The notes under the pieces were generated by a model, which saw only the letters and a list, made by a program, of their open reading frames with translations, did not search any database and was not told the origin of the DNA. Shown one piece after another: positions 1 to 64,000 of a DNA stretch of 64,000 nucleotides. This stretch comes from Deroplatys truncata (taxonomy: Eukaryota > Arthropoda > Insecta > Mantodea > Mantidae), in the NCBI GenBank assembly GCA_030765065.1, contig CM060978.1:56386421-56450420 (forward strand), given 5' to 3'. The position numbers and the translations under genes were made by a program. Each line of letters starts with the position of its first letter. The stretch's first letter is position 1.

Positions 1-72
1 TCGTACAGCTTATGAATCTTTAAGTTTAATTCCGGAGAATTTATGAAGATACTGTAATCAGTAAAGGATTAT

Positions 73-293
73 GACCCACGATCCCCTGATTTAACTGTAT
101 GTGATTTTTATTTATTGGGGAACTTGAAAAATAAGGTGTGTGTAACAAAACCCCATACTTGTAAGAACTAAAAGAAAACATCTAATAAGAAATTCGCTCA
201 ATTTCAGATATTGAACTCTTGAGAGTGAATGAAAATTTCCTGAGAAGATGCCAGAAATTTGTGAATAGAGGACATTTACAACATCTCTTATGA
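73..293 (+). pseudogene. Transposase C-terminal fossil (IS630/Tc1/mariner superfamily)
   Basis: The plus strand from the GAC at 73 reads DPRSPDLTVCDFYLLGNLKN, the usual end of the catalytic core in IS630/mariner-type transposases, where the final acidic residue follows SPDLT.CDF. After a one-base frameshift near 168 the remaining C-terminal part is still recognisable (ELKENI, then LLRVNENFLRRCQKFVN and a final HLL before the TGA at 291-293), but it holds several in-frame stops. Only the last 70 or so codons lie in the window; the rest is to the left. No terminal inverted repeat was identified. This is a dead copy; the exact family is not resolved. The call rests on recognition of the motif by eye. 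Confidence 0.6.
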
Positions 294-540
294 TAAGGTA
301 TGTGATTATTATCATTGTAATTGTAGTAGTAGTGGCGGTATTTATTAAGTATTTAGTATTACATTAATTGCATAACACAGTCGCATGGGTCATAAGACCG
401 TACATGCTCTCTAGATAAATACCTGGTCTGTATACGTGACTTGCAGTATCAACCAGCAAACAACTATTTTTTTACAATCACCGCACTATATACATACACA
501 CATATAAAATTGAAAAAAAACACACTGAATCACACACTCA

Positions 541-567
541 AACACACACACACACACACACACACAA
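541..567. repeat. (CA)n microsatellite
   Basis: A pure run of about 13 CA units immediately beyond the 3' end of the minus-strand LINE at 600-2300. It may have grown from the LINE tail. Small ORFs through it are artefacts. Confidence 0.9.
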
Positions 568-599
568 GTACTCAAGCACCGCATATGTTTAAAGAAAAA

Positions 600-2300
600 T
601 TACATAAACACCTTATCTCTTAGTACACGTACTTCCATTAAGTATGTGCCCAAGCTTGGCCAGTTTTGGCTGTTTAGAATCATGTCCCAGCATGCTGTCC
701 TCCGTCTGTTGGAAGACAAAAATACTTCCGGTAATAGTTTTTTCCTAATACCCTCCGTCTGCACGCATGCTGCCAAAATATGCGTCCAGTCTTCTTGTTC
801 CCCGCATAATGGGCAAATCCTCCTGCCATCGTTATCAACAATCTTGCGAGCTTTCCACCCTCCCAACCTAAGCCATGCTATTCCAGTCCTCTGTTTTATA
901 CTCAATTCCAAAATATATGTTTCCTTACCCCACCTAGTTTTTATTTCATTTTGTAGCTCCAATGTTGATCTTTGTCTACATTCAGATTCTATTTTCTGCC
1001 TGTTTATATCGCATAGTCGTCTTTTGACCTTTCATTACCCCTTTGCCAGATATCATTTAAGCCAATTTTTGATAATTCGCGTTGCAACCCCGCCGCCCAC
1101 CATTTTGGATGCTCTATGTTGTTCATTTGATGACGATAACATATTGCTCTCAGAGTTGTTTGATCACCTTTAATTATTCGCAGCCAGTACCTAACTGCGT
1201 TTAGTTTAGCAAATACAGCATCTTCCCAGCATCCTACCTCACGAAGAACTCCGTAGTTTGAAGTACCCCTCCCCAACCCTAGAATGCGCTTCCAGAAATT
1301 GCATTGTATTTTATTTACATTATCCACCCTCTCCCATCCCCACACTTCACTGCCGTATAGTAATGAGGACCTAACCATTGCTTCATACATGGTCTGTAAT
1401 GTTTTTACTGGCATATCTGGTACCCGTGTCAATATCCTTAATACTTCAGAAAGTTGTCCAATCCCTTTGTGTTTTATAAACTCCATGTTCTTGTTCCATT
1501 TTCCGCCCATATCAAACCTTACTCCTAAGTAATCGAAGTGTTTAACATTTTGAATTTCTTCCTCCCCATAGGTCCACTTTTCATGTTGGCCGTACACATA
1601 TCCATTTTTAATGGTGACTGTTTTAGTTTTAAGAATATTTACCTCCATACCCCACTGCCTACAGTATTGTCGAAGAGCGTTTAAACCAGACTGCAAACCT
1701 TTTATCGTTTTAGAAAGAACTACAATGTCATCCGGTACAGAAGAATTGGTATTTTTTGGTCTGCGATTGTCGGTGCATCTATGTCTTCCTCCGTCATCAC
1801 GCTAACAACATCGTCAATAAACAAATTAAAAAGTAACGGAGATAGTATACAACCCTGTTTAACCCCCCTCTGCGCTATGTTACATTCTGATGTATTGTGC
1901 TGATCGGTCTTGATAACAAACTTAACTTCTTTATACATTGCCCTAAGTGCTCTAATCATTTTCCCCGAAAGTCCTTTACGTGTTAATTTCTCCCAGAGAG
2001 CACTGCGTTCTACAGTATCAAATGCCATTTTAAAATCTACAAATACAGTATATACCTTACCACCTTTATTTCTCAAATTGTCATCAATTATTGTTTTCAG
2101 AACAAAGACATTGTCAATAGTCGAGAAACCTTCCCTAAATCCTGCCTGAAATTTAGAAATCCTATAATGTGTCTTGGCCCAACACTTAATTCTTTCATAT
2201 AAGATTCTACTGTAAATTTTTCCAAATATAGAGAGCAGCGAGATACCCCTGTAATTTCCTGGAATGCTGTAACTCCCTTTACATTGTAATTGTAAATATA
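600..2300 (-). pseudogene. 5'-truncated non-LTR retrotransposon (LINE) reverse transcriptase
   Basis: On the minus strand, pieces in shifting frames make up the C-terminal two thirds of a LINE ORF2. From 2260 downward: a PGNYRGISLL motif, then FVDFKMAFDTV (RT motif with catalytic Asp), GVKQGCILSPLLFNLFIDD (RT motif with the QG.LSP signature), the YADD region near 1737-1726, and LLYGSEVWGW in the thumb region at about 1360. A terminal zinc knuckle (CPLC...H....C) lies at about 830-770, and the stop is at 600-602. No RNase H domain is visible. The element is dead: a single-base deletion at 1733-1734 breaks the YADD codons, and there are further frameshifts near 2250, 2090 and 1000. The N-terminal endonuclease is missing, as expected for 5' truncation. 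The clade is unresolved; a related fragment lies at the right edge of the window (63555-64000). Confidence 0.85.
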
Positions 2301-3478
2301 AGAACTGTATAACTGTTTTGGTGGGAGTCTGTACTCTGGCGGTCGACGCGCAAGCCGCTGTATAGTGTCTACAGTGTGAGGAAAAAACACTGTAGATGCA
2401 TCCCTTGTAAGTTTATTGATCTACTTTTATGCCATAAGTAATTATACTGTCGTTTCACTAAAATTTACCAACAATTATTCATTTAAATAGCATCATATTA
2501 ACCAAAGTACGAGGTGTATTCCAAAACTAAGATCCGATAAACAATATTATCAAATGTTAGGCCTGAATGACGTTTCACGCCTGCAGCGCTGACTACCGAC
2601 TCCTGAGGAACGTACCGCAGTGTTGGTATGACGCAGTAGGCGTTTGCCAATCAGAGAGAACAGATCGCAATGACCGCGACGTTGTGAAATGCGCGGTGTG
2701 ATTAGATTTTTGCTGGCAAAAGAATCGTCAGCTGCGGACATCCATCCTGAGTTATGCTTCGTGTATGGACCGGAAATAATGAGTGACAAGCAGGTTCGAC
2801 ACTGGTGTCGTGAATTTTTAAATGGCTGCATAAATGTGCACGATGAACAGCGAAGCGGTAGCCCAGTATTCGGACCAACGACATCGTTGAGCAGTTGAAC
2901 CAAAAACTTCGAAGTGATCGGAAATTGACGATTAGTGGTCTGGCTGATGAATTCCCAAATGTTGCTCGAACCTCACTTTACAGGATTGTCACTGAAAAGC
3001 TTGGATAACGGAAACTTTGTGCGAGGTGGGTGCAGCACAAAGAGCAACGAATGCGTAGTGCACGACAGTTTTTGGAGCGCTATGGACAAGATGGAGATTG
3101 TATGTTTTCCCACATTGTTACGGGCGACGAGACATGGATAGCGTACACCAACGTAGAATCGAAATAACGTGAATGCAGTGGCACTGTTTCGGTTCACCCA
3201 AACCAAACAAGTGTAAGCAATTGTCGTACACGAATCGCAAAATGATGGCTACCGTGTTTTGGGACGAAAAGGGCGTCCTTTTGATTGATTTTATGGACCG
3301 CGACTCAACAGTTAGAGCTGACGTGTACTGTGCAACGCTTAGCAAACTGAGACGTGCAATCCAAACGACGCCGCAGAAAACTTCGTCTGGTATCATCCTC
3401 CTGCACGACAACGCACGCCCGCACACCGCTGCCAAAACCAAAGAGAAGATTCAAGTGCTTCGATGGGAACACCTTGAA

Positions 3479-3893
3479 AGGGGAACCATACTTATATAAG
3501 AAGCGTACAGTAATAATATAATTCACTAACATGTTAAAATATTCAACATCTAACATTTGTACAGAGCTGATTGTAAGAAACGGGCGAGCTAGCAAAATTC
3601 CAGGAAAGGCATAATCCTAAGTAGAGTATACCTTTCACCAAGCCAAAAGGCAGGGAACCGGTATCGGTACGGAGAAATAGAAAGAGACAGATAGAGAAAA
3701 GAAAGAGACGGAGATATTGAACCGGCTTCGCAACGCACAGGGTGACGCTTAAGCGCAAAGATTTAAAGTCACACATTCTCATACATGTTAAGGTAACGCG
3801 GTCTGAGGACCAATAGGAAACGGCGTTACATTTTTAAACGCAGGGGTGAGCGTCACTAGGCTCCCGTATATAAGGGCAGACAAGGCCTCTGAG

Positions 3894-3932
<39 letters not shown>

Positions 3933-4358
3933 ACTGATCTAGAATTCACGTCGACATGAGGTGCTACAGATGCACGTGTATGCACAAGGGTGGGAGTGCG
4001 TGTGCAGATAGCTAGCTAGGCTCCTGATTTATTTAAAGTGGTGGGATTATAATAATGGGAAAAGCTAGCCGCCCATAATTATTTCAATTGTGAATAAACT
4101 TCATTGATTAAGGGAAACTTGCAGTGTATTTTTTAACTTTCCTCACCCACAATAATCTGAGAATTAAGAATTAGATATAGGTAGGAAAAGTTAGGAATGG
4201 AATAAGCAACAACCACCGAGCATCAATAGCCGAGGAAGAACACTGCCGAAGACCACAACAACCCAAGCATCGACGATTTCGCGCTAAAACAGCGCACAGT
4301 ACCGTTTCCCGCTACAAATGGCACCCAACTGAACGACCATTTCCCACTACAACTTTGA
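3479..4358 (+). mobile_element. Insertion inside the mariner, possibly LTR-derived
   Basis: This segment interrupts the mariner coding sequence, which is continuous on either side. It contains a TATA-like element in 'cccgtatataagggc' (about 3863), a pure (CT)n tract at 3895-3931, and 'gtgaataaacttc' (a possible polyadenylation signal) near 4090, an order typical of an LTR. A possible TG...CA unit is 3786-4150, followed by more foreign sequence. Short TTGA is present at both junctions, but no clear target duplication could be fixed. The family is not recognised. Confidence 0.45.
3895..3931. repeat. (CT)n microsatellite
   Basis: Pure CT dinucleotide run inside the insertion that splits the mariner. 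Its minus-strand translation is the artefactual RERERE repeat. Confidence 0.9.
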
Positions 4359-4669
4359 CCACCCCCCGCACAGTGCCTACCTGGCATGAAGCGACGTGGC
4401 TGGGTGGACAACGATTTCAAACTGATGATGAACTCAAGACGAGCGTTACCAACTGGTTCAAGTCGCAGGCGGCAGACTTCTATGCCGAGAGTTTAAAGAA
4501 GCTGGTGCAGCGCTACAGCAAGTGTATAGATGTGAACGGCGATTATGTGGAAAAGTAAAGTCAATAAAAACCTTGTCTCATGAGCGATGTTGTTGTTATG
4601 GCCAAACGGACCTTAGTTATGGAATACGTCTCGTAAATCCACAACAGCACTTCAGAGGTTTTTATCATA

Positions 4670-5370
4670 CAATTTAGTATAACCTCCTCTTCTTCCTTCA
4701 TGCATTAGACATTTATATCTTTAGCAATCTACATATTCTGTTCCTGCCACCTTTTATTTGGTCTTCCAATATTTCTTTTCCCTATTGGTTTATAGTTTTT
4801 AAAATGAACTTCTTATGCACTCTTTGAAGATGAATTATCCACTTAATTTTATATTCCTTAATGATTTCTTATTGACTAATTCTTTTCTTATATCGTTATT
4901 ACTTGCATAATCTGTTCTCTTATATTCTGCCACTGCTTTTAAAAGTTCGTTTCATTTACTTCGAGTCTAATTTTGTTTTTATCTGTCATAATCTATGCTG
5001 AACTCCCATACAATAATTTTGGCAGTGATATTACTTCATAAAATGTTAATATTGTGTCTTTTCTTGTTTTACTTTTCAAACATCTGTTTATAGTGGCATT
5101 AAAATAATTAAGAACTTTGTTTTTTGAATTACTGCTATTGTTTTTATATGATAAATTCCATCCTAAATATTTAAATACACCACCTGTTCCGCAATATTAT
5201 CTTCTACAAAATTGTTTGATGTTATACTTTATTTTTAACGCAACCACTTCTGTTTTATATAAGGAGATATTCATATTATATTCTTTTCTATTTTATTCCA
5301 TAAACTTTTAAGATTTTATTGTGTGCTAAATATAATAATCTGGTTATATGCGAATGCTAAAGTAAATTCA
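4670..5370 (-). pseudogene. LINE reverse transcriptase C-terminal fossil
   Basis: The minus strand reads as a heavily decayed LINE ORF2 C-terminus. The clearest frame is TRKDTILTFYEVISLPKLLY (about 5065-5005), the common 'tRtdtllkfY.v.slP.LLYGse' region downstream of the RT core. KPIGKRNIGRPNKRWQEQ follows near 4790-4735, the common 'ykpiGrRdvGRPrkRW' ending. Stops and frameshifts are frequent throughout. It differs from the LINE at 600-2300, which lacks this ending. No 5' region is recognisable. Confidence 0.6.
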
Positions 5371-5973
5371 TAGTCTTGTTTGTAAAACTTTTTTGAAGTA
5401 ACTTCAGCATTTCCTGAGAAGATGGACATTTATACCATAAAATGTTATTCACAGAAAAAGCTGCTCAACACAAAAATGAAGCAAGAAAACGCGCATATGT
5501 TTGCAAAGAGAGAATCCAAATAGCTTGCCACACACAAGCTACCGTACTGAACAGTACTACCAATTTATAGACCAAAGTTTCCCCTAAAATACAGGCTAAA
5601 GTTTACCTCTCTACTACAAATTGTGTAGCAGTTTATATTATTGGTGCGAAGTGTTGGAGATGCTGTTCCATTTTTAAAATATGTATGTCGTGCATATAAT
5701 AGAACATATATATTATATTATATTGAAAAGGAAATTCCAATCTATAAGAGTGCACAAAAAACCAAGAATGTAATTTTTTGAAACTTTTTGCCATTTAGTC
5801 TCCTCTTAAAGTATGACTGATCTTTAGAACATTAACATTTATATACATTTAGAGGAACATTTTTAACAGCACACAAAATTTAATTTTGGATTGTAAAACT
5901 ATTATTGGAGAAGTAATACTGGAATCTAATATTTCATTAAAATTATTGTTACGAGCAAGGATCAACTTTTATT
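5371..5973. other. Unassigned AT-rich sequence
   Basis: No gene or recognised repeat was seen. It is AT-rich spacer between the LINE fossil and the first family H copy. Confidence 0.5.
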
Positions 5974-6108
5974 ACTTTCTCTAGTACATATAGTAAGTAG
6001 GGGAAGTATTGTATTCCACCCAAAAATTCGATACCGAGATTTCACCGGAAATACATATTTTGAGAACCCCTGAATCCAAAAAAAGCATTTTTGGAAACAT
6101 GTCCGTGT

Positions 6109-6140
<32 letters not shown>

Positions 6141-6884
6141 CTGTGAACAGCATAACTCAGAAACGAACAGTCGGATAAACACTAAACTTGGTATTTAGGT
6201 TCAGTATCTTCCAGAGATGCGACACGAACGTTTTCAAGAAAATCCCCCACCCCAGATTACCCTTTACATGGTAGATTTTTCGAAAATTTTAATTTTCTCA
6301 AAAATGGCTCTAACGATTTTGATTAAAATATCATATGTTTAAGATATTTTTATGACAAATAAAATGTATATCTTGAATTTCCTGGAAATGTCTCCAAAAG
6401 CATTCTTCATTGTGAACCACTTTTGCATAACTGGTAAACCATAAGAGATAGACAAAAGTTTACTACACAAAAAATGTAGATCGCGTTAAAGTACACCATT
6501 TATGTCATATACATTTTTTTGTTGAGTGAACCATTTTCGAGATATTGCTTGTTGTTCCCTTAAATTTTTCAATACTTATTTTATCAAATGGGAATTCGTT
6601 ATTCATTTTTTTTGTCTTGGATATGCAAAGAGTTATAATCTGTGGCAAAGGGAATGGTGCTGCACCTAGCAACCAGCTATTAAGAGATATGTATGTGTTT
6701 AAAGGCTACTGTTTTTCTATATTGCCCTTGTAAATATATTTTCCCCTTACATCTACAAGAAAATTAGCAATAAGATAGAGTCTGCAAATGTTTATCTCGA
6801 TTAACATGAAGTAGATGGAAAATAAGCGTTTGTAAAAATAGTTTTACAAGAGTAGAGAAGGTCATTTGAGTGTAACACATCAGA
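5974..6884 (-). mobile_element. Family H element, full length (copy A)
   Basis: Reference-type copy of the dominant repeat. The left edge is ACTTTCTC followed by the near-palindrome around CTAGTACATATAG and 'gtaagtaggggaag'; the right edge is GAGTAGAGAAGG...ACACATCAGA before a T run. A (GT)n tract of about 30 nt sits at 6108-6140 in the body. Strand is given with the TCTGATGTG end taken as 5', so this copy runs right to left. It has no significant ORF. It is adjacent to copy B in the same orientation. Confidence 0.85.
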
Positions 6885-6901
6885 TTTTTTTTCTAAGTTT
6901 T

Positions 6902-7703
6902 ACTTTCTCTACTACATATAGTAAGTAGGGGAAGAATTGCATCCCACTCAAAAAATGTTATGCCGATATTTCACCAGTGTCAGTTTTGAGGTGCCCTGAA
7001 TCCAAATAAAGCATTTTTGTAAACATGTCCGCGCGCGTGTCTTCTGTCTTTGAACAGCATAACTCAAATACGAAAAGTCGGATAAATACTAAGTTTAGTA
7101 TCTTCTAAGGATGAACACGAAGAATTTCAAGAAATCACGCATCCCAGACTACCCTTTACGTGAAACACTTTTCGAAAATTTTGATTTTCTCAAAAATGGC
7201 TCTAATGATCTTGATTAAACTATCATATGTTTAAGTATATCTTGAATTTTCTGGGAGTGTGCCCAAAAGTCCTCTTCATTCTGAATGACTTTCGTATAAC
7301 TGGTAAACCCTAAGAGATAGACAAAAGTTTACTACACAAAAATATATGTAGATCTGTTTAAAACACACAATTTATGTCATATATGTTATTTTTGTGGAGT
7401 GAACTATTTCCGAGATACTATTTGCTTTTTTTAATTTTCCAATCTTACACTTTTTCTCAAACGGGAATTCGCTATTCCTTTTTTTATGTCCTGGACATAC
7501 AAAGAGAATGAAATGCTTCACATAGCAGCCAGCGCTTAAAAAATTTGACTATCGCTTAAATACTACCATATGCCCCTTGCACCTACAAGCAAATTAGCAA
7601 TAAGATTAACATCTTGATTAACATGAAGCATATGGAGAATAAGCGTTTGTAAAAATAGTCTGTTCTAGAATAGGGAGGGTTTTGGGAGTGCAACACAGCC
7701 GAA
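6902..7703 (-). mobile_element. Family H element, full length but diverged (copy B)
   Basis: This copy follows copy A head to tail with only a T-rich junction between. It has the same order of segments, shorter by small deletions, with a mutated distal end (GAATAGGGAGGG...AACACAGCCGAA). Greater divergence than copy A suggests an older insertion. Confidence 0.8.
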
Positions 7704-9915
7704 TTTTTGTTAGAAATGCACAGGATTATAATAATTAATTTTGTTACAATAATGTTTAACGAATCTGTGTTAACTATTTTAGGCTATATTTGTTGAAATT
7801 ATCAACCTGGGAGGGTATAGATTATGTACGTAGTGAGTGGTTAGAAGAATTTATGTGTGTTTTACTCTGTAAACGTTTTATTTATAAAAATATTTGTTAT
7901 AATATAATAAAACTTAGTTATAAGAATATTAACCTTCTCGTTGCTTCGTGCTCAGTATTTGCTTATAAGAGGATTATATAAGTGATAGAAAAAAATGAGG
8001 CGTGTTAAGGGGTTGAGGAATGGCAACAACGTGGTGTCAGTAGTTAATAAAGCCATCTGTCTATAGTTTATGAAGCCAAATGTCAATAATTAATCAATCC
8101 AAGTGTCAATCAACAAATTTAATGTCAAAAATGTGTGTCCATTTGTGCACCTGCAGGGCCACACGTGTGGAATGGCCAGGACAAGGGACAACGCGCAAAC
8201 TTATCCGCAATTATAGTTCCAATAATTTAATAATTTCTATGCAAAAGTCTGCATTGAATAATATGAAAGTGAAGATAATCAGTTTTATATGAATACTATA
8301 CAGAAAAAGTGATGTGGGTGACGAATCAGGTGTTTTTTTTCGTCTTGTCGGGTCTATCTGGATATTTGCAATAAAAGCTGAATTTTAACCGTGTAGGTGT
8401 CGGCGATTGTTCAAAATTTTATTTTCTGATACTGCTGAGTGGTTTGCTTGCAGTGATTTCATGAGCGCCTCTCCAGACTGTATTAATTTGTGTAAAAGCT
8501 TTTACTCCCTCGCTATTTGATATTTTATAAGAAATACTTACCTTGTAATGTCAGGTGACTTTTCCCTGTATACTTTATTATTATTATTGATATAACTTTT
8601 CTTGATAAAATATTTTAGAAAGATTTCCCACCTGGCACGGAAAAAAGCGATAGAGGACCAGTGGTTTCATATAAACCCAAAGAGAAAAAACAATTTTAAG
8701 AGATGAATTGTAAAAGTTTCTGCTTTTACTTACTATACATGAGGATATAACAAGAGAAAGGTGTTATCCGAGCCAAGATACATTACTATAGCGAATTTAC
8801 ACAAATACATGTTTTTAAGGCTATGGATAAAGGGAAGGGAAGGAAGGAGGGGGAGATACAGACAGAAAAACATACCAAATGTCTTAACTTATTCATTTTA
8901 TAGCATGTACTTAATAATAGGTACAGGAACTATGTTTTCCATCCCAAAATTTAAATCTATATTTCACCTAAAATGCACTCTCTGAGGTTCCCCAAAATCC
9001 AAAGAAAGTACAGGGTCATTATAAACCATTTATACAAAAAGGAACTTGAATTGTTAAGAAAGTAAGACAGATAAGGTATCTTTATTGGTGTTAAATTATT
9101 AAAGTTATTACACAAATGCTACAGGCATATGTAGGATAGAAGTTAAAGGTGACAAAAAGATACAATAGAAAAAGAAACAAATAAACAGAGATAAATTGAA
9201 TCTGAAAACGTGAGGCGCTTGCGGGGATATAATTGTTTCGGCGGGAGTCGGAGCTGCGGCAGCCGCGTGGTGGCCACAGTTTTTGTAGTTTGCAAGGAAA
9301 AATAACACAAAGTTTCTGTCTAACAAGCAAAAGTTAATGTTTTACATTTCAAAGGATTTAGAGGAATGCGTTCCCCAGTATGTGAAAGTGTTTTGCTATT
9401 TTTTACACAGTAAAAGAATAATTTAAAACCTTGTATGGGCGTGAAAAGCAGTGAAACTTCGGGGTGAGTGTGTTGCTAGTTTGAGATTCCTCCGCGCTGA
9501 AAACCTGACTGTGCCGCAAATCTCCAAGGCAACGCTACAAAAAATTATGTCAAGCGAGATCCCTTCAGAGAACTTGGACCCAGATGTTACCTTCAGACCG
9601 GGATTTAGGGACGCTGAAGGATTACTCTCTTCAGTACAGAAGGGGGATGCCTAAACAACAGGCATGTGTGAGCTCTTGTGTATTCATTTGATGCTCATTA
9701 AAATACGTTCTACAGGAACATTGTACGTAAAGTTACGTTTTATTTTTATATCTGTTCACTACGTTTGACGGTCAAAAGAATTTTAAGTATTCCACATTTG
9801 TATTTCCTCTACTGTTTACCTAAAGCAGAGAAAATATTAAATTGAACATTAAGATTCCACCAGAAATATACGTTTTGAGATTCCTTGAATGCACTAAAGA
9901 TATTTCAGTAAACAA
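7704..9915. other. Unassigned; scattered family H scraps
   Basis: No gene is recognised. Two small family H remnants are visible: 8930-9010 (body near the hairpin end) and 9805-9910, which abuts the next copy. A GC-rich patch at 9215-9300 and an open frame at 9451-9654 stand out from the AT-rich background, but neither matches a family I recognise. Confidence 0.5.
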
Positions 9916-10284
9916 TCTGATGTATTACACTCACATGACTTTCTCTACTCTTGTACAAACTATTTTTACAAACGCTTATTCTCCATATGCTTCATGTTAA
10001 TCGAGATATCGAGATGTTAATCTTATTGCTAATTTTCTTGTAGATGCAAGAGGAATATGGTAGACTTTAAGCGATAGTCAAATATTTTAAGAGCTGGTTG
10101 CTATGTGGAATATTCCATTCTCTTTGCATTACCAGGACCAAAACAAAAAATAATAATAAATAACAAATTTCCACCTTAAAAAATTATAAGTATTGGAAAA
10201 TTTAAGGGAATAACAAAAATGGTGCATTCAACAACAAAAATGTGTATGACATAAATTGCGTATTTTAACGCGATCTACATTTTT
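9916..10284 (+). mobile_element. Family H element, 5' part of a split copy (C)
   Basis: Begins TCTGATGTATTACACTCACA and proceeds in consensus order to 'gcgatctacattttt', where copy D begins. The missing remainder starts right after copy D at 11168, so C and E are one element split by D. Confidence 0.85.
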
Positions 10285-11167
10285 ACTTTCTCTACTACGT
10301 ATAGTAAGTAGGGGAAGAATTGTATTCCACCCAAAATTTCGATACCGAGATTTCACCAGAAATACATGTTTTGAGATCCCTGGATCCAAAAAAAGCATTT
10401 TTGGAAACATGTCTGTGTGTCTGTCTGTGAACAGCATAACTCAGAAACGAACAGTCGGATAAACACCAAACTTGGTATTTAGGTTCAGTATCTTCCAGAG
10501 ATGCGACACGAACGTTTTCAAGAAAATCCCCCCACCCAAATTACCCTTTACACGGAAGATTTTTTGAAAATTTTAATTTTCTCAAAAACGCCTCTAACGA
10601 TTTTGATTAAAATATCATATGTTTAAGATGTTTTTATGACAAATAAAATGTATATCTTGAATTTTCTGGGAATGTCTCCAATAGTATTCTTCATTGTGAA
10701 CGACTTTTGCATAACTGGTAAACCTTAAGAGATAGACAAAATTTTACTACACAAAAATGTAGATCGCGTTAAAATACACAATTTATGTCATATACATTTT
10801 TTTGTTGAGTGAACCATTTTCGAGATATTGCTTGTTATTCCCTTAAATTTTTCAATGCTTATTTTCTCAAATGGGAATTCGTTATTCATTTTTTTGTCTT
10901 GGATATGCAAAGGGTATTAATCTGTGGGAAAGGGAATGGTGCTGCACCTAGCAACCAGCTATTAAGAGATATGTATATGCTTAAAGGCTACTGTATTTCT
11001 ATATTGCCCTGGTAAATATATATTCCCCTTACGTCTACAAGAAAATTGGCAATAAGATAGAGTCTGCAAAAGTTTATCTCGATTAACATGAAGTAGATGG
11101 AGAATAAGCGTTTGTAAAAATAGTTTGAACAAGAGTAGAGAAAGTCATGTGAGTGTAAAACATCAGA
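10285..11167 (-). mobile_element. Family H element, full length, nested (copy D)
   Basis: Complete copy from ACTTTCTCTACTACGTATAG to ...ACATCAGA. It lies in opposite orientation inside copy C/E. Because the host copy is known from its paralogues, this insertion exposes the termini and the target, a T run in 'tctacattttttgtgtag'. Confidence 0.9.
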
Positions 11168-11655
11168 TTTTTTGTGTAGTAAACGTTTGTCTATCTCTTA
11201 TGGTTTACCAGTTATGCAAAAGTCGTTCATAATGAAGAATACTTTTGGAGACATTCCCGGAAAATTCGAGATATACATTTCATTTGCCATGAAAATATCT
11301 TAAACATATGATACTTTAATCAAAGTCGTTTGAGCCATTTTTTAGAAAATTAAAATTTTCGAAAAATGTTCCATGTAAGGGGTAGTTTGGGGTGGGGGAA
11401 TTTTCTTGAAAACCTGCGTGTCGCATCTCTGGAAGATACTGAACCTAAATACCAAGTTTTGTGTTTATCCGACTGTACGTTTCTGAGTTATGCTGTTTAC
11501 AGACAGACTGACAGACAGATACACCGACACACACACGGACATGTATCCAGAAATGCTTTTTCGGATTCAGAGGGCCTAAAAACATATATTTGCGGTGAAA
11601 TCTCGATATTGAATTTTTGGGTGGAATACAATAATTCCTCTACTAGTAGATAAAG
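11168..11655 (+). mobile_element. Family H element, 3' part of the split copy (E)
   Basis: Resumes at 'gtgtagtaaacgtttgtc', exactly where copy C stopped, and continues to the hairpin end (here degraded, 'cctctactagtagataaag'). Confidence 0.85.
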
Positions 11656-12079
11656 CAAAAAACCCTATTGTATTAAAATCACACCTTTCTCTGTCCAATG
11701 TAACATTCTTTCATAGCTATTATGCAAATTATTGTAAAAAGATTTAATTTCTTCTTAGAATTAATCATTATAAATGTTTTCCGAAATGGCGTCAATACAT
11801 ATATTGTTTTAGTTACATAGAAGTATACAGCACACTAATACGACAGTCAAATATTTATAAAGAAGCCTGCTATATGTATATCGGACCTGCTATTTTGAAT
11901 TCTCTTTGCATAGCCTAGTAAGAAAGAAAAGATTAAGGAACCAAAACGTTTATGGCTTGAAATACTGGAAATTACGATAAACAACAGAAATACGCCATGA
12001 ACGTCTAAACTACAAAAAATTATTTAGTACGAGTTGATGTTTTAAAATCCTCTATATTTTTTTGAAGTGAGGTTTTATT
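11656..12079. other. Unassigned spacer
   Basis: AT-rich sequence with a weak trace of family H near 11900. No gene seen. Confidence 0.4.
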
Positions 12080-12894
12080 ACTTTCTCTACTACATATAGT
12101 AAGTAGGGGAAGTATTGCACTCCATCCAAAAATTCGATATCGAGATTTCACCGGAAATCCATGTTTTGAGGCCTCCGGAATCCATAAAAAGCATTTTTGT
12201 AAAAAGTCGCGTGTGTATGTCTATGTGTCTGTGAAGAACATAACTCAAAAACTAAAAGTCGGATAAATGCCAAATTTAGTATTTAGATCCAGTATGTTTC
12301 AGATGCGACACAAAGATTTTCAAGGAAATCCCTCTACTCCACATTACCCTTTACATGGAGCATTTTTAAACAAATTTGATTTTCTTAAAAATATCTCTAA
12401 AGATTTTGATTAAAATATCACCCATTTAAGATAATTTTATGCCAAACGAAATGTATATCTTGAATTTTCTGGGAATGTCCCCAGAAGTCTTCTCATTCTG
12501 AATGACTTTTGCATAACTTGTAAACCGTAAGAGATAGACAAAGTTTTACTACACAAAGCATGTAGATCTCATTAAAACACACAATTTATGTCATTTACAT
12601 TTTTTTTGTCAAATGATAAAATCTCGTATTCCTTGTTATTTTTTTGAATTTTCCAATACTCATACTTTACGTTTTTTATGACCTGGACATGCAAAGAGAA
12701 TGGAATGCGCCACATAGCAACCAGCGGTTAAAATGTTTGACTATCACTTAAAGCCTACCACATTCCTCTTGGATCTACAAGAAAATTAGCAATAAGATTA
12801 ACATCTCGATTAACATGAAGCATATGGAGAATAAGCGTTTGTAAAAATAGTTTATACAAGAGTAGAGAAAGCAATGTGAGTGCAACGCAACAGA
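12080..12894 (-). mobile_element. Family H element, full length (copy F)
   Basis: Both ends present (ACTTTCTCTACTACATATAG; ...CAACGCAACAGA). Moderately diverged, with short internal deletions. Confidence 0.85.
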
Positions 12895-13799
12895 TTTTTA
12901 CATATGGTTTCATAGTTGTATAACTTTACCCAGAATAAACATCTTTACAGGTATCTAGAAAAAAATTTGAGTAATGCAGTTTATGAAATATTGATATTTT
13001 AATAAAAACTGTTAAACATTTTTGAGAAAATAAAAAAAATGAATAGCTTCCATTTAAAGGTTAGTTTGAAGTAGTGTTAGTATCTTCAAAAGCTTCATGA
13101 TGCATACTTAGGAGATGGTGAACTTAACCAATTTTTCGTTTTTCAGTAATTTTTACACATACATTTTTCTAAAAATAATTTTCTTTTAAACCCAGGAAAA
13201 ATCGCAAAACATCAATTTTCTGTGAAATCTGTATAGATATCTGAGTAGTTGGTAAACTGATAGAAATTTTTCATATTAAGTTTCACAGAGTTGGCAAGTT
13301 TTTTAAATAATATTTTAGTGGGATATATTTTACTCCAATTTGTATTTAACAGATAGATCAAATAAAATTCCGCTTTCCGAAAGATGTAAACAAGTTACAT
13401 TTGAGTCCTATTTTTGTTTTACAAATTTCCCAATAAAAGCTTATATGTAGTAGCTAAATATTTTTCGGAATTTGTCCGGTCTTATGACATTGCTTAACCA
13501 AAATATTTCTGCACAAAGTAAAAGAGACTGGCAAGTAATTTGTGATGATTAAGGGATGCAAAACATCCGGATTGGTTACTATTAAAGCAACTATAATTTG
13601 CCACTCAGAAATTTATATTAATTTGGGTTAAGGGTAAATGTAGGTAAAATGTACATATTTTTAGAAATGCAGCAATCTTAGTTCTATGGTAGAGAATTAG
13701 TTTGTTGTTCGTAAGTTTGCAAGTTCAAATCTCCGTGAACTTTTTTTTCCTTTCATTTTAAATTAATGAGCAAAAATATAACAAGCTCAATTCATTTTT
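12895..13799. other. Old, strongly diverged family H-like sequence and spacer
   Basis: Around 12990-13230 phrases such as 'catttttgagaaaataaaaa' and 'tttcgtttttcagtaatttt' follow the family H order, but identity is low. A weak tRNA-like stretch (box A-like 'tggtagagaattag', box B-like 'agttcaaatctcc') lies at 13687-13735. No gene seen. Confidence 0.4.
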
Positions 13800-14578
13800 A
13801 CTTTCTCTACTACGTATAGTAAGTAGGGGAAGTATTTTATTCCACCCAAAAATTCGATACCGAGATTTCACCGAAAATATATGTCTTGAGACCCGCTGAA
13901 TCAAAAAAAAGCATTTTTGGAAACATGTCCGTGTGTGTGTGTGTGTCTGCGAACAGCATAATTCAGAAACGATCAGTCGGATAAACACCAAACTTGGTAT
14001 TTAGGTTCAGTATCTTTCAGAGATTCGACACGAAGGTTTTCAAGAAACTTCCCCACCCCAGATTACCCTTTACATGGAAAATTTTAATTTTCTCAAAAAT
14101 GGCTCTAACGATTTTGATTAAAATATCATATGTTTAAGATATTTTCATGACAAATGAAATGTATATCTTGAATTTTCTGGGAATGTCTCCAAAAGTATTC
14201 TTCATTGTAAACGACTTTTGCATAACTGGTAAACCATAAGAGATAGACAAAATATGTCGTATACATTGTTTTTGTTGAGTGAACCGTTTTCGAGATATTG
14301 CTTGATATTCCCTTAAATTTTCCAATACTTATACATTTTCTCAAATTAGTTATTAATTTTTTTGTCCTGGTAATACAAAGAGAATGGAATACTCCACATA
14401 GCAACCAGCTCTTCAAACATTTGACCATCGCTTAAAGCCTACCATATTTCCCTTGCACCTACAAGAAAATTAGCAATAAGATTAACATCTCGATTAACAT
14501 GAAGCATATGGAGAATAAGCGTTTGTAAAAATAGTTTGTACAAGAGCAGAGAAAGTCATGTGAGTGTAACATATCAGA
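13800..14578 (-). mobile_element. Family H element with internal deletion (copy G)
   Basis: Both ends are intact, but roughly 60 nt are missing between 'agagatagacaaaat' and 'gtcgtatacattg' (about 14250), and a second gap lies near 14080. Confidence 0.85.
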
Positions 14579-15019
14579 TTTTTGTTTTAGTTAAAAAGTA
14601 CCTACCTAAAATATAATCATATATGCATCGCAGGCTTTAAATGCTATTTTTCTGAGTTGAACCATTTCTATATTTAAGGAATATTTTCTAAAAAACATAG
14701 GGATAGTGACATTATTTTTAAAATTCTTTTTGAATATCAATAAATCCTCCCTGCAGGAGTTTTCTGTAGAGATTTATTACATAGGATGCAAAAAATGCAC
14801 AATAGTACCTTTGAAAGACAATGAGAATATTTTTCTTATATTCTGAACTAAAAACCTGGGTTATACATACTCATTCATGATTCCAGATCCTGTAAAGCCA
14901 AGTTACAGTGACAAGTAATAAAATTAAAAATTTCATATCTAAAAACTCTATGAAATTCAGATTTAGTAGTTACAAACCAGAGGGACCCCAAAAATGTATG
15001 CATTCTTTAATAGTATTTA
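14579..15019. other. Unassigned spacer
   Basis: AT-rich; nothing recognised. The terminal TA at 15018-15019 is the mariner target site. Confidence 0.4.
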
Positions 15020-16271
15020 CGAGGGGCACTATTTATAATTTGAGCCTAATATTTAAAACAAAGTAATTTCTGATTGAAGACTGCTTTATTGTTTTTAAAA
15101 ATATTCTCCCTAATGATCAATTCACTTTTGCTTCCGTTTGAACCATTTGCCAAAGCATTTATTCCAGTCTTCTTGAGACATCTCCAATGAAAATCGTTGT
15201 CCACGCAATTTATTCTTGATTTTCGGGAACAAAAACGTGTCATAGTGTGCCAAATCAGGACTGTATGTCGGATGACTCATCAATTCGATTTTTTGAGCCT
15301 TCAAATACTCTATTGTTAGACGAGATGTGTTTGCACTAGCATTGTCTTGATGAAGAACGATCCAATGGTTCCTGTTGGTTTTCCTTACTTCACCGAAGAC
15401 TTTCGGCAAACAAATGATTGTGTACCCTTCGGCATTGACCGTTTTACGTTCCTCTAAAGACACTGTTGCCACATGACCAGTTTTTCTGAAAAAGCAGGCG
15501 ACCATTTGCTGCAAAGTGCTTCGAGTGCGAACAACTTTTGTTGTGTTTGCTTCATCTTGAAACACCCATACAGTCGACTGCTGTTTACGTTTCGGCTCAT
15601 ACGTATAGATCCTCGATTCGTCACCTGTTACAATCTTATATACGTCTTTTGAGGCACCGCCATTGTATTTCTTGAGAATTTTTGTACACCAATCGACACG
15701 AGCATCTTTTTGAGATTGCGCCAAATTATGTGGGATCCAACGAGAGCAAACCTTTTTCACTGCTAAATAGTCATGCAATATTTTATATATGCTGGTGGAA
15801 CTAATGCTTAGGGTTGCCTCAATCTCACAATATGTAGCATGACGATCTTTCATTATTAGTTTTTGCACAGCATCAATGTTTTCTGGCACAACAACTGATT
15901 TTGGACGACCTTCACGAACTTCATCATTGAGCGAACGGCGGCCACGATTAGATTCGTTATACCAGCGTTTCACAGTGACAAAGGATGGAGTTTCGTCACC
16001 AAATGTGGAAGTTAGTTGATCGATGCACACTTGTGTTGATAATCCACGTGGAAAGTCGTAATGAATCATTGCACGAACATTTTCACGAGTTAATTCCATG
16101 TTTTTGTTGACACACAGAATTCAAGTTAGTGTAAACAAAACAAATGCCCTCTATTGTCAAACTGTTTGAAGTGGATTATGGTCAAAAATGTCAAACTTTC
16201 CATTGGAAACGTCAGATGGCACCTACACCATTCAGGGTTACCAAGGCTCAAAATATAAATAGTGCCCCTCG
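15020..16271 (-). mobile_element. Nearly complete mariner element (1,252 bp)
   Basis: Perfectly bounded. CGAGGGGCACTATTTATAAT at 15020 is matched by its near-complement ending at 16271 (TIR about 27 bp with few mismatches), and TA lies directly outside both ends (15018-15019, 16272-16273). The length is typical of mariners. It contains a single long transposase frame on the minus strand. Compared with the other mariner in the window (2510-4633) it is much younger. Confidence 0.95.
15122..16099 (-). CDS. Mariner transposase, truncated at its C-terminus
   Basis: A 325-residue frame encodes a DDE/D transposase that would cut and rejoin the TIRs at TA sites. Residues 1-110 hold the paired HTH DNA-binding region (FPRGLSTQVCIDQL, VKRWYNESNRG, DEVREGRPKS, ATYCEIEATLSISSTSIYKI). 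The catalytic triad is visible: Asp in VTGDESRIY, Asp in VLHQDNASAN, and Asp in SPDLAHYD 34 residues later, giving the mariner D,D34D spacing. The linker motif reads WIPHNLAQ, a variant of WVPHEL. The frame ends early at the TGA at 15122-15124. Read on in frame, the usual terminus is still recognisable (IDH, stop, GEYF, stop, KQ, stop at 15086-15088), so three point mutations removed about 12 terminal residues. Whether the shortened protein works is unknown; it is probably inactive. Confidence 0.9.
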   Translation of the reverse strand: MELTRENVRAMIHYDFPRGLSTQVCIDQLTSTFGDETPSFVTVKRWYNESNRGRRSLNDEVREGRPKSVVVPENIDAVQKLIMKDRHATYCEIEATLSISSTSIYKILHDYLAVKKVCSRWIPHNLAQSQKDARVDWCTKILKKYNGGASKDVYKIVTGDESRIYTYEPKRKQQSTVWVFQDEANTTKVVRTRSTLQQMVACFFRKTGHVATVSLEERKTVNAEGYTIICLPKVFGEVRKTNRNHWIVLHQDNASANTSRLTIEYLKAQKIELMSHPTYSPDLAHYDTFLFPKIKNKLRGQRFSLEMSQEDWNKCFGKWFKRKQK

Positions 16272-16721
16272 TATACAGGGTGAAAATCAAATAGGGATTT
16301 ACATCGAAGATCAGTTTTTCTAAGGTGCCGTTTCTTCTTTTGATTTTGAAGCTAAACTTCATAAGAATATTTTTAATAACTTCAGGAAAGAAATAGTATA
16401 CTAAAAGCAACAAAGTTATTTGTTGTTTATTTTAGAAAAAATATAATATGATAACTTTCATTAATTAGTAGTTGAAATATCTGGCGATGCCCGCGGTTTG
16501 ACGGTTTATCCTAGCATGTTTTATGCCTATGTTGCACTTGCTCAATATCCTTGCGTGTCTTTGGAGACATTCTAAAAATATTACACAAGCTACACAAGAG
16601 TAGGTAATTATAACTCTCAGGACATTACAAAGAAGAAAAATCTGATGTGATGCATTCATATGACTTTCTCTACCCCTATCGTTTATTAGGTAGATACAAA
16701 TTGTTCTTACTCAAGCTTATT
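16272..16721. other. Spacer with a truncated family H end
   Basis: No gene. 'tacagggtgaaaatc' beside the mariner resembles one end of a MITE of the kind at 46911-47158. 16633-16690 carries a TCTGATGTG-type family H end ('tctgatgtgatgcattcata', ACTTTCTCTAC) broken before copy H. Confidence 0.5.
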
Positions 16722-17560
16722 ACTTTCTCTACTACGTATAGTAAGTAGGGGAAGTATTGCATTCCACCCAAAAATTTGATACCGAGATTTCACCGGAAAT
16801 ATATGTTTTGAAACCCCCTGAATAAAAAAAATCATTTTTGGAAACATGTCCGTGTGTGTGTCTGTGAACAGCATAACTCAGAAACGAACAGTCGGATAAA
16901 CACTAAACTTGGTATTTAGGTTCAGTATTTTCCAGAGATGCGTCACGAAGGCTTACAAGAATATCCCCCACTCCAGATTACCCTTTACATGGAACATTTT
17001 TCGAAAGTTTTAATTTTCTCAAAAATGGCTCTAAGGATTTTGATTAAAATGTCATATATTTAAGATACTTTCATGATAAATAAAATGTGTATCTCGAATT
17101 TTCTGGGAATGTCTCAAAAGTATTCTTCATTGTGAAAGACTTTTGCATAACTGGTAAACCATAAGAAATAGACAAAATTTTACTACACAAACAATGTAGA
17201 TTGCGTTAAAATACACAATTTATGTCATATACATTTTTGTTGTCGAGTGAACCATTTTTGAAATATTGCTTTGTTATTCCCTTAAATTCTCCAGTACTTA
17301 TACTTTTTCTCAAATGGGAATTCGTTATGCATTTTTTATGTCCTGGACAAGCGAAGAGAATGGAATGCTCCACATAGCAACCAGCTCTTAAAATATTTGA
17401 CTATCACTTAAAGCCTAGCAATTCCCCTTGCATCTACAAGAAAATAAGCAATAAGATTAACATCTCAATATCTCGATTAACATGAAGCAAATGGAGAATA
17501 AGCGTTTGTAAAATAGTTTGTACAAAAGTAGAGAAAGTCATGTGAGTGTAACACATCAGA
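16722..17560 (-). mobile_element. Family H element, full length (copy H)
   Basis: Both ends intact (ACTTTCTCTACTACGTATAG; ...ACACATCAGA). The GT tract in the body is short. It abuts another copy in the opposite orientation (17571-18562). Confidence 0.88.
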
Positions 17561-17570
17561 TTTTTTTCTA

Positions 17571-18562
17571 TCTACTATATTTCAATTCAAATAAACCTTT
17601 GCAGAAATAGTCATATTACACATTCCATTATAGATACAAAGAGAACAGTGATAGTCAAGTGTTTAAGGAGAGGGCGGTATATGTTGGTCTTAAAACTCTA
17701 TACCGTTTCCATGCAATCGCGACAAACAACTGAATGTTGAAAGGGCTTCAAGAGAATTAACAAGAAATGAACATGTTATAATATGGTGAAACGCTACGAT
17801 TTCAGTTTACATCACACCGCCTTTTGAGTCACCTTTTAGCTGAAGATGGGAGAAAGATGTCTCCCGAAAGCGCTACTCTGTAAATATCAAGCGCAGATGT
17901 AATGTGAATTAAAAACGTAGCGACTCACCATATTATAACATCACAATTATTATTGCTTCTGTCAGGCATAAAGAAATGAACTATTCGAAACTTTAATAAA
18001 TGATATCTCAGAAACGCTTAAGCCACGAAAAACTTATTTAAAATAAACTATGTATTTTAAAGAGATCTACATTTTTTGTGTAGAACGTTTTCGTCTATCG
18101 CTTACCGTTTACCAGTTATACAAGATTATATTAAACTGCTTCCGAATGAAGAGGACTTCATATACTTTTCCCCGAAAATTCAACATACACATTTTATTTT
18201 TCATGTAAATATCTTTCATACATGATATTTTAAACAGAAACGTTACAGCTATTTTTTTAGAAAATCAGAAACTTCAAAAATGTTAGATGTAAAGTGTAAT
18301 TTGTGGTGGGAAGATTTTTTTGAAAATATTCCAGTCTCATACTTGGAAAATATTAAACCTAAATACCAAGCTTAGTATTTATCCAGCTTTTTGTTTTTGA
18401 ATTATGCTGTTTACAGACAGACAAAAACATGCACCGACATCTGTTCAGAAATGTTTTATTTGGATTCAGGGGTTCAAAACATATATTTCCGGTGAAATCT
18501 CGGTATCGAATTTTCGTGTGGAATGCAATACTTCCCCTACTTACTATACGTAGTAGAGATAG
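17571..18562 (+). mobile_element. Family H relative (second subfamily), interrupted by a MITE
   Basis: A diverged subfamily marked by 'cattatagatacaaa' and 'gatagtcaagtgttt' in its 5' part, shared with 23090-23805, 60114-60897 and 43191-43450. The 3' end is the standard one, with TACTATACGTAGTAG near 18541-18555. The foldback MITE at 17773-17941 is inserted in it. Confidence 0.7.
17773..17941. mobile_element. Foldback MITE, about 169 bp
   Basis: Inverted repeats of roughly 25 nt: 'atgttataatatggtgaaac' at 17773 and 'tcaccatattataacat' ending at 17941, followed inward by CGCTACG/CGTAGCG. The interior contains 'ctgaagatgggagaaagatg' and 'ctcccgaaagcgctactctg'. No coding sequence. Confidence 0.75.
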
Positions 18563-18845
18563 TAAAAACGTACTGCGCAAAAGCATTGTTGAAATACCAA
18601 AATACCAGTTTGTAATGATGATATCTCGTGAATCTACCGGAATGACTTCTACGTTATCACATTTAGGCTGCCTTGTCGTTGTTTATAGAGAAAATCTCAT
18701 TGGGAAAAAATAATACCAAATTAAGTAACGTCATATAACTTTGTCTATTCTGAGTAACCAGCATTCATAAAACTACTAAGAAAACAGGCGAAAAACAAAA
18801 GAAAAGAAAAGACTAAATTAACGTACAAGGGAGAAGGAGAAAAAA

Positions 18846-19144
18846 TCACATGACTTTCTCTACTCTTGTACAAACTATTTTTACAAACTCTTATTCTCAT
18901 CTATTTCATATTAATCGAGATAAGCTATCTTTTGACATGCAAAGAGAATTACATTTTACACATAGCGATCAGTTCTAAAAATATTTGACTATCGTTTAAG
19001 GCGTACTGTGTTCCCCTTGTTTTGTATTTGCAAGGGCAATATAGAAATACAGTAGCCTTTAAGCATAGACATATCTCTTAATAGCTGGTTGCTGGGTGCA
19101 GCACCATTATCTTTACCACAGAATACTCTTTGTATATACAAGAC
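18846..19144 (+). mobile_element. Family H element, 5' fragment (copy J)
   Basis: Starts within the TCTGATGTG end ('tcacatgactttctctactc') and runs about 300 nt before copy K begins in the same orientation. It carries the subtype segment 'gcagcaccattatctttacc'. Confidence 0.75.
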
Positions 19145-19152
19145 AAAAAAAA

Positions 19153-19811
19153 TCTGATGTGTTACACTCACATGACTTTCTCTACTCTTGTACAAACTAT
19201 TTTTACAAACGTTTATTCTCCATATGCTTCATGTTACTCGAGATATCGAGATGTCAATCTTATTGCTAATTTTCTTGTAGATGCAAGGGGAATATGGTTG
19301 GTTATAAGCGATAGTCAAATCTTTTAAGCGCTGGTTGCTATGTGGCGCATTCTATTCTGTTTGCATATCCAGGACATAAAAAATTGAATAACGAATTTGA
19401 GAAAAAGTATAAGTATTGGAAAATTTAAGGAAATAACAAGTAATATCTGGAAGATAGTTCACTCAACTAAAAAAATGTATATGACATAAATTGTGTATTT
19501 TAACGCGATATACATTTTTTTTGTAGTAAAATTTTGTCTATCTCTTATGGTTTACCAGTTATGCAAAAGCCGTTCACAATAAAGAATACTTTTGGAGACA
19601 TTCCCAGGAAATTCAAGATATACATTTTATTTGTCATAAAAATATCTTAAACATATGATATTTTAATCAAAATCGTTAGAGCCATTTTTGAGAAAATTAA
19701 AATTTTCGAAAAATGTTCCATGTAAAGGTTTAATCTGGGGTGGGGGATTTTCTTGAAAACGTTCGTGTTTGTGCAAGAGTAGAGAAAGTCGTGTGAGTGT
19801 AACACATCAGA
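19153..19811 (+). mobile_element. Family H foldback derivative (copy K)
   Basis: The left end is the standard TCTGATGTGTTACACTCACA. The body follows the family order to about 19768 ('ttgaaaacgttcgtgttt'). There it switches to the same 5' end in inverted orientation (GTGCAAGAGTAGAGAAAG...ACACATCAGA), so the hairpin end is lost. The outcome is a compact element with about 46-bp inverted repeats having a single visible mismatch or so. Confidence 0.85.
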
Positions 19812-19817
19812 TTTTTT

Positions 19818-20575
19818 ACGAGGTGATTGTAGCCCTTTTACATTTGGCAATCATAGCCACAGGTTGCATAGTCTATAAGGGACATATACGCACGTATACA
19901 CTGACTTTTATGTATATTAAAATTAAGGGGGGAAGTAAGTGAGAATGGATGGTCACAAAATTTGGGAATAACTCCTGTAATTTTTAAGATAATTCAATCA
20001 AACTAGTAGCAATGTTTGAAACACAATTCTTCCTAATCTTGAAAGTTTTTAAATGATTTCCTATAGTATTAAGTTTACCATTGTAAAAGCAAGGTAATTA
20101 AATCAACATTGTTTTTCGTGTAAGTTTTCTAAAAAATTCAACAAAGCAGTTATAATGAACCGTTGTGGTCTAGTTCCTTATGAGGTGATAATAAATCCTG
20201 TGTAACAAAATTTTGATTAAGGTATTATTTTTTTAATAAAAATGTTCAGTTTTGCTTTGAAAAAATCCCTTAATTTCAATGGTATGTACTCGTATAATAA
20301 TAAATACTATTATTTTCAATATATAAAAAGACTGCTCCACAGGATTGTTTATGGTACACTTTTAGAAGATGCTAGTGAGTTTCACAACTTGAGCTATGTA
20401 GTTTTAGAGAAATGGTACACTATTTGTGGAAATATGTAATTTTATGGAAAGCAGTGCGGAAGATTTGTTTTAAAATAAAGCTTGGCATTTCTTTACCTGC
20501 TCCTTAACAAACTTTAAATACATCTTTTTGAACATGACAAGGCATGAAAATGCCGCATCTTCATAACTTAGTCTT
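19818..20575. other. Unassigned spacer
   Basis: No recognised gene or repeat. An open frame at 20242-20439 has no recognisable motif and its AT-rich composition matches the background. Confidence 0.4.
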
Positions 20576-20576
20576 T

Positions 20577-22233
20577 TTTTTAATATGGTGTTGGCCCACC
20601 CTTAGCCTTGATGACAGCGTTCACTCTCACAGGCATACTTTCAATCAGGTGCTGGAAGGTTTCTTGGGGAATGGCAGCCCATTCTTCACAGAGTGCGCAA
20701 CTCTGGAGGAGAGGTATCGATGTAGGTTGGTGAGGCCTGCCACGAGGTCTGCGTTCCAAAACATCACAAAGGTGTTCTACAGGATTCAAGTTATGACTCT
20801 GTGCAGGCCAGTCCATTACAGGGATGTTATTGTCGTGTAACCACTCCGCCACAGCCCGTGCAGTATGAACAGGTGCTCGAACATGTTGAAAGATGCAATC
20901 GCCATCCCCGAATTGCTCTTCAACAGTGATAAGCAAGAAGGTGCTTAAAATATCAATGTAGATTTGCGCTGTGATCGTGCCACGCAAAACAACGCAAGCC
21001 CCCTCCAGGAAAAACACGACCACACCATATCATCGAATCGGAAATTGCCCCGCACCACTGTGCGAACAGTGTGATTCGCCCTTAACGGTGCGTCACATTT
21101 TAACAGAGTGTCAAGTTTTAGCTCCATTGCGCGTTCGTGTGGTCTGCCTGTTGGCATAGCCAACGTTTTGGCAGACGACGCGCATGCTGTAGAATGTCTT
21201 TTACGTTTTATCAGTGACATTGGTTTTAGCCGACAACGTCTTTTAGCTGTGTGAATTTATACTGTCTTTTTTATTGGGGCTCTACTCCCCAGTGGACATG
21301 TGTCGCTCATGTCCCATGCATTCTACAGTTCTTGACACGTTGTTTTACTCTTTTATTGTTTTGTTTACCCTGTTTTTTTGTGGCGGTTTTACAATTTGAT
21401 GGTTAGTTTTATGGTGTTTTAATTGTGCAGTTTTTTACCCGTCTTTTATTTTTGGAATTTAAATATTATACTTTGTAAGGGCGCTTATGACCTTAGCTGT
21501 TTAGTGCCCTTAAACCGCATCTAATCTCATACCATAACACCACCACCTCCGAATTTCACTGTTGGCACTACACGCGCTGGCAGATGACATTCACCGGGCA
21601 TTCGCCATACCCACACCCACATCCGATCGCCACATTGTGTACCTTGATTTGTCACTCCACACAACGTTTTACCACTGTTCAATCGTGTAATGTTGACGCT
21701 CCTTACACCAAGCGAGGCGTCGTTTTGCATTTTCCTGCGTGATGTGTGGCTTATGAGCAACCGCTCGACCATGGAATCCAAGGTTTCTCACCTCACGCAT
21801 AACTGTCATAGTACTTGGAGTGGATCCTGGTGTAGTTTGGAATTCCTGTGTGATGGTCTGGATAGATGTCTGCCTATTGCTCTTTACGACTCTCTTCAAA
21901 TGCGGGCGGTCTCTGTCAGTCAACAGACGAGGTCGGCCTGTACGCTTTTGTGCTGTACACGTCCCCTCACTATCACATCAGAAACACTGGACCTAGGGAT
22001 GTTTAGGAGTGTGAAAATCTCGCGTACGGACTTCTGACACAAGTGACACCCAATCATATGACCACGTTCGAAGTCCGTGAGTTCCACGGAGCGTCCCATT
22101 CTGCTGTTTCACGATGTCTAATGACCACTGAGGACGCGGATAATGAGTACCAGGCAGTAGGTGGCAGCACAATGCACCTAAGATGAAAAAAGTATGTTTG
22201 TGGGTGTGTCCGGATACTTTTGATCACATAATG
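20577..22233 (-). mobile_element. Tc1-like element, split by a LINE 3' end
   Basis: The right end ends in a Tc1-type inverted terminus (minus strand CATTATGTGATCAAAAGTAT) at 22233, with TA outside at 22234-22235. The minus strand encodes a decayed Tc1 transposase from the ATG at 22097-22099: MGRSVELTDFERGHMIG, then after a stop and frameshift [29 protein letters not shown] and [15 protein letters not shown] to GGGGVMV at 21530. Foreign sequence follows. The catalytic half resumes at about 21025 with MVWSCFSWRG, GTITAQIYIDIL, the 'DNAP' region altered to VRAP, and the final SHNLNPVEHLCDVLERR (third acidic residue Glu; canonical P-D is altered). The frame ends PTPY and a stop at 20580. The left TIR was not found, so that end is probably deleted. 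Confidence 0.9.
21030..21528 (+). mobile_element. LINE 3' end inserted in the Tc1 element
   Basis: Plus-strand sequence codes the end of a LINE ORF2: CPAPLCEQCDSPLTVRHILT and EC (zinc knuckle C..C...H....C). After a frameshift comes ANVLADDAHAVECLLRFISD to a TGA at 21252-21254. A 3' UTR of about 270 nt follows, ending near 'gtgcccttaaaccgcatc'. It interrupts the Tc1 frame; the flanks share a short 'cata(c)ca'-like word consistent with a small target duplication. Severe 5' truncation is typical of LINEs. Clade likely Jockey/I-like (inference). Confidence 0.75.
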
Positions 22234-22419
22234 TATGTAATTTTGTTTCACTACAAGTTTGTAACGAATGAAACTCATATGTGGAAAGCAGGTTATGGAA
22301 GATTAATGTTTGTGGTCAATAACACCTACATTTGCATTTACTTCAATGGCTTTTATTATGTTATTGATAAGTCTGTTCAAAAACTCAATTGAAAACACGT
22401 CTCTTACTTGTTATATGAG

Positions 22420-22945
22420 TGAGGAAGAGGAGGAGGAGAATGGAGGGGGCACCTCGCGCAATACGACAGCTTGATCTATTGTGGCTACACCCTCCAAAAG
22501 GCAGGGATGAGGTGGAGGACCATAGGAGGTCGCAGATCTGCAGGCAGACAGGCCCACATAGATGCGCAGAAGTCCCTAATATTTCCATTTGGAACACCTG
22601 CACACCAGTATAGACGAGGAATCCCGAGTAAGGGCGAAGCGACCCTAATGGGCAAGACAACGGGGAGAAATATTTCCAATTCGCAATCATATACGCTATC
22701 TGTCCGACTCCACCAGCACTGCAGGACCTGCAAACACACCTGAAACGTGAATGGGAGAGATGAGATGAGATGTGAGGAAATGGGAGATAGGAGAAATTGA
22801 GGTAGAATACATCACCCCTATATTCACCTAGGCGATCAGGAGTAAACCACGAAAAACCCAGTGGTCAAAGTGGGCGGCCATCGTGAATCGAATCCGGGAC
22901 CTTCCGAATATGGGGCCACGACTTTGCCGTCCGAGTCATCCCTCT
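22420..22945 (-). repeat. SINE, tRNA-derived (type 1)
   Basis: On the minus strand the unit starts near 22940 with a tRNA-like head (box B-like 'ggtcccggattcgattcac', about 22905-22885) and continues to a long body. The same layout recurs at 29490-29965 and 37385-37870, including 'cattcgcct'-type and 'gtccctaa' words. A similar element with a better preserved head is 29490-29965. Open frames here are shadows. Confidence 0.65.
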
Positions 22946-23089
22946 CTGTTTGCTGTATGGAATTCTTACCATAATACCATTTAACAAACATTAAATTGCA
23001 ATAATGTGATAACTCTTTTTGTGTTGGAAACAAAATTAGTGATGTAAAGAATTAAAAAGTTGGCATTTATTTTCTCTAAAAAGAAGAGA

Positions 23090-23805
23090 GAAAATTATCA
23101 CGCTACATTCACAAGACTTTTCTACCCAGTCATCTATAAACTATTCTTCCAAAGGCTTATTGCACTAAATACCTCTTGTTAATAGACATAAGCTGTATTA
23201 TGCATTTACAAATTTCATTGTAGATATAAGATCGCACTCTGTTAAAGCGATAGTCAGCCCTCTATCGTTTATTAGTGGGTGCATAAATTATTCTTACTGA
23301 AGCTTATTTTTCTGTCTACTACATTTTATTCCAAATAAACCCTTGCAGAGATAGCTACATTACACATTTTGTTATAGATATAAATAGAACAGCGATAGTC
23401 AAATGTTGGCCTTAAAAGTCCATACTGTTTCCATGTAATCGCGAGAAACAACCGTATGCTGGCAAGACTTTAAAGAATGGCCTAGAGACGGACAATTCGA
23501 ACCATTAATAACGAATCTCTCAGAATTGGCTTATGCCACAAAAAAGCTATTCGACATAAATTGTGTGTTTTAAAGAGATCTACAATTTTCGTGTAGTACG
23601 TTTTCGTCTGTTGTTCAACGTTTACCAGTTATACAGGATGACATTTTATTTGTCATGTAAATATCTTTATCATATGGTATTTTAATCAAAATCGTTAGAG
23701 CTATTTTTCATGAAATAAGAAAAGTTGTCAAATCTTCCACGTAAAGGATAGTTTGGGTCATGTGGATTCCTTTTTGAAAATCTTTGTGTTGAATCTTTGG
23801 AAGGT
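23090..23805 (+). mobile_element. Family H, second subfamily, truncated
   Basis: Diverged copy starting near 'ctacattcacaagacttttc' with the subfamily marker 'gttatagatataaatagaac'. It breaks at 23805, where an opposite-orientation fragment starts. Confidence 0.65.
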
Positions 23806-24047
23806 ATATATCTCGAATTTTCTGGGAATGTCTCCAAAAGTATTCTTATTGTGAACGACTATTGTATAACTGGTAAACCATAAGAGATAGACAAAATTTT
23901 ACTACACAAAAAATGTAGATCGCGTTAAAATACACAATTTATGTCATTACATTTTTTTTGTTGAGTGAACCATTTTCGAGATATTGCTTGTTATTCCCTT
24001 AAATTGTCCAATACTTTTTCTCAAATGGGAATGCGTTATTCATTTTT
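23806..24047 (-). mobile_element. Family H element, distal fragment
   Basis: Internal segment from 'tatctcgaattttctggg' to 'gcgttattcatttttt', where copy M begins in the same orientation at a T run. Confidence 0.75.
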
Positions 24048-24049
24048 TA

Positions 24050-24884
24050 ATTTCTCTACTACGTATAGTACGTAGGGGAAATATTGTTTTCCACCAAAAA
24101 ATTCGATACCGAGATTTCACCGGAAATATATGTTTAGAGACCCCCTGAATCCAAAAAAAGCATTTTTGGAAATATGTCCGTGTGAGTGTCTGTGTGTATG
24201 TGTCTGTGAACAGCATAACTCATAAACAAACTGTCGGATAAACACCAAACTTGGTATTTAGGTTCAGTATCTTCCAGAGATGCGACGCGAAGGTTTTCAA
24301 GAATGTCCCCCCACCCCAGATTATCCTTTACATGGAACATTTTTCGAAAATTTTAATTTTCTCAAAAATGGCTCTAACGATTTTGATTAAAATATAATAT
24401 ATTTAGAATACTTTCATGACAAATAAAATGTATATCTTGAATCTTCTGGGAATGTCTCCAAAAGTATTCTTCATTGTGAACGACGTTTGCGTAACTGGTA
24501 AACCATAAGAGATAGACAAAAGTTTACTATACATAAAGGTAGATCGCGTTAAAATACACAGTTTATGTCATAACATTTTTTTTGTTGAGTGAACCATTTT
24601 CGAGATATTGCTTGTTATTCCCTTAAATTTTTCAATACTTTCTCACAAATGGGAATTCGCTATTCATTTTCTTTTGTCCTGGTAATGCAAAGAGAATGGA
24701 ATACTCTACATAGCAACCAGCTCTTAAAATATTTGACTATCACTTAAAGCCTACCAATTCCCCTTGCATCTGCAAGAAAATTAGCAATAAGATTAACATC
24801 TCGATATCTCGATTAACATGAAGCATATGGAGAATAAGCGTTTGTAAAAGAGTGGAGAAAGTCATGTGAGTGTAGCACATCAAA
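24050..24884 (-). mobile_element. Family H element, full length (copy M)
   Basis: Both ends present (near-palindrome CTACTACGTATAGTACGTAG on the left; GTGGAGAAAGTCATGTGAGT on the right). Contains one of the recurrent ~70-codon frames starting MFHVKDNLGWG. Confidence 0.88.
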
Positions 24885-24894
24885 TTTTTTTTAT

Positions 24895-25500
24895 TTGAAT
24901 TGAGGGGGCCTCGAAGCATGAATTTCCGGTGATATCTCGGTATGGTGTTTTTTGGTGGAATGCATTACCTTCTATATTATGTACGGGGTAGAAGAAGTAA
25001 CATGAAGATCACTTTTTGCATGTCCAGGAGAAAAAACGAATGATTTTCCACTTGAGAAAGTGTAAGTATTTGAAAATTCAAATCAATATCAAAAATACCT
25101 CGGAAATGGTTTAGGCTACAAAACATTTTACTTTACATAAATTATATGCTTTAGCAAGATAAGAAAATTTTTATGTGGTAAGAATTTGTCTGTCTCTTAC
25201 GATTTAGCAGTTACACAAAAGCCATTTAGAATGAAGCGGACTTCACAGGCTATTACCAGAAATTTCATGGTATATATTGTATTGGTAATGCAAATATTTT
25301 TAACATATAGTGTATTAAAATCGTTAGAGCCATTTTTAAAAAAATAAGAAATAAAGAAACGTTTTTTCATGTTAAGGGCAGTTTGAGTTGGGGGATATTC
25401 ATAAAAATCCATGTAAGACGTGAACTTAAATACCAAGTTTGCCATTTAACCGAATTTTCGTTTTTCCGTTGTGTTGTTCGCAGACAGACCTTTTTCTAAA
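24895..25500 (+). mobile_element. Diverged family H copy, interrupted (copy N)
   Basis: A second or third subfamily copy in the plus direction up to 'cagacagacctttttctaaa', then interrupted by copy O. It continues at about 26415-26500 with 'tttatggggcctcaaaacat'. At its left, 24897-24990 is a separate scrap of the hairpin-proximal region ('gggggcctcgaagcatgaat'). Confidence 0.65.
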
Positions 25501-25503
25501 AAA

Positions 25504-26412
25504 TCTGATGTGTTACACTCACATGACTTTCTCTACTCTTGTACAAACTATTTTTACAAACGCTTATTCTCCATATGCTTCATGTTAATCGAGATAAACA
25601 TTTGCAGAGTCTATCTTATTGCTAATTTTCTTGTAGATGTAAGGGGAATGTATATTTACAAGGGCAATTTGGAAATACAGTAGCCTTTAAGCACATACAT
25701 ATCTCTTAATAGCTGGTTGCTAGGTGCAGCACCATTCCCTTTCCCACAGATGAATACTCTTTGCATATCCATAACAAAAAAATGAATAACGAATTCCCAT
25801 TTGAGAAATTAAGTATAGAAACATTTTAGGGAATAACAAGCAATATCTCGAAAATGGTTCACTCAACAACAAAAAATGTATATGACATAAGTTGTGTATT
25901 TTAACGCGATCTACATTTTTGTGTAGTAAAATTTTGTCTATCTCTTATGGTTTACCAGTTATGGTAAAGTCGTTCACAATGAAGAATACTTTTGGAGACA
26001 TTCCCAGAAAATTCAAGATATACAATTTATTTGTTATAAAAATATCTTAAACATATGATATTTTAATCAAAATCGTTAGAGCCATTTTTGAGGAAATTAA
26101 AATTTTCGAAAAATCTTCCATGTAAAGGGTAACCTGGGGTGAGGGGATTTTCTCGAAAACCTTCGTGTCGCATCCTTGGAAGATACTGAACCTAAATACC
26201 AAGTTTGGGTTTATCCGACTGTTCGTTTCTGAGCTATGCTGTTCACAGACAGACAGACTCACAGGCACACAGACACACACACGGACATGTTTCCAAAATG
26301 CTTTTTTTGGATTCAGGGGATTTCAAAACATGTATTTCCGGTGAAATATCAGTATCGAATTTTTGGGTGGAATACAATACTTCCCCTACTTATTATTCGT
26401 AGTAGGGAAAGT
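25504..26412 (+). mobile_element. Family H element, full length, nested in copy N (copy O)
   Basis: Starts TCTGATGTGTTACACTCACA and ends with the hairpin region and GGGAAAGT at 26412. Carries the J-type segment 'gcagcaccattccctttccc'. The insertion point in copy N is an A/T run. Confidence 0.88.
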
Positions 26413-26500
26413 AAAAATACTTTTTTTTTCGATTTATGGGGCCTCAAAACATGGACTGGAATGCAATACCCTCTCTACCTATTATACACACAATAGAGAC
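26413..26500 (+). mobile_element. 3' remainder of copy N
   Basis: Short hairpin-side segment of copy N resuming after copy O; it ends near 'ctacctattatacacacaat'. Confidence 0.6.
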
Positions 26501-26647
26501 AGAAATAAACACATAAACCTCCTGTTTTTAGGTTCTATTCCTTTTTAAATATATTCTTAAGGCATTCTTATAAAATGTACCTCTAAAATCAACAATGAAG
26601 AGAGTATCTGAGAAATAGTGTTTAGCTTGTGTTTCGTGAATTGATTT

Positions 26648-27655
26648 TGGGGCAGTATTTTTAACACTTAAATGATTTCAGTCTAATTGTATAATATATA
26701 AATTCAATAACAGCAATATGTGTATGTAACAAGATATAAAAAGTGTATATTACAGTCATTGTACATGTTTGTATTATTGTGTACATGTTCAATAATGTTA
26801 TGTTTTATAATGTAGGAGCTGTGAGAATAATAGGTTAAAAGTTGCTAACAATGAGGTAACGTTTAGGCAATAACGAATTAGAAAGCTTAAATGATACTAA
26901 TGATTATTGGAGCAACAATAATATAAATTTTGAGACAGTTTATAAATAGCCAATCAACATCTAGAAAAAGTTTTAGTTAAATGAAGGTATTCTATTGGAG
27001 TAGGATTAGCCAATCAGAAACTGAAATATAGCAAAATTTACAAATTCAGATGTCAGTTAGTTGTAGACAGTGTTCCTAACCGGACGCAAAATGCGTCCTC
27101 GAGAAATTTAATACGTATTTGTGTGAGACAAAAATAGTTTACGTGTTAAAAAGTGCAAGTATTTAAAAAAAGGCAAATGTCACAGCTAGCTCTCTATATC
27201 AGTGAAGTGTTATTTATATCGTGCCAAGTATTAATAAATGGAGTGGAGTAAAATTATAATCTGTGTAAGCCTACATTCTTCAGTCGCACCACTCCCTGCT
27301 AAGACATTCATGTCTCTAAAAAATATAAATACTGATGCAGCCGAGGCAAACATAATCATATGAAGAAATACTCAAAATTACAAAGTTAATATTTTTTTTA
27401 TAGATTTGGGGCAAAGGGCAACGGAAAGTACATTTTTGGGGCGAAGGCTACCGGAAACGTTTTACCATACGTGCAGTTGCAACTACTTCAAGTTCGGCTC
27501 ACCAACAGTCGAAATATAATACATCTTCTTCAAACTGACTTTCCATATGTAGCAGCAACAAACCTTCTTCAAATTGGCTCCCAAAGCGTTTGGCAAATAA
27601 CAATACAACAAACTACCTTCTTCAATTTCCATCCTGTATGTGCTGGTTTTTAAAT
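26648..27655 (+). mobile_element. LTR-plus-leader unit (family L), copy 1
   Basis: Starts TGGGGCAGTATTTTTAACAC and runs about 690 nt through an LTR-like sequence with 'attaataaatggagtggag' (polyadenylation-signal-like) to a primer-binding-site-like 'tgatgcagccgaggc' at about 27335, then about 300 nt of leader with degenerate internal repeats ('ttggggc(a/g)aagg...c.ggaaa', 'ttcggctc', 'ttggctccc'). It has no long ORF. Five copies in the window share orientation. Confidence 0.7.
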
Positions 27656-29489
27656 ACCACATTCAGTTTTTGTATTATTAAATAGTAGATATTGCGCTTT
27701 ATCTTAAGATCTTAATAATTGGACAGTTGCTATGGAAACCACGTGGCCAATAAACAAACGACACAAAATTTCAGAGTCAAATTTGAACTTTTAAGCAACA
27801 CAAAAGAATTCTCTGCATGTTGCTCTAAACTGGGGCGCTAGATTTGGTTGTAACAAAGGAAACCATGAATTTTCATAGCGTTAAGTATTTTGCAGTAGGA
27901 ATACAAAAAGGTATGGTATGATAAAATTGAAATTATTTTGACTGCATGTACAGTTGCATGTTATGACTTATAGTATATGAAATAGCTACCCTATTTTTGG
28001 TTTTAGGAAAAATATATTTATTCCCTAGAAAAAGAAAATGTACACAAATTTATTATTTTTCTAAATTTATACTATCAATATAAATAATCAAAATATAAAC
28101 ACTGTAATTGTTAAAAACAACATTTTTGGAACATTTTTAATAACTAATGTTTTAAAAAGTTACTTAACCCAAGGAAACAAAGTCATACATAATCACTTTA
28201 TGAACATTTCTTCACTATAGTTTTGATAGTAGAAAAGGAAGGTTTTTTTAATATAGACAAAAATTTATTTGAGGAACACATTGCCAATTCTCAAGCAAAT
28301 GCAACCAACTTATGAGGCATAGACATCGCAATGCACTCATCCTCTGGCTTTGGCTGATTATATGGAAAGGTAACTCAAAATAATTATTTGTGCATCATTA
28401 TTTGCAAATAAATATTAAAAATAACTCCTGTGTCATTTAAAAACAGTTTTAGAAATATATGGCTCATTTAGAACACGCTGAAAAGTTAGAAACAAACGAA
28501 AACGTTGTTTTGAAAGGCGAAGTATTCGATGACTTGTGCAGCAGATAGAGACGGACTTGGGAGCTAATTCAGAAGCTCGGCAGCGGTCTCGTTTTTCCAA
28601 GTTTACCCTGTGTGCAGCAAGCACAAGCTTTAAGAGAAGTAGAGGAGGTGAGGTCAGTGACGGCTACTCCAGGATTGCACTATAGCTTTGCTTGGGGACG
28701 ATTTTGTCAGCTCGTCAAAATGCTGCATATTCTTATTGTATCTAGCTGGACATTAACAATAATAATTATAATAATAAAGATAATAAGTACACGAAGAGTG
28801 TAATGATTGGGAGGGAACTCCGCTGCATTGTGTAAACACCTTTGGTATGCTTTAGTTATAGTCTTAGTCCAGTCGACCCATACCTTTTGTGATTTATTGG
28901 TAAGAGTGTCTTTCTAGAAATTTGCAGAGCTTGAGTTCATAATATATCGTTTAAAACGAGTTTGTCTAAACAGATCTTTATTTTTTTCCTGTTCTGGCGT
29001 TTTCCCGTATTCTGAGAAGACAGAAAAGAGCAACTCTCAGGTCTTAGGGCTTGTCTGAAAACACTCATTACTCATAACCATTCATTGTATATATAATAGC
29101 AGACGTAAAACTGTGCTCCCTCCCCCTCTCTAGGACCAATCTACTCTTCCACTACATGAGAGAATCACAAGGAGGGGATTAAATTAGGGAGGATTACTAC
29201 AGATTACGTTAGCACATTGCTTAAGGAAGAGTTCTACTAGCCATCACAACGCTGAATGTCCTTTATTTAGCAGGTTAGACACAAACATTTGCATTTAAAC
29301 TATAACAATAATAGTAGTAATACGAGAACTATGAGCTTCTGTCGTATAAATCAATGAAATGTGGGTAGTGAAGCGGAGGGAATTCCACTGCGTTATGTAA
29401 GCACTGCTGATGCTTAATACTTTAGTACTTTCTTAATTCAATTGTATCAGTGTACATAATAATAACAATAATTATAATAATGGGTATAA
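27656..29489. other. Region downstream of Ddr; no gene recognised
   Basis: AT-rich. A short motif, GGGAACTCCGCTGCATTGTG at about 28812, is repeated with variation at 29377 and 30336. A possible splice-acceptor-like stretch on the minus strand near 28355 leads into a 20-codon open frame, but nothing supports it as an exon. Confidence 0.4.
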
Positions 29490-29965
29490 CTTATACAACG
29501 GAGGGACACCTCTCGCACTTCTACCTATTGCAACTATCATCCCCCGGCAGGAAGGTATGAAGTGAAAGAACCACAGGGGGCTACAGGCCGCAGGCAGGCC
29601 ACAGAGATGCGTGGAAGTCCCTAACAGTTTCTGGCTCGAAGCTCGTCCCACTGCTAGAGCTGCCTAGAGAGGGCGATGAACAACCCATCGACCAAGGAGC
29701 TCTCTAGTGTCCACGGGGAGTACTCTTTCCTTTGAGCAAGCATCCGCACCATTCGTCCAGGACTGCCATACGCCATGAAACCTAAAAGCACACCTGAAAG
29801 ATGAAAAGGAAGCGGAATTAAGGGGAAATTTTGGAAAGGAAATCGCGGTAGATGAGAAATTGCCCCAGCATTCGCCTACAGACCATGAAATAGCAAAGTC
29901 AGAGGGGCGGTCGACGGGAATCGAACCCGGGACCTCACGAATGCAACCCTCGTGTTACCACGATA
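29490..29965 (-). repeat. SINE, tRNA-derived (type 1), best-preserved head
   Basis: Minus-strand head has box B 'gggttcgattcccg' (about 29925) and an A-box-like 'gtggtaacacgagg' (about 29960). The body holds 'aaattgccccagcattcgcc' and 'gcgtggaagtccctaac', shared with 22420-22945. The sequence ends in a Y-rich tail near 29490. Confidence 0.75.
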
Positions 29966-31396
29966 TAATGAATAATAATAAAAGTACACTTCATTCCAGT
30001 GATATACTCGAAAAAAATGTATGTTTTCTGTAAACTGTATGAAAACAGAAATCTATAATGCTTTCAGAGTAACATTGCTTTCCTTTTATAGTTCAACGTC
30101 CCTTGTAGTATCATCTAGGTCTAAAGATATATCATTGTACTGACGATGATGTTGATGCTGATGACGATCGTGCTCAAATACGCTTGAGGTTCAAAGGATT
30201 TAGTCATCTAACACTTGTCTTTAAATAGTTTACAATAGCATCTGCTGGAGTGATGATGTTAATCCAATGGATTATAGTAAGATACTTGAAATTTCTTAAG
30301 CGCACCAAGGCAAATCTTAAAGCTGTAATGAGAAGAGGGAACTCCACTGTGTAATGTAAGCACTGTTCATAGACTGATTCAGCTCCCTCTCCCGGCTATA
30401 ATATCGTGTACTTCCTAGCAGTTATCTGTAATTTTTTTACAAAGATATTTCTTGGACTGAGATGCATGAACCTTCATGGAGAAGAGAGAAATTAGTGTCA
30501 GAGAGGATGAATCGAGGATCGTTCATTGTGTAATAATCTTGGACTGCTCCAAATGCCTGTCTGCAACGTTTTTAGCGTGATACACATACACGAATATTCT
30601 TTCTTTTCCATAAGTTGGTATACTAAAAGAGCTTACTTGCCCCGTCCACAGGGAAACATAGGTTCTTCTCTTCTAGCTGTAATTCTCTAGCTGCTTTCCC
30701 TAATTGGGATTTTATGCCGATCTTCCGCCCTGTTCTTCAAGAATAAGAATTGTAGCAGCACTAACATTATCTAATAAAATAGAAGAAATTAAGTAGCTGG
30801 TACTAGGTAGAATCCATTAGTGGTCTTTGCTACTGAAATGCTGTTGATATAAAAATTCTGGAGGTAAACGAACAAAGCCACTAAGAATCAATAGTTGTGG
30901 TAGCTTTACCCTCTTAGGTGACACTAATATACGTATTCTTTCGCATGCACCTGATGAAGTACTCCTCTAATGTCCTTCAGTTGGCTTTAGAGATGTGCTC
31001 TGTACCATTCAATATAGTGGTTAACGAAAGGTATGAGAAGCCCTAATCACTCTGGTCGGAACCATAACCGCTCCCAAACGCGAGCATCAGTGTTGCCAAC
31101 GGGTCATTTCGCTCGTCGCATAGAGGATATTTAAGCGGTGTTGTTGGAATATATTTGAAAATAAATCCCACAGTAGCCGCCACCAGCAAGGACTGGGGTT
31201 CAAAAGGTTTGCGGGCGAGTAAATGTCGCACCTGGTGCCAGTGAAGGTCTGTCTTTCTATTAAAAGTTTGTAAAACTAATAACAAGGATGGAGTGCCTAC
31301 TTAAAGGTGAAATTGTCCACTAGAACAATGAAACACTCCATATTGGAAGCACAGCGCTTGAAGGAATAAAGCACTAGTAGACAAAATGCTGTACAT
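29966..31396. other. Probable Ddr 3' UTR and downstream sequence
   Basis: Lies immediately 3' of the Ddr stop codon on the minus strand. The first several hundred bases below 31397 should be the 3' UTR, but no polyadenylation site could be fixed by eye. The third copy of the GGGAACTCCACTGTG motif is at 30336-30365. No gene recognised. Confidence 0.45.
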
Positions 31397-31546
31397 TCAG
31401 TCGCCGGGTCGGTAACCCATGTTCTTCCTCTTGAGGAACATGTAGATCTCCTTGAAAGTGGGTCGCAGTCTTTCGTCTCTTCTCCAGCACTCACACATCA
31501 GGTCGTAGATTTCCATGGGACAAAGTGTGGGTTTTGGCAGCAACAC
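31397..31546 (-). CDS. Ddr: Ddr terminal coding exon
   Basis: 150 nt, 49 codons plus TGA at 31397-31399; acceptor AG at 31547-31548. It encodes [20 protein letters not shown] followed by [11 protein letters not shown] (kinase subdomain XI with the invariant Arg) and a short tail ending YRPGD. It joins in phase 0 to GGELQ of the preceding exon, matching the DDR order 'LQvyL..P..CP'. This exon is the source of the tandem array at 31547-33020. Confidence 0.92.
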   Translation of the reverse strand: MLLPKPTLCPMEIYDLMCECWRRDERLRPTFKEIYMFLKRKNMGYRPGD

Positions 31547-34500
31547 CTGTAATGTCAATAATACACAACATGTAGGTCTTTTTGAAATGACTTCTCTCTT
31601 CTCCAGAAATCACTCATCAGGTTAGATCTACATGGTACAAGTGTGGACTTTGGATGCAATACTCGCAACAGAATGATACAAAACGTGTAGATCGCTTGAA
31701 ATGTCTGGTCTCTTCTCCAGCAATCTCACATCAGGTCGTAGATCTTCATGAGAAAAGTGTGAATTTTGGCAGCAAAACCTGCAACGAAAATAAAGTACAA
31801 CATATAGATCTCCTGAAATAGGTACTCGCAATCAGGTCGTGGATCTCTATGGGACAAAGTGAGGGTTTTGGCAGCAATACTTGTAATACAATAATACAGA
31901 ATGTGTAGACATTTTTGAAATGTCTTGTCTCCTCTCCGAAATCACACATCAGGTCGTAGATCTCCATGGGAAAACTGTGGCTCTTGGCAGAAATATCTGC
32001 AACGAAAATAATACATAACGTGTAGATCTCTTAAAATGGTTTGTCTCTTCCCCAGAATCACACATCAAGTAGTAGATCTCTATGGGACAAAGTGTTAGTT
32101 TCGGCAGCAACACCTAGAAAATACACAAACTGTAGATCGCCTCGAAATGGCTTGTGCTTCTCCAGAACTCAAGCTTTAAATTGTATACCTCCATGGGACA
32201 AAGTGAGGATTTCGGCAGCAACACCTGAAACAACAATAATGAACAAAAAAGTGAACTCATTGAAGTGGTTTTTTTCTACCCCAGAACACTCATATCAGGC
32301 TGTATATTTCTTAAGTAGCATTGCGTGAACTTCGGTAATATGATAATAATAATAGTAATAATATAAAAAATAGGACGTCCCTTCTCCAGCATTCATGCAA
32401 AAGGTACTCCAGTAGTAGAAATCAACGTGCAGATCTCCATAAACGTCTCTTGCAGTAGTGGCACGTAGATCTTAGTTCTCCCTGGGGCACAATCTAGACT
32501 TTGACAATAATACCTTTAACAACAGTAATAAGAATCAACGTGTGGATATCGTTAAATAAACCTACAGTACTCGCACCCTTAGTTACAGATCTCCATGAGT
32601 ATAATGCGAGTATAGGCAGCATTTCTTGCAAGAAAAATAATAACTCCTTGAAAGTGGGGTCTTGGGTCTACATGGGACAAAACGTGCGTTTCGGCAGCAA
32701 TTCTGCAACAACAAACACTGTCCTTGTAATTTCGGTGTTTCATCTCCTGCTCTCACACATCAGTTGTAGATCTCCCCAGGGCAAAGCGTGGGCTTCGACA
32801 GCAACGTCTGCAACAACAGCCAATATCCTTGAAATTTGGTAATTTGTTCTCCAGCATATATACTCCAATACTTGCACATCACGTCGCAGATCTCCATGGA
32901 ACAGAATATATGGTTAGACAACAAAATGGATGATAATGTAGATATCCTTGAAAGTAGGTGTTTCTTGTTCAGTTTGCGCATATCAGGACGCAGATCTCCA
33001 TGATTTTCGGCAACAGCTACAGGCAGATGACGTGCTTGCACCTTTGTACAGCAGGTTATCTAAAACAACTAAGTCGTTTAAATTTGTATATAGAAGAAGT
33101 AGACAAATGTTCAATTTGATGCTACAAAAAATTGTGGATATTAAATATTTTGTGTTGGAACATGTGTAAAAATGGTAATCACAGTAAATGAGTTTACGTA
33201 ATCGTTGTAAATTTAGGGATGCAATCAATCCTTACGGGATTTAATCTGACATTCAGAATAAGTAATAAAATTAAATAAGAAAAAGGCATCATTACCAAAT
33301 AAAGTAACGCACCATAAATCAAAACAGAAATTAACAGCTTTAAGTCGATAAACTGGCTGCAATGTCAATATCACTGCCTTCTTGAATTGTTTATAAGATA
33401 AAAATACGGAAATGATAATCATAATACGATTAACAGATGGAACTCAACGTTTCGGTTAATTAGTCTGTGTACTACGAGCTAAAACGTGTCATATTTCATT
33501 TTTTCTGTAACACAATATTAAGTGCTTTCAATTCTTTATTTCACATCAGCTAGTTTACATTTTTAAAATATTGCTTTCGGCTATAATGCAGAGCTGTTCA
33601 GCAATTTTCCGATATTTTATTTTTACGGAATTATTTTCAAACGGTCTATATTCAAAGCAACGTACATGTTATGAAAAAAACCTTTAAATCCATGTTATTA
33701 AACCAGTAACTTGAACATTATATCACAGTACGGTACTATAATATAAAGTGGCCTACAACATTTCAGTGAGATGTGTGGATTTGTTTGAAATATATTAACT
33801 TTTTTTGTTCTAGATTTAATATTTCTGCTTGATACTGACCATTGTAAAGAAATACACATTAGAGCTTTTTAAAAGTTCCTCAGACTTTGAGTGAAAAAGG
33901 AATGAACCCTTTTTAATTTCCATATTTTTTACTATTTATCGAATATCAAACCAACTTTGTGTCTTTTAGTAACCGTTCCGGAAGCTCCAACAAAAATTGG
34001 AAATTGTTGGTTGAAAACTATAACACGTGAATGATTTTAAGTAATAACATTTGAGGCAGTATTTTTAACACTTAAATGATTTTCAGTCTAATTATATAGT
34101 ATAAAATATAACAGCCCGCATGTTCAATAATGTTATGTGAATGTATTACGTAATTTAATAATGTAGGAACTGTGATAATGGTAGGTCAAAAGTTGCTAAC
34201 AATGAGGTAACAACGAGGTAACCTTGAGGCAATAGTGAATTGGAAGGTTTAATAATGCTACTGGTAATTCTTGGAGCAACATTAATGTAATCAAAAACTA
34301 GAAAGGCTAAAAATTTAAATAAAGGTATTCTATTGGTGTAGGATTAGCGAATCAGAAACTGAAGTAGAGCAAATTGTACAAATTCAGAAGTCAGTTGCTA
34401 GTAGACAGCGTTCCTAACTGGACGCGAGACGCGTCCTCGAGAAGTATAATACGTATCCAGTGCGAGACAACAATTAATTACGGCGAGGATATTATAAAGC

Positions 34501-37500
34501 TCACGTGTTTAAAAAGTGCAAGTAATTCATAAATAATCTCACAGCTCTCTATATCAATGAAGTGTTATTTAATCGTGTCAAAGTCAAGTAAAGTGAAGTA
34601 AAAATTATAATTTATATAAGCCTACATTCTTCACCAGCACCATCCCCTGCAAAGAGAAACATGTATCTACAAATTAATACTGGCGCAGCCGAGACAAACC
34701 TATATAAATAATATTTAAAGAAACACTCAAATTACAAAGTTAATTTTTTAAACTTGGTGCGAAGACCACCGAAAAGTGAAAACTGGGGCGAAGGCCACTG
34801 GAACTTACTACCATACGTGGGGCAGTTATTTCATCAAGTTCGGCTCCCCAACACTAGAACTAGAATACAACTCCAACCTCTTAAAACAATTACTTTATCA
34901 GGATTATTTAAAAAAATACCATACAGAATTATAATGTGGATTACAATAGGATAATTTAATGGATAATTCAAATGTGCTAAGGAGCTTTAAATATTGTAGA
35001 AATTCTTCAATCAAAAGCTCATAGCTAAAGCATAGGGCGTGAACCTAATAAAGAATCTACAGATCTTTGTTATTTTAAAATGTTTTCCTTAAAGTTTAGA
35101 AACGTATTGTATTGAAAAAGTCTATTTCTACATTTTAATCCAAACTTGTTGCATTTTCTGTATTGTGTCCTTGGAGTATCTAAAATGTAGAAGTTTTTAC
35201 ATCCAAAAAAGGATAGACATGAAACAATTGGTTCTTAAAAGATCCATATTACTGTAAATAATTCATATTTACTCTCAAATGAGCACAGAGGTCATGCGAT
35301 AGTTAAAATATTTTCCATTTTGTGCATTTCTTTGAAGTATCTAAAAAGCAAAAGTTTCTATATCCAAAAAAGAAAGACATGAAACAATTGTTTCTTAAAA
35401 AATCAGTATTATTGTAATCAATTTCATATTTACTCTCAAATGAGCACAAAGGTCATGCGATAGTTAAAAGAACTACCAATACTACATAAAGCTGTCATGC
35501 TGAATGTTTCTATTGCTTTCCGTAATATTGGAATTATTTAAAACCAACCAACAATGTAGAAACTATTACGCTTTGGTCATATCAGAAGAAGGCCCACCTG
35601 CAGTTCGCCACCATAGTACATATGCTCTGCGTTCTGAATCACTTGCTCGCTAGTGAGATGTTGGAATGGCTTCTCTCTGGCGAGACTCAGGATCTCCCAC
35701 AGTGTCACGGCGTAAGACCAGACGCTGCTCGAGCAGGTATACCGGTCCTGGAATCATCGAAGAAGTGACTTGCTTCAGATACAGGGCGTGTCAATGTAGC
35801 CTAGTCTTAAGAAATAGCGCACAACACTCGTCTTCCACCAATATTGATATATCATAAATATTCCGTGAAGAATGATGAAATAAATGAGTGCTGCAGGACA
35901 GGAGTAGCGTACTGGAGGTTAGGACGATTCGATTTACGCTGCCCCCGCAGAGAGGGCGTTTGTTCCAACACAAATTACCTTCTGCGGGTAATCAACGTTG
36001 TCACCTATACGCTTTATAGAAAGCTATTTACAATATGTTTCTAAAAGTTGGTACAAACAAAATAATTAGTAATGGCAATAAACACAACTAAAAAAATTTA
36101 ATTAGATGCATTCACATGAATTTCCCTACTAATTACACATTCATTATATATTTATACTATTAATATAAAATATATCCGCTCTACGTTACTCAGATACATT
36201 TTTCCCTAGGATATTTTTTTACTTTCTCTACTACGTATAGTAAGTAGGGGAAGTATTGTATTCCACCCAAAAATTCGATACCAAGATTTCACCTGAAATA
36301 TATGTTTTGAGGCACCCTGAATCCAAAAAAAGCATTTTTCTAAACATGTCCGTGTGTGTGTCTGTGTGACTGTCAACAGCATAGCACAGAAACGAACAGT
36401 CGGATAATCACTAAACTTGGTATTTAGGTTCAGTATTTCAAGGTTTTCAAGAAAATCCCTCCACCCCAGATTACTCTTTACATGGAACATTTTTTGAAAA
36501 TTTTAATTTTCTCAGAAATGGCTACGATTTTGTTTAAAATATCATATATTTAAGATACTTTCATGACAAATAAAATGTATATCTTGAATTTTCTGGGTAT
36601 GTCTCCAAAAGTATTCTTCATTGTGAACGACTTTTGCATAACTGATAAACCATAAGAGATAGACAAAATTTTATTATACAAAGATGTAGATCGCGTTAAA
36701 ATATACAATTTATGTCATATACATTTTTGTTGTTGTTGAGTGAACCCTTATCGAGATATTGCCTGTTATTCCCTTAAATTTTCCAATACTTATACTTTTT
36801 CTCAAATGGGAATTCGTTATTTATTTCTTTTTGTCCTGGTAATGCAAAGAGAATGGAATACTCGATATAGCAACCAGCTCTTAAAATATTTGACTATCGC
36901 TTAAAGCCTACCAATTCCCCTTGCATCTACAAGAAAATTAGAAATAAGATTATCTCGATTAACATGAAGCATATGGAGAATAAGCGTTTGTAAAAATACT
37001 TTGTACAAGAGTAAAGAAAGTAATGTGAGTGTGACACATCATTTTTAAAAATCTGACTATCGCTTTTGTCTCTATCCTTATACACACAACGAATGTGTAA
37101 ATGTACGACGGTTTATCTCAAGGAATAGGAAGTATAGAGTAGAATAAACTTTTGAAGAGTGAGTAGGGGAATTCATGGGAATACAACACATCAGACCTTT
37201 TGAGGTATGCGGTTCACAAATACAGACACGGACCTTTTTCTAACAATGGCTCTTTTTGCGTTTAGGCACCTTAAAATTCGTATTTACGTGAAATATCGCT
37301 ATGGAATTTTTAGTATACTATAGGGTGAAAGAAGAAAAAAATGAAAATAGTTACTCTATTTGACAGGTTAAGGTATACTTTTTCCCCCTGATTATCGGAG
37401 GGTTCTTGGCTCCGCTCCAACGAGAATATTGCATCTATGCCTCACAAGGGGGCGTCCCCAGGAGGGAGGAGGAGGTGAGAGGAGACACCGGGTGGCCGGA

Positions 37501-40500
37501 ACCAGAATTGGCGGCACAGCATTGATAGGGCCCTAACAGTTTTCGAGATTGAGACTCTCCGACAGTCGGATAGGCAGACTTGGGACCCCCGCCCCACACA
37601 GAGGGTTCAATGCCCCGTCCGGAAGGGGCGGTTTGTATATCTCGTCAACTAGCCGAAAGCCGAGGGACGGAGCCGCTCCGAAATAACATCGCCACACATT
37701 CAACCCTGGAACAGACTTAACGGGGTAAAGGATGCATGAAATAATGAACGGAACGAAATGGAGAGGGAGGCAATCCGGGGTTGAAGGAAACTACTCCAGC
37801 ATTCGCTGATGATCCGAAAAAACCTACGGGTCAGAGTGAGCAATCGCCGGGACCTCCGCATGGCGCCATCTCATTCGGTTTATATATACTTACCAAGAGG
37901 ATACTCTCCCAAGGAAGCCACCGTATTGGTGCTGGAGGTCTACTGCCGATCTCACTGTAGTCTTTGTGGTAGAGACCGCTGCACATCGCGATGTCAGCGA
38001 CTTTCACGTGGTAGCCTCGACCCACCAGGCAGTTTCTACACATAGTTAACAATATTTATAAGTTGGAAATATCTTTACATCATTTTGTATATAACAAATG
38101 ATAATCTAATGGACATCTCACCTGGCTGCCAGATCCTTGTGGGCAACGTTCTTTGATTCCAAATATCTCATTGCTGAAGCTACTTGTGTTGCCATGAAGA
38201 TTAGACACCCATAACTGAAACATGCAAATAAATCCACATTATCCTTTGATGAATAATATTAATTTGTGCAACGGGTAATAATCTTAATGATCCTGGCACG
38301 AGCATATGTTAAGGTGAGACATATTAAATTTATCCACGAGTTAGATTCAACATATTAAGCAATCTTAGCATTAGGAAATAAATCTTGAAAAAATTCGCAA
38401 TCCATTTCTGACATAATAAGTACGAGTCTTCATATTTTCGTAAATGAGATATGTAACGTTATAGTATCACTTCGAAATAAGTGAGCTAGAATTTTAATTT
38501 GGCAGTTTAAAGGTAATCAAGCATTTTATTCAAGTTACACTTGAGGCAGTATTTTTAACACTTAAATAATTTCAGTCTAATTATATAATATGTAAATTCA
38601 ATAACAGCCCGCCTTGAAGCAATATGTGTATATAATAATTTGTAAAATGTATGTAACAGTCATTGCATATGCTTATATTATTGTATTGATGTGTGATAAA
38701 GTTATGTGAATTCATTACGTAATTTAATAATGTAGGAGCTGTGAGAATAATAAGTTAAAAGTTGCTAACAATGAGGTAACCTTCAGGCAATAATGAGTTT
38801 AAATGTTACTTGTGATTTCTGGAAGCAATAATGTAATTTTAGTGACAGTTTATGAAAATAGCCAATCAACACCCAGAAAAAGCTTTAGTTAAATGAAGGT
38901 ATTCTATTGGAGCAGGATTAGCCAATCACATACTTGAAATACAGAACTTTACAAGTTTAGACGGCTGAAATCTATTCAGTTGCCTCCAAACAGTGCTCAT
39001 AACCAGACGCGAGATGTGTCCTCGAGAAATTAATTACGTATTCGTGTGTGACGAAAATAGTATTCGTGTTAAAAAGTGCAAGTATTAAATAAAAGAATCT
39101 CACACCTCTCTATATCAGTGAAGTGCTATTTAATTTGTGTCAAGGATTAATAAAAAAGGAGTGAATTAAAACCTATAATCTGTGTAAGCCTACATTCTTA
39201 GTCGCATCACGCCCTGCCAAGATATGCTTGTCTCTAAAATAATGCTGACGCAGCCGAGGCAAACATAATTATTAAATATTTAAAGAAACAGTTTAATTGC
39301 AAAGTTAATATTCTTTTAAACTTGGGGCAAAGGCACCTGAAAATACTTTGGGACGAAGCCTACCGGAAACTGTTTACTATTCGTGCGGTTGCAACTACTA
39401 CAAGTTGAGCTCCCCAACAGTTGAAATATAATACAGCTCCTTCAGTACAAACACTACAAATTGACGCCCAAAGCGTGGTGCAAACAATGTAAAGACAATA
39501 CCTACTTGAAATTGGCGTCCATACGTGAAATCAAAGAAAATACTACTTCACACTCCGGGCCAGTTTTCTCAGCCTACGGATTGAGAAGTTATGCAGTTTC
39601 TGTGCTGTACAGGCTATACCGTAAACACTGCCCACTGCATCGTGTCGTATCAATTTCGTCCGAAATGACTGTTTTGCACCGCTGTGTGTGCAGTGACTTG
39701 CACTCGTAGCGCAACAGTGTGCGCGTTGGTCTTCAATGGTGAAGGTTCCAGGTTCAAATACTGCCACTTAAAGGGACTTTTTATGTTTAGTAAATTTAAC
39801 GAGAACTGAGTTTGGCATAAAAGTGTCGTTTCACTTAATTAGTTTCTTGTATGTGAATTTCATTAAAACATAAATTGTTACTTGTTAGAACATGCAAATC
39901 CACTTTCTAGTGCATTCAGAAAGAAATTTATTTGCTAGAACGTTCTCGAAACATGAACAGAAATGAATAAAGAGCTCATTTTTTCGCAGGTGTGATTTGA
40001 ACTTCCGACCTTAACCATCACGCTGCTAGAGCATGTTAACAACGAGCATCACCGTAGCGCAAAGCAGCGGGCTGGTGAAGCGGTGTCAGCACCTGCATTT
40101 CGCATCGTCTGTAAAATGCAGGGTTACCTAGTTACCAATTCGCAGGATGAGAAGACTCACGCGGTATACGCATCCGCAGAGATGTAAACTGCTTTGAAAC
40201 TAAGTTAATTTACAGAAATTAAATTATGTTATCAGTTCTGTCGTACCTTCCATGCTTTTGGGGTCACTTTTAAGTACTATTGGCAACACTATTCTGCTAT
40301 AAGCCACGTTTCTGTGAAGCTCAAATGCAACTAGCAGCAGGTACCCCAGACCACAAGGCTAATATTCCACTCAATTAGTCGCACAGTGTAGTCAAGAGCA
40401 TGCTCAAGAAATTCGCCTAAATTATTCCACCTTTTTGACAACTTATTTGGAAACAAGAAGATTAAAAGCAGAACTATTGAAAGTAGAGGAGCATCATCGC

Positions 40501-43500
40501 CTAATTGTCACGAAATTTTATCATTACTCTTTGAATTGCTGAATTTTCATTTATGATAATATGGAAATTTGGACAAGGAAATAGTACTGCACATCTTAGT
40601 TCATTTTAACTCGAAAGGAGCGCACTCTTAAACACCCCTTATCCTATATGAGGGCAAGTTAAAAATAATCAATCATGCTGTTTGTTGTGCTCCAAATCTG
40701 TGTTACCTCAAACACAGCATCAGTTTTCAAACCCCTATTATTTGCAACTTTTCTGGCATAGCTACATAGTTATGTTGAAGTTGTATCCGGAGCCTAGGCT
40801 AAACTAACCAGCGTCGAGTGGCTTTTCTTTATACGGGGCTTTCCATTAGCGCAATACCTTGAGTAACACAGGATTATCCAGACGTAATAATCGCAAATGG
40901 GTTTCGGGAACCAATTCCCGTCGAGTCTAACCCAATCCGAACTACTCCCTTTCTTGAGAGGCTCAGATGTTCGGACGGACTTACTTCTGGTAATATCAGA
41001 AGTACCACGAGTGCTGGGAGTACATATCACGGTAGCTGAAGGGCTTAGAAACCCTCCCCTAGGGAGCTTAGCTATACAGCCGAATGGTCTGTTGTAGTGT
41101 TAAAAAGGATCCTCGCAATAACTTTGATTTGCTTTTGTAGTTTACTCCTCGGTTATAACTACGTCTGGTTTCCATTGACATTTTGTATGCTCGAATTGCG
41201 TACGTTGTATATTCTTGGAGCTTTGAAAAGGAAGCCTGCTTTACGCAATAAGCTGGGGATTCGGTACTGCTTTTAATAATGTTAAAAGAGCACTACAAAT
41301 TTCAACACACTTGATGTACATTTTTAAAGCTTTTCTACAAAATATTAAGCAAAGCTATATTATCGTCTCCAAGAATTGTAATCGAAAAGCCTTGTGTGAA
41401 GCTTTAATATGCCAGTTACTACTGTTAAACGTTCACATGAATTTCTCTACCCACCCCAGTCGACCTACCCTCTGTATCACATATTTTGATGTTACCTCCA
41501 ATATCTGCTGAAGAATCGTTTGCCGGCTGCTACAGTGGTAAGCAATGAGATGTTTCTCTAAGAGTATGAGTGGTTGGGGTGAGGATAGACAACACCAATC
41601 AAACTGACTGGAAACTTTAATGTAAGTTAATACTTGAATTATTGAAGTGAATTGTCGACCGTTTGAGATAAAGAATAAAAAACAGATTATGAATTTGAAC
41701 ACGAAAAACTATAACAATTGAATTATTATATATGCTAAAGGATAACATTTAAGGTTTAAAATAACTGCTTCCGTAATAAAAACTAGAAGGGTAAGTTATG
41801 AATCATAGAAACGTTATTCGTAGACTCCCCTTGCAGCTAACGTCAAGTAGTGATAACTGAGCGCGGCCTTAATGCGCTACGGGCTGCCGATTTGATCAAA
41901 GTAAAAGACTGTAAATGAAAGACAAAATAAAAAACACGCTAATTTTAGAAATGCACGCTGTTTTATTATTTAAAGCTCCGCCTACTTCACACTACCTCAC
42001 CAAAGTTCCTACATTATACGTTGTCAAATCTTTTGCAGCTGAAGAACACAACTTTTACTCTTTGATTAGCTAAATTTTCTGACATGTTCTACATGCAGTT
42101 TCACATACCTCTTTTGTTTTTTAATGTACTGAGTTCTAGCTACCTGAACCTCGAGCTCATGGGTTTCTTGTTGACTAATTGCTTTAGTTGCTCTGATTTC
42201 TACCTAATTGCTTTTCCTCAATATGAAAATCCCCTGGTAATGACTTCCTTATTCCTTTACAAATTTGTAACCATTTCTTCTTCCATTATGCATAGATTCA
42301 ATATATGGGAATTATTTATTGCAATTATTTATCCAGCTCCCTATCATGTCTTTATAAAGCTATTAATCACACAAGTTAATAATACTGGTATCAGCCTTCT
42401 ATAAACTATTTTTACAAAGTCTTATTTTTCTATCTAATTCACTTTAATCCAGACAAACCTTTATATAGGATATTAAAAGAAGTATTCCATATTTTGAGAG
42501 GTGGTAATATGGACCAACACAAGCTCTAAAATGCATAACTTAAGAACTACGAGCACTTGTTCATCTTCGCTACTCTACTGCAAGCTCTTTGCTATTACGT
42601 ATGACCTACAGAACGCAGTAAACAAACGAGGGCACATTACCCTGTTACTATGAAACAGCATAGCTTCTAATGTAATCTGCTTGCGATTACATAGGACCTG
42701 AATCATCGCTAAAGCAAGTGCTCATTATGGTGCCCATTCATAGTAAGACATGCTTCTGTCCTACGTCTTAGGGAATCACACACTCACCACTCCAGTTGGT
42801 CACGGATGCTCTGACAGGCATTAATGACACCTTCCTGAAGTGCTTGAAGATCATTAATAGTATTGCATACACCAAAGATTTCAAGATAAAACTACAATGT
42901 TAAACCATTTCACAAATTTATCAAAACACAAACTGATTCCATTAGATACGTTGCACTTACCCAGATCTGTGAATACGGTTTACAGTAACAACACTAACAA
43001 ATGTTTACTGCATGCTGAATCCATGGACAATAACAGAGTAATGTAACAGCAAAGAGCTTGCAGAAAAGGAGATATTTCACAATAGTAAAGATGAACAAGT
43101 TTTCATAGCTCTTTAGAGTCCATGTTTGCTGGACAATTTTTATTGTTTTGATTCATACTATCACCCCTCAAAATATGGAATATTTTTTAACACCCGGTAG
43201 AAATAGTATCATTACACATTTCGTTGAGTTACAAGGTACAGGAGGTTGAAGCGATCGTCAAATCCTTAAATAGCCTTTGACTTTGCATGGCATTACAGAA
43301 ATGAACGGGTGGTGCGTTAGCACTTCAAAAAATTTAAACCATTGAACAGTTGAAACCAATATCTGTAATAAAAACTGTAAATAAAAGTGAATGGGCATTC
43401 CATACCCCTTATATCTTCACTTCAAATAATTCTTGAAATACTAAATCTCTATTATCGTCCATATTATTGTTTTTAAAATAGCCCACTTTGAATTACGGTA

Positions 43501-46500
43501 TCTACCATCAAACAATTGATTCAAAACGTCCTAAATTATAGTATCTTACTAAGCCATTTTATTAGTTACAGCTGTTGAATTGGCAGAATTGCGTTGCCGA
43601 AAATCTGAGGCGACGATGGTTAAGTTCATTAGAAATACATTTTTTTTAAAAAAATAATTCCTTATAATAAAACATACCATCCTGCCAAAAATAGTGTGTA
43701 ATACATGCATGTGAAATGCATTATAAAAGCTCAGAAATACAGGGTTATTCAAAAGAAGGAACAGACTTTAAATATTTACTTCTAATGAAAACGACAGTAG
43801 ATAGCGACACATAGCCACATCATTGAATAGACGAAAGTTCAAAGTTTTAAGCCCCACCTATTAGTTCCATTCAGTGACTACAGCAGCACGTTTACGAGAA
43901 AATGGCGAAGCCACAGGAAAAGTCGTTTTCTGTGCTGCATTATGTAAAGAGTGAATCCATTGTCTCATTGCAGCGTGCATTTCGTTGTAAGTTCAACAAA
44001 GAGCCACCTCGTCATAAAAACTTTACAATTGATACAATAAATTCTTAGAAGATGGTTGCGTATACAAACGGAAAAACACTGGTCGTCCTCGCATAACAAA
44101 TGGGGCTCATTTCGAATACATAAAATAAAACTTTGAACTTTTCTCTACTGAGTGATGTATCGCATGTGTCACCATCTATTGTCGTTCATTAGAAATAAAT
44201 ATTTAAAGTCTTTATTTCTTTTTGAATAACCCTGTAGAAGCCTTACTTTGTCTCTTCTTTTCAATTTATTCCTTGATTCTTTAATAATGCACTTCATACA
44301 TTCATATCCCAAATATGTATCTATCGCTTGTTAATTGCATAAGAGCATAATTTCGCGTATACCTGACAGTCTGCATGTTCACTGGGGGTCCAGTAGAGCT
44401 GGTGACGGGCACCCTATACTGCAAGTAATGCGCCAGATCACCCATGTCGGGGTACTCCAACACTATCCATGGGGGCTTCTCCGTCGTACATATCCCTAAC
44501 ACCCGCGAGATATTGGGGTCATTCAAGCTGGCTAGGAACCTCACTTCCCGTAGCGCTTCGGACTCGAGGGCCTTGGAGTTGGTTGTCCTTACAGCCACCA
44601 TCTTCCCGGCGTTGGGTACTATCTCGCTCAGCCCCTCCGTCTCGCATAGGAACACCTGGATACAAGAGGATGCATGTTGTTACCTGGGAGTTGTACACGC
44701 TGTGGTAACTACAGGATCATACCCTGGGGGCGCAGTCCCCTGGCATTGAGGGACATGTGCAACTGGTCTATGCTAATTAATGTGTTTTCAGAACTCTGTA
44801 AGATGGGCTAGATGTTTAAGGGAAATGTATAGAATTTCATGAAGAAGTAAACCGAATAACCTACCCACTCTTCTACAAACTACTATTACAAAAGCTTATT
44901 ATTCTATATAATAATATTAATATTATTATTATTATTGTTTATTATTATTTAATCCCGTGGCGCTACAGCCCATGAAGGGCCATGACCCAATTGCTGGCCT
45001 CACTCCCACGTACGCACGGCAAAGGTGGGCAATTATCCAACCGATAAGGAGAGGTAATGTGGTCAGCATCAGGCATCTCCCAACCAAAATGTTGGCTTCC
45101 GTGGCCGGGATCGCTGCCTATCGCGGTTCCTCCCTTTCCTCACGATGCTGAGTGAGCACCAATCCTACACTCAGACTTCAAATCCACATCTTAAATAATG
45201 TCAGTCTAATTACATATATATTATGTAAATTCAATAACAGCCCGCCTTAAAGCAATATGTATATGAAACAATATATAAAAATGTTATGTGAATGTAGTAC
45301 GCAATTTAATAATGTAGGAGCTGTGAGAATAATTGGTTAAAAGTTGCTAACTATGAGCTAACAATGAGGTAACCTTGAGGTAATAATGAGTAAGAATGTT
45401 TAATAATGCTACTAGTCATTATTGGAGTAACAATAATGTAAATTTTGAGACAGTTTATAAAACAGCCAATCAACAAACAGAAAAAGCTTTAGTTAAATAA
45501 AAGTATTCTATTGGATTAGATTGATCCGCGGCAAAACAAACCCACGAGGTCAGTGCACCGTGGTGCAACACGGTAGCAATGCGCCCAGGAAAGTAGTTCC
45601 ATGCTAATCTCTGAATTTTAGAATAAATTTACCCTTAAATAGTATAATATTCTATACAAATACCTAAGGTTTTATTTAACGCTGATTTATACCGTAAAAC
45701 AGAGCTACAATCCTATGACGCAATTCGTAGGAGTCACCTGACATCCGGGTAGCGCAGAATATTGTTTACAGCCAGAAACCAGCAGTTGTGTTTAGTATCA
45801 TGGCGGACGGTGAATTTGCTCTTGTTTTTTCGTCGAATTACGTAAAGCATTAGCCGCGCGAACCATTGACTAATGGTGAAAAAACAATAATGTTGAATCC
45901 TTATTATAAGTTATGAGAGAAATATCCAACACTTTCCGCGAAAGAAATGGTGAAATTAACTTCTGAGTTCACCGGTGTTTCAAGTACAAGTATAAGCAGT
46001 GCTTGTGCAGAAAATCTGAAACGAGAAAAGTGGTTACATCCGGAAAAAAATAAGGCATATAAAATACGCGATGCAAGAATGTAGTGATTTTAAGAAGAAT
46101 GCAATTCGCGTAACAGTACACAATTTCTTTTTTTAAAATGAGCCGCCAACAGTTAATAAAGTGCCGCTTCCAGAGAGCGAATAAATTAGGTTATCGCATA
46201 CCTGTTACATTATTTTTCGCTCATTTATTTTAGAATTAACTATTATTATATGTGCAAACGTTTATTTTGTTGCAACTATCAATCTTATCACTTTTAACCC
46301 TTAACAGAATATGCTAGTCACCGTTTCAGTTGTCGAAATAAGGACTCTGTTCCTTTTTGCATTACGTGCCACTTGTACTGACCGCATGGTCTGAAAGTGT
46401 GACAGTATTTCTAGTGCGAATGGCGGAAGGATACATTATAGCGGTGCACTGGTCACCTGGGGTTTGTTTTGACGCGGATCAACCTCAGAGTGAATACAGA

Positions 46501-49500
46501 GTACGTTCTACTCTACAAATTTCTGCACAACTAACAAGAAGTGGTTGAGTAATACAATATTTTTAAGGACATGGCCTACCTCTCCTGCATGACACACGCC
46601 CACTTTCTCCACAGTACGTAGACAATCCCTCGGAATGGGAATCACCTCTGTTTCTCTGCACTTGTACACGTGACCCATGCTGGGAGCGATATTCCACGTC
46701 GCTATTGGTGGAGGAACCTGTCAACAGACCAAGTCATCAGTACATGTAATTTTAACTAAAAAATATATTTGGTAGCATAGCAATGGATCACAATCTTTTC
46801 ATCAAAATAATCTCGTATTTTGTTTTAGTATGTAGTAGAAGGACTTCTATCGTGAACAGTTACAGTCTATTCTTGTAGGTTACAACATTCGCATGGGCCT
46901 CATTGCCGTACAGGGTGAACCATTTAAGTTGAGACTGTACAATATCTCCAAACCTCATTTAATTTGATCTTAACTGCAGCTTTCCTTTTAAAAAAGTTAA
47001 ATTAACCCTAAAATGACTATCATAACGTCCTCCAAACAAACCACGACTAATGGCATTTACTTTCCCCCATAATATAAAGCAACTTTATTTAAGACATTTC
47101 CTTCTGTAATCTTAGTTTTGGAGATATTGTACAGAATCAACTTAAGTGATCCGCCCTGTATTCATATATATGTGCTAGTATGCACTATAATAACTGCTAA
47201 CGTAAAGAAGGAAGAAACGAAAGAAGAAAAATCTGATGTGTTACACTCACATGACTTTCTCTACTCTTGTACAAACTATTTTCACAAACGCTTATTCTCC
47301 ATAAGCTTCATGTTAATCGATATATCGAGATGTTAATCTTATTGCTAATTTCCTTGTAGATGCAAGGGGAATTGGTAGGCTTTAAACGATAGTCAAATGT
47401 TTTAACAGCTGGTTGCTATGTAGAGTATTCCATTCTCTTTGCATGTCCAGGACTTAAAAAAAATGAATAACGAGTTTGAGAAAAAGTATAAGTATTGGAA
47501 AATTTAAGGGAATAACAAGCAATATCTCGAAAATGGTTCACTCGCCAAAAAATGTATATGACACAAATTGTGTATTTTAATGCGATCTACATTTCTTTTT
47601 GTAGTAAACATTTGTCTATCTCTTATGGTTTATGCAAAAGTCGTTCACAATGAAGAATACTTTTGGAGACATTCCCAGAAAATTCAAGATATACATTTTA
47701 TTTGTCATGAAAGTATCTTAAACATATGATATTTTAATCAAAATCGTTAGAGCCATTTTTGAGAAAATTAAAATTTTCGAAAAATGTTCCATGTAAAGGG
47801 TAATCTGGGATGGGGGGATTTTCTTGAAAACCTTCGTGTCGCATCTCTGGAAGATACTGAACCTAAATACCAAGTTTGGTGTTTATCCGGCTGTTCGTTT
47901 CTGAGTTATGCTGTTCACAGACACACAGACACACACACTTTTTTGGATTCAGGGGGTCTCAAAACATGTATTTCCGGTGAAATCTCGGTATCGACTTTTT
48001 GGGTGGAATACAATACTTCCCCTACTTACTATACGTAGCAGAGAAAGTAAAAAGGGAAAGAACGGAAAAAAGTATGTAGGTTTAACAAGGGCATGTAGAA
48101 ATTAATCTGAGTCTAAATCCGTACGTGGAAAATTCACCCAGAGTGTAGAAAATGAATCATTTTTTACTGAGGAAATACATTTATTCGCAAGTTGGCACCC
48201 TAAATTTAAATAGGTGACATAATAGTAAATCTTGGAATTAACTTAATTGAAATGAAAAAAACTCTTGCGATAATAATAAATGATATTTTTACTATTGTTT
48301 CTGATTATAAACACACAGTAGTTAAAAAAATTCAATGCCACAGCCTGGATTTGAATCACGGATCTCCCGGTCACCGTCCGGTCGCTCTTACCACTGAGCT
48401 ACCATGGCAACAGGCCGGCACGCCATTAAATTCTTTAACTGATTCGCATTTTTCATGGTAAACCACAAGAACATCTCAAATTGTATTGGCGACTTACAAT
48501 GTTGTAAGTACTTTAAATCCCGGGCTTCATAGTTTCAACTACGATTAGGTCAATTAATGGAAAAATTGACATTTTCCAGTTATCTGATTCTACCTTTCCA
48601 ACCCTGTCCAACACACGGCTTGTGTGGAAGAACAATTAGTTCCATTGTTTCTGTAGTCTCCACTTCAGGTTTTGTTCAAAAAGTGAAAATGAGAGAAGAA
48701 GATGAATTTGACAGCTGCAGTCATAGAAGCAGCCGAACATAGAACCTTGAATATTCTTCCTAAAAAATCTAGAAAACTTTATTTCCGTATATTTATTCAT
48801 TGTTATATTCTTATTTAGTAAACAACGAATAAAACAAAAACCATACCCTTATTAAATTAAAACATCTTTCAAGACAAATATATAATAATTACTCATTGTT
48901 GCCTGGACACGACCAACTAATCGTGCACTTTCGTAACAGTAGTACATAAATGGAGCGTTAAAGTTTTTAAATTTGCAAGATAAAGCTATAACATTTAATT
49001 AGAACCCGAAAAAATGGATTACACTGTCTTTAGCTTCCATTAATATTTATAATCAGTCATTTTACTTTGTAAGAACCTGTAAGTGCATCCCATACCGGAT
49101 AGTTCCTGTACACAACAATAGCTTGTGCAGGACACTAGTCCATTTTGTGACGTTTCCCCGCTCCAGAGAATTCCTTTTGGCAGTTCAAGTAGCCTCTCCT
49201 ACAAGAACATTTCGCATTGTATGCGGGGTATATAAGGGGGCTCTTTCCCGCGAGTTCAGTTCAGTCAATAAGTTACGAAGTTAAAAGTACTAAGTGCAGT
49301 TCAACTTTTACTTGTGACTCATGAATTCAGTTGTGGGTTGTGATTCGACGGATGAGTTGTGTTCTGTTCTGAGCGTGTGTTAAAGGCGTCTCAAGTGTAA
49401 ATTTTGTGCTATCCTGAGCACTTAAGTGGCAAATAAAGTGTGTTTAATAGAAGTATTGTAATTCCCTTTTGTTTTTAGTTTGTGATACTACAGGTTGTGC

Positions 49501-52500
49501 AAGTGTCGGTGCGTAAAAGTTTCAAAATAAAATTTCTTGTAAACCACTTGCACTAGAATCTTGCAACAAACGCCACTGATATTCTAATTTACCCTACCTT
49601 TATTCTGTTGATGTAACTAGGTATTGTTCCATTTAAAAATTGTATGTTTGCTTAAAAAATACAGTTTCTTAGTATTATTAGAATCTGTTTACAGGCTAAA
49701 TGTACGAGCTCCTGACTACCAATCAATGCTGTGAAAACTATACATCAATAGCACTTTCTATTTCGAAAATATTTTCGGTGCAAGCTTTAGGTGATTCACC
49801 CTGTATATAGCGGCATAGTTGCACGGTAAATGTGATGGCTTCATTATTTTGTGTTCGCCAGTTTTATATATTGTCCACAATGGGGTGAAATCGTTGTAAA
49901 CCACTTTCAAACATGTATATATTGTAAAATCTTAATGCTATTGTATTAAAGACCGAAGCAAGAATAAGCTGACTTTTAAAGTTTCTCAGTATTGTAAGAC
50001 AAGAAACTTCAAGATTGAATCCAAGTTGTAAATTCCAAGCTGGATGTTGTTTAGTATACAAATTTTCGAAGTGCTAGGAATCGAATTCTAAACAAATAAA
50101 ACGTACGTTCGTTCTCCGACACACCACAAATAGTTGCCCTTTCCTTTTACAGTGCAGTGCGATTGAACCGAAAGCCTCTATGACGTCAATTTAGACCAGC
50201 AGCAACAAACCTAAAAGACGACCTCGCTAGGGCAAAGTGTCGTTAATAATGTTATCCCAGATATGATATATCAAGTATTCGGATCAACTTGAAGGTTTAT
50301 CGGAATACTTGAATCAACTGAGAACCTTTAATTTTTACCGTTATCTTGCAATGGTAGCTCAAGCGGTAAGAGCATCGCCTGCCTACACACGGCTCAAGAA
50401 TGGTTATATATGATAAATATTTTCACTAGTATTAGTAACTGTCTTGGAATAAATAAGCTGGCGAAGATATTGTAATATATCGGCTATGGTCCAACATTTT
50501 TGGGTCGACGGGGCCAGGCAATATGAGATAAACAAAGAGAAGTCGCGTTCTCGCCCGGAGTCAACATCCTCTGGAATTTTTCCTCCCGCTCCAGAACGTG
50601 CGTCCAGATAATTACAATAAGTTCTGTGGAAGATTCCAATGAATATATAAGCGAGCGTTCTCGCGAGAAGAGTCGTTCAGTGAGTGAGCTTCTGGTTCGA
50701 AGAAAAGTGCTGTTCTCCGAGCGAGTTTGTGACGACTGCCATATAGAGTACTGCTACTGCAGCAGAGATTGGAGCGACTGAAATGAACCATCCGAAGAAG
50801 AGGCTTTATCGTGCGTATTTCATTACGCCACTACGTTTCGAAGAAACTGAAGTGACTGGAGGTAGTTCACATCGGTGATGTGACGGTGTGAACTAAGGGA
50901 AGTCCCACTGAAAGTTCTACCAGATAAAAACAGTAACACTGAAAACTAATGAAGAGTCAGTTAAAAACTGGACAAATTAACTATCTCTTACACATCATAA
51001 ATGCTTACCCTATGCTTCTCGCGAGGAGCAGTATGGTATCGTTTCCTGGTGGAAGTGTCTGACCCTGTTCTGGGGATGTAACCGTTAATGTTGGCTACTT
51101 GCTGGGACCCAGCCACGGATGCGGGGACCTTCTGCTGGTTGGGAAACTGTAGGGACGAGAATCTCCCAGGTCCTGGGGATGGCGACGGCGTCTTGGGCAC
51201 GGTGTCATCGCTGTCCTGTTTCTCTGTCTCCTCTGTCATGGACAAGCTGCCCTCCCGCTCTGGAACAGGCCTTTACGTGTTCCATAACATTGCAACCATA
51301 GTACAGCTTAATAAATCAGCAATAGAGTCATGCAAGTTAAAACCTTTTAATCGGTACAATAGGTTAATTTACTTTCTCTACCATATACGTATAGTAGGTG
51401 GAGGAAGTATTGTATTCCGTCCAAAATTCGATACCACGGTTTTACTGGAAATAAATGTACCCAAATAGTATTTTTAAAAAAGGTGTGGATGTGTGTGTGT
51501 GTAAACACAAACAATGTAGTGAGGTCGAATACATATCAAATTAGGCTTTTTCACTTCAATTATCCAAAGATGCGACTTGAAGATTTCCAAGAAAATTCAC
51601 CCTTAACCAACTCTTTCGTTATTTGTTTTATTAAACATTTTTCTTAAAGATTTTGTTTAAAAAACTGAAATTCTGAAATGAAATGAAATTATTTGATTGA
51701 ACGTTTACTACAGTAAAAAAAACTGATGTGTTGCACTTGCATGACTTTCTCTACTCTTATACAAACTATTTTTACCAACGTTTATTCTCCATATACTTCA
51801 TATTAATCGAGATAAACATTTGCAGAAACTATCTTATTGAAAATTTTCTTGTAGGTGTAAGGGGAATATGGTAGGCTTTAAGCGATAGTCAAATATTTTA
51901 AGAGCTGGTTGCTATGTGGAGCATTCCATTCTCTTTGCATGTCCAGGACATAAAAAAATGAATAACAAATTCCCAATTGAGAAAAAGTATAAGTAGTGGA
52001 AAATTTAAGGGAATAACTAGCAATATCTCGAAAATGGTTGACTCAATAAAAAAATGTATATGACATAAATTGTGTATTTTAAAGCGATCTACATTTTTTG
52101 GGTAGTAAGATTTTGTCTATCTCTTATGGTTTACCAGGTATGCAAAAGTCGTTCACAATGAACAATACTTTTGGAGGCATTCCCAGAGAATTCAAGATAT
52201 ACATTTTATTTGTCATGACAGTGTCTTAAATATATTTTATTCAAAATCGTTAGAGCCATTTCCGAGAAAATTAAAATTTTCGAAAAATGTTCCATGTAAA
52301 GGGTAATCTGGTGTGGGGAAATTTTCTTGAAAACCTTCGTGTCGCATCTCTGGAAGATACTGAACCTAAATACCAAGTTTGGTGTTTATCCAACTGTTCG
52401 TTTCTGAATTATGCTGTTCACAAGCAGACACACACACGGACATGTTTCCAAAAATGCTTTTTTTGTATTCAGGGGGCCTCAAAACATATATTTGCAGTGA

Positions 52501-55025
52501 AATCTCGGTATCGAATTTTTGGGTGGAATACAATACTTCCCCTACCTACTATACGTAGTAGAGAATGTAAAAATACGTTTTGAGTTATGCTGTTCCATAC
52601 AGATTGAGGAGACCTCAAAACAGGTATCTCCGGTGAAATCTAGGTATCGAATTTTTGGGTGAAATGCAATACGGCTACTTATTTACCTTAAATTTGAAAG
52701 AGGATTGTAATTCACTTAAGGCTGATAAAACTCAGTAATGGTTGATTTAGGTTTACTACCTCTAGGGTTTATACAGAGTATAATATACCAAGGTTGACTT
52801 ACCAGAGGAGCTGCGAAGGGTGGCGTGGTTGGGACTGTAGTATGTGTTGACCAGGGGTGAGCGATACTGCTCGAACGTGACAGAGGGTGGATCACTGGGA
52901 GGATCCTGGCTGGCTGGTGTGGGATGTGCACTCACGTGAACCATCCCATTGTTGTTCACCGGCACCAAGTTCATTAGTAGGTCCTGTCAATCAATAACAG
53001 AAAAGCTGTTTTGACTATTCGATCCATACGCCATGTATTTGATAACAGCCAATTGCCTTGGATACAATCCACCACGGTTGTTTATCTTACACAGTGCTTT
53101 CAAGTAAAAACTCTTCCGCACTCGTGATGTTTTGACTATCGGCGACTACGAGTGGCATTCCGCACTCTTTCTCCTACAAGTTGCGCAAGGCGTATTGCCG
53201 ATCCGATTTTGATGAGACGACAATACTGAATTCAATACAAAATTCAGCTATTCGGATTGCAAAAGTGCTTATCGCACTAGTTCTGTAGATAGCATATTAA
53301 TGGAAGCCAATGAAACTCCATTACAATGCCATATTAAACAATTAAACATTACCCACGCTCTCAAAATAGCAGCAACACCGAAATCTAGAATGTACCCACT
53401 GATTTTCTCAAATCCTTGTGATACTTTCCTCACACAACAATCACATTCATTGCCATTTCAAATCAGAATAAACATATCTCAAAGAAATGAACACCATAAT
53501 TCCTAATAGCTCCTCAAGGCAACTAGAGGTGGATCATCCACCCTGGAAGAAGAAAATACCACCCATTGATATAGAATTAAGCAAGCATAATCGGATAAAT
53601 ACCAACGAACTAATCTACCAGCGGTTATTTAAAGAAAAACTAGCAAAATACACATCCAAGCTCTGCATCTATACGGATGGTTTAAAAACTGAAAAAGGCA
53701 ATGGATGTGCTGTGATATGTGGAGATGCCATCCTCCAATACAAGTTACCATCCTTGTTCTCTATATATGGTTGTGAATTATATGTTATTAAAAAGGCATA
53801 GAATACGCTCTGGAAACTGCACATAGTGACTCTCTATCAGCCTTAAATGTAATACAAGACACGTTCTCTACCAATATTAATGTAAACGAAATACATAATC
53901 TTGTTACCATCCTTTATAACTTGGAAAAGTCACTCAATTTCATGTGGATACCATCTCATAAAAACATACTCGGTAATGAAAGAGCCGATACTGCAGCAAA
54001 ACAAGCTACAGAACTACCAACACAAGAAAATGATATCAAAATATCTCTCCAAGATGCAGTCACACATTTTAAGAGGAAAATACACAAAGAATGGCTGACC
54101 AGCTGGATGAACAATTCTACAAGTAAACTTCATGATGTACGTGGAACTTCAACTCAAGAATATCCATTAAGACAGCTACAGCGGCGAAACCAAATTGTAA
54201 TATCCCGACTACGAATTGGGCATACCAAACTGACACACTCTTATTTGTTAAATAGAAGCTCTCCACTAATTTGTGAAACATGCAAAACAACATTAACAGT
54301 AGTACATATTATATTAACATGTCCAAAATTTGAAAATCGACGTAGTCAGGTTGGTATGCCCAGAAATATTTCTGCAGCACTCAATGATGCAACTTTCATC
54401 CAGAAAGTAATTACTTTTCTTAAATTAATTAATATATATCAATACATTTAACCAAATTGTAACCTGTATATATACATAATGTGTAAGTATTATACTGTAA
54501 TACAATAATGTAAGCAACTGTACACGAAAGCTCGTGATAAAACCTAGGAAGGTTAAAATGACCCTAAATAATGCTTTTTGAAAAAAAAATAGATGAACAA
54601 GAGTACAGAAGATAACATTTTAACCCCATTTTTTCAGTAACTTGCAGAAGAAAAGAAATCATATGTGTAGTTTCAAAAGATTCTGCAACTGCTCATACAG
54701 TAGTGGAGTCCATGAGTAAAATTAAGGAAGTATCTCAAGATTAGGGTGATAAGTGTTGGTGTATGACCCTCTCGCTCACCAGACAGGGTGTTTAAAAATA
54801 GAGAAAGAAACAACCCTCACACATTGATGGAGCTAAAGGAAAACATCATAAATGAAATCAGAAGTGTGTTTTCCCGAAACAATACCTGTTTACCTGAAGG
54901 GGAATGCTATTTCCAGCATTTTCTATATGATTTTTTACACAATACTTAGAGTGAAGATAAGGTAATATATCTGTAATATTTGACAAAACATTTAAATATT
55001 TTCTAATTATTTTCTCTTTTTTATC

Positions 55026-55083
<58 letters not shown>

Positions 55084-56560
55084 ACTTTCATACTACATAA
55101 TTGAATTTATAATATCAGCAAGTTTTAAATCATAAACTCTACTTACTTGGTCGTGTAACAAGCACCATTTTGAGCTTTAAACTAATTTTTAACCCACGTT
55201 TCTCAATATTCAAAATGCTTCTTGTGTCACATTTATGACTTATTAGCTTCACATTTCAGGATCTATGGATTTAAAATTTGTTGTACATCAGTTCAGAAGT
55301 ATTAAATAGTTCGGATGAAATTGATATTTTGTATAACTCATATTAAAAAAATTGAAATATTCGTTACAAAAATGTTTTGCTTTTAAACTAATTATAACTA
55401 AGAAATGCCTGCACAATATTTTGTTTTTACACTAACCTCAAATTAAACATTTGGAAGTGCTATGATAAACCGTGGGTTCTAAGGTGCATTTCAGATTACT
55501 ATATCAAAAGTTGATTATGAATAATAAAATTAATATCTTAACAACGCTGATTAAACTTTTGTATGCATTATATGTTTTGTTCCGAGTAAATGGTAAAAAA
55601 AGCTAAGGCAATCAGAAGAAAACTGTGGAATTACAGTTGTGTTGTTAATAAATGCTTATTCAAGTAGTGTCAATTTTGAAATAAATTATCTTCTTGAAAA
55701 GAATTCGTTTATTGTTTTCTGATTTTAAATTATTTTGAGATTAACAATATTTTCATTTTCGTTGTTGGTAGTATTGGTTAGTATTCTGTAACACATTCAA
55801 TTATTCTTTCATTTAGTATGCCGTGATCTGACATCTGACACAAGGGTGATTTGATTTTAAACAACACAAGTAAGTATATTTGTATAATATGTTAGTTTTT
55901 ATTCCCATTGGAGGTCATCTGTTTCATCAGATGGTTTCGTAGCCGCTCGTGGATGCAAGATGAAAAATTCCGGTTGCAATTCACTACATATGCAGGGACT
56001 CAAACCATAGATCTTGCTTTCTGTGGCGATGCTTTAACACGCAGACAGGGATTTTGCAAACTCTTAGAGAAGATGGAAAATAATTACTGAGAGCGTCATC
56101 GTCGGTATTGTTGTCTTACAGGCAGACGATAGCAGCGATTCATTTTCATCTTCCTCCTCCAGTTAAAGTGAGTAAATCCGTTACATGCTTAGGTACATGA
56201 AACTGAACACTTTTATAATTAGCGATCATTTAGCGACTTCTTTGATTTAATCTAGCGAGAATACATACTGTAAAGTTGGCACTACAACATAGAGGAGCGA
56301 GTTCAGGGTCAGCTATCACGGTGTACATGGAATTGCCTAGGGACCATGAGCTGGAGGACATACAGTATACACTACAAGCAACTAGCCTACCTTCATGTTG
56401 ATGGTGGTGCCGAAAGGGTTCCTGAGGATGGTCGGGGAGCCCTGGAGTTTCTGTCGGCGACTCAGCACTAGTATTACCACAAACACTATCAGCAGCAGTA
56501 GCATGATGGCCGTCAGGCCTCCTATCACCATCTCCACGTAGCCTTGTCCCTCTGGGGCAG
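31397..56560 (-). CDS. Ddr: Discoidin domain receptor (3' part, nine exons), pseudokinase-like
   Basis: Collagen-binding receptor tyrosine kinase family member; the extracellular discoidin part is outside the window. Exons (5' to 3'): 56560-56391, 52983-52803, 51259-51009, 46717-46580, 44655-44363, 38214-38122, 38035-37894, 35747-35598, 31546-31397. Every junction is AG/GT and the phases match, giving 521 residues plus stop. Order: transmembrane helix (about residues 9-32), Ser/Pro-rich cytoplasmic linker (33-230), kinase fold (233-521). Landmarks are [28 protein letters not shown] (DDR-type DPNI.R.LG), [20 protein letters not shown] (near-diagnostic for DDRs), PIRWLPWES and [10 protein letters not shown]. 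Catalytic oddities: glycine loop GVCHAG (240-245), Arg269 for the beta3 Lys, HKD (369-371), DIA for DFG (389-391), Ser430 for the Asp of SDVW. Glu283, Asp371, Asn376 and Asp389 remain. Introns range from 86 bp to over 6 kb and are full of transposons. The family assignment is strong; loss of kinase activity is inferred. Confidence 0.92.
31547..33020 (-). repeat. Tandem array of decayed copies of the Ddr terminal exon
   Basis: Roughly 13 head-to-tail units of about 100-125 nt follow the real exon, all in the same orientation. Each includes part of the exon around MEIYDLM (plus-strand word 'tcaggtcgtagatctccatg' or variants near 31617, 31731, 31831, 31949, 32064, 32175, 32293, 32460, 32578, 32658, 32760, 32884 and 32985), the VLLPKP start and acceptor ('cagcaacacctgcaa'), and about 20-25 nt of intron ('aacaataatacacaac'). 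Units lack about 10 nt of the exon middle and carry stops and frameshifts. Units near the exon are best conserved; distal ones are decayed, with an irregular stretch at 32340-32480. Not a CRISPR array: units are diverged, with no unique spacers. Confidence 0.88.
33021..34051. other. Ddr intron, unassigned
   Basis: AT-rich intronic sequence between the exon-derived array and LTR unit copy 2. Nothing recognised. Confidence 0.5.
34052..34900 (+). mobile_element. LTR-plus-leader unit (family L), copy 2
   Basis: Starts TGAGGCAGTATTTTTAACAC. It has deletions in the first half, but the best primer-binding-site-like word of the family, 'tggcgcagccgag', at about 34681, just after '...atgtatctaca'. 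Leader about 210 nt. Located in the last Ddr intron, antisense to the gene. Confidence 0.7.
35150..35475 (+). repeat. Tandem duplication, period about 161 bp
   Basis: Two copies of a unit containing 'gaagtatctaaaa(a/t)g', 'acatgaaacaattg', 'catatttactctcaaatgag' and 'ggtcatgcgatagttaaaa'. Equivalent words lie 161 bp apart (35281 and 35442). Intronic in Ddr, just downstream of the 35598-35747 exon. Confidence 0.85.
35598..35747 (-). CDS. Ddr: Ddr kinase exon (subdomains IX-X)
   Basis: 150 nt, phase 0 at both ends; acceptor AG 35749-35748, donor GT 35597-35596. It reads [20 protein letters not shown] and ends YYGGELQ, the expected helix F region. The otherwise near-invariant Asp of SDVW is Ser (codon AGC). 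Confidence 0.92.
36221..37041 (-). mobile_element. Family H element, full length (copy P), in a Ddr intron
   Basis: Both ends present. The first part has a small deletion around 36435 that removes 'cttccagagatgcg'-type sequence. Preceded by a scrap of a family H end at 36108-36160 and followed by a diverged relative to about 37350. Confidence 0.87.
37385..37870 (-). repeat. SINE-like element (type 1 relative)
   Basis: GC-rich compared with its surroundings. Shares 'actactccagcattcgctga' and 'ccgggacctc' with the type 1 SINE at 29490-29965; the tRNA-like head is degraded at about 37840-37870. It ends only about 20 bp before the donor of the adjacent Ddr exon. Confidence 0.55.
37894..38035 (-). 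CDS. Ddr: Ddr kinase exon (catalytic loop end, activation segment)
   Basis: 142 nt; acceptor AG 38037-38036, donor GTAAGT from 37893. The first base completes the Arg of AARN. It reads [20 protein letters not shown], then [10 protein letters not shown] and [12 protein letters not shown]. The DFG motif is DIA. Only one of the tandem activation-loop tyrosines expected in DDRs is present (DYSEIG versus DYYR.G). Confidence 0.93.
38122..38214 (-). CDS. Ddr: Ddr kinase exon (helix E, HRD region)
   Basis: 93 nt; acceptor AG 38216-38215, donor GTGAG from 38121. Reads [20 protein letters not shown] then [20 protein letters not shown] is characteristic of DDRs. Catalytic-loop Arg is Lys (HKD); the catalytic Asp is retained. 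The intron to the next exon is only 86 bp, the smallest in the gene segment. Confidence 0.93.
38542..39535 (+). mobile_element. LTR-plus-leader unit (family L), copy 3
   Basis: Starts TGAGGCAGTATTTTTAACAC and has the full LTR-like portion, the 'ctgacgcagccgaggc' site near 39247, then about 280 nt of leader ending near 'cctacttgaaattggcgtcc'. Same orientation as the other copies, antisense to Ddr. Confidence 0.72.
39536..41300. other. Ddr intron; tRNA-like scraps, otherwise unassigned
   Basis: A SINE-head-like stretch at 39708-39765 (A-box-like 'tagcgcaacagtgtg', B-box-like 'ggttcaaatactg') suggests a decayed SINE. The moderately GC-rich block 40795-41100 differs from its surroundings and may be a repeat of unknown type. 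No exon recognised. Confidence 0.4.
41301..42390. other. Ddr intron, unassigned
   Basis: A scrap of a family H end ('ttcacatgaatttctctacc') lies at 41431-41455. The open frame at 42084-42404 is hydrophobic and AT-driven, with no recognised motif. Confidence 0.4.
42391..43500 (+). mobile_element. Family H second-subfamily copy split by a long-inverted-repeat transposon
   Basis: 42391-42470 ('aaactatttttacaaagtct') and 43191-43450 ('gaaatagtatcattacacat', 'gcgatcgtcaaatcct') are consecutive parts of the second subfamily order, separated by the element at 42471-43190. Confidence 0.55.
42471..43190 (-). mobile_element. Long-inverted-repeat DNA transposon derivative
   Basis: The ends are long imperfect inverted repeats. 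'tattccatattttgagaggt' from 42484 pairs with its complement ending near 43184, and homology continues inward ('acttgttcatctt', 'ctgcaagctctttgct', 'gcagtaaacaa') for roughly 200 nt per arm. The centre (about 42880-42720, minus strand) retains a transposase C-terminus in an IS630/Tc1/mariner style: [20 protein letters not shown], then a stop, [18 protein letters not shown]. No intact ORF. Target duplication not fixed. Confidence 0.7.
43740..44234 (+). mobile_element. Deleted mariner/IS630-type element (495 bp)
   Basis: TIRs: CAGGGTTATTCAAAAGAAGG at 43740 and the near-complement ending ATAACCCTG at 44234; TA on both sides (43738-43739, 44235-44236). Inside, the ATG at 43902 opens 48 codons ([20 protein letters not shown]..., stop 44046-44048), the first HTH of an IS630/mariner-type transposase. 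In the next frame [18 protein letters not shown] gives the linker with the GRP motif. The catalytic domain is deleted, so it is non-autonomous. Confidence 0.88.
44363..44655 (-). CDS. Ddr: Ddr kinase exon (N-lobe)
   Basis: 293 nt; acceptor AG 44657-44656, donor GTATAC from 44362. Reads [26 protein letters not shown] in two runs, then [20 protein letters not shown] and [18 protein letters not shown]. It ends mid-codon after [10 protein letters not shown] plus the T of the next exon makes the Ser of TVSYG. The beta3 lysine is Arg; the helix C Glu (REV) is kept. Confidence 0.94.
44855..44930 (+). repeat. Family H scrap and ATT microsatellite
   Basis: 'tctacaaactactattacaa' is a family H remnant. 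An (ATT)n run follows at about 44905-44950. Confidence 0.5.
44945..45180 (-). repeat. SINE fragment (type 2)
   Basis: Begins on the plus strand with 'cccgtggcgctacagcccat', then 'gaagggccatgacc', 'ctggcctcactcccacg' and 'tcacgatgctgagtgagcac'. I recognise this order as a widespread arthropod SINE whose tRNA-like head lies at the far (right) end, so the element is on the minus strand; here the head is missing. Low-level claim from memory of the family. Confidence 0.6.
45190..45520 (+). mobile_element. LTR-plus-leader unit (family L), copy 4, truncated
   Basis: Starts within the LTR ('aatgtcagtctaattac') and follows the family order to 'ttctattggattag', where the TIR element at 45521 begins. 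The rest is absent. Confidence 0.7.
45521..46482 (+). mobile_element. DNA transposon derivative with ~40-bp TIRs and an HTH remnant
   Basis: TIRs: TTGATCCGCGGCAAAACAAA at 45521 against TTTGTTTTGACGCGGATCAA ending at 46482, with the inner parts CAGTGCACCG/CGGTGCACTG also matching. The plus-strand frame from the ATG at 45800 ([10 protein letters not shown]..., stop, [19 protein letters not shown], stop, [26 protein letters not shown]) is the N-terminal HTH region common in arthropod DDE elements ('GEK.ivL.vY..f......s..eiv.lts..tGvs..ti'). Catalytic sequence is missing, so it is non-autonomous. Target duplication unclear. Confidence 0.75.
46580..46717 (-). CDS. Ddr: Ddr exon (juxtamembrane end and glycine loop)
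   Basis: 138 nt, phase 0 both ends; acceptor AG 46719-46718, donor GTAGG from 46579. Reads [20 protein letters not shown], then [35 protein letters not shown] aligns with DDR 'LRfvEKLGEGQFGEV', so the glycine loop GxGxxG has become GVCHAG. Confidence 0.92.
46911..47158. mobile_element. MITE with TA target (248 bp)
   Basis: TIRs of about 40 nt: 'cagggtgaaccatttaagtt' at 46911 and the imperfect complement ending 'gatccgccctg' at 47158, with TACAATATCTCCAAA/TTTGGAGATATTGTA matching well. TA on both sides. No coding sequence. It lies about 200 bp upstream of the Ddr glycine-loop exon, in the intron. Confidence 0.85.
47232..48049 (+). mobile_element. Family H element, full length (copy Q)
   Basis: Starts TCTGATGTGTTACACTCACA and ends with TACTATACGTAGCAG and GAGAAAGT. 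The microsatellite is short. It contains the recurrent frame [11 protein letters not shown] (47784-48038). Intronic in Ddr, antisense to it. Confidence 0.88.
48337..48408 (-). tRNA. tRNA-like sequence (pseudogene or SINE head)
   Basis: A 72-nt minus-strand sequence folds as a tRNA. The acceptor GCCATGG pairs with CTGTGGC at its 3' side (two wobbles), TA at positions 8-9, and the D arm is GCTC-AGTGGTAA-GAGC. The anticodon stem ACCGG/CCGGG has four of five pairs around a 7-nt loop ACGGTGA, and the T loop TTCAAAT. Against function: position 33 is C instead of U and the T stem has two mismatches. No SINE body or A-rich tail is obvious beside it. Confidence 0.5.
49068..49492 (+). mobile_element. 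Candidate solo LTR
   Basis: Runs from TGTAAGAACC to ...TGATACTACA. It contains 'gggtatataaggggg' (TATA box) at about 49226, an initiator-like 'agttcagttcagtc' about 25 nt downstream and 'gcaaataaagtgtg' (AATAAA) at about 49431, in the order expected of a retrotransposon LTR. No matching flanking duplication was seen and there is no second LTR in the window. Confidence 0.5.
49493..50515. other. Ddr intron; tRNA-like half and MITE end
   Basis: 'aggtgattcaccctgta' at about 49789-49805 resembles one end of the 46911-47158 type MITE. 'tggtagctcaagcggtaaga' at about 50352 is a tRNA D-arm-like scrap lacking a T arm. Otherwise unassigned. Confidence 0.4.
50520..50960 (+). mobile_element. LTR fragment (family R), copy 1
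   Basis: Contains 'aatatataagcgagcgttct' (TATA-like), 'gtcgttcagtgagtgagctt' and 'aagtgctgttctccgagcga'. The same order is found, reverse-complemented, at 57985-58345 and 62340-62880. Likely a BEL/Pao or Gypsy LTR; class not resolved. It ends about 50 bp before the donor side of the 51009-51259 exon. Confidence 0.5.
51009..51259 (-). CDS. Ddr: Ddr cytoplasmic linker exon
   Basis: 251 nt; acceptor AG 51261-51260 after a pyrimidine-rich stretch, donor GTAAGC from 51008. Reads (E)[17 protein letters not shown], a Pro/Ser stretch [19 protein letters not shown], then [25 protein letters not shown]. Low complexity, as expected of a juxtamembrane linker between helix and kinase; no NPxY motif seen in this exon. 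Confidence 0.88.
51370..51716 (-). mobile_element. Family H hairpin-end fragment, diverged (copy R)
   Basis: Left end 'tactttctctaccatatacg' and body to about 51660, then truncated at a T/A-rich junction with copy S. Contains a short GT run. Confidence 0.65.
51722..52568 (+). mobile_element. Family H element, full length (copy S)
   Basis: Starts CTGATGTGTTGCACTTGCAT and ends TACTATACGTAGTAG, GAGAATGT. Recurrent frame [11 protein letters not shown] at 52287-52583. A separate hairpin-side scrap of another copy follows at 52575-52690. Confidence 0.88.
52803..52983 (-). CDS. Ddr: Ddr cytoplasmic linker exon
   Basis: 181 nt; acceptor AG 52985-52984, donor GTAAGT from 52802. Reads [20 protein letters not shown], then Pro-rich [20 protein letters not shown] and [13 protein letters not shown]. 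It ends one base into a codon that the next exon completes as Glu. INMK|DLL at the junction resembles the conserved DDR juxtamembrane segment. Confidence 0.88.
53217..54560 (+). pseudogene. 5'-truncated LINE with RNase H domain
   Basis: Plus-strand fragments encode the end of a LINE ORF2: [13 protein letters not shown] and [20 protein letters not shown] (thumb region), then an RNase H domain with all four acidic positions visible: [31 protein letters not shown] and [11 protein letters not shown], preceded by [10 protein letters not shown] terminal zinc knuckle follows: [18 protein letters not shown]. The stop is at 54449-54451, with a 3' UTR to about 54560. Frameshifts near 53270 and 53490, and a one-base loss near 53797 that gives the TAG at 53799-53801. 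The RNase H plus CETC...H....C ending is typical of I-clade-like insect LINEs. Inserted in the Ddr intron, antisense. Confidence 0.88.
54561..56390. other. Ddr intron, unassigned, with (TA)n tract
   Basis: A (TA)n microsatellite runs 55029-55079. The open frame at 55908-56090 has no recognised motif. No further Ddr exon seen. Confidence 0.45.
56391..56560 (-). CDS. Ddr: Ddr transmembrane exon
   Basis: 170 nt; acceptor AG 56562-56561, donor GTAGGC from 56390. Two bases complete a preceding codon, then [10 protein letters not shown], the membrane helix [20 protein letters not shown], stop-transfer SRRQK, and [10 protein letters not shown]. This is the most 5' exon found; the discoidin-domain exons must be beyond 64000. 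The acceptor choice (ttgcag) rests on the frame and the start of the helix and is slightly uncertain. Confidence 0.87.
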
Positions 56561-56996
56561 CTGCAACTTCATCCACATACAAGAGTGGCTTAGAGGATAC
56601 TTCGTATAAAAGCACTTAAAGTAACTAATAAATCTGTTGTAATATATCTCTATAATTAAACAATAAAACACGTGTCACAAAGGAAAATATTTTTATGTGT
56701 GTGTGTATAGCCATAAAACCAAAGAATGAGTAACAAACAATACAAATCACAATAAATAGCTTACATACGAGTATATAAAAACCACAGACACTACACAAAC
56801 ATTATATATCGTACTATAAAGCTCCACTTCAGGCTCCCTACATATACAGGGCCGGGCAAAAGTATGTATTCGGTAATGAAGTATTCAAAGAGACCTTGAT
56901 ATAACATCACGAAGTTTAGTTAAGCAACACATACCATTAAAATATTGTGACTATTGAATCTTCAATGCTACTTCACTTTTCCAGTTTGAGGCAGTA
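56561..56996. other. Probable Ddr intron, unassigned
   Basis: AT-rich; a short GT run near 56697. Nothing recognised. Confidence 0.4.
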
Positions 56997-57970
56997 TTTT
57001 TAACACTAAAATGATTTCAGTCTAATTGTATAATATATATAATTCAATAACAGCCCGCCTTAAAGCAATATGTGTATATAACAATATACAAAAAAATATA
57101 TGTAACAGTCATTGTATATGTTTGTATTATTGTATCCATGTGTAATGATGTTATGGAATATATTACGCAATTTAATAATGTAGGAGCTGTGAGAATAATA
57201 GGTTAAAAGTTGCTAACAATGAGGTAACCATGAGGCAATAATGAATTAGAAAGTTTAAACGCTACTAGTCATTATTGGAGCAACAATAATATAAATTTTG
57301 AGACAGTTTAAAAATAGCTAGTCAACAACCAGAAAAAGTTTTAGTTAAATGAAGGTATTCTATTGGAGTAGGATTAGCCAATCACAGACTTGAAATACAG
57401 AAATTTACAAGTTTAGGCGGTTGAAATCAATTCTGTTGCCTGCAGACAGTGATAATAACCGGATGCGTCCTCGAAAGATTTTATACGTATTTTGTGTGAG
57501 ACAAAAATGGTTTACGTGTTAAAACTGCAAGTATTTAATAAAAACATTTCACATTTCTCTCTTTATATCAGTGAAGTGTTAATTAAATCGTGTCAAGCAT
57601 TAATAAAAGGAGTGAAATAAAATTACAATCCTTGTAAGCCTACGTTCTTGTCGCACCACAACCCTGACAAGACATCCATGTCTCTAACAATAATACTGAC
57701 GCAGCCGAGGCAAACATAAATATATAAATGTTTAAAGAAACAGTCAAATTACAAAGTAAATATTTGTTTAAACTTGGGGCAAAGGCCACCTGAAAGTACA
57801 TTTGGGGCGAAGGTTACCGGAAACTGTTTACCATACGTGTGGTTGCAACTACTACAAGTTCGGCTCCCCAACAGTTGAAATATAATACAACTCCTTCAAT
57901 ACAAACTACTTCAAATTGACGCCCAAAACGTGGTACAAACCATGTAAAGACAATAACTTCTTCAAGTAGT
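56997..57970 (+). mobile_element. LTR-plus-leader unit (family L), copy 5
   Basis: Best reference copy: TGAGGCAGTATTTTTAACAC at 56997 to ...TCTCTAACA at 57689 (about 693 nt), 'tgacgcagccgaggc' starting 57697, then about 270 nt of leader. AATAAA-like words at 57540 and 57602 ('attaataaaaggagtg'). No ORF. Confidence 0.75.
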
Positions 57971-57984
57971 ATATCGTATCTCAG

Positions 57985-58345
57985 TCTTTACATTTCTTTG
58001 CGCATAGCAGCGATATAAATCACGCGCGAAGAGCCTCTTCTCCCTGCCACTTCACTCACTGGAGTAACGAACACAACACCTCTCTAATCTCTCGCAGTAC
58101 AGCTCTACTCTACGTCAAAATCTCACTCGGAGAACAGCACTTTATGGAGCATTAACAACCCGAATTCACTCGTAAGCACACTCACTTATATGTAACTGTG
58201 GGTTAGTTCGCGGGAGGAGGGTAGAAAAGATGCATCCAGAATTATTTGGTTGCGTTCCTGCTATTTATATCTGGAGAGTGCCCCACACTGATTCCCTCAG
58301 CAACTAACACGTTTCCAATTGCGGCTGGGCGGAGTCGGATTCGTT
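57985..58345 (-). mobile_element. LTR fragment (family R), copy 2
   Basis: Minus-strand relative of 50520-50960 ('aagtgctgttctccgagtga', 'gaagaggctcttcgcgcgtg'). Directly abuts the family L leader. Confidence 0.5.
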
Positions 58346-58540
58346 ACAGTATTCTCGTGTGAATATTTAAAATGTTGGTCTTCTACATTCACACACTACT
58401 GTTGTCTAGACTTGATATGCAAGTCTAAGTTTTTACTTGTATAAATTTCTTGGTATGTCTCCCAAATGATTTCAATCATGCCATCAACAGTACGTGCTCT
58501 TCTTAAAGCCTTATATTTGAAATCATCCCATTAAAAAAAA

Positions 58541-59473
58541 TATGATGCTTTACACTCTCATGACTTTCTCTACTCTTGTACATAATATTTTTACAAACTC
58601 TTATTTTCCATCTACTTCATATTAATCGAGATAAACATTTGCAGAAACGATCTTTTGGCATGCAAAGAGAATTACTTTTTACACATAGCGACCAGTCCTA
58701 AAAATATTTGACTATCGCTTAAGGCGTACTGTGTTTCCCATGTTTTGTGTTTGCAAGGGCAATATAGAAATACAGTAGCCTTTAACCATCAACTTAATTC
58801 TTAATAGCTGGTTGCTAGGTGCATCACCATACTCTTTGTATATCCAAGACAAAAAAATGAATAACGAATTCCCATTTGAGAAAACGCATTGGAAAATTTA
58901 AGGGAATCACAAGCAATATCTTGAAAATGGTGCACTCAACAACAAAAATGTGTATGACATAAGCTGTGTATTTTAACGCCATCTACATTTTTGTGTAATA
59001 AAATTTTGTCTATCTCTTATGGTTTACCAGTTATGCAAAAGTCGTTTACAATGAAGAATACCTTTGGAGACATTCTCAGAAAATTCGAGATATACATTTC
59101 ATTTGTCATCAAAATATCTTAAACATATGATATTTAATCAACATTGTTAGAACCATTTTTGGGAAAATTAAAATTTTTGGAAAAATGTTCCATGTAAAGG
59201 TTAATCTGGGGTGGGGGGATTTTCTTGAAAACCTTCGTGTCGCATCTCTGGAAATACTGAACCTAAATACCAACTTTGGTGTTTATCCGACTGTTCGTTT
59301 CTGAGTTATGCTGTTCACAGACATACACACACAGACACACATACAACATGTTTCCAAAAATGCTTTTTTTGGATTCAGGGAGTGAAAGACATGTATTTCT
59401 GGTGAAATCTCGGTATCGAATTTTTGGGTGTAATACAATACTTCCCCTACTTACTATACGTAGTAGAGAAAGT
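58541..59473 (+). mobile_element. Family H element, full length (copy T)
   Basis: Starts TATGATGCTTTACACTCTCA, carries the J/O-type segment ('ggttgctaggtgcatcacca') and ends TACTATACGTAGTAG, AGAGAAAGT. A scrap of another hairpin end follows to 59535. Confidence 0.86.
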
Positions 59474-59539
59474 AAAAATATTGGTATCGAATTTTTGGAA
59501 CACCTTCTCTACCTATGTACATGGTAAAGAAACTAAAGA

Positions 59540-60113
59540 AGTGTAAATTGAATAAGAAACATCTTCCAGTACCGGGGATTCAACCCGATACTTCGGAATG
59601 AACGTCACAGAGGCTAAAACCTGTCCCAACCGTTCACTAAGAAATCTCTAAACAATATTCGAGCAGGAATAAATGCATGGAAACCAGCCTTTTATTTTAG
59701 ATGCCTTAAGGTTTGAGGCAGCCGCTGTGAAAACTCCATCAAACATTAAGCACCACGCTACTGCGATCGAAGCATTTACTTTGAAAGAGTTCACCGCTAT
59801 AAGATCTAACTCAGAAAATTTAAAAAACATTTGCGTGCTGACAACTTACCTTTAGAACGGAAAATATTGTTGTATTTCGTGACATTCCCCCTCTAAGATG
59901 CACAGATGGGCTGAGAGCACGTAAACTTTTGAACTAAACATAGCAACAGTGTACGGCGGCTGTTTACTATAAAATATTCCTTCTTTACATGCTTGCGACC
60001 ACGATATTGTACACAAGCGTGTGAATTTAAAAATGTTAACATTATCATAATTTTGTCTACTTTTACCTAATTCTGGTGACTTTGGAGATATTTCAGCCTT
60101 AAAATTAAACGAA
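59540..60113. other. Unassigned; tRNA-like box B
   Basis: 'ggggattcaacccgat' at about 59575 (minus strand 'gggttgaatcccc') resembles a tRNA T arm and may be a SINE head. No gene seen. Confidence 0.35.
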
Positions 60114-60897
60114 TCTGATGTGTAAATTCACATGACTTTCTCTACCCACTAAACCGTTGAGGAAACAGCTACATTACACATTTCATTACAGATACAAATG
60201 GAATAGTGATAATTAAATGTTTTAGAACTGGACGCTATACGCTGGCTTTAAAATTTCATACTCCTTCCATGACATGCAAGAAACAATGGAAAATAAATAG
60301 GACTTTAAAAGAGTCATTCAGTATCGAACAATTCCAACCATTAATAACGAATATCACAGAAATAGCTAATGCGACAAAAATTATTTGAAATAAATTGTAT
60401 ATTTTAAAATACTTCTATATTTTGTTGTTTAGTACGTTTAGGTCTATTGCTTAACTTTTACCAGTTATACAAGATTATACAGAATTCCTTCTGAATGAAC
60501 AGGACGTTTCAGGTTACTCCTAAAAAATTCAAGATACACACATTTTGTTTGTCATGCAAATATGTTTAACATACCTATCGTATTTTCATCAAAATTGTTA
60601 GAGCTATTATTGAGAAAGTGGATTTCAAAAAATGTGCCATGTTAGGTGTAGTTTGGGGTGGGGGAGTTTCGTGAAAATATTCATATTGCATTTTGGAAGA
60701 TACTGAACCGAAATACCAAATTCCTAAGTACCGACTTTACCTTTTTCAATTATGCTGTACACAGACATACATGCATATTTTTCTAAAATACATCTCAAAG
60801 GATGTATGTCGAGTGAAATCTCGGTATTGAATTTTGGTGTGGAATCCAATACCTTCTTAACCCATGTATTATGTACCTGGTAGAGAAGGTAAAAAGT
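60114..60897 (+). mobile_element. Family H, second subfamily, nearly full
   Basis: Starts TCTGATGTGTAAATTCACAT with ACTTTCTCTACCC, the subfamily marker 'cattacagatacaaatggaa', and ends with a worn hairpin region and 'gtagagaaggtaaaa'. Confidence 0.75.
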
Positions 60898-61522
60898 TAT
60901 AATGTTATACGAACTTCATAAATGTTTCCAGAAATGATTTCATTTCACATTTCTCTGTAGGCACAGGGGAGAGAAGCATACAGTCAAATGTTTAAAACGT
61001 GGGTCGCTATAGGCTGGCTTTGAATCTCCATACTCTATACATGCTATTGCAAGAAACAAACTAATTGCAACTTAGCACTTCAATACAGTTTTTCAAGATT
61101 TGAAGCGAAAATAAGATTAATTGACACAAATTGTGTGTTTCAACCAAAACGGTACTTTTATGCAATATGTTTTTGTCTGTCTCATGATTCTAATGAAAGC
61201 TGCTGACTATTCTTGATAAAATATACAACAAATAGCATTTTACAGTAAAGGTTGAGGGGGGATTTTTTTTGGAATGTGCTCAGAGTGCATCATTGGAAAA
61301 TTATGAACTTAAATAATTAGTTTGGCATTTATCATAGTTTTCGCTTTTTATTTATGCTGATCTCTCTCTGTCTCTCTCCCCCCCACAATATTTTTCTATA
61401 TATACCTTTATGGAATACGGGGCCTCAATACATGCATTTTCGGTGCAATGTTGGTATCGAATTTTTGGGTGAAATGCAGTACTTCCTATAGGTACTATAG
61501 GTAAATAGCAGAGAAAGTAAAG
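60898..61522 (+). mobile_element. Family H relative, truncated at its 5' end
   Basis: Follows the previous copy in the same orientation from within the body to 'agcagagaaagtaaagcg'. A CT-rich tract at 61365-61380 replaces the usual GT run. A further scrap (about 61530-61900) continues in the same order. Confidence 0.6.
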
Positions 61523-61904
61523 CGTATAAGTACTTTACATTTCAATGAGTCACAAAGAATACCTCAGAAATGGTTAACGCCAGAAAACAAACTTTGACAT
61601 AGATTGTGGCTTTAAAGATATCTACTTTTTGTGTAGCATGTCTTACAGTTTAGCAGCCATGCAAAAATAATTTAGAATAAAGAGAACCTCAGAAGCTATT
61701 TTGAGAAATATCAGGAATAGAAGTCTAGTTACGCAAATATTTTAAACATATTTTTTAAATTAAAACCGTTAGAATCATTTTTGAGAAAATAAAAAATACC
61801 GAAACATTTTCCATTAAAAGGGTACTTTGAGGTGCGTGGGTGCGGCAAATTTCTTCTAAGTCTTCGAGTCACATTCTTGGAAGAAGCTGGACTTATCACT
61901 TTTT

Positions 61905-62335
61905 AGAACAGTTCTACATACATACACGTCGCATCCTTCAATAACTCTTATGTGAGCCTTCCCCTTGAGGGTTTGCTACACACCATGCATACAAGGCATA
62001 GAAGTTGCCTAATAATACGGCTGTGCTAGGTAAAATTCAGTTTATCTTTTACTCTTAACAGAAAAATATAAAACTATAAATGAAAACAAAAATCGATAAT
62101 ATAATATATTTACTCTGACTTCTAAGTTATCTAAAAAGGATCATATTTAAGCTCTTTTTCTTCCTGTCTATAACGCCTTCTTTGGACTTCAAACTGGGTG
62201 AAAACATTTAACTTTGGAATTTTATCATAATTTGCGATTATATTTTATCTGTACATTTATTTGCAGCAGACAGTCAGGAAGCGTTAAAAAATTCAGAGTT
62301 TAGGAAACCGACCAGCTGGATAAACTAATAATTTT
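61905..62335. other. Unassigned
   Basis: Includes 'ttccccttgagggtttgcta' and other non-AT-rich words suggesting an unknown repeat; no gene seen. Confidence 0.35.
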
Positions 62336-62339
62336 AGTT

Positions 62340-62880
62340 TACTATATTTTGATACTTTGTCCAATTTTCACTGCCACTTCAGTCCTGTCACTTCACTGTT
62401 TTGATCTTTAACTTTCACTGTGGCTTTAGTTAGTTTAAAATATCACTTCACTAATGTGAACTACTTCGATTTTCTGTCCACTTTTCTTCGTGACGTAGCA
62501 AACACTTCAACCTCTTCTTCAGTCCACTTTACTCGCTGGGGAATCGAGCACAGGACATCTCTAATCTTCCGCAGTATCAGCACGCACTGCACGTAGCGCT
62601 TCGTGACAATTACTGCTTGTGCTTATAGAAGCGTACTTGATGTCACAGCAGAAACATGTTTATCAACTCACTCACTGACTCGCCGATTAACTCATTCGCG
62701 AGAATACTCGCTCATATAGCAGCTCATTAGAGTTCCAGAATGTTCTAGAAGCAGAGAGAAGGAAAAATGTCAGAACATTCTCTTCATATCTCGATAGCAT
62801 TTCTGGCATTTACGCTGAGCGAGAGCGCTACTTATCTGTATTTATCTCTCCACTACCCGGCGCCAACCTCCCAATAAATT
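62340..62880 (-). mobile_element. LTR fragment (family R), copy 3
   Basis: Minus-strand order: 'tatatgagcgagtattctcg', 'gtcagtgagtgagttg', 'gaagaggttgaagtgtttgc'. Shares the first two words with 50640-50690 and 'ctcgctgggg(a)atcgagcac' with 58060. Ends near 'ccggcgccaacct'. Confidence 0.5.
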
Positions 62881-63249
62881 TGGACTAAGCCACTGCCTCA
62901 CAATTATTTACTAGATAACTCGCACAATCTAAATCGACCTTCACTTGTAAATCATTCTCAGTCTAATCTTAAGTATTAACGGTTTTGTTAACCTAAGCAT
63001 CTATGTGTATTTTAAATTTTGCAAGCAATCCTACCCGTGTGGGGATTCTACTGCTGCGTTGTGCGTAGGATGTTATATTTCCTTATAACGGTAGCATTAC
63101 ATCGCCGTCCGCGTACTCCTGACATTTTTATTGTAATAAACGTTATACTTATAGACGTCGACAAAGTAGTGGTTGAATGAAAATATGATTAGCCATTAAG
63201 GACTTATCGCGAATATACCAGATGGCCCACACAAACCGTCCTTAGTTGA

Positions 63250-63540
63250 AGTTGTCGTCCTCCGTAGACTAGTGGTACCGTGCTAGACTCTAGTTCCCAA
63301 GGTCGCGGGTTCAAACATGGCGGAGGGCGATGGCTTTTTTCGGGCGTAAGAATCCTTGGCATGGTTTCCTTTGGAAGGGATGTAAAGCCGGTGGTCCCGT
63401 GTCGTAGATTTACGGCACGAAAAGGAACCTCAAGCCTGATAAAGAGGCCTCTGAGCAAAATTACCGGTCTTTCACGCCCAAAATAGAATGGGACGCTAAG
63501 GACCACAGTAGTTAAAGAGCGTCCATAAATAAAATTCAAC
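63250..63540 (+). repeat. SINE, tRNA-derived (type 3)
   Basis: tRNA-like head: A-box-like 'gtagactagtggtaccgtgc' at 63264 and B-box 'gcgggttcaaacatggc' at 63304. Body 'aagccggtggtcccgtg' and 'cggcacgaaaaggaacct', ending with an A-rich 'ccataaataaaattcaac' at about 63540. I recognise this body from blattodean-type genomes, from memory only. Confidence 0.7.
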
Positions 63541-63554
63541 TGAATTTTCTTAGT

Positions 63555-64000
63555 TTAAAGTACCTAATATAAATGCTAAATGTCTGGAAAAAGTTTATGA
63601 GATGGTTGTGGAGGAAAAAATGATGTATGGTATAGAAATATGGGGATTAGATAGAGGATGGGAATGTATAGATGTGGTGCACAGGATGTTTTGTAGAGAA
63701 ATACTAGGACTACCGAAGTCAATTGTAAGACAGGTAGCACAATTAGAGATGGGCAGGGTGCCAACTAAGGGGAAGATAATGGAAAGAGCTTTGAAATTTT
63801 GATTCAGAACTTTATATCTAGGAAAAAATAATGTGTTAAGACAATGTATTGAATACCAAGAGTACAGCTTAATGAATGATGGATGGGTAAGTAAATTACG
63901 GAACATTTTGGAAAAAAATGGGTTAGGAGGTATATGGAGAAGGAGTGAAAATAACGTGAAAATTTTTTGGAAAAAGGCGAGGAAAAGACTGGAAGATATA
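63555..64000 (+). pseudogene. LINE reverse transcriptase C-terminal fragment (runs off the window)
   Basis: Plus-strand frame KVPNINAKCLEKVYEMVVEE then MMYGIEIWGLDRG, VHRMFCREILGLPKS and, past a TGA at 63800-63802 that replaces a Trp codon, FRTLYLGKNNVL. The ..YG.E.WG and F...ILGLP motifs mark the region after the LINE RT core, comparable with LLYGSEVWGW and RILGLG in the LINE at 600-2300. 5'-truncated near 63555 and incomplete on the right. Confidence 0.72.

Follow-up and report, generated by a model that had tools for sequence, protein, structure and literature searches.

An intronic minisatellite probably derived from the terminal exon of a discoidin domain receptor gene in the mantis Deroplatys truncata

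Minisatellites are tandem repeats with a unit of roughly 10-120 bp, and those that lie in introns form a class in which the repeats stand head to tail and the copies diverge from one another. The array described here, located in the last intron of a Ddr gene of Deroplatys truncata, resembles that class in its units of about 100-120 bp, arranged head to tail and diverged copy by copy, and is unlike it in that the origin of the unit is known, namely an exon of the host gene together with its acceptor. Exons themselves are also duplicated in tandem; as told in PMC9013439, a 2002 study put such duplication at about 10% of animal genes, and terminal exons are duplicated too, as in Drosophila pip and in the 3' variable regions of PGRP-LC. 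Compared with these cases, the Ddr locus is similar in carrying exon copies in tandem within one gene, terminal exons included, but unlike pip and PGRP-LC, where the copies are described as mutually exclusive exons in use, its copies are partial, number 14 and are apparently dead; the units are mostly short of one 10-12-nt segment and look non-coding. The locus also recalls pseudoexons or cryptic exons (PMC8819188), in that it is intronic, has putative acceptors and includes a few units with a short open frame, and it differs from them in that there are 14 copies, all from one real exon, for which splicing is at most predicted.

An earlier note on this DNA had stated that no exon-derived satellite is known to have been described in a DDR gene. 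In the literature searched, which left most subscription journals outside and included PMC9013439 and PMC2257972, we likewise found no report of an exon-derived minisatellite in a DDR gene, although tandem duplication of terminal exons as such was already known (PMC9013439). What the locus offers is a minisatellite with a known parent, intact alongside, which serves as a reference for reading how the array grew and decayed and what became of 14 duplicated acceptors.

The window, by which we mean the whole 64,000-nt stretch analysed (contig CM060978.1 of assembly GCA_030765065.1, positions 56,386,421 to 56,450,420), contains the kinase exons of the host gene on its minus strand. Joined together, they have human DDR2 (E 8.7e-68, 231.6 bits) and DDR1 (E from 7.1e-62) as matches, followed among receptor families by MuSK at E 7.6e-45; the top of the match list is one EGFR chain at 1.2e-71, a value that comes from two summed 121-bit stretches. 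Judged from these matches, the predicted kinase domain is closest to DDR1/DDR2, and we therefore class the host gene as a discoidin domain receptor, a receptor of the collagen-binding type. Several of what we take to be its kinase motifs are degenerate, with VAVR for VAVK, HKD for HRD, DIA for DFG and SSVW for SDVW, which suggests a pseudokinase-like receptor. The parts of the gene needed here are as follows.

44368-44655, 37894-38035 + 38120-38215, and 35599-35744, minus strand: kinase exons with degenerate motifs; reading frames open in the exons read
35599..35744, minus strand: next-to-last Ddr exon, upper boundary placed by eye; its donor lies at 35599/35598
31547..31568, minus strand: 22 nt of intron preceding the real last exon, included in the unit; unit search and alignment
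31397..31546, minus strand: last coding Ddr exon, intact, 49 codons VLLPKP...YRPGD plus TGA; translation and DDR2/DDR1 matches

The true acceptor of the last exon reads TTACAG/GTG at 31547/31546 (minus strand), and the donor that the earlier note had placed at 35598 is correct, with the sequence ...CTGCAG/GTGGG. Directly upstream of this last exon, 14 same-strand copies tile 31569-33020 head to tail, with unit boundaries placed by eye; the copied unit starts about 22 nt inside the intron, includes the acceptor and ends after codon 36 of the exon's 49 (108 nt of exon). The units are listed from the exon outward, with identity to the exon in percent.

31569..31683, minus strand: U01, adjoins the exon, 77%; unit search, alignment, profile
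31684..31803, minus strand: U02, 82%; unit search, alignment, profile
31804..31900, minus strand: U03, 84%, internal deletion; unit search, alignment, profile
31901..32016, minus strand: U04, 78%; unit search, alignment, profile
32017..32128, minus strand: U05, 79%, CTAG/GTGTTGCTG followed by 54 open codons; unit search, alignment, profile
32129..32248, minus strand: U06, 75%, TTGTTGTTTCAG/GTG, the best-looking acceptor, followed by 36 open codons; unit search, alignment, profile
32249..32365, minus strand: U07, 61%, site without AG; E 0.024 (single query), alignment, profile
32366..32424, minus strand: U08, 59-nt remnant, 68% over the aligned part, site without AG; E 0.14 with the single query, 0.0026 with the unit profile
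32425..32537, minus strand: U09, 65%; unit search, alignment, profile
32538..32640, minus strand: U10, 64%; E 0.012 (single query), alignment, profile
32641..32716, minus strand: U11, 64%, large internal deletion; unit search, alignment, profile
32717..32819, minus strand: U12, 70%; unit search, alignment, profile
32820..32932, minus strand: U13, 62%, site without AG, local TGGAG duplication; unit search, alignment, profile
32933..33020, minus strand: U14, outermost, 69%, truncated start; unit search, alignment, profile

Consisting of head-to-tail repeats of one unit at a single locus, the array is a minisatellite. About 13 tandem copies in the same orientation had been claimed, and tandem arrangement and orientation both hold, while the number is 14 if the 59-nt remnant U08 is counted. 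The exon with its intron tail (31439-31568, minus strand), run as one sequence against the window, returned 14 further copies at 31570-33016, all on the minus strand and 11 of them at E <= 2.1e-4, with the weaker three at 0.012, 0.024 and 0.14; the observation made earlier is thereby confirmed. A profile of the first matches gave zero matches in the reversed window, and on the E values of the copies and this empty result chance similarity was rejected, as was assembly duplication, since the units lie 15-38% off their majority. A profile built from the exon and all units scores the 14 units at E 4.8e-29 to 0.0026, values that are circular for the training units, and its best match in the window outside the array stands at E 0.6. 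Tandem Repeats Finder, suggested earlier as a check, finds the inner part (31475-32114, period 116, score 358) but leaves the outer half of the array unreported. Within the window the 3' part of the exon matches only the exon itself, and no arrays from other Ddr exons appeared when seven exons or exon-like stretches outside the extracellular part, with boundaries set by eye and without the additional juxtamembrane candidate at about 51272, were compared with it at E 0.01; copies turned up for the last exon alone.

Three more Ddr-like paralogs lie on the same chromosome, at 58.4, 63.5 and 67.4 Mb, the four genes standing at 56.42, 58.45, 63.50 and 67.44 Mb, or within about 11 Mb of it. An intron precedes the last exon in two of the four, the 58.4-Mb gene among them, and in the 63.5- and 67.4-Mb genes the two exons are in one piece. 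Each of the three paralogs has a single copy of the exon segment, and there is no array in the stretches read, which comprise the whole 58.4-Mb intron and the surroundings of the exon at 63.5 Mb (3.1 kb before, 6.5 kb after) and at 67.4 Mb (8.9 kb before, 0.7 kb after); this makes the exon the source of the units. The segment, a conserved part of the kinase C-lobe, is encoded by human DDR1/2 as well, so that it occurs in four Ddr-like genes and in the human receptors, whereas the array was found in one gene only, and the direction proposed in the earlier note, from Ddr terminal exon to units rather than the reverse, is upheld. DNA queries against the 4.29-Gb genome (U01, the exon and 31570-32570, with very common words skipped and 32571-33020 left out) returned the array locus, one paralog exon and two A+T-rich matches of 41-45 bases on C6; a genome-wide satellite was rejected, as these searches place the array at the Ddr locus only. 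Before the missing segment described below, 23 sites distinguish the exon from the 58.4-Mb paralog, and the most frequent base among the units is that of the exon at 21 of them and that of the paralog at none, from which it follows that the array is younger than the split from the 58.4-Mb gene.

Identity to the exon drops with distance from it (Spearman -0.69, p 0.006), and the pattern is one of two blocks more than of a slope. Over the first 72 nt the difference from the exon is 11-21% in U01-U06 and 21-39% in U07-U14, two blocks that do not overlap (p 0.0003, with the boundary picked after seeing the data) and that a narrow gap separates, U06 standing at 0.211, U08 at 0.212 (33 columns) and U12 at 0.225. 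The earlier suggestion of outward growth with the nearest copies least decayed is right in so far as the outer units are more decayed, but U01, which adjoins the exon, is less exon-like (77%) than U02 (82%) or U03 (84%). Similarity between units depends weakly on the distance between them, and the inner units have few differences from the exon in common.

Nine of the ten judgeable units are 10-12 nt short in the segment from GGAGAAG to TTTCAAG (U08 was judged by eye, and U13, the tenth, comes out 10 nt short only if its second TGGAG word serves as the anchor); U03, U09, U10 and U11, which have larger gaps, were set aside from the 14. Over the same segment the exon aligns without gaps to human DDR2 and to the three paralogs, and it is therefore the ancestral form. 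Certain bases absent from exon and paralogs are also shared among units, as given here by their position k in the 130-nt unit (k1 = 31568): C at k76 in U03, U09, U10, U11, U13 and U14; A at k81 in U03, U09, U10, U13 and U14; and C at k129 in U02, U04, U05, U09 and U10. At k58 a G stands in 12 of 13 units and in the 67.4-Mb paralog, while both the exon and the paralog at 58.4 Mb have A, and the direction of this change is left open by the G of the 67.4-Mb gene. The common shortfall, together with bases shared by non-adjacent units, speaks for a founder that had lost its frame and was amplified within the intron, although there may have been two founders; it is this evidence that tells against the copy-by-copy growth from the exon that had been envisaged.

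We consider it probable, with some confidence, that the array is an exon-derived intronic minisatellite which arose from the terminal exon of its host gene and is now non-functional; as far as its sequence can tell, it is most likely a dead by-product of repeated DNA duplication in which a few units still look splice-competent. A tandem duplication of about 130 bp, extending from 22 nt inside the intron across the acceptor to codon 36 of the exon, would have come first, and the duplicated copy would then have lost some 10-11 nt and with them the frame. Unequal crossing-over or slippage within the intron may then have multiplied this frameshifted copy head to tail. Two or more rounds could account for the outer (U07-U14) and inner (U01-U06) blocks, or else the exon may later have served as template for conversion of the inner units; since then the units would have decayed in a nearly neutral manner, with the true exon intact at the end of the intron. 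The single founder, this order of events, crossing-over or slippage, and the lack of function are the parts of the history that we infer. Re-amplification of a long-decayed unit does not by itself account for the inner block, because the inner units share few differences from the exon; either a little-decayed source or partial conversion by the exon would serve.

Alternatively, the units, or at least the two blocks, might have budded from the exon serially at different times, the outer ones earliest, a history that we regard as rather unlikely yet deserving of attention. It would accommodate the stronger decay of the outer block and the closeness of the inner block to the exon with few shared differences, and it also draws on the missing segment, for which the best break points differ between the two blocks and for which one common deletion scores 144.4 as against 82.0 + 67.7 for separate deletions per block, about the price of a second event; these separate-deletion scores and differing break points weaken the case for one deletion, as does low support in the unit tree (one node at 87, the rest <= 63) for the founder history as a whole. 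Serial budding is harder to reconcile with the shortfall common to nine of ten judgeable units, with the k129 C common to inner and outer units against exon and paralogs, with the k76 C and k81 A that link inner U03 to outer units, and with U01 not being closest to the exon. A much more remote idea, to which we give hardly any credence, is that the units belong to a dispersed satellite or a mobile element, which gave rise to the exon or resembles it by chance; the window is indeed rich in other repeats, but the exon encodes a conserved part of the C-lobe that three paralogs and human DDR1/2 have as well, and apart from the array locus the genome queries yielded one paralog exon and two short A+T-rich matches.

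A different kind of reading concerns use rather than origin. U06, U05 and perhaps U09 might be spliced from the 35598 donor as cryptic or alternative terminal exons, yielding a receptor that ends soon after VLLPKP..., and the array might thereby adjust the amount of full-length receptor, a combined proposal that we think doubtful. In its favour, the candidate acceptor of U06 has 12 pyrimidines in a tract of 17, with YTNAY matched at 27 and at 15 nt, compared with 9 of 17 for the real acceptor and no YTNAY within 13-60 nt upstream of it (minus strand, window positions 31547-31606), where a TTGAC spotted by eye lies closer and probably too close; the open runs of 54 codons in U05 and 36 in U06 point the same way, as do the codon-position and synonymous-site signals given below. 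YTNAY is a loose motif, however, that by arithmetic should turn up by chance in about every second such stretch, and the predicted tails vary from unit to unit. Moreover, three of the 14 units (U07, U08 and U13) are without AG at or near the site, and eight of the 11 that have one run into a stop after 10-15 codons, the exceptions being U05, U06 and U11 (39 codons). Of 13 units, 7 have AG at the exact acceptor columns, which ranks 64th among 107 dinucleotides; acceptor AGs are retained no better than other dinucleotides. We might go further and speculate that in a pseudokinase-like Ddr the array serves, or served until recently, as a bank of terminal exons in competition, with a U06-type acceptor, on paper stronger than the real one, capturing part of the splicing, which is a shade less probable still; if true, receptors without the end of the kinase fold would be made, and a minisatellite would set the ratio of receptor forms.

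For the founder history, with its neutrally decaying units, the codon positions are the awkward evidence, as strict neutrality predicts neither a synonymous excess nor codon-position signals. Changes relative to the unit majority number 126:65:8 (nonsynonymous:synonymous:stop) against an expected 134.5:52.3:12.2, a mild synonymous excess (P 0.026, the events not being independent). Third codon positions are more variable between units in the outer block (p 0.008) and overall (p 0.012), with p 0.28 in the inner block, and with base class fixed the third position is high (p 0.039) and the second low (p 0.013); the outer-block majority differs from the exon at seven exonic sites, five of them synonymous (P 0.016). 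These tests draw on few columns and related copies and were chosen afterwards, and we build nothing on them; they are the best hint that some of the divergence may have arisen while the sequence was still coding. Unit substitutions are near neutral, and with this and the early stops in eight of 11 the units do not present an open frame under purifying selection.

The locus raises the question of how the true last exon stays spliced with acceptor copies upstream and only a 22-nt tail in front. We note that this intron-like tail is all that precedes the real exon before exon-derived sequence begins, and the branch point of the last exon may, by its sequence context, be non-canonical or fall within sequence that was once exonic.

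Some further features were observed along the way. The 67.4-Mb paralog has DHA in place of DFG and retains SDVW. Interspersed repeats are many in the window, with at least 61 rows in its self-comparison, 76-94% alike among the matches listed; examples are given below.

5967-7708, 10280-12899, 16717-17571, 24043-24894 and 36214-37041: interspersed repeats; window self-comparison

Separate from the array, the same Ddr intron holds near its donor a 161-bp tandem duplication (35171-35469) of 1.9 copies with 87% matches.
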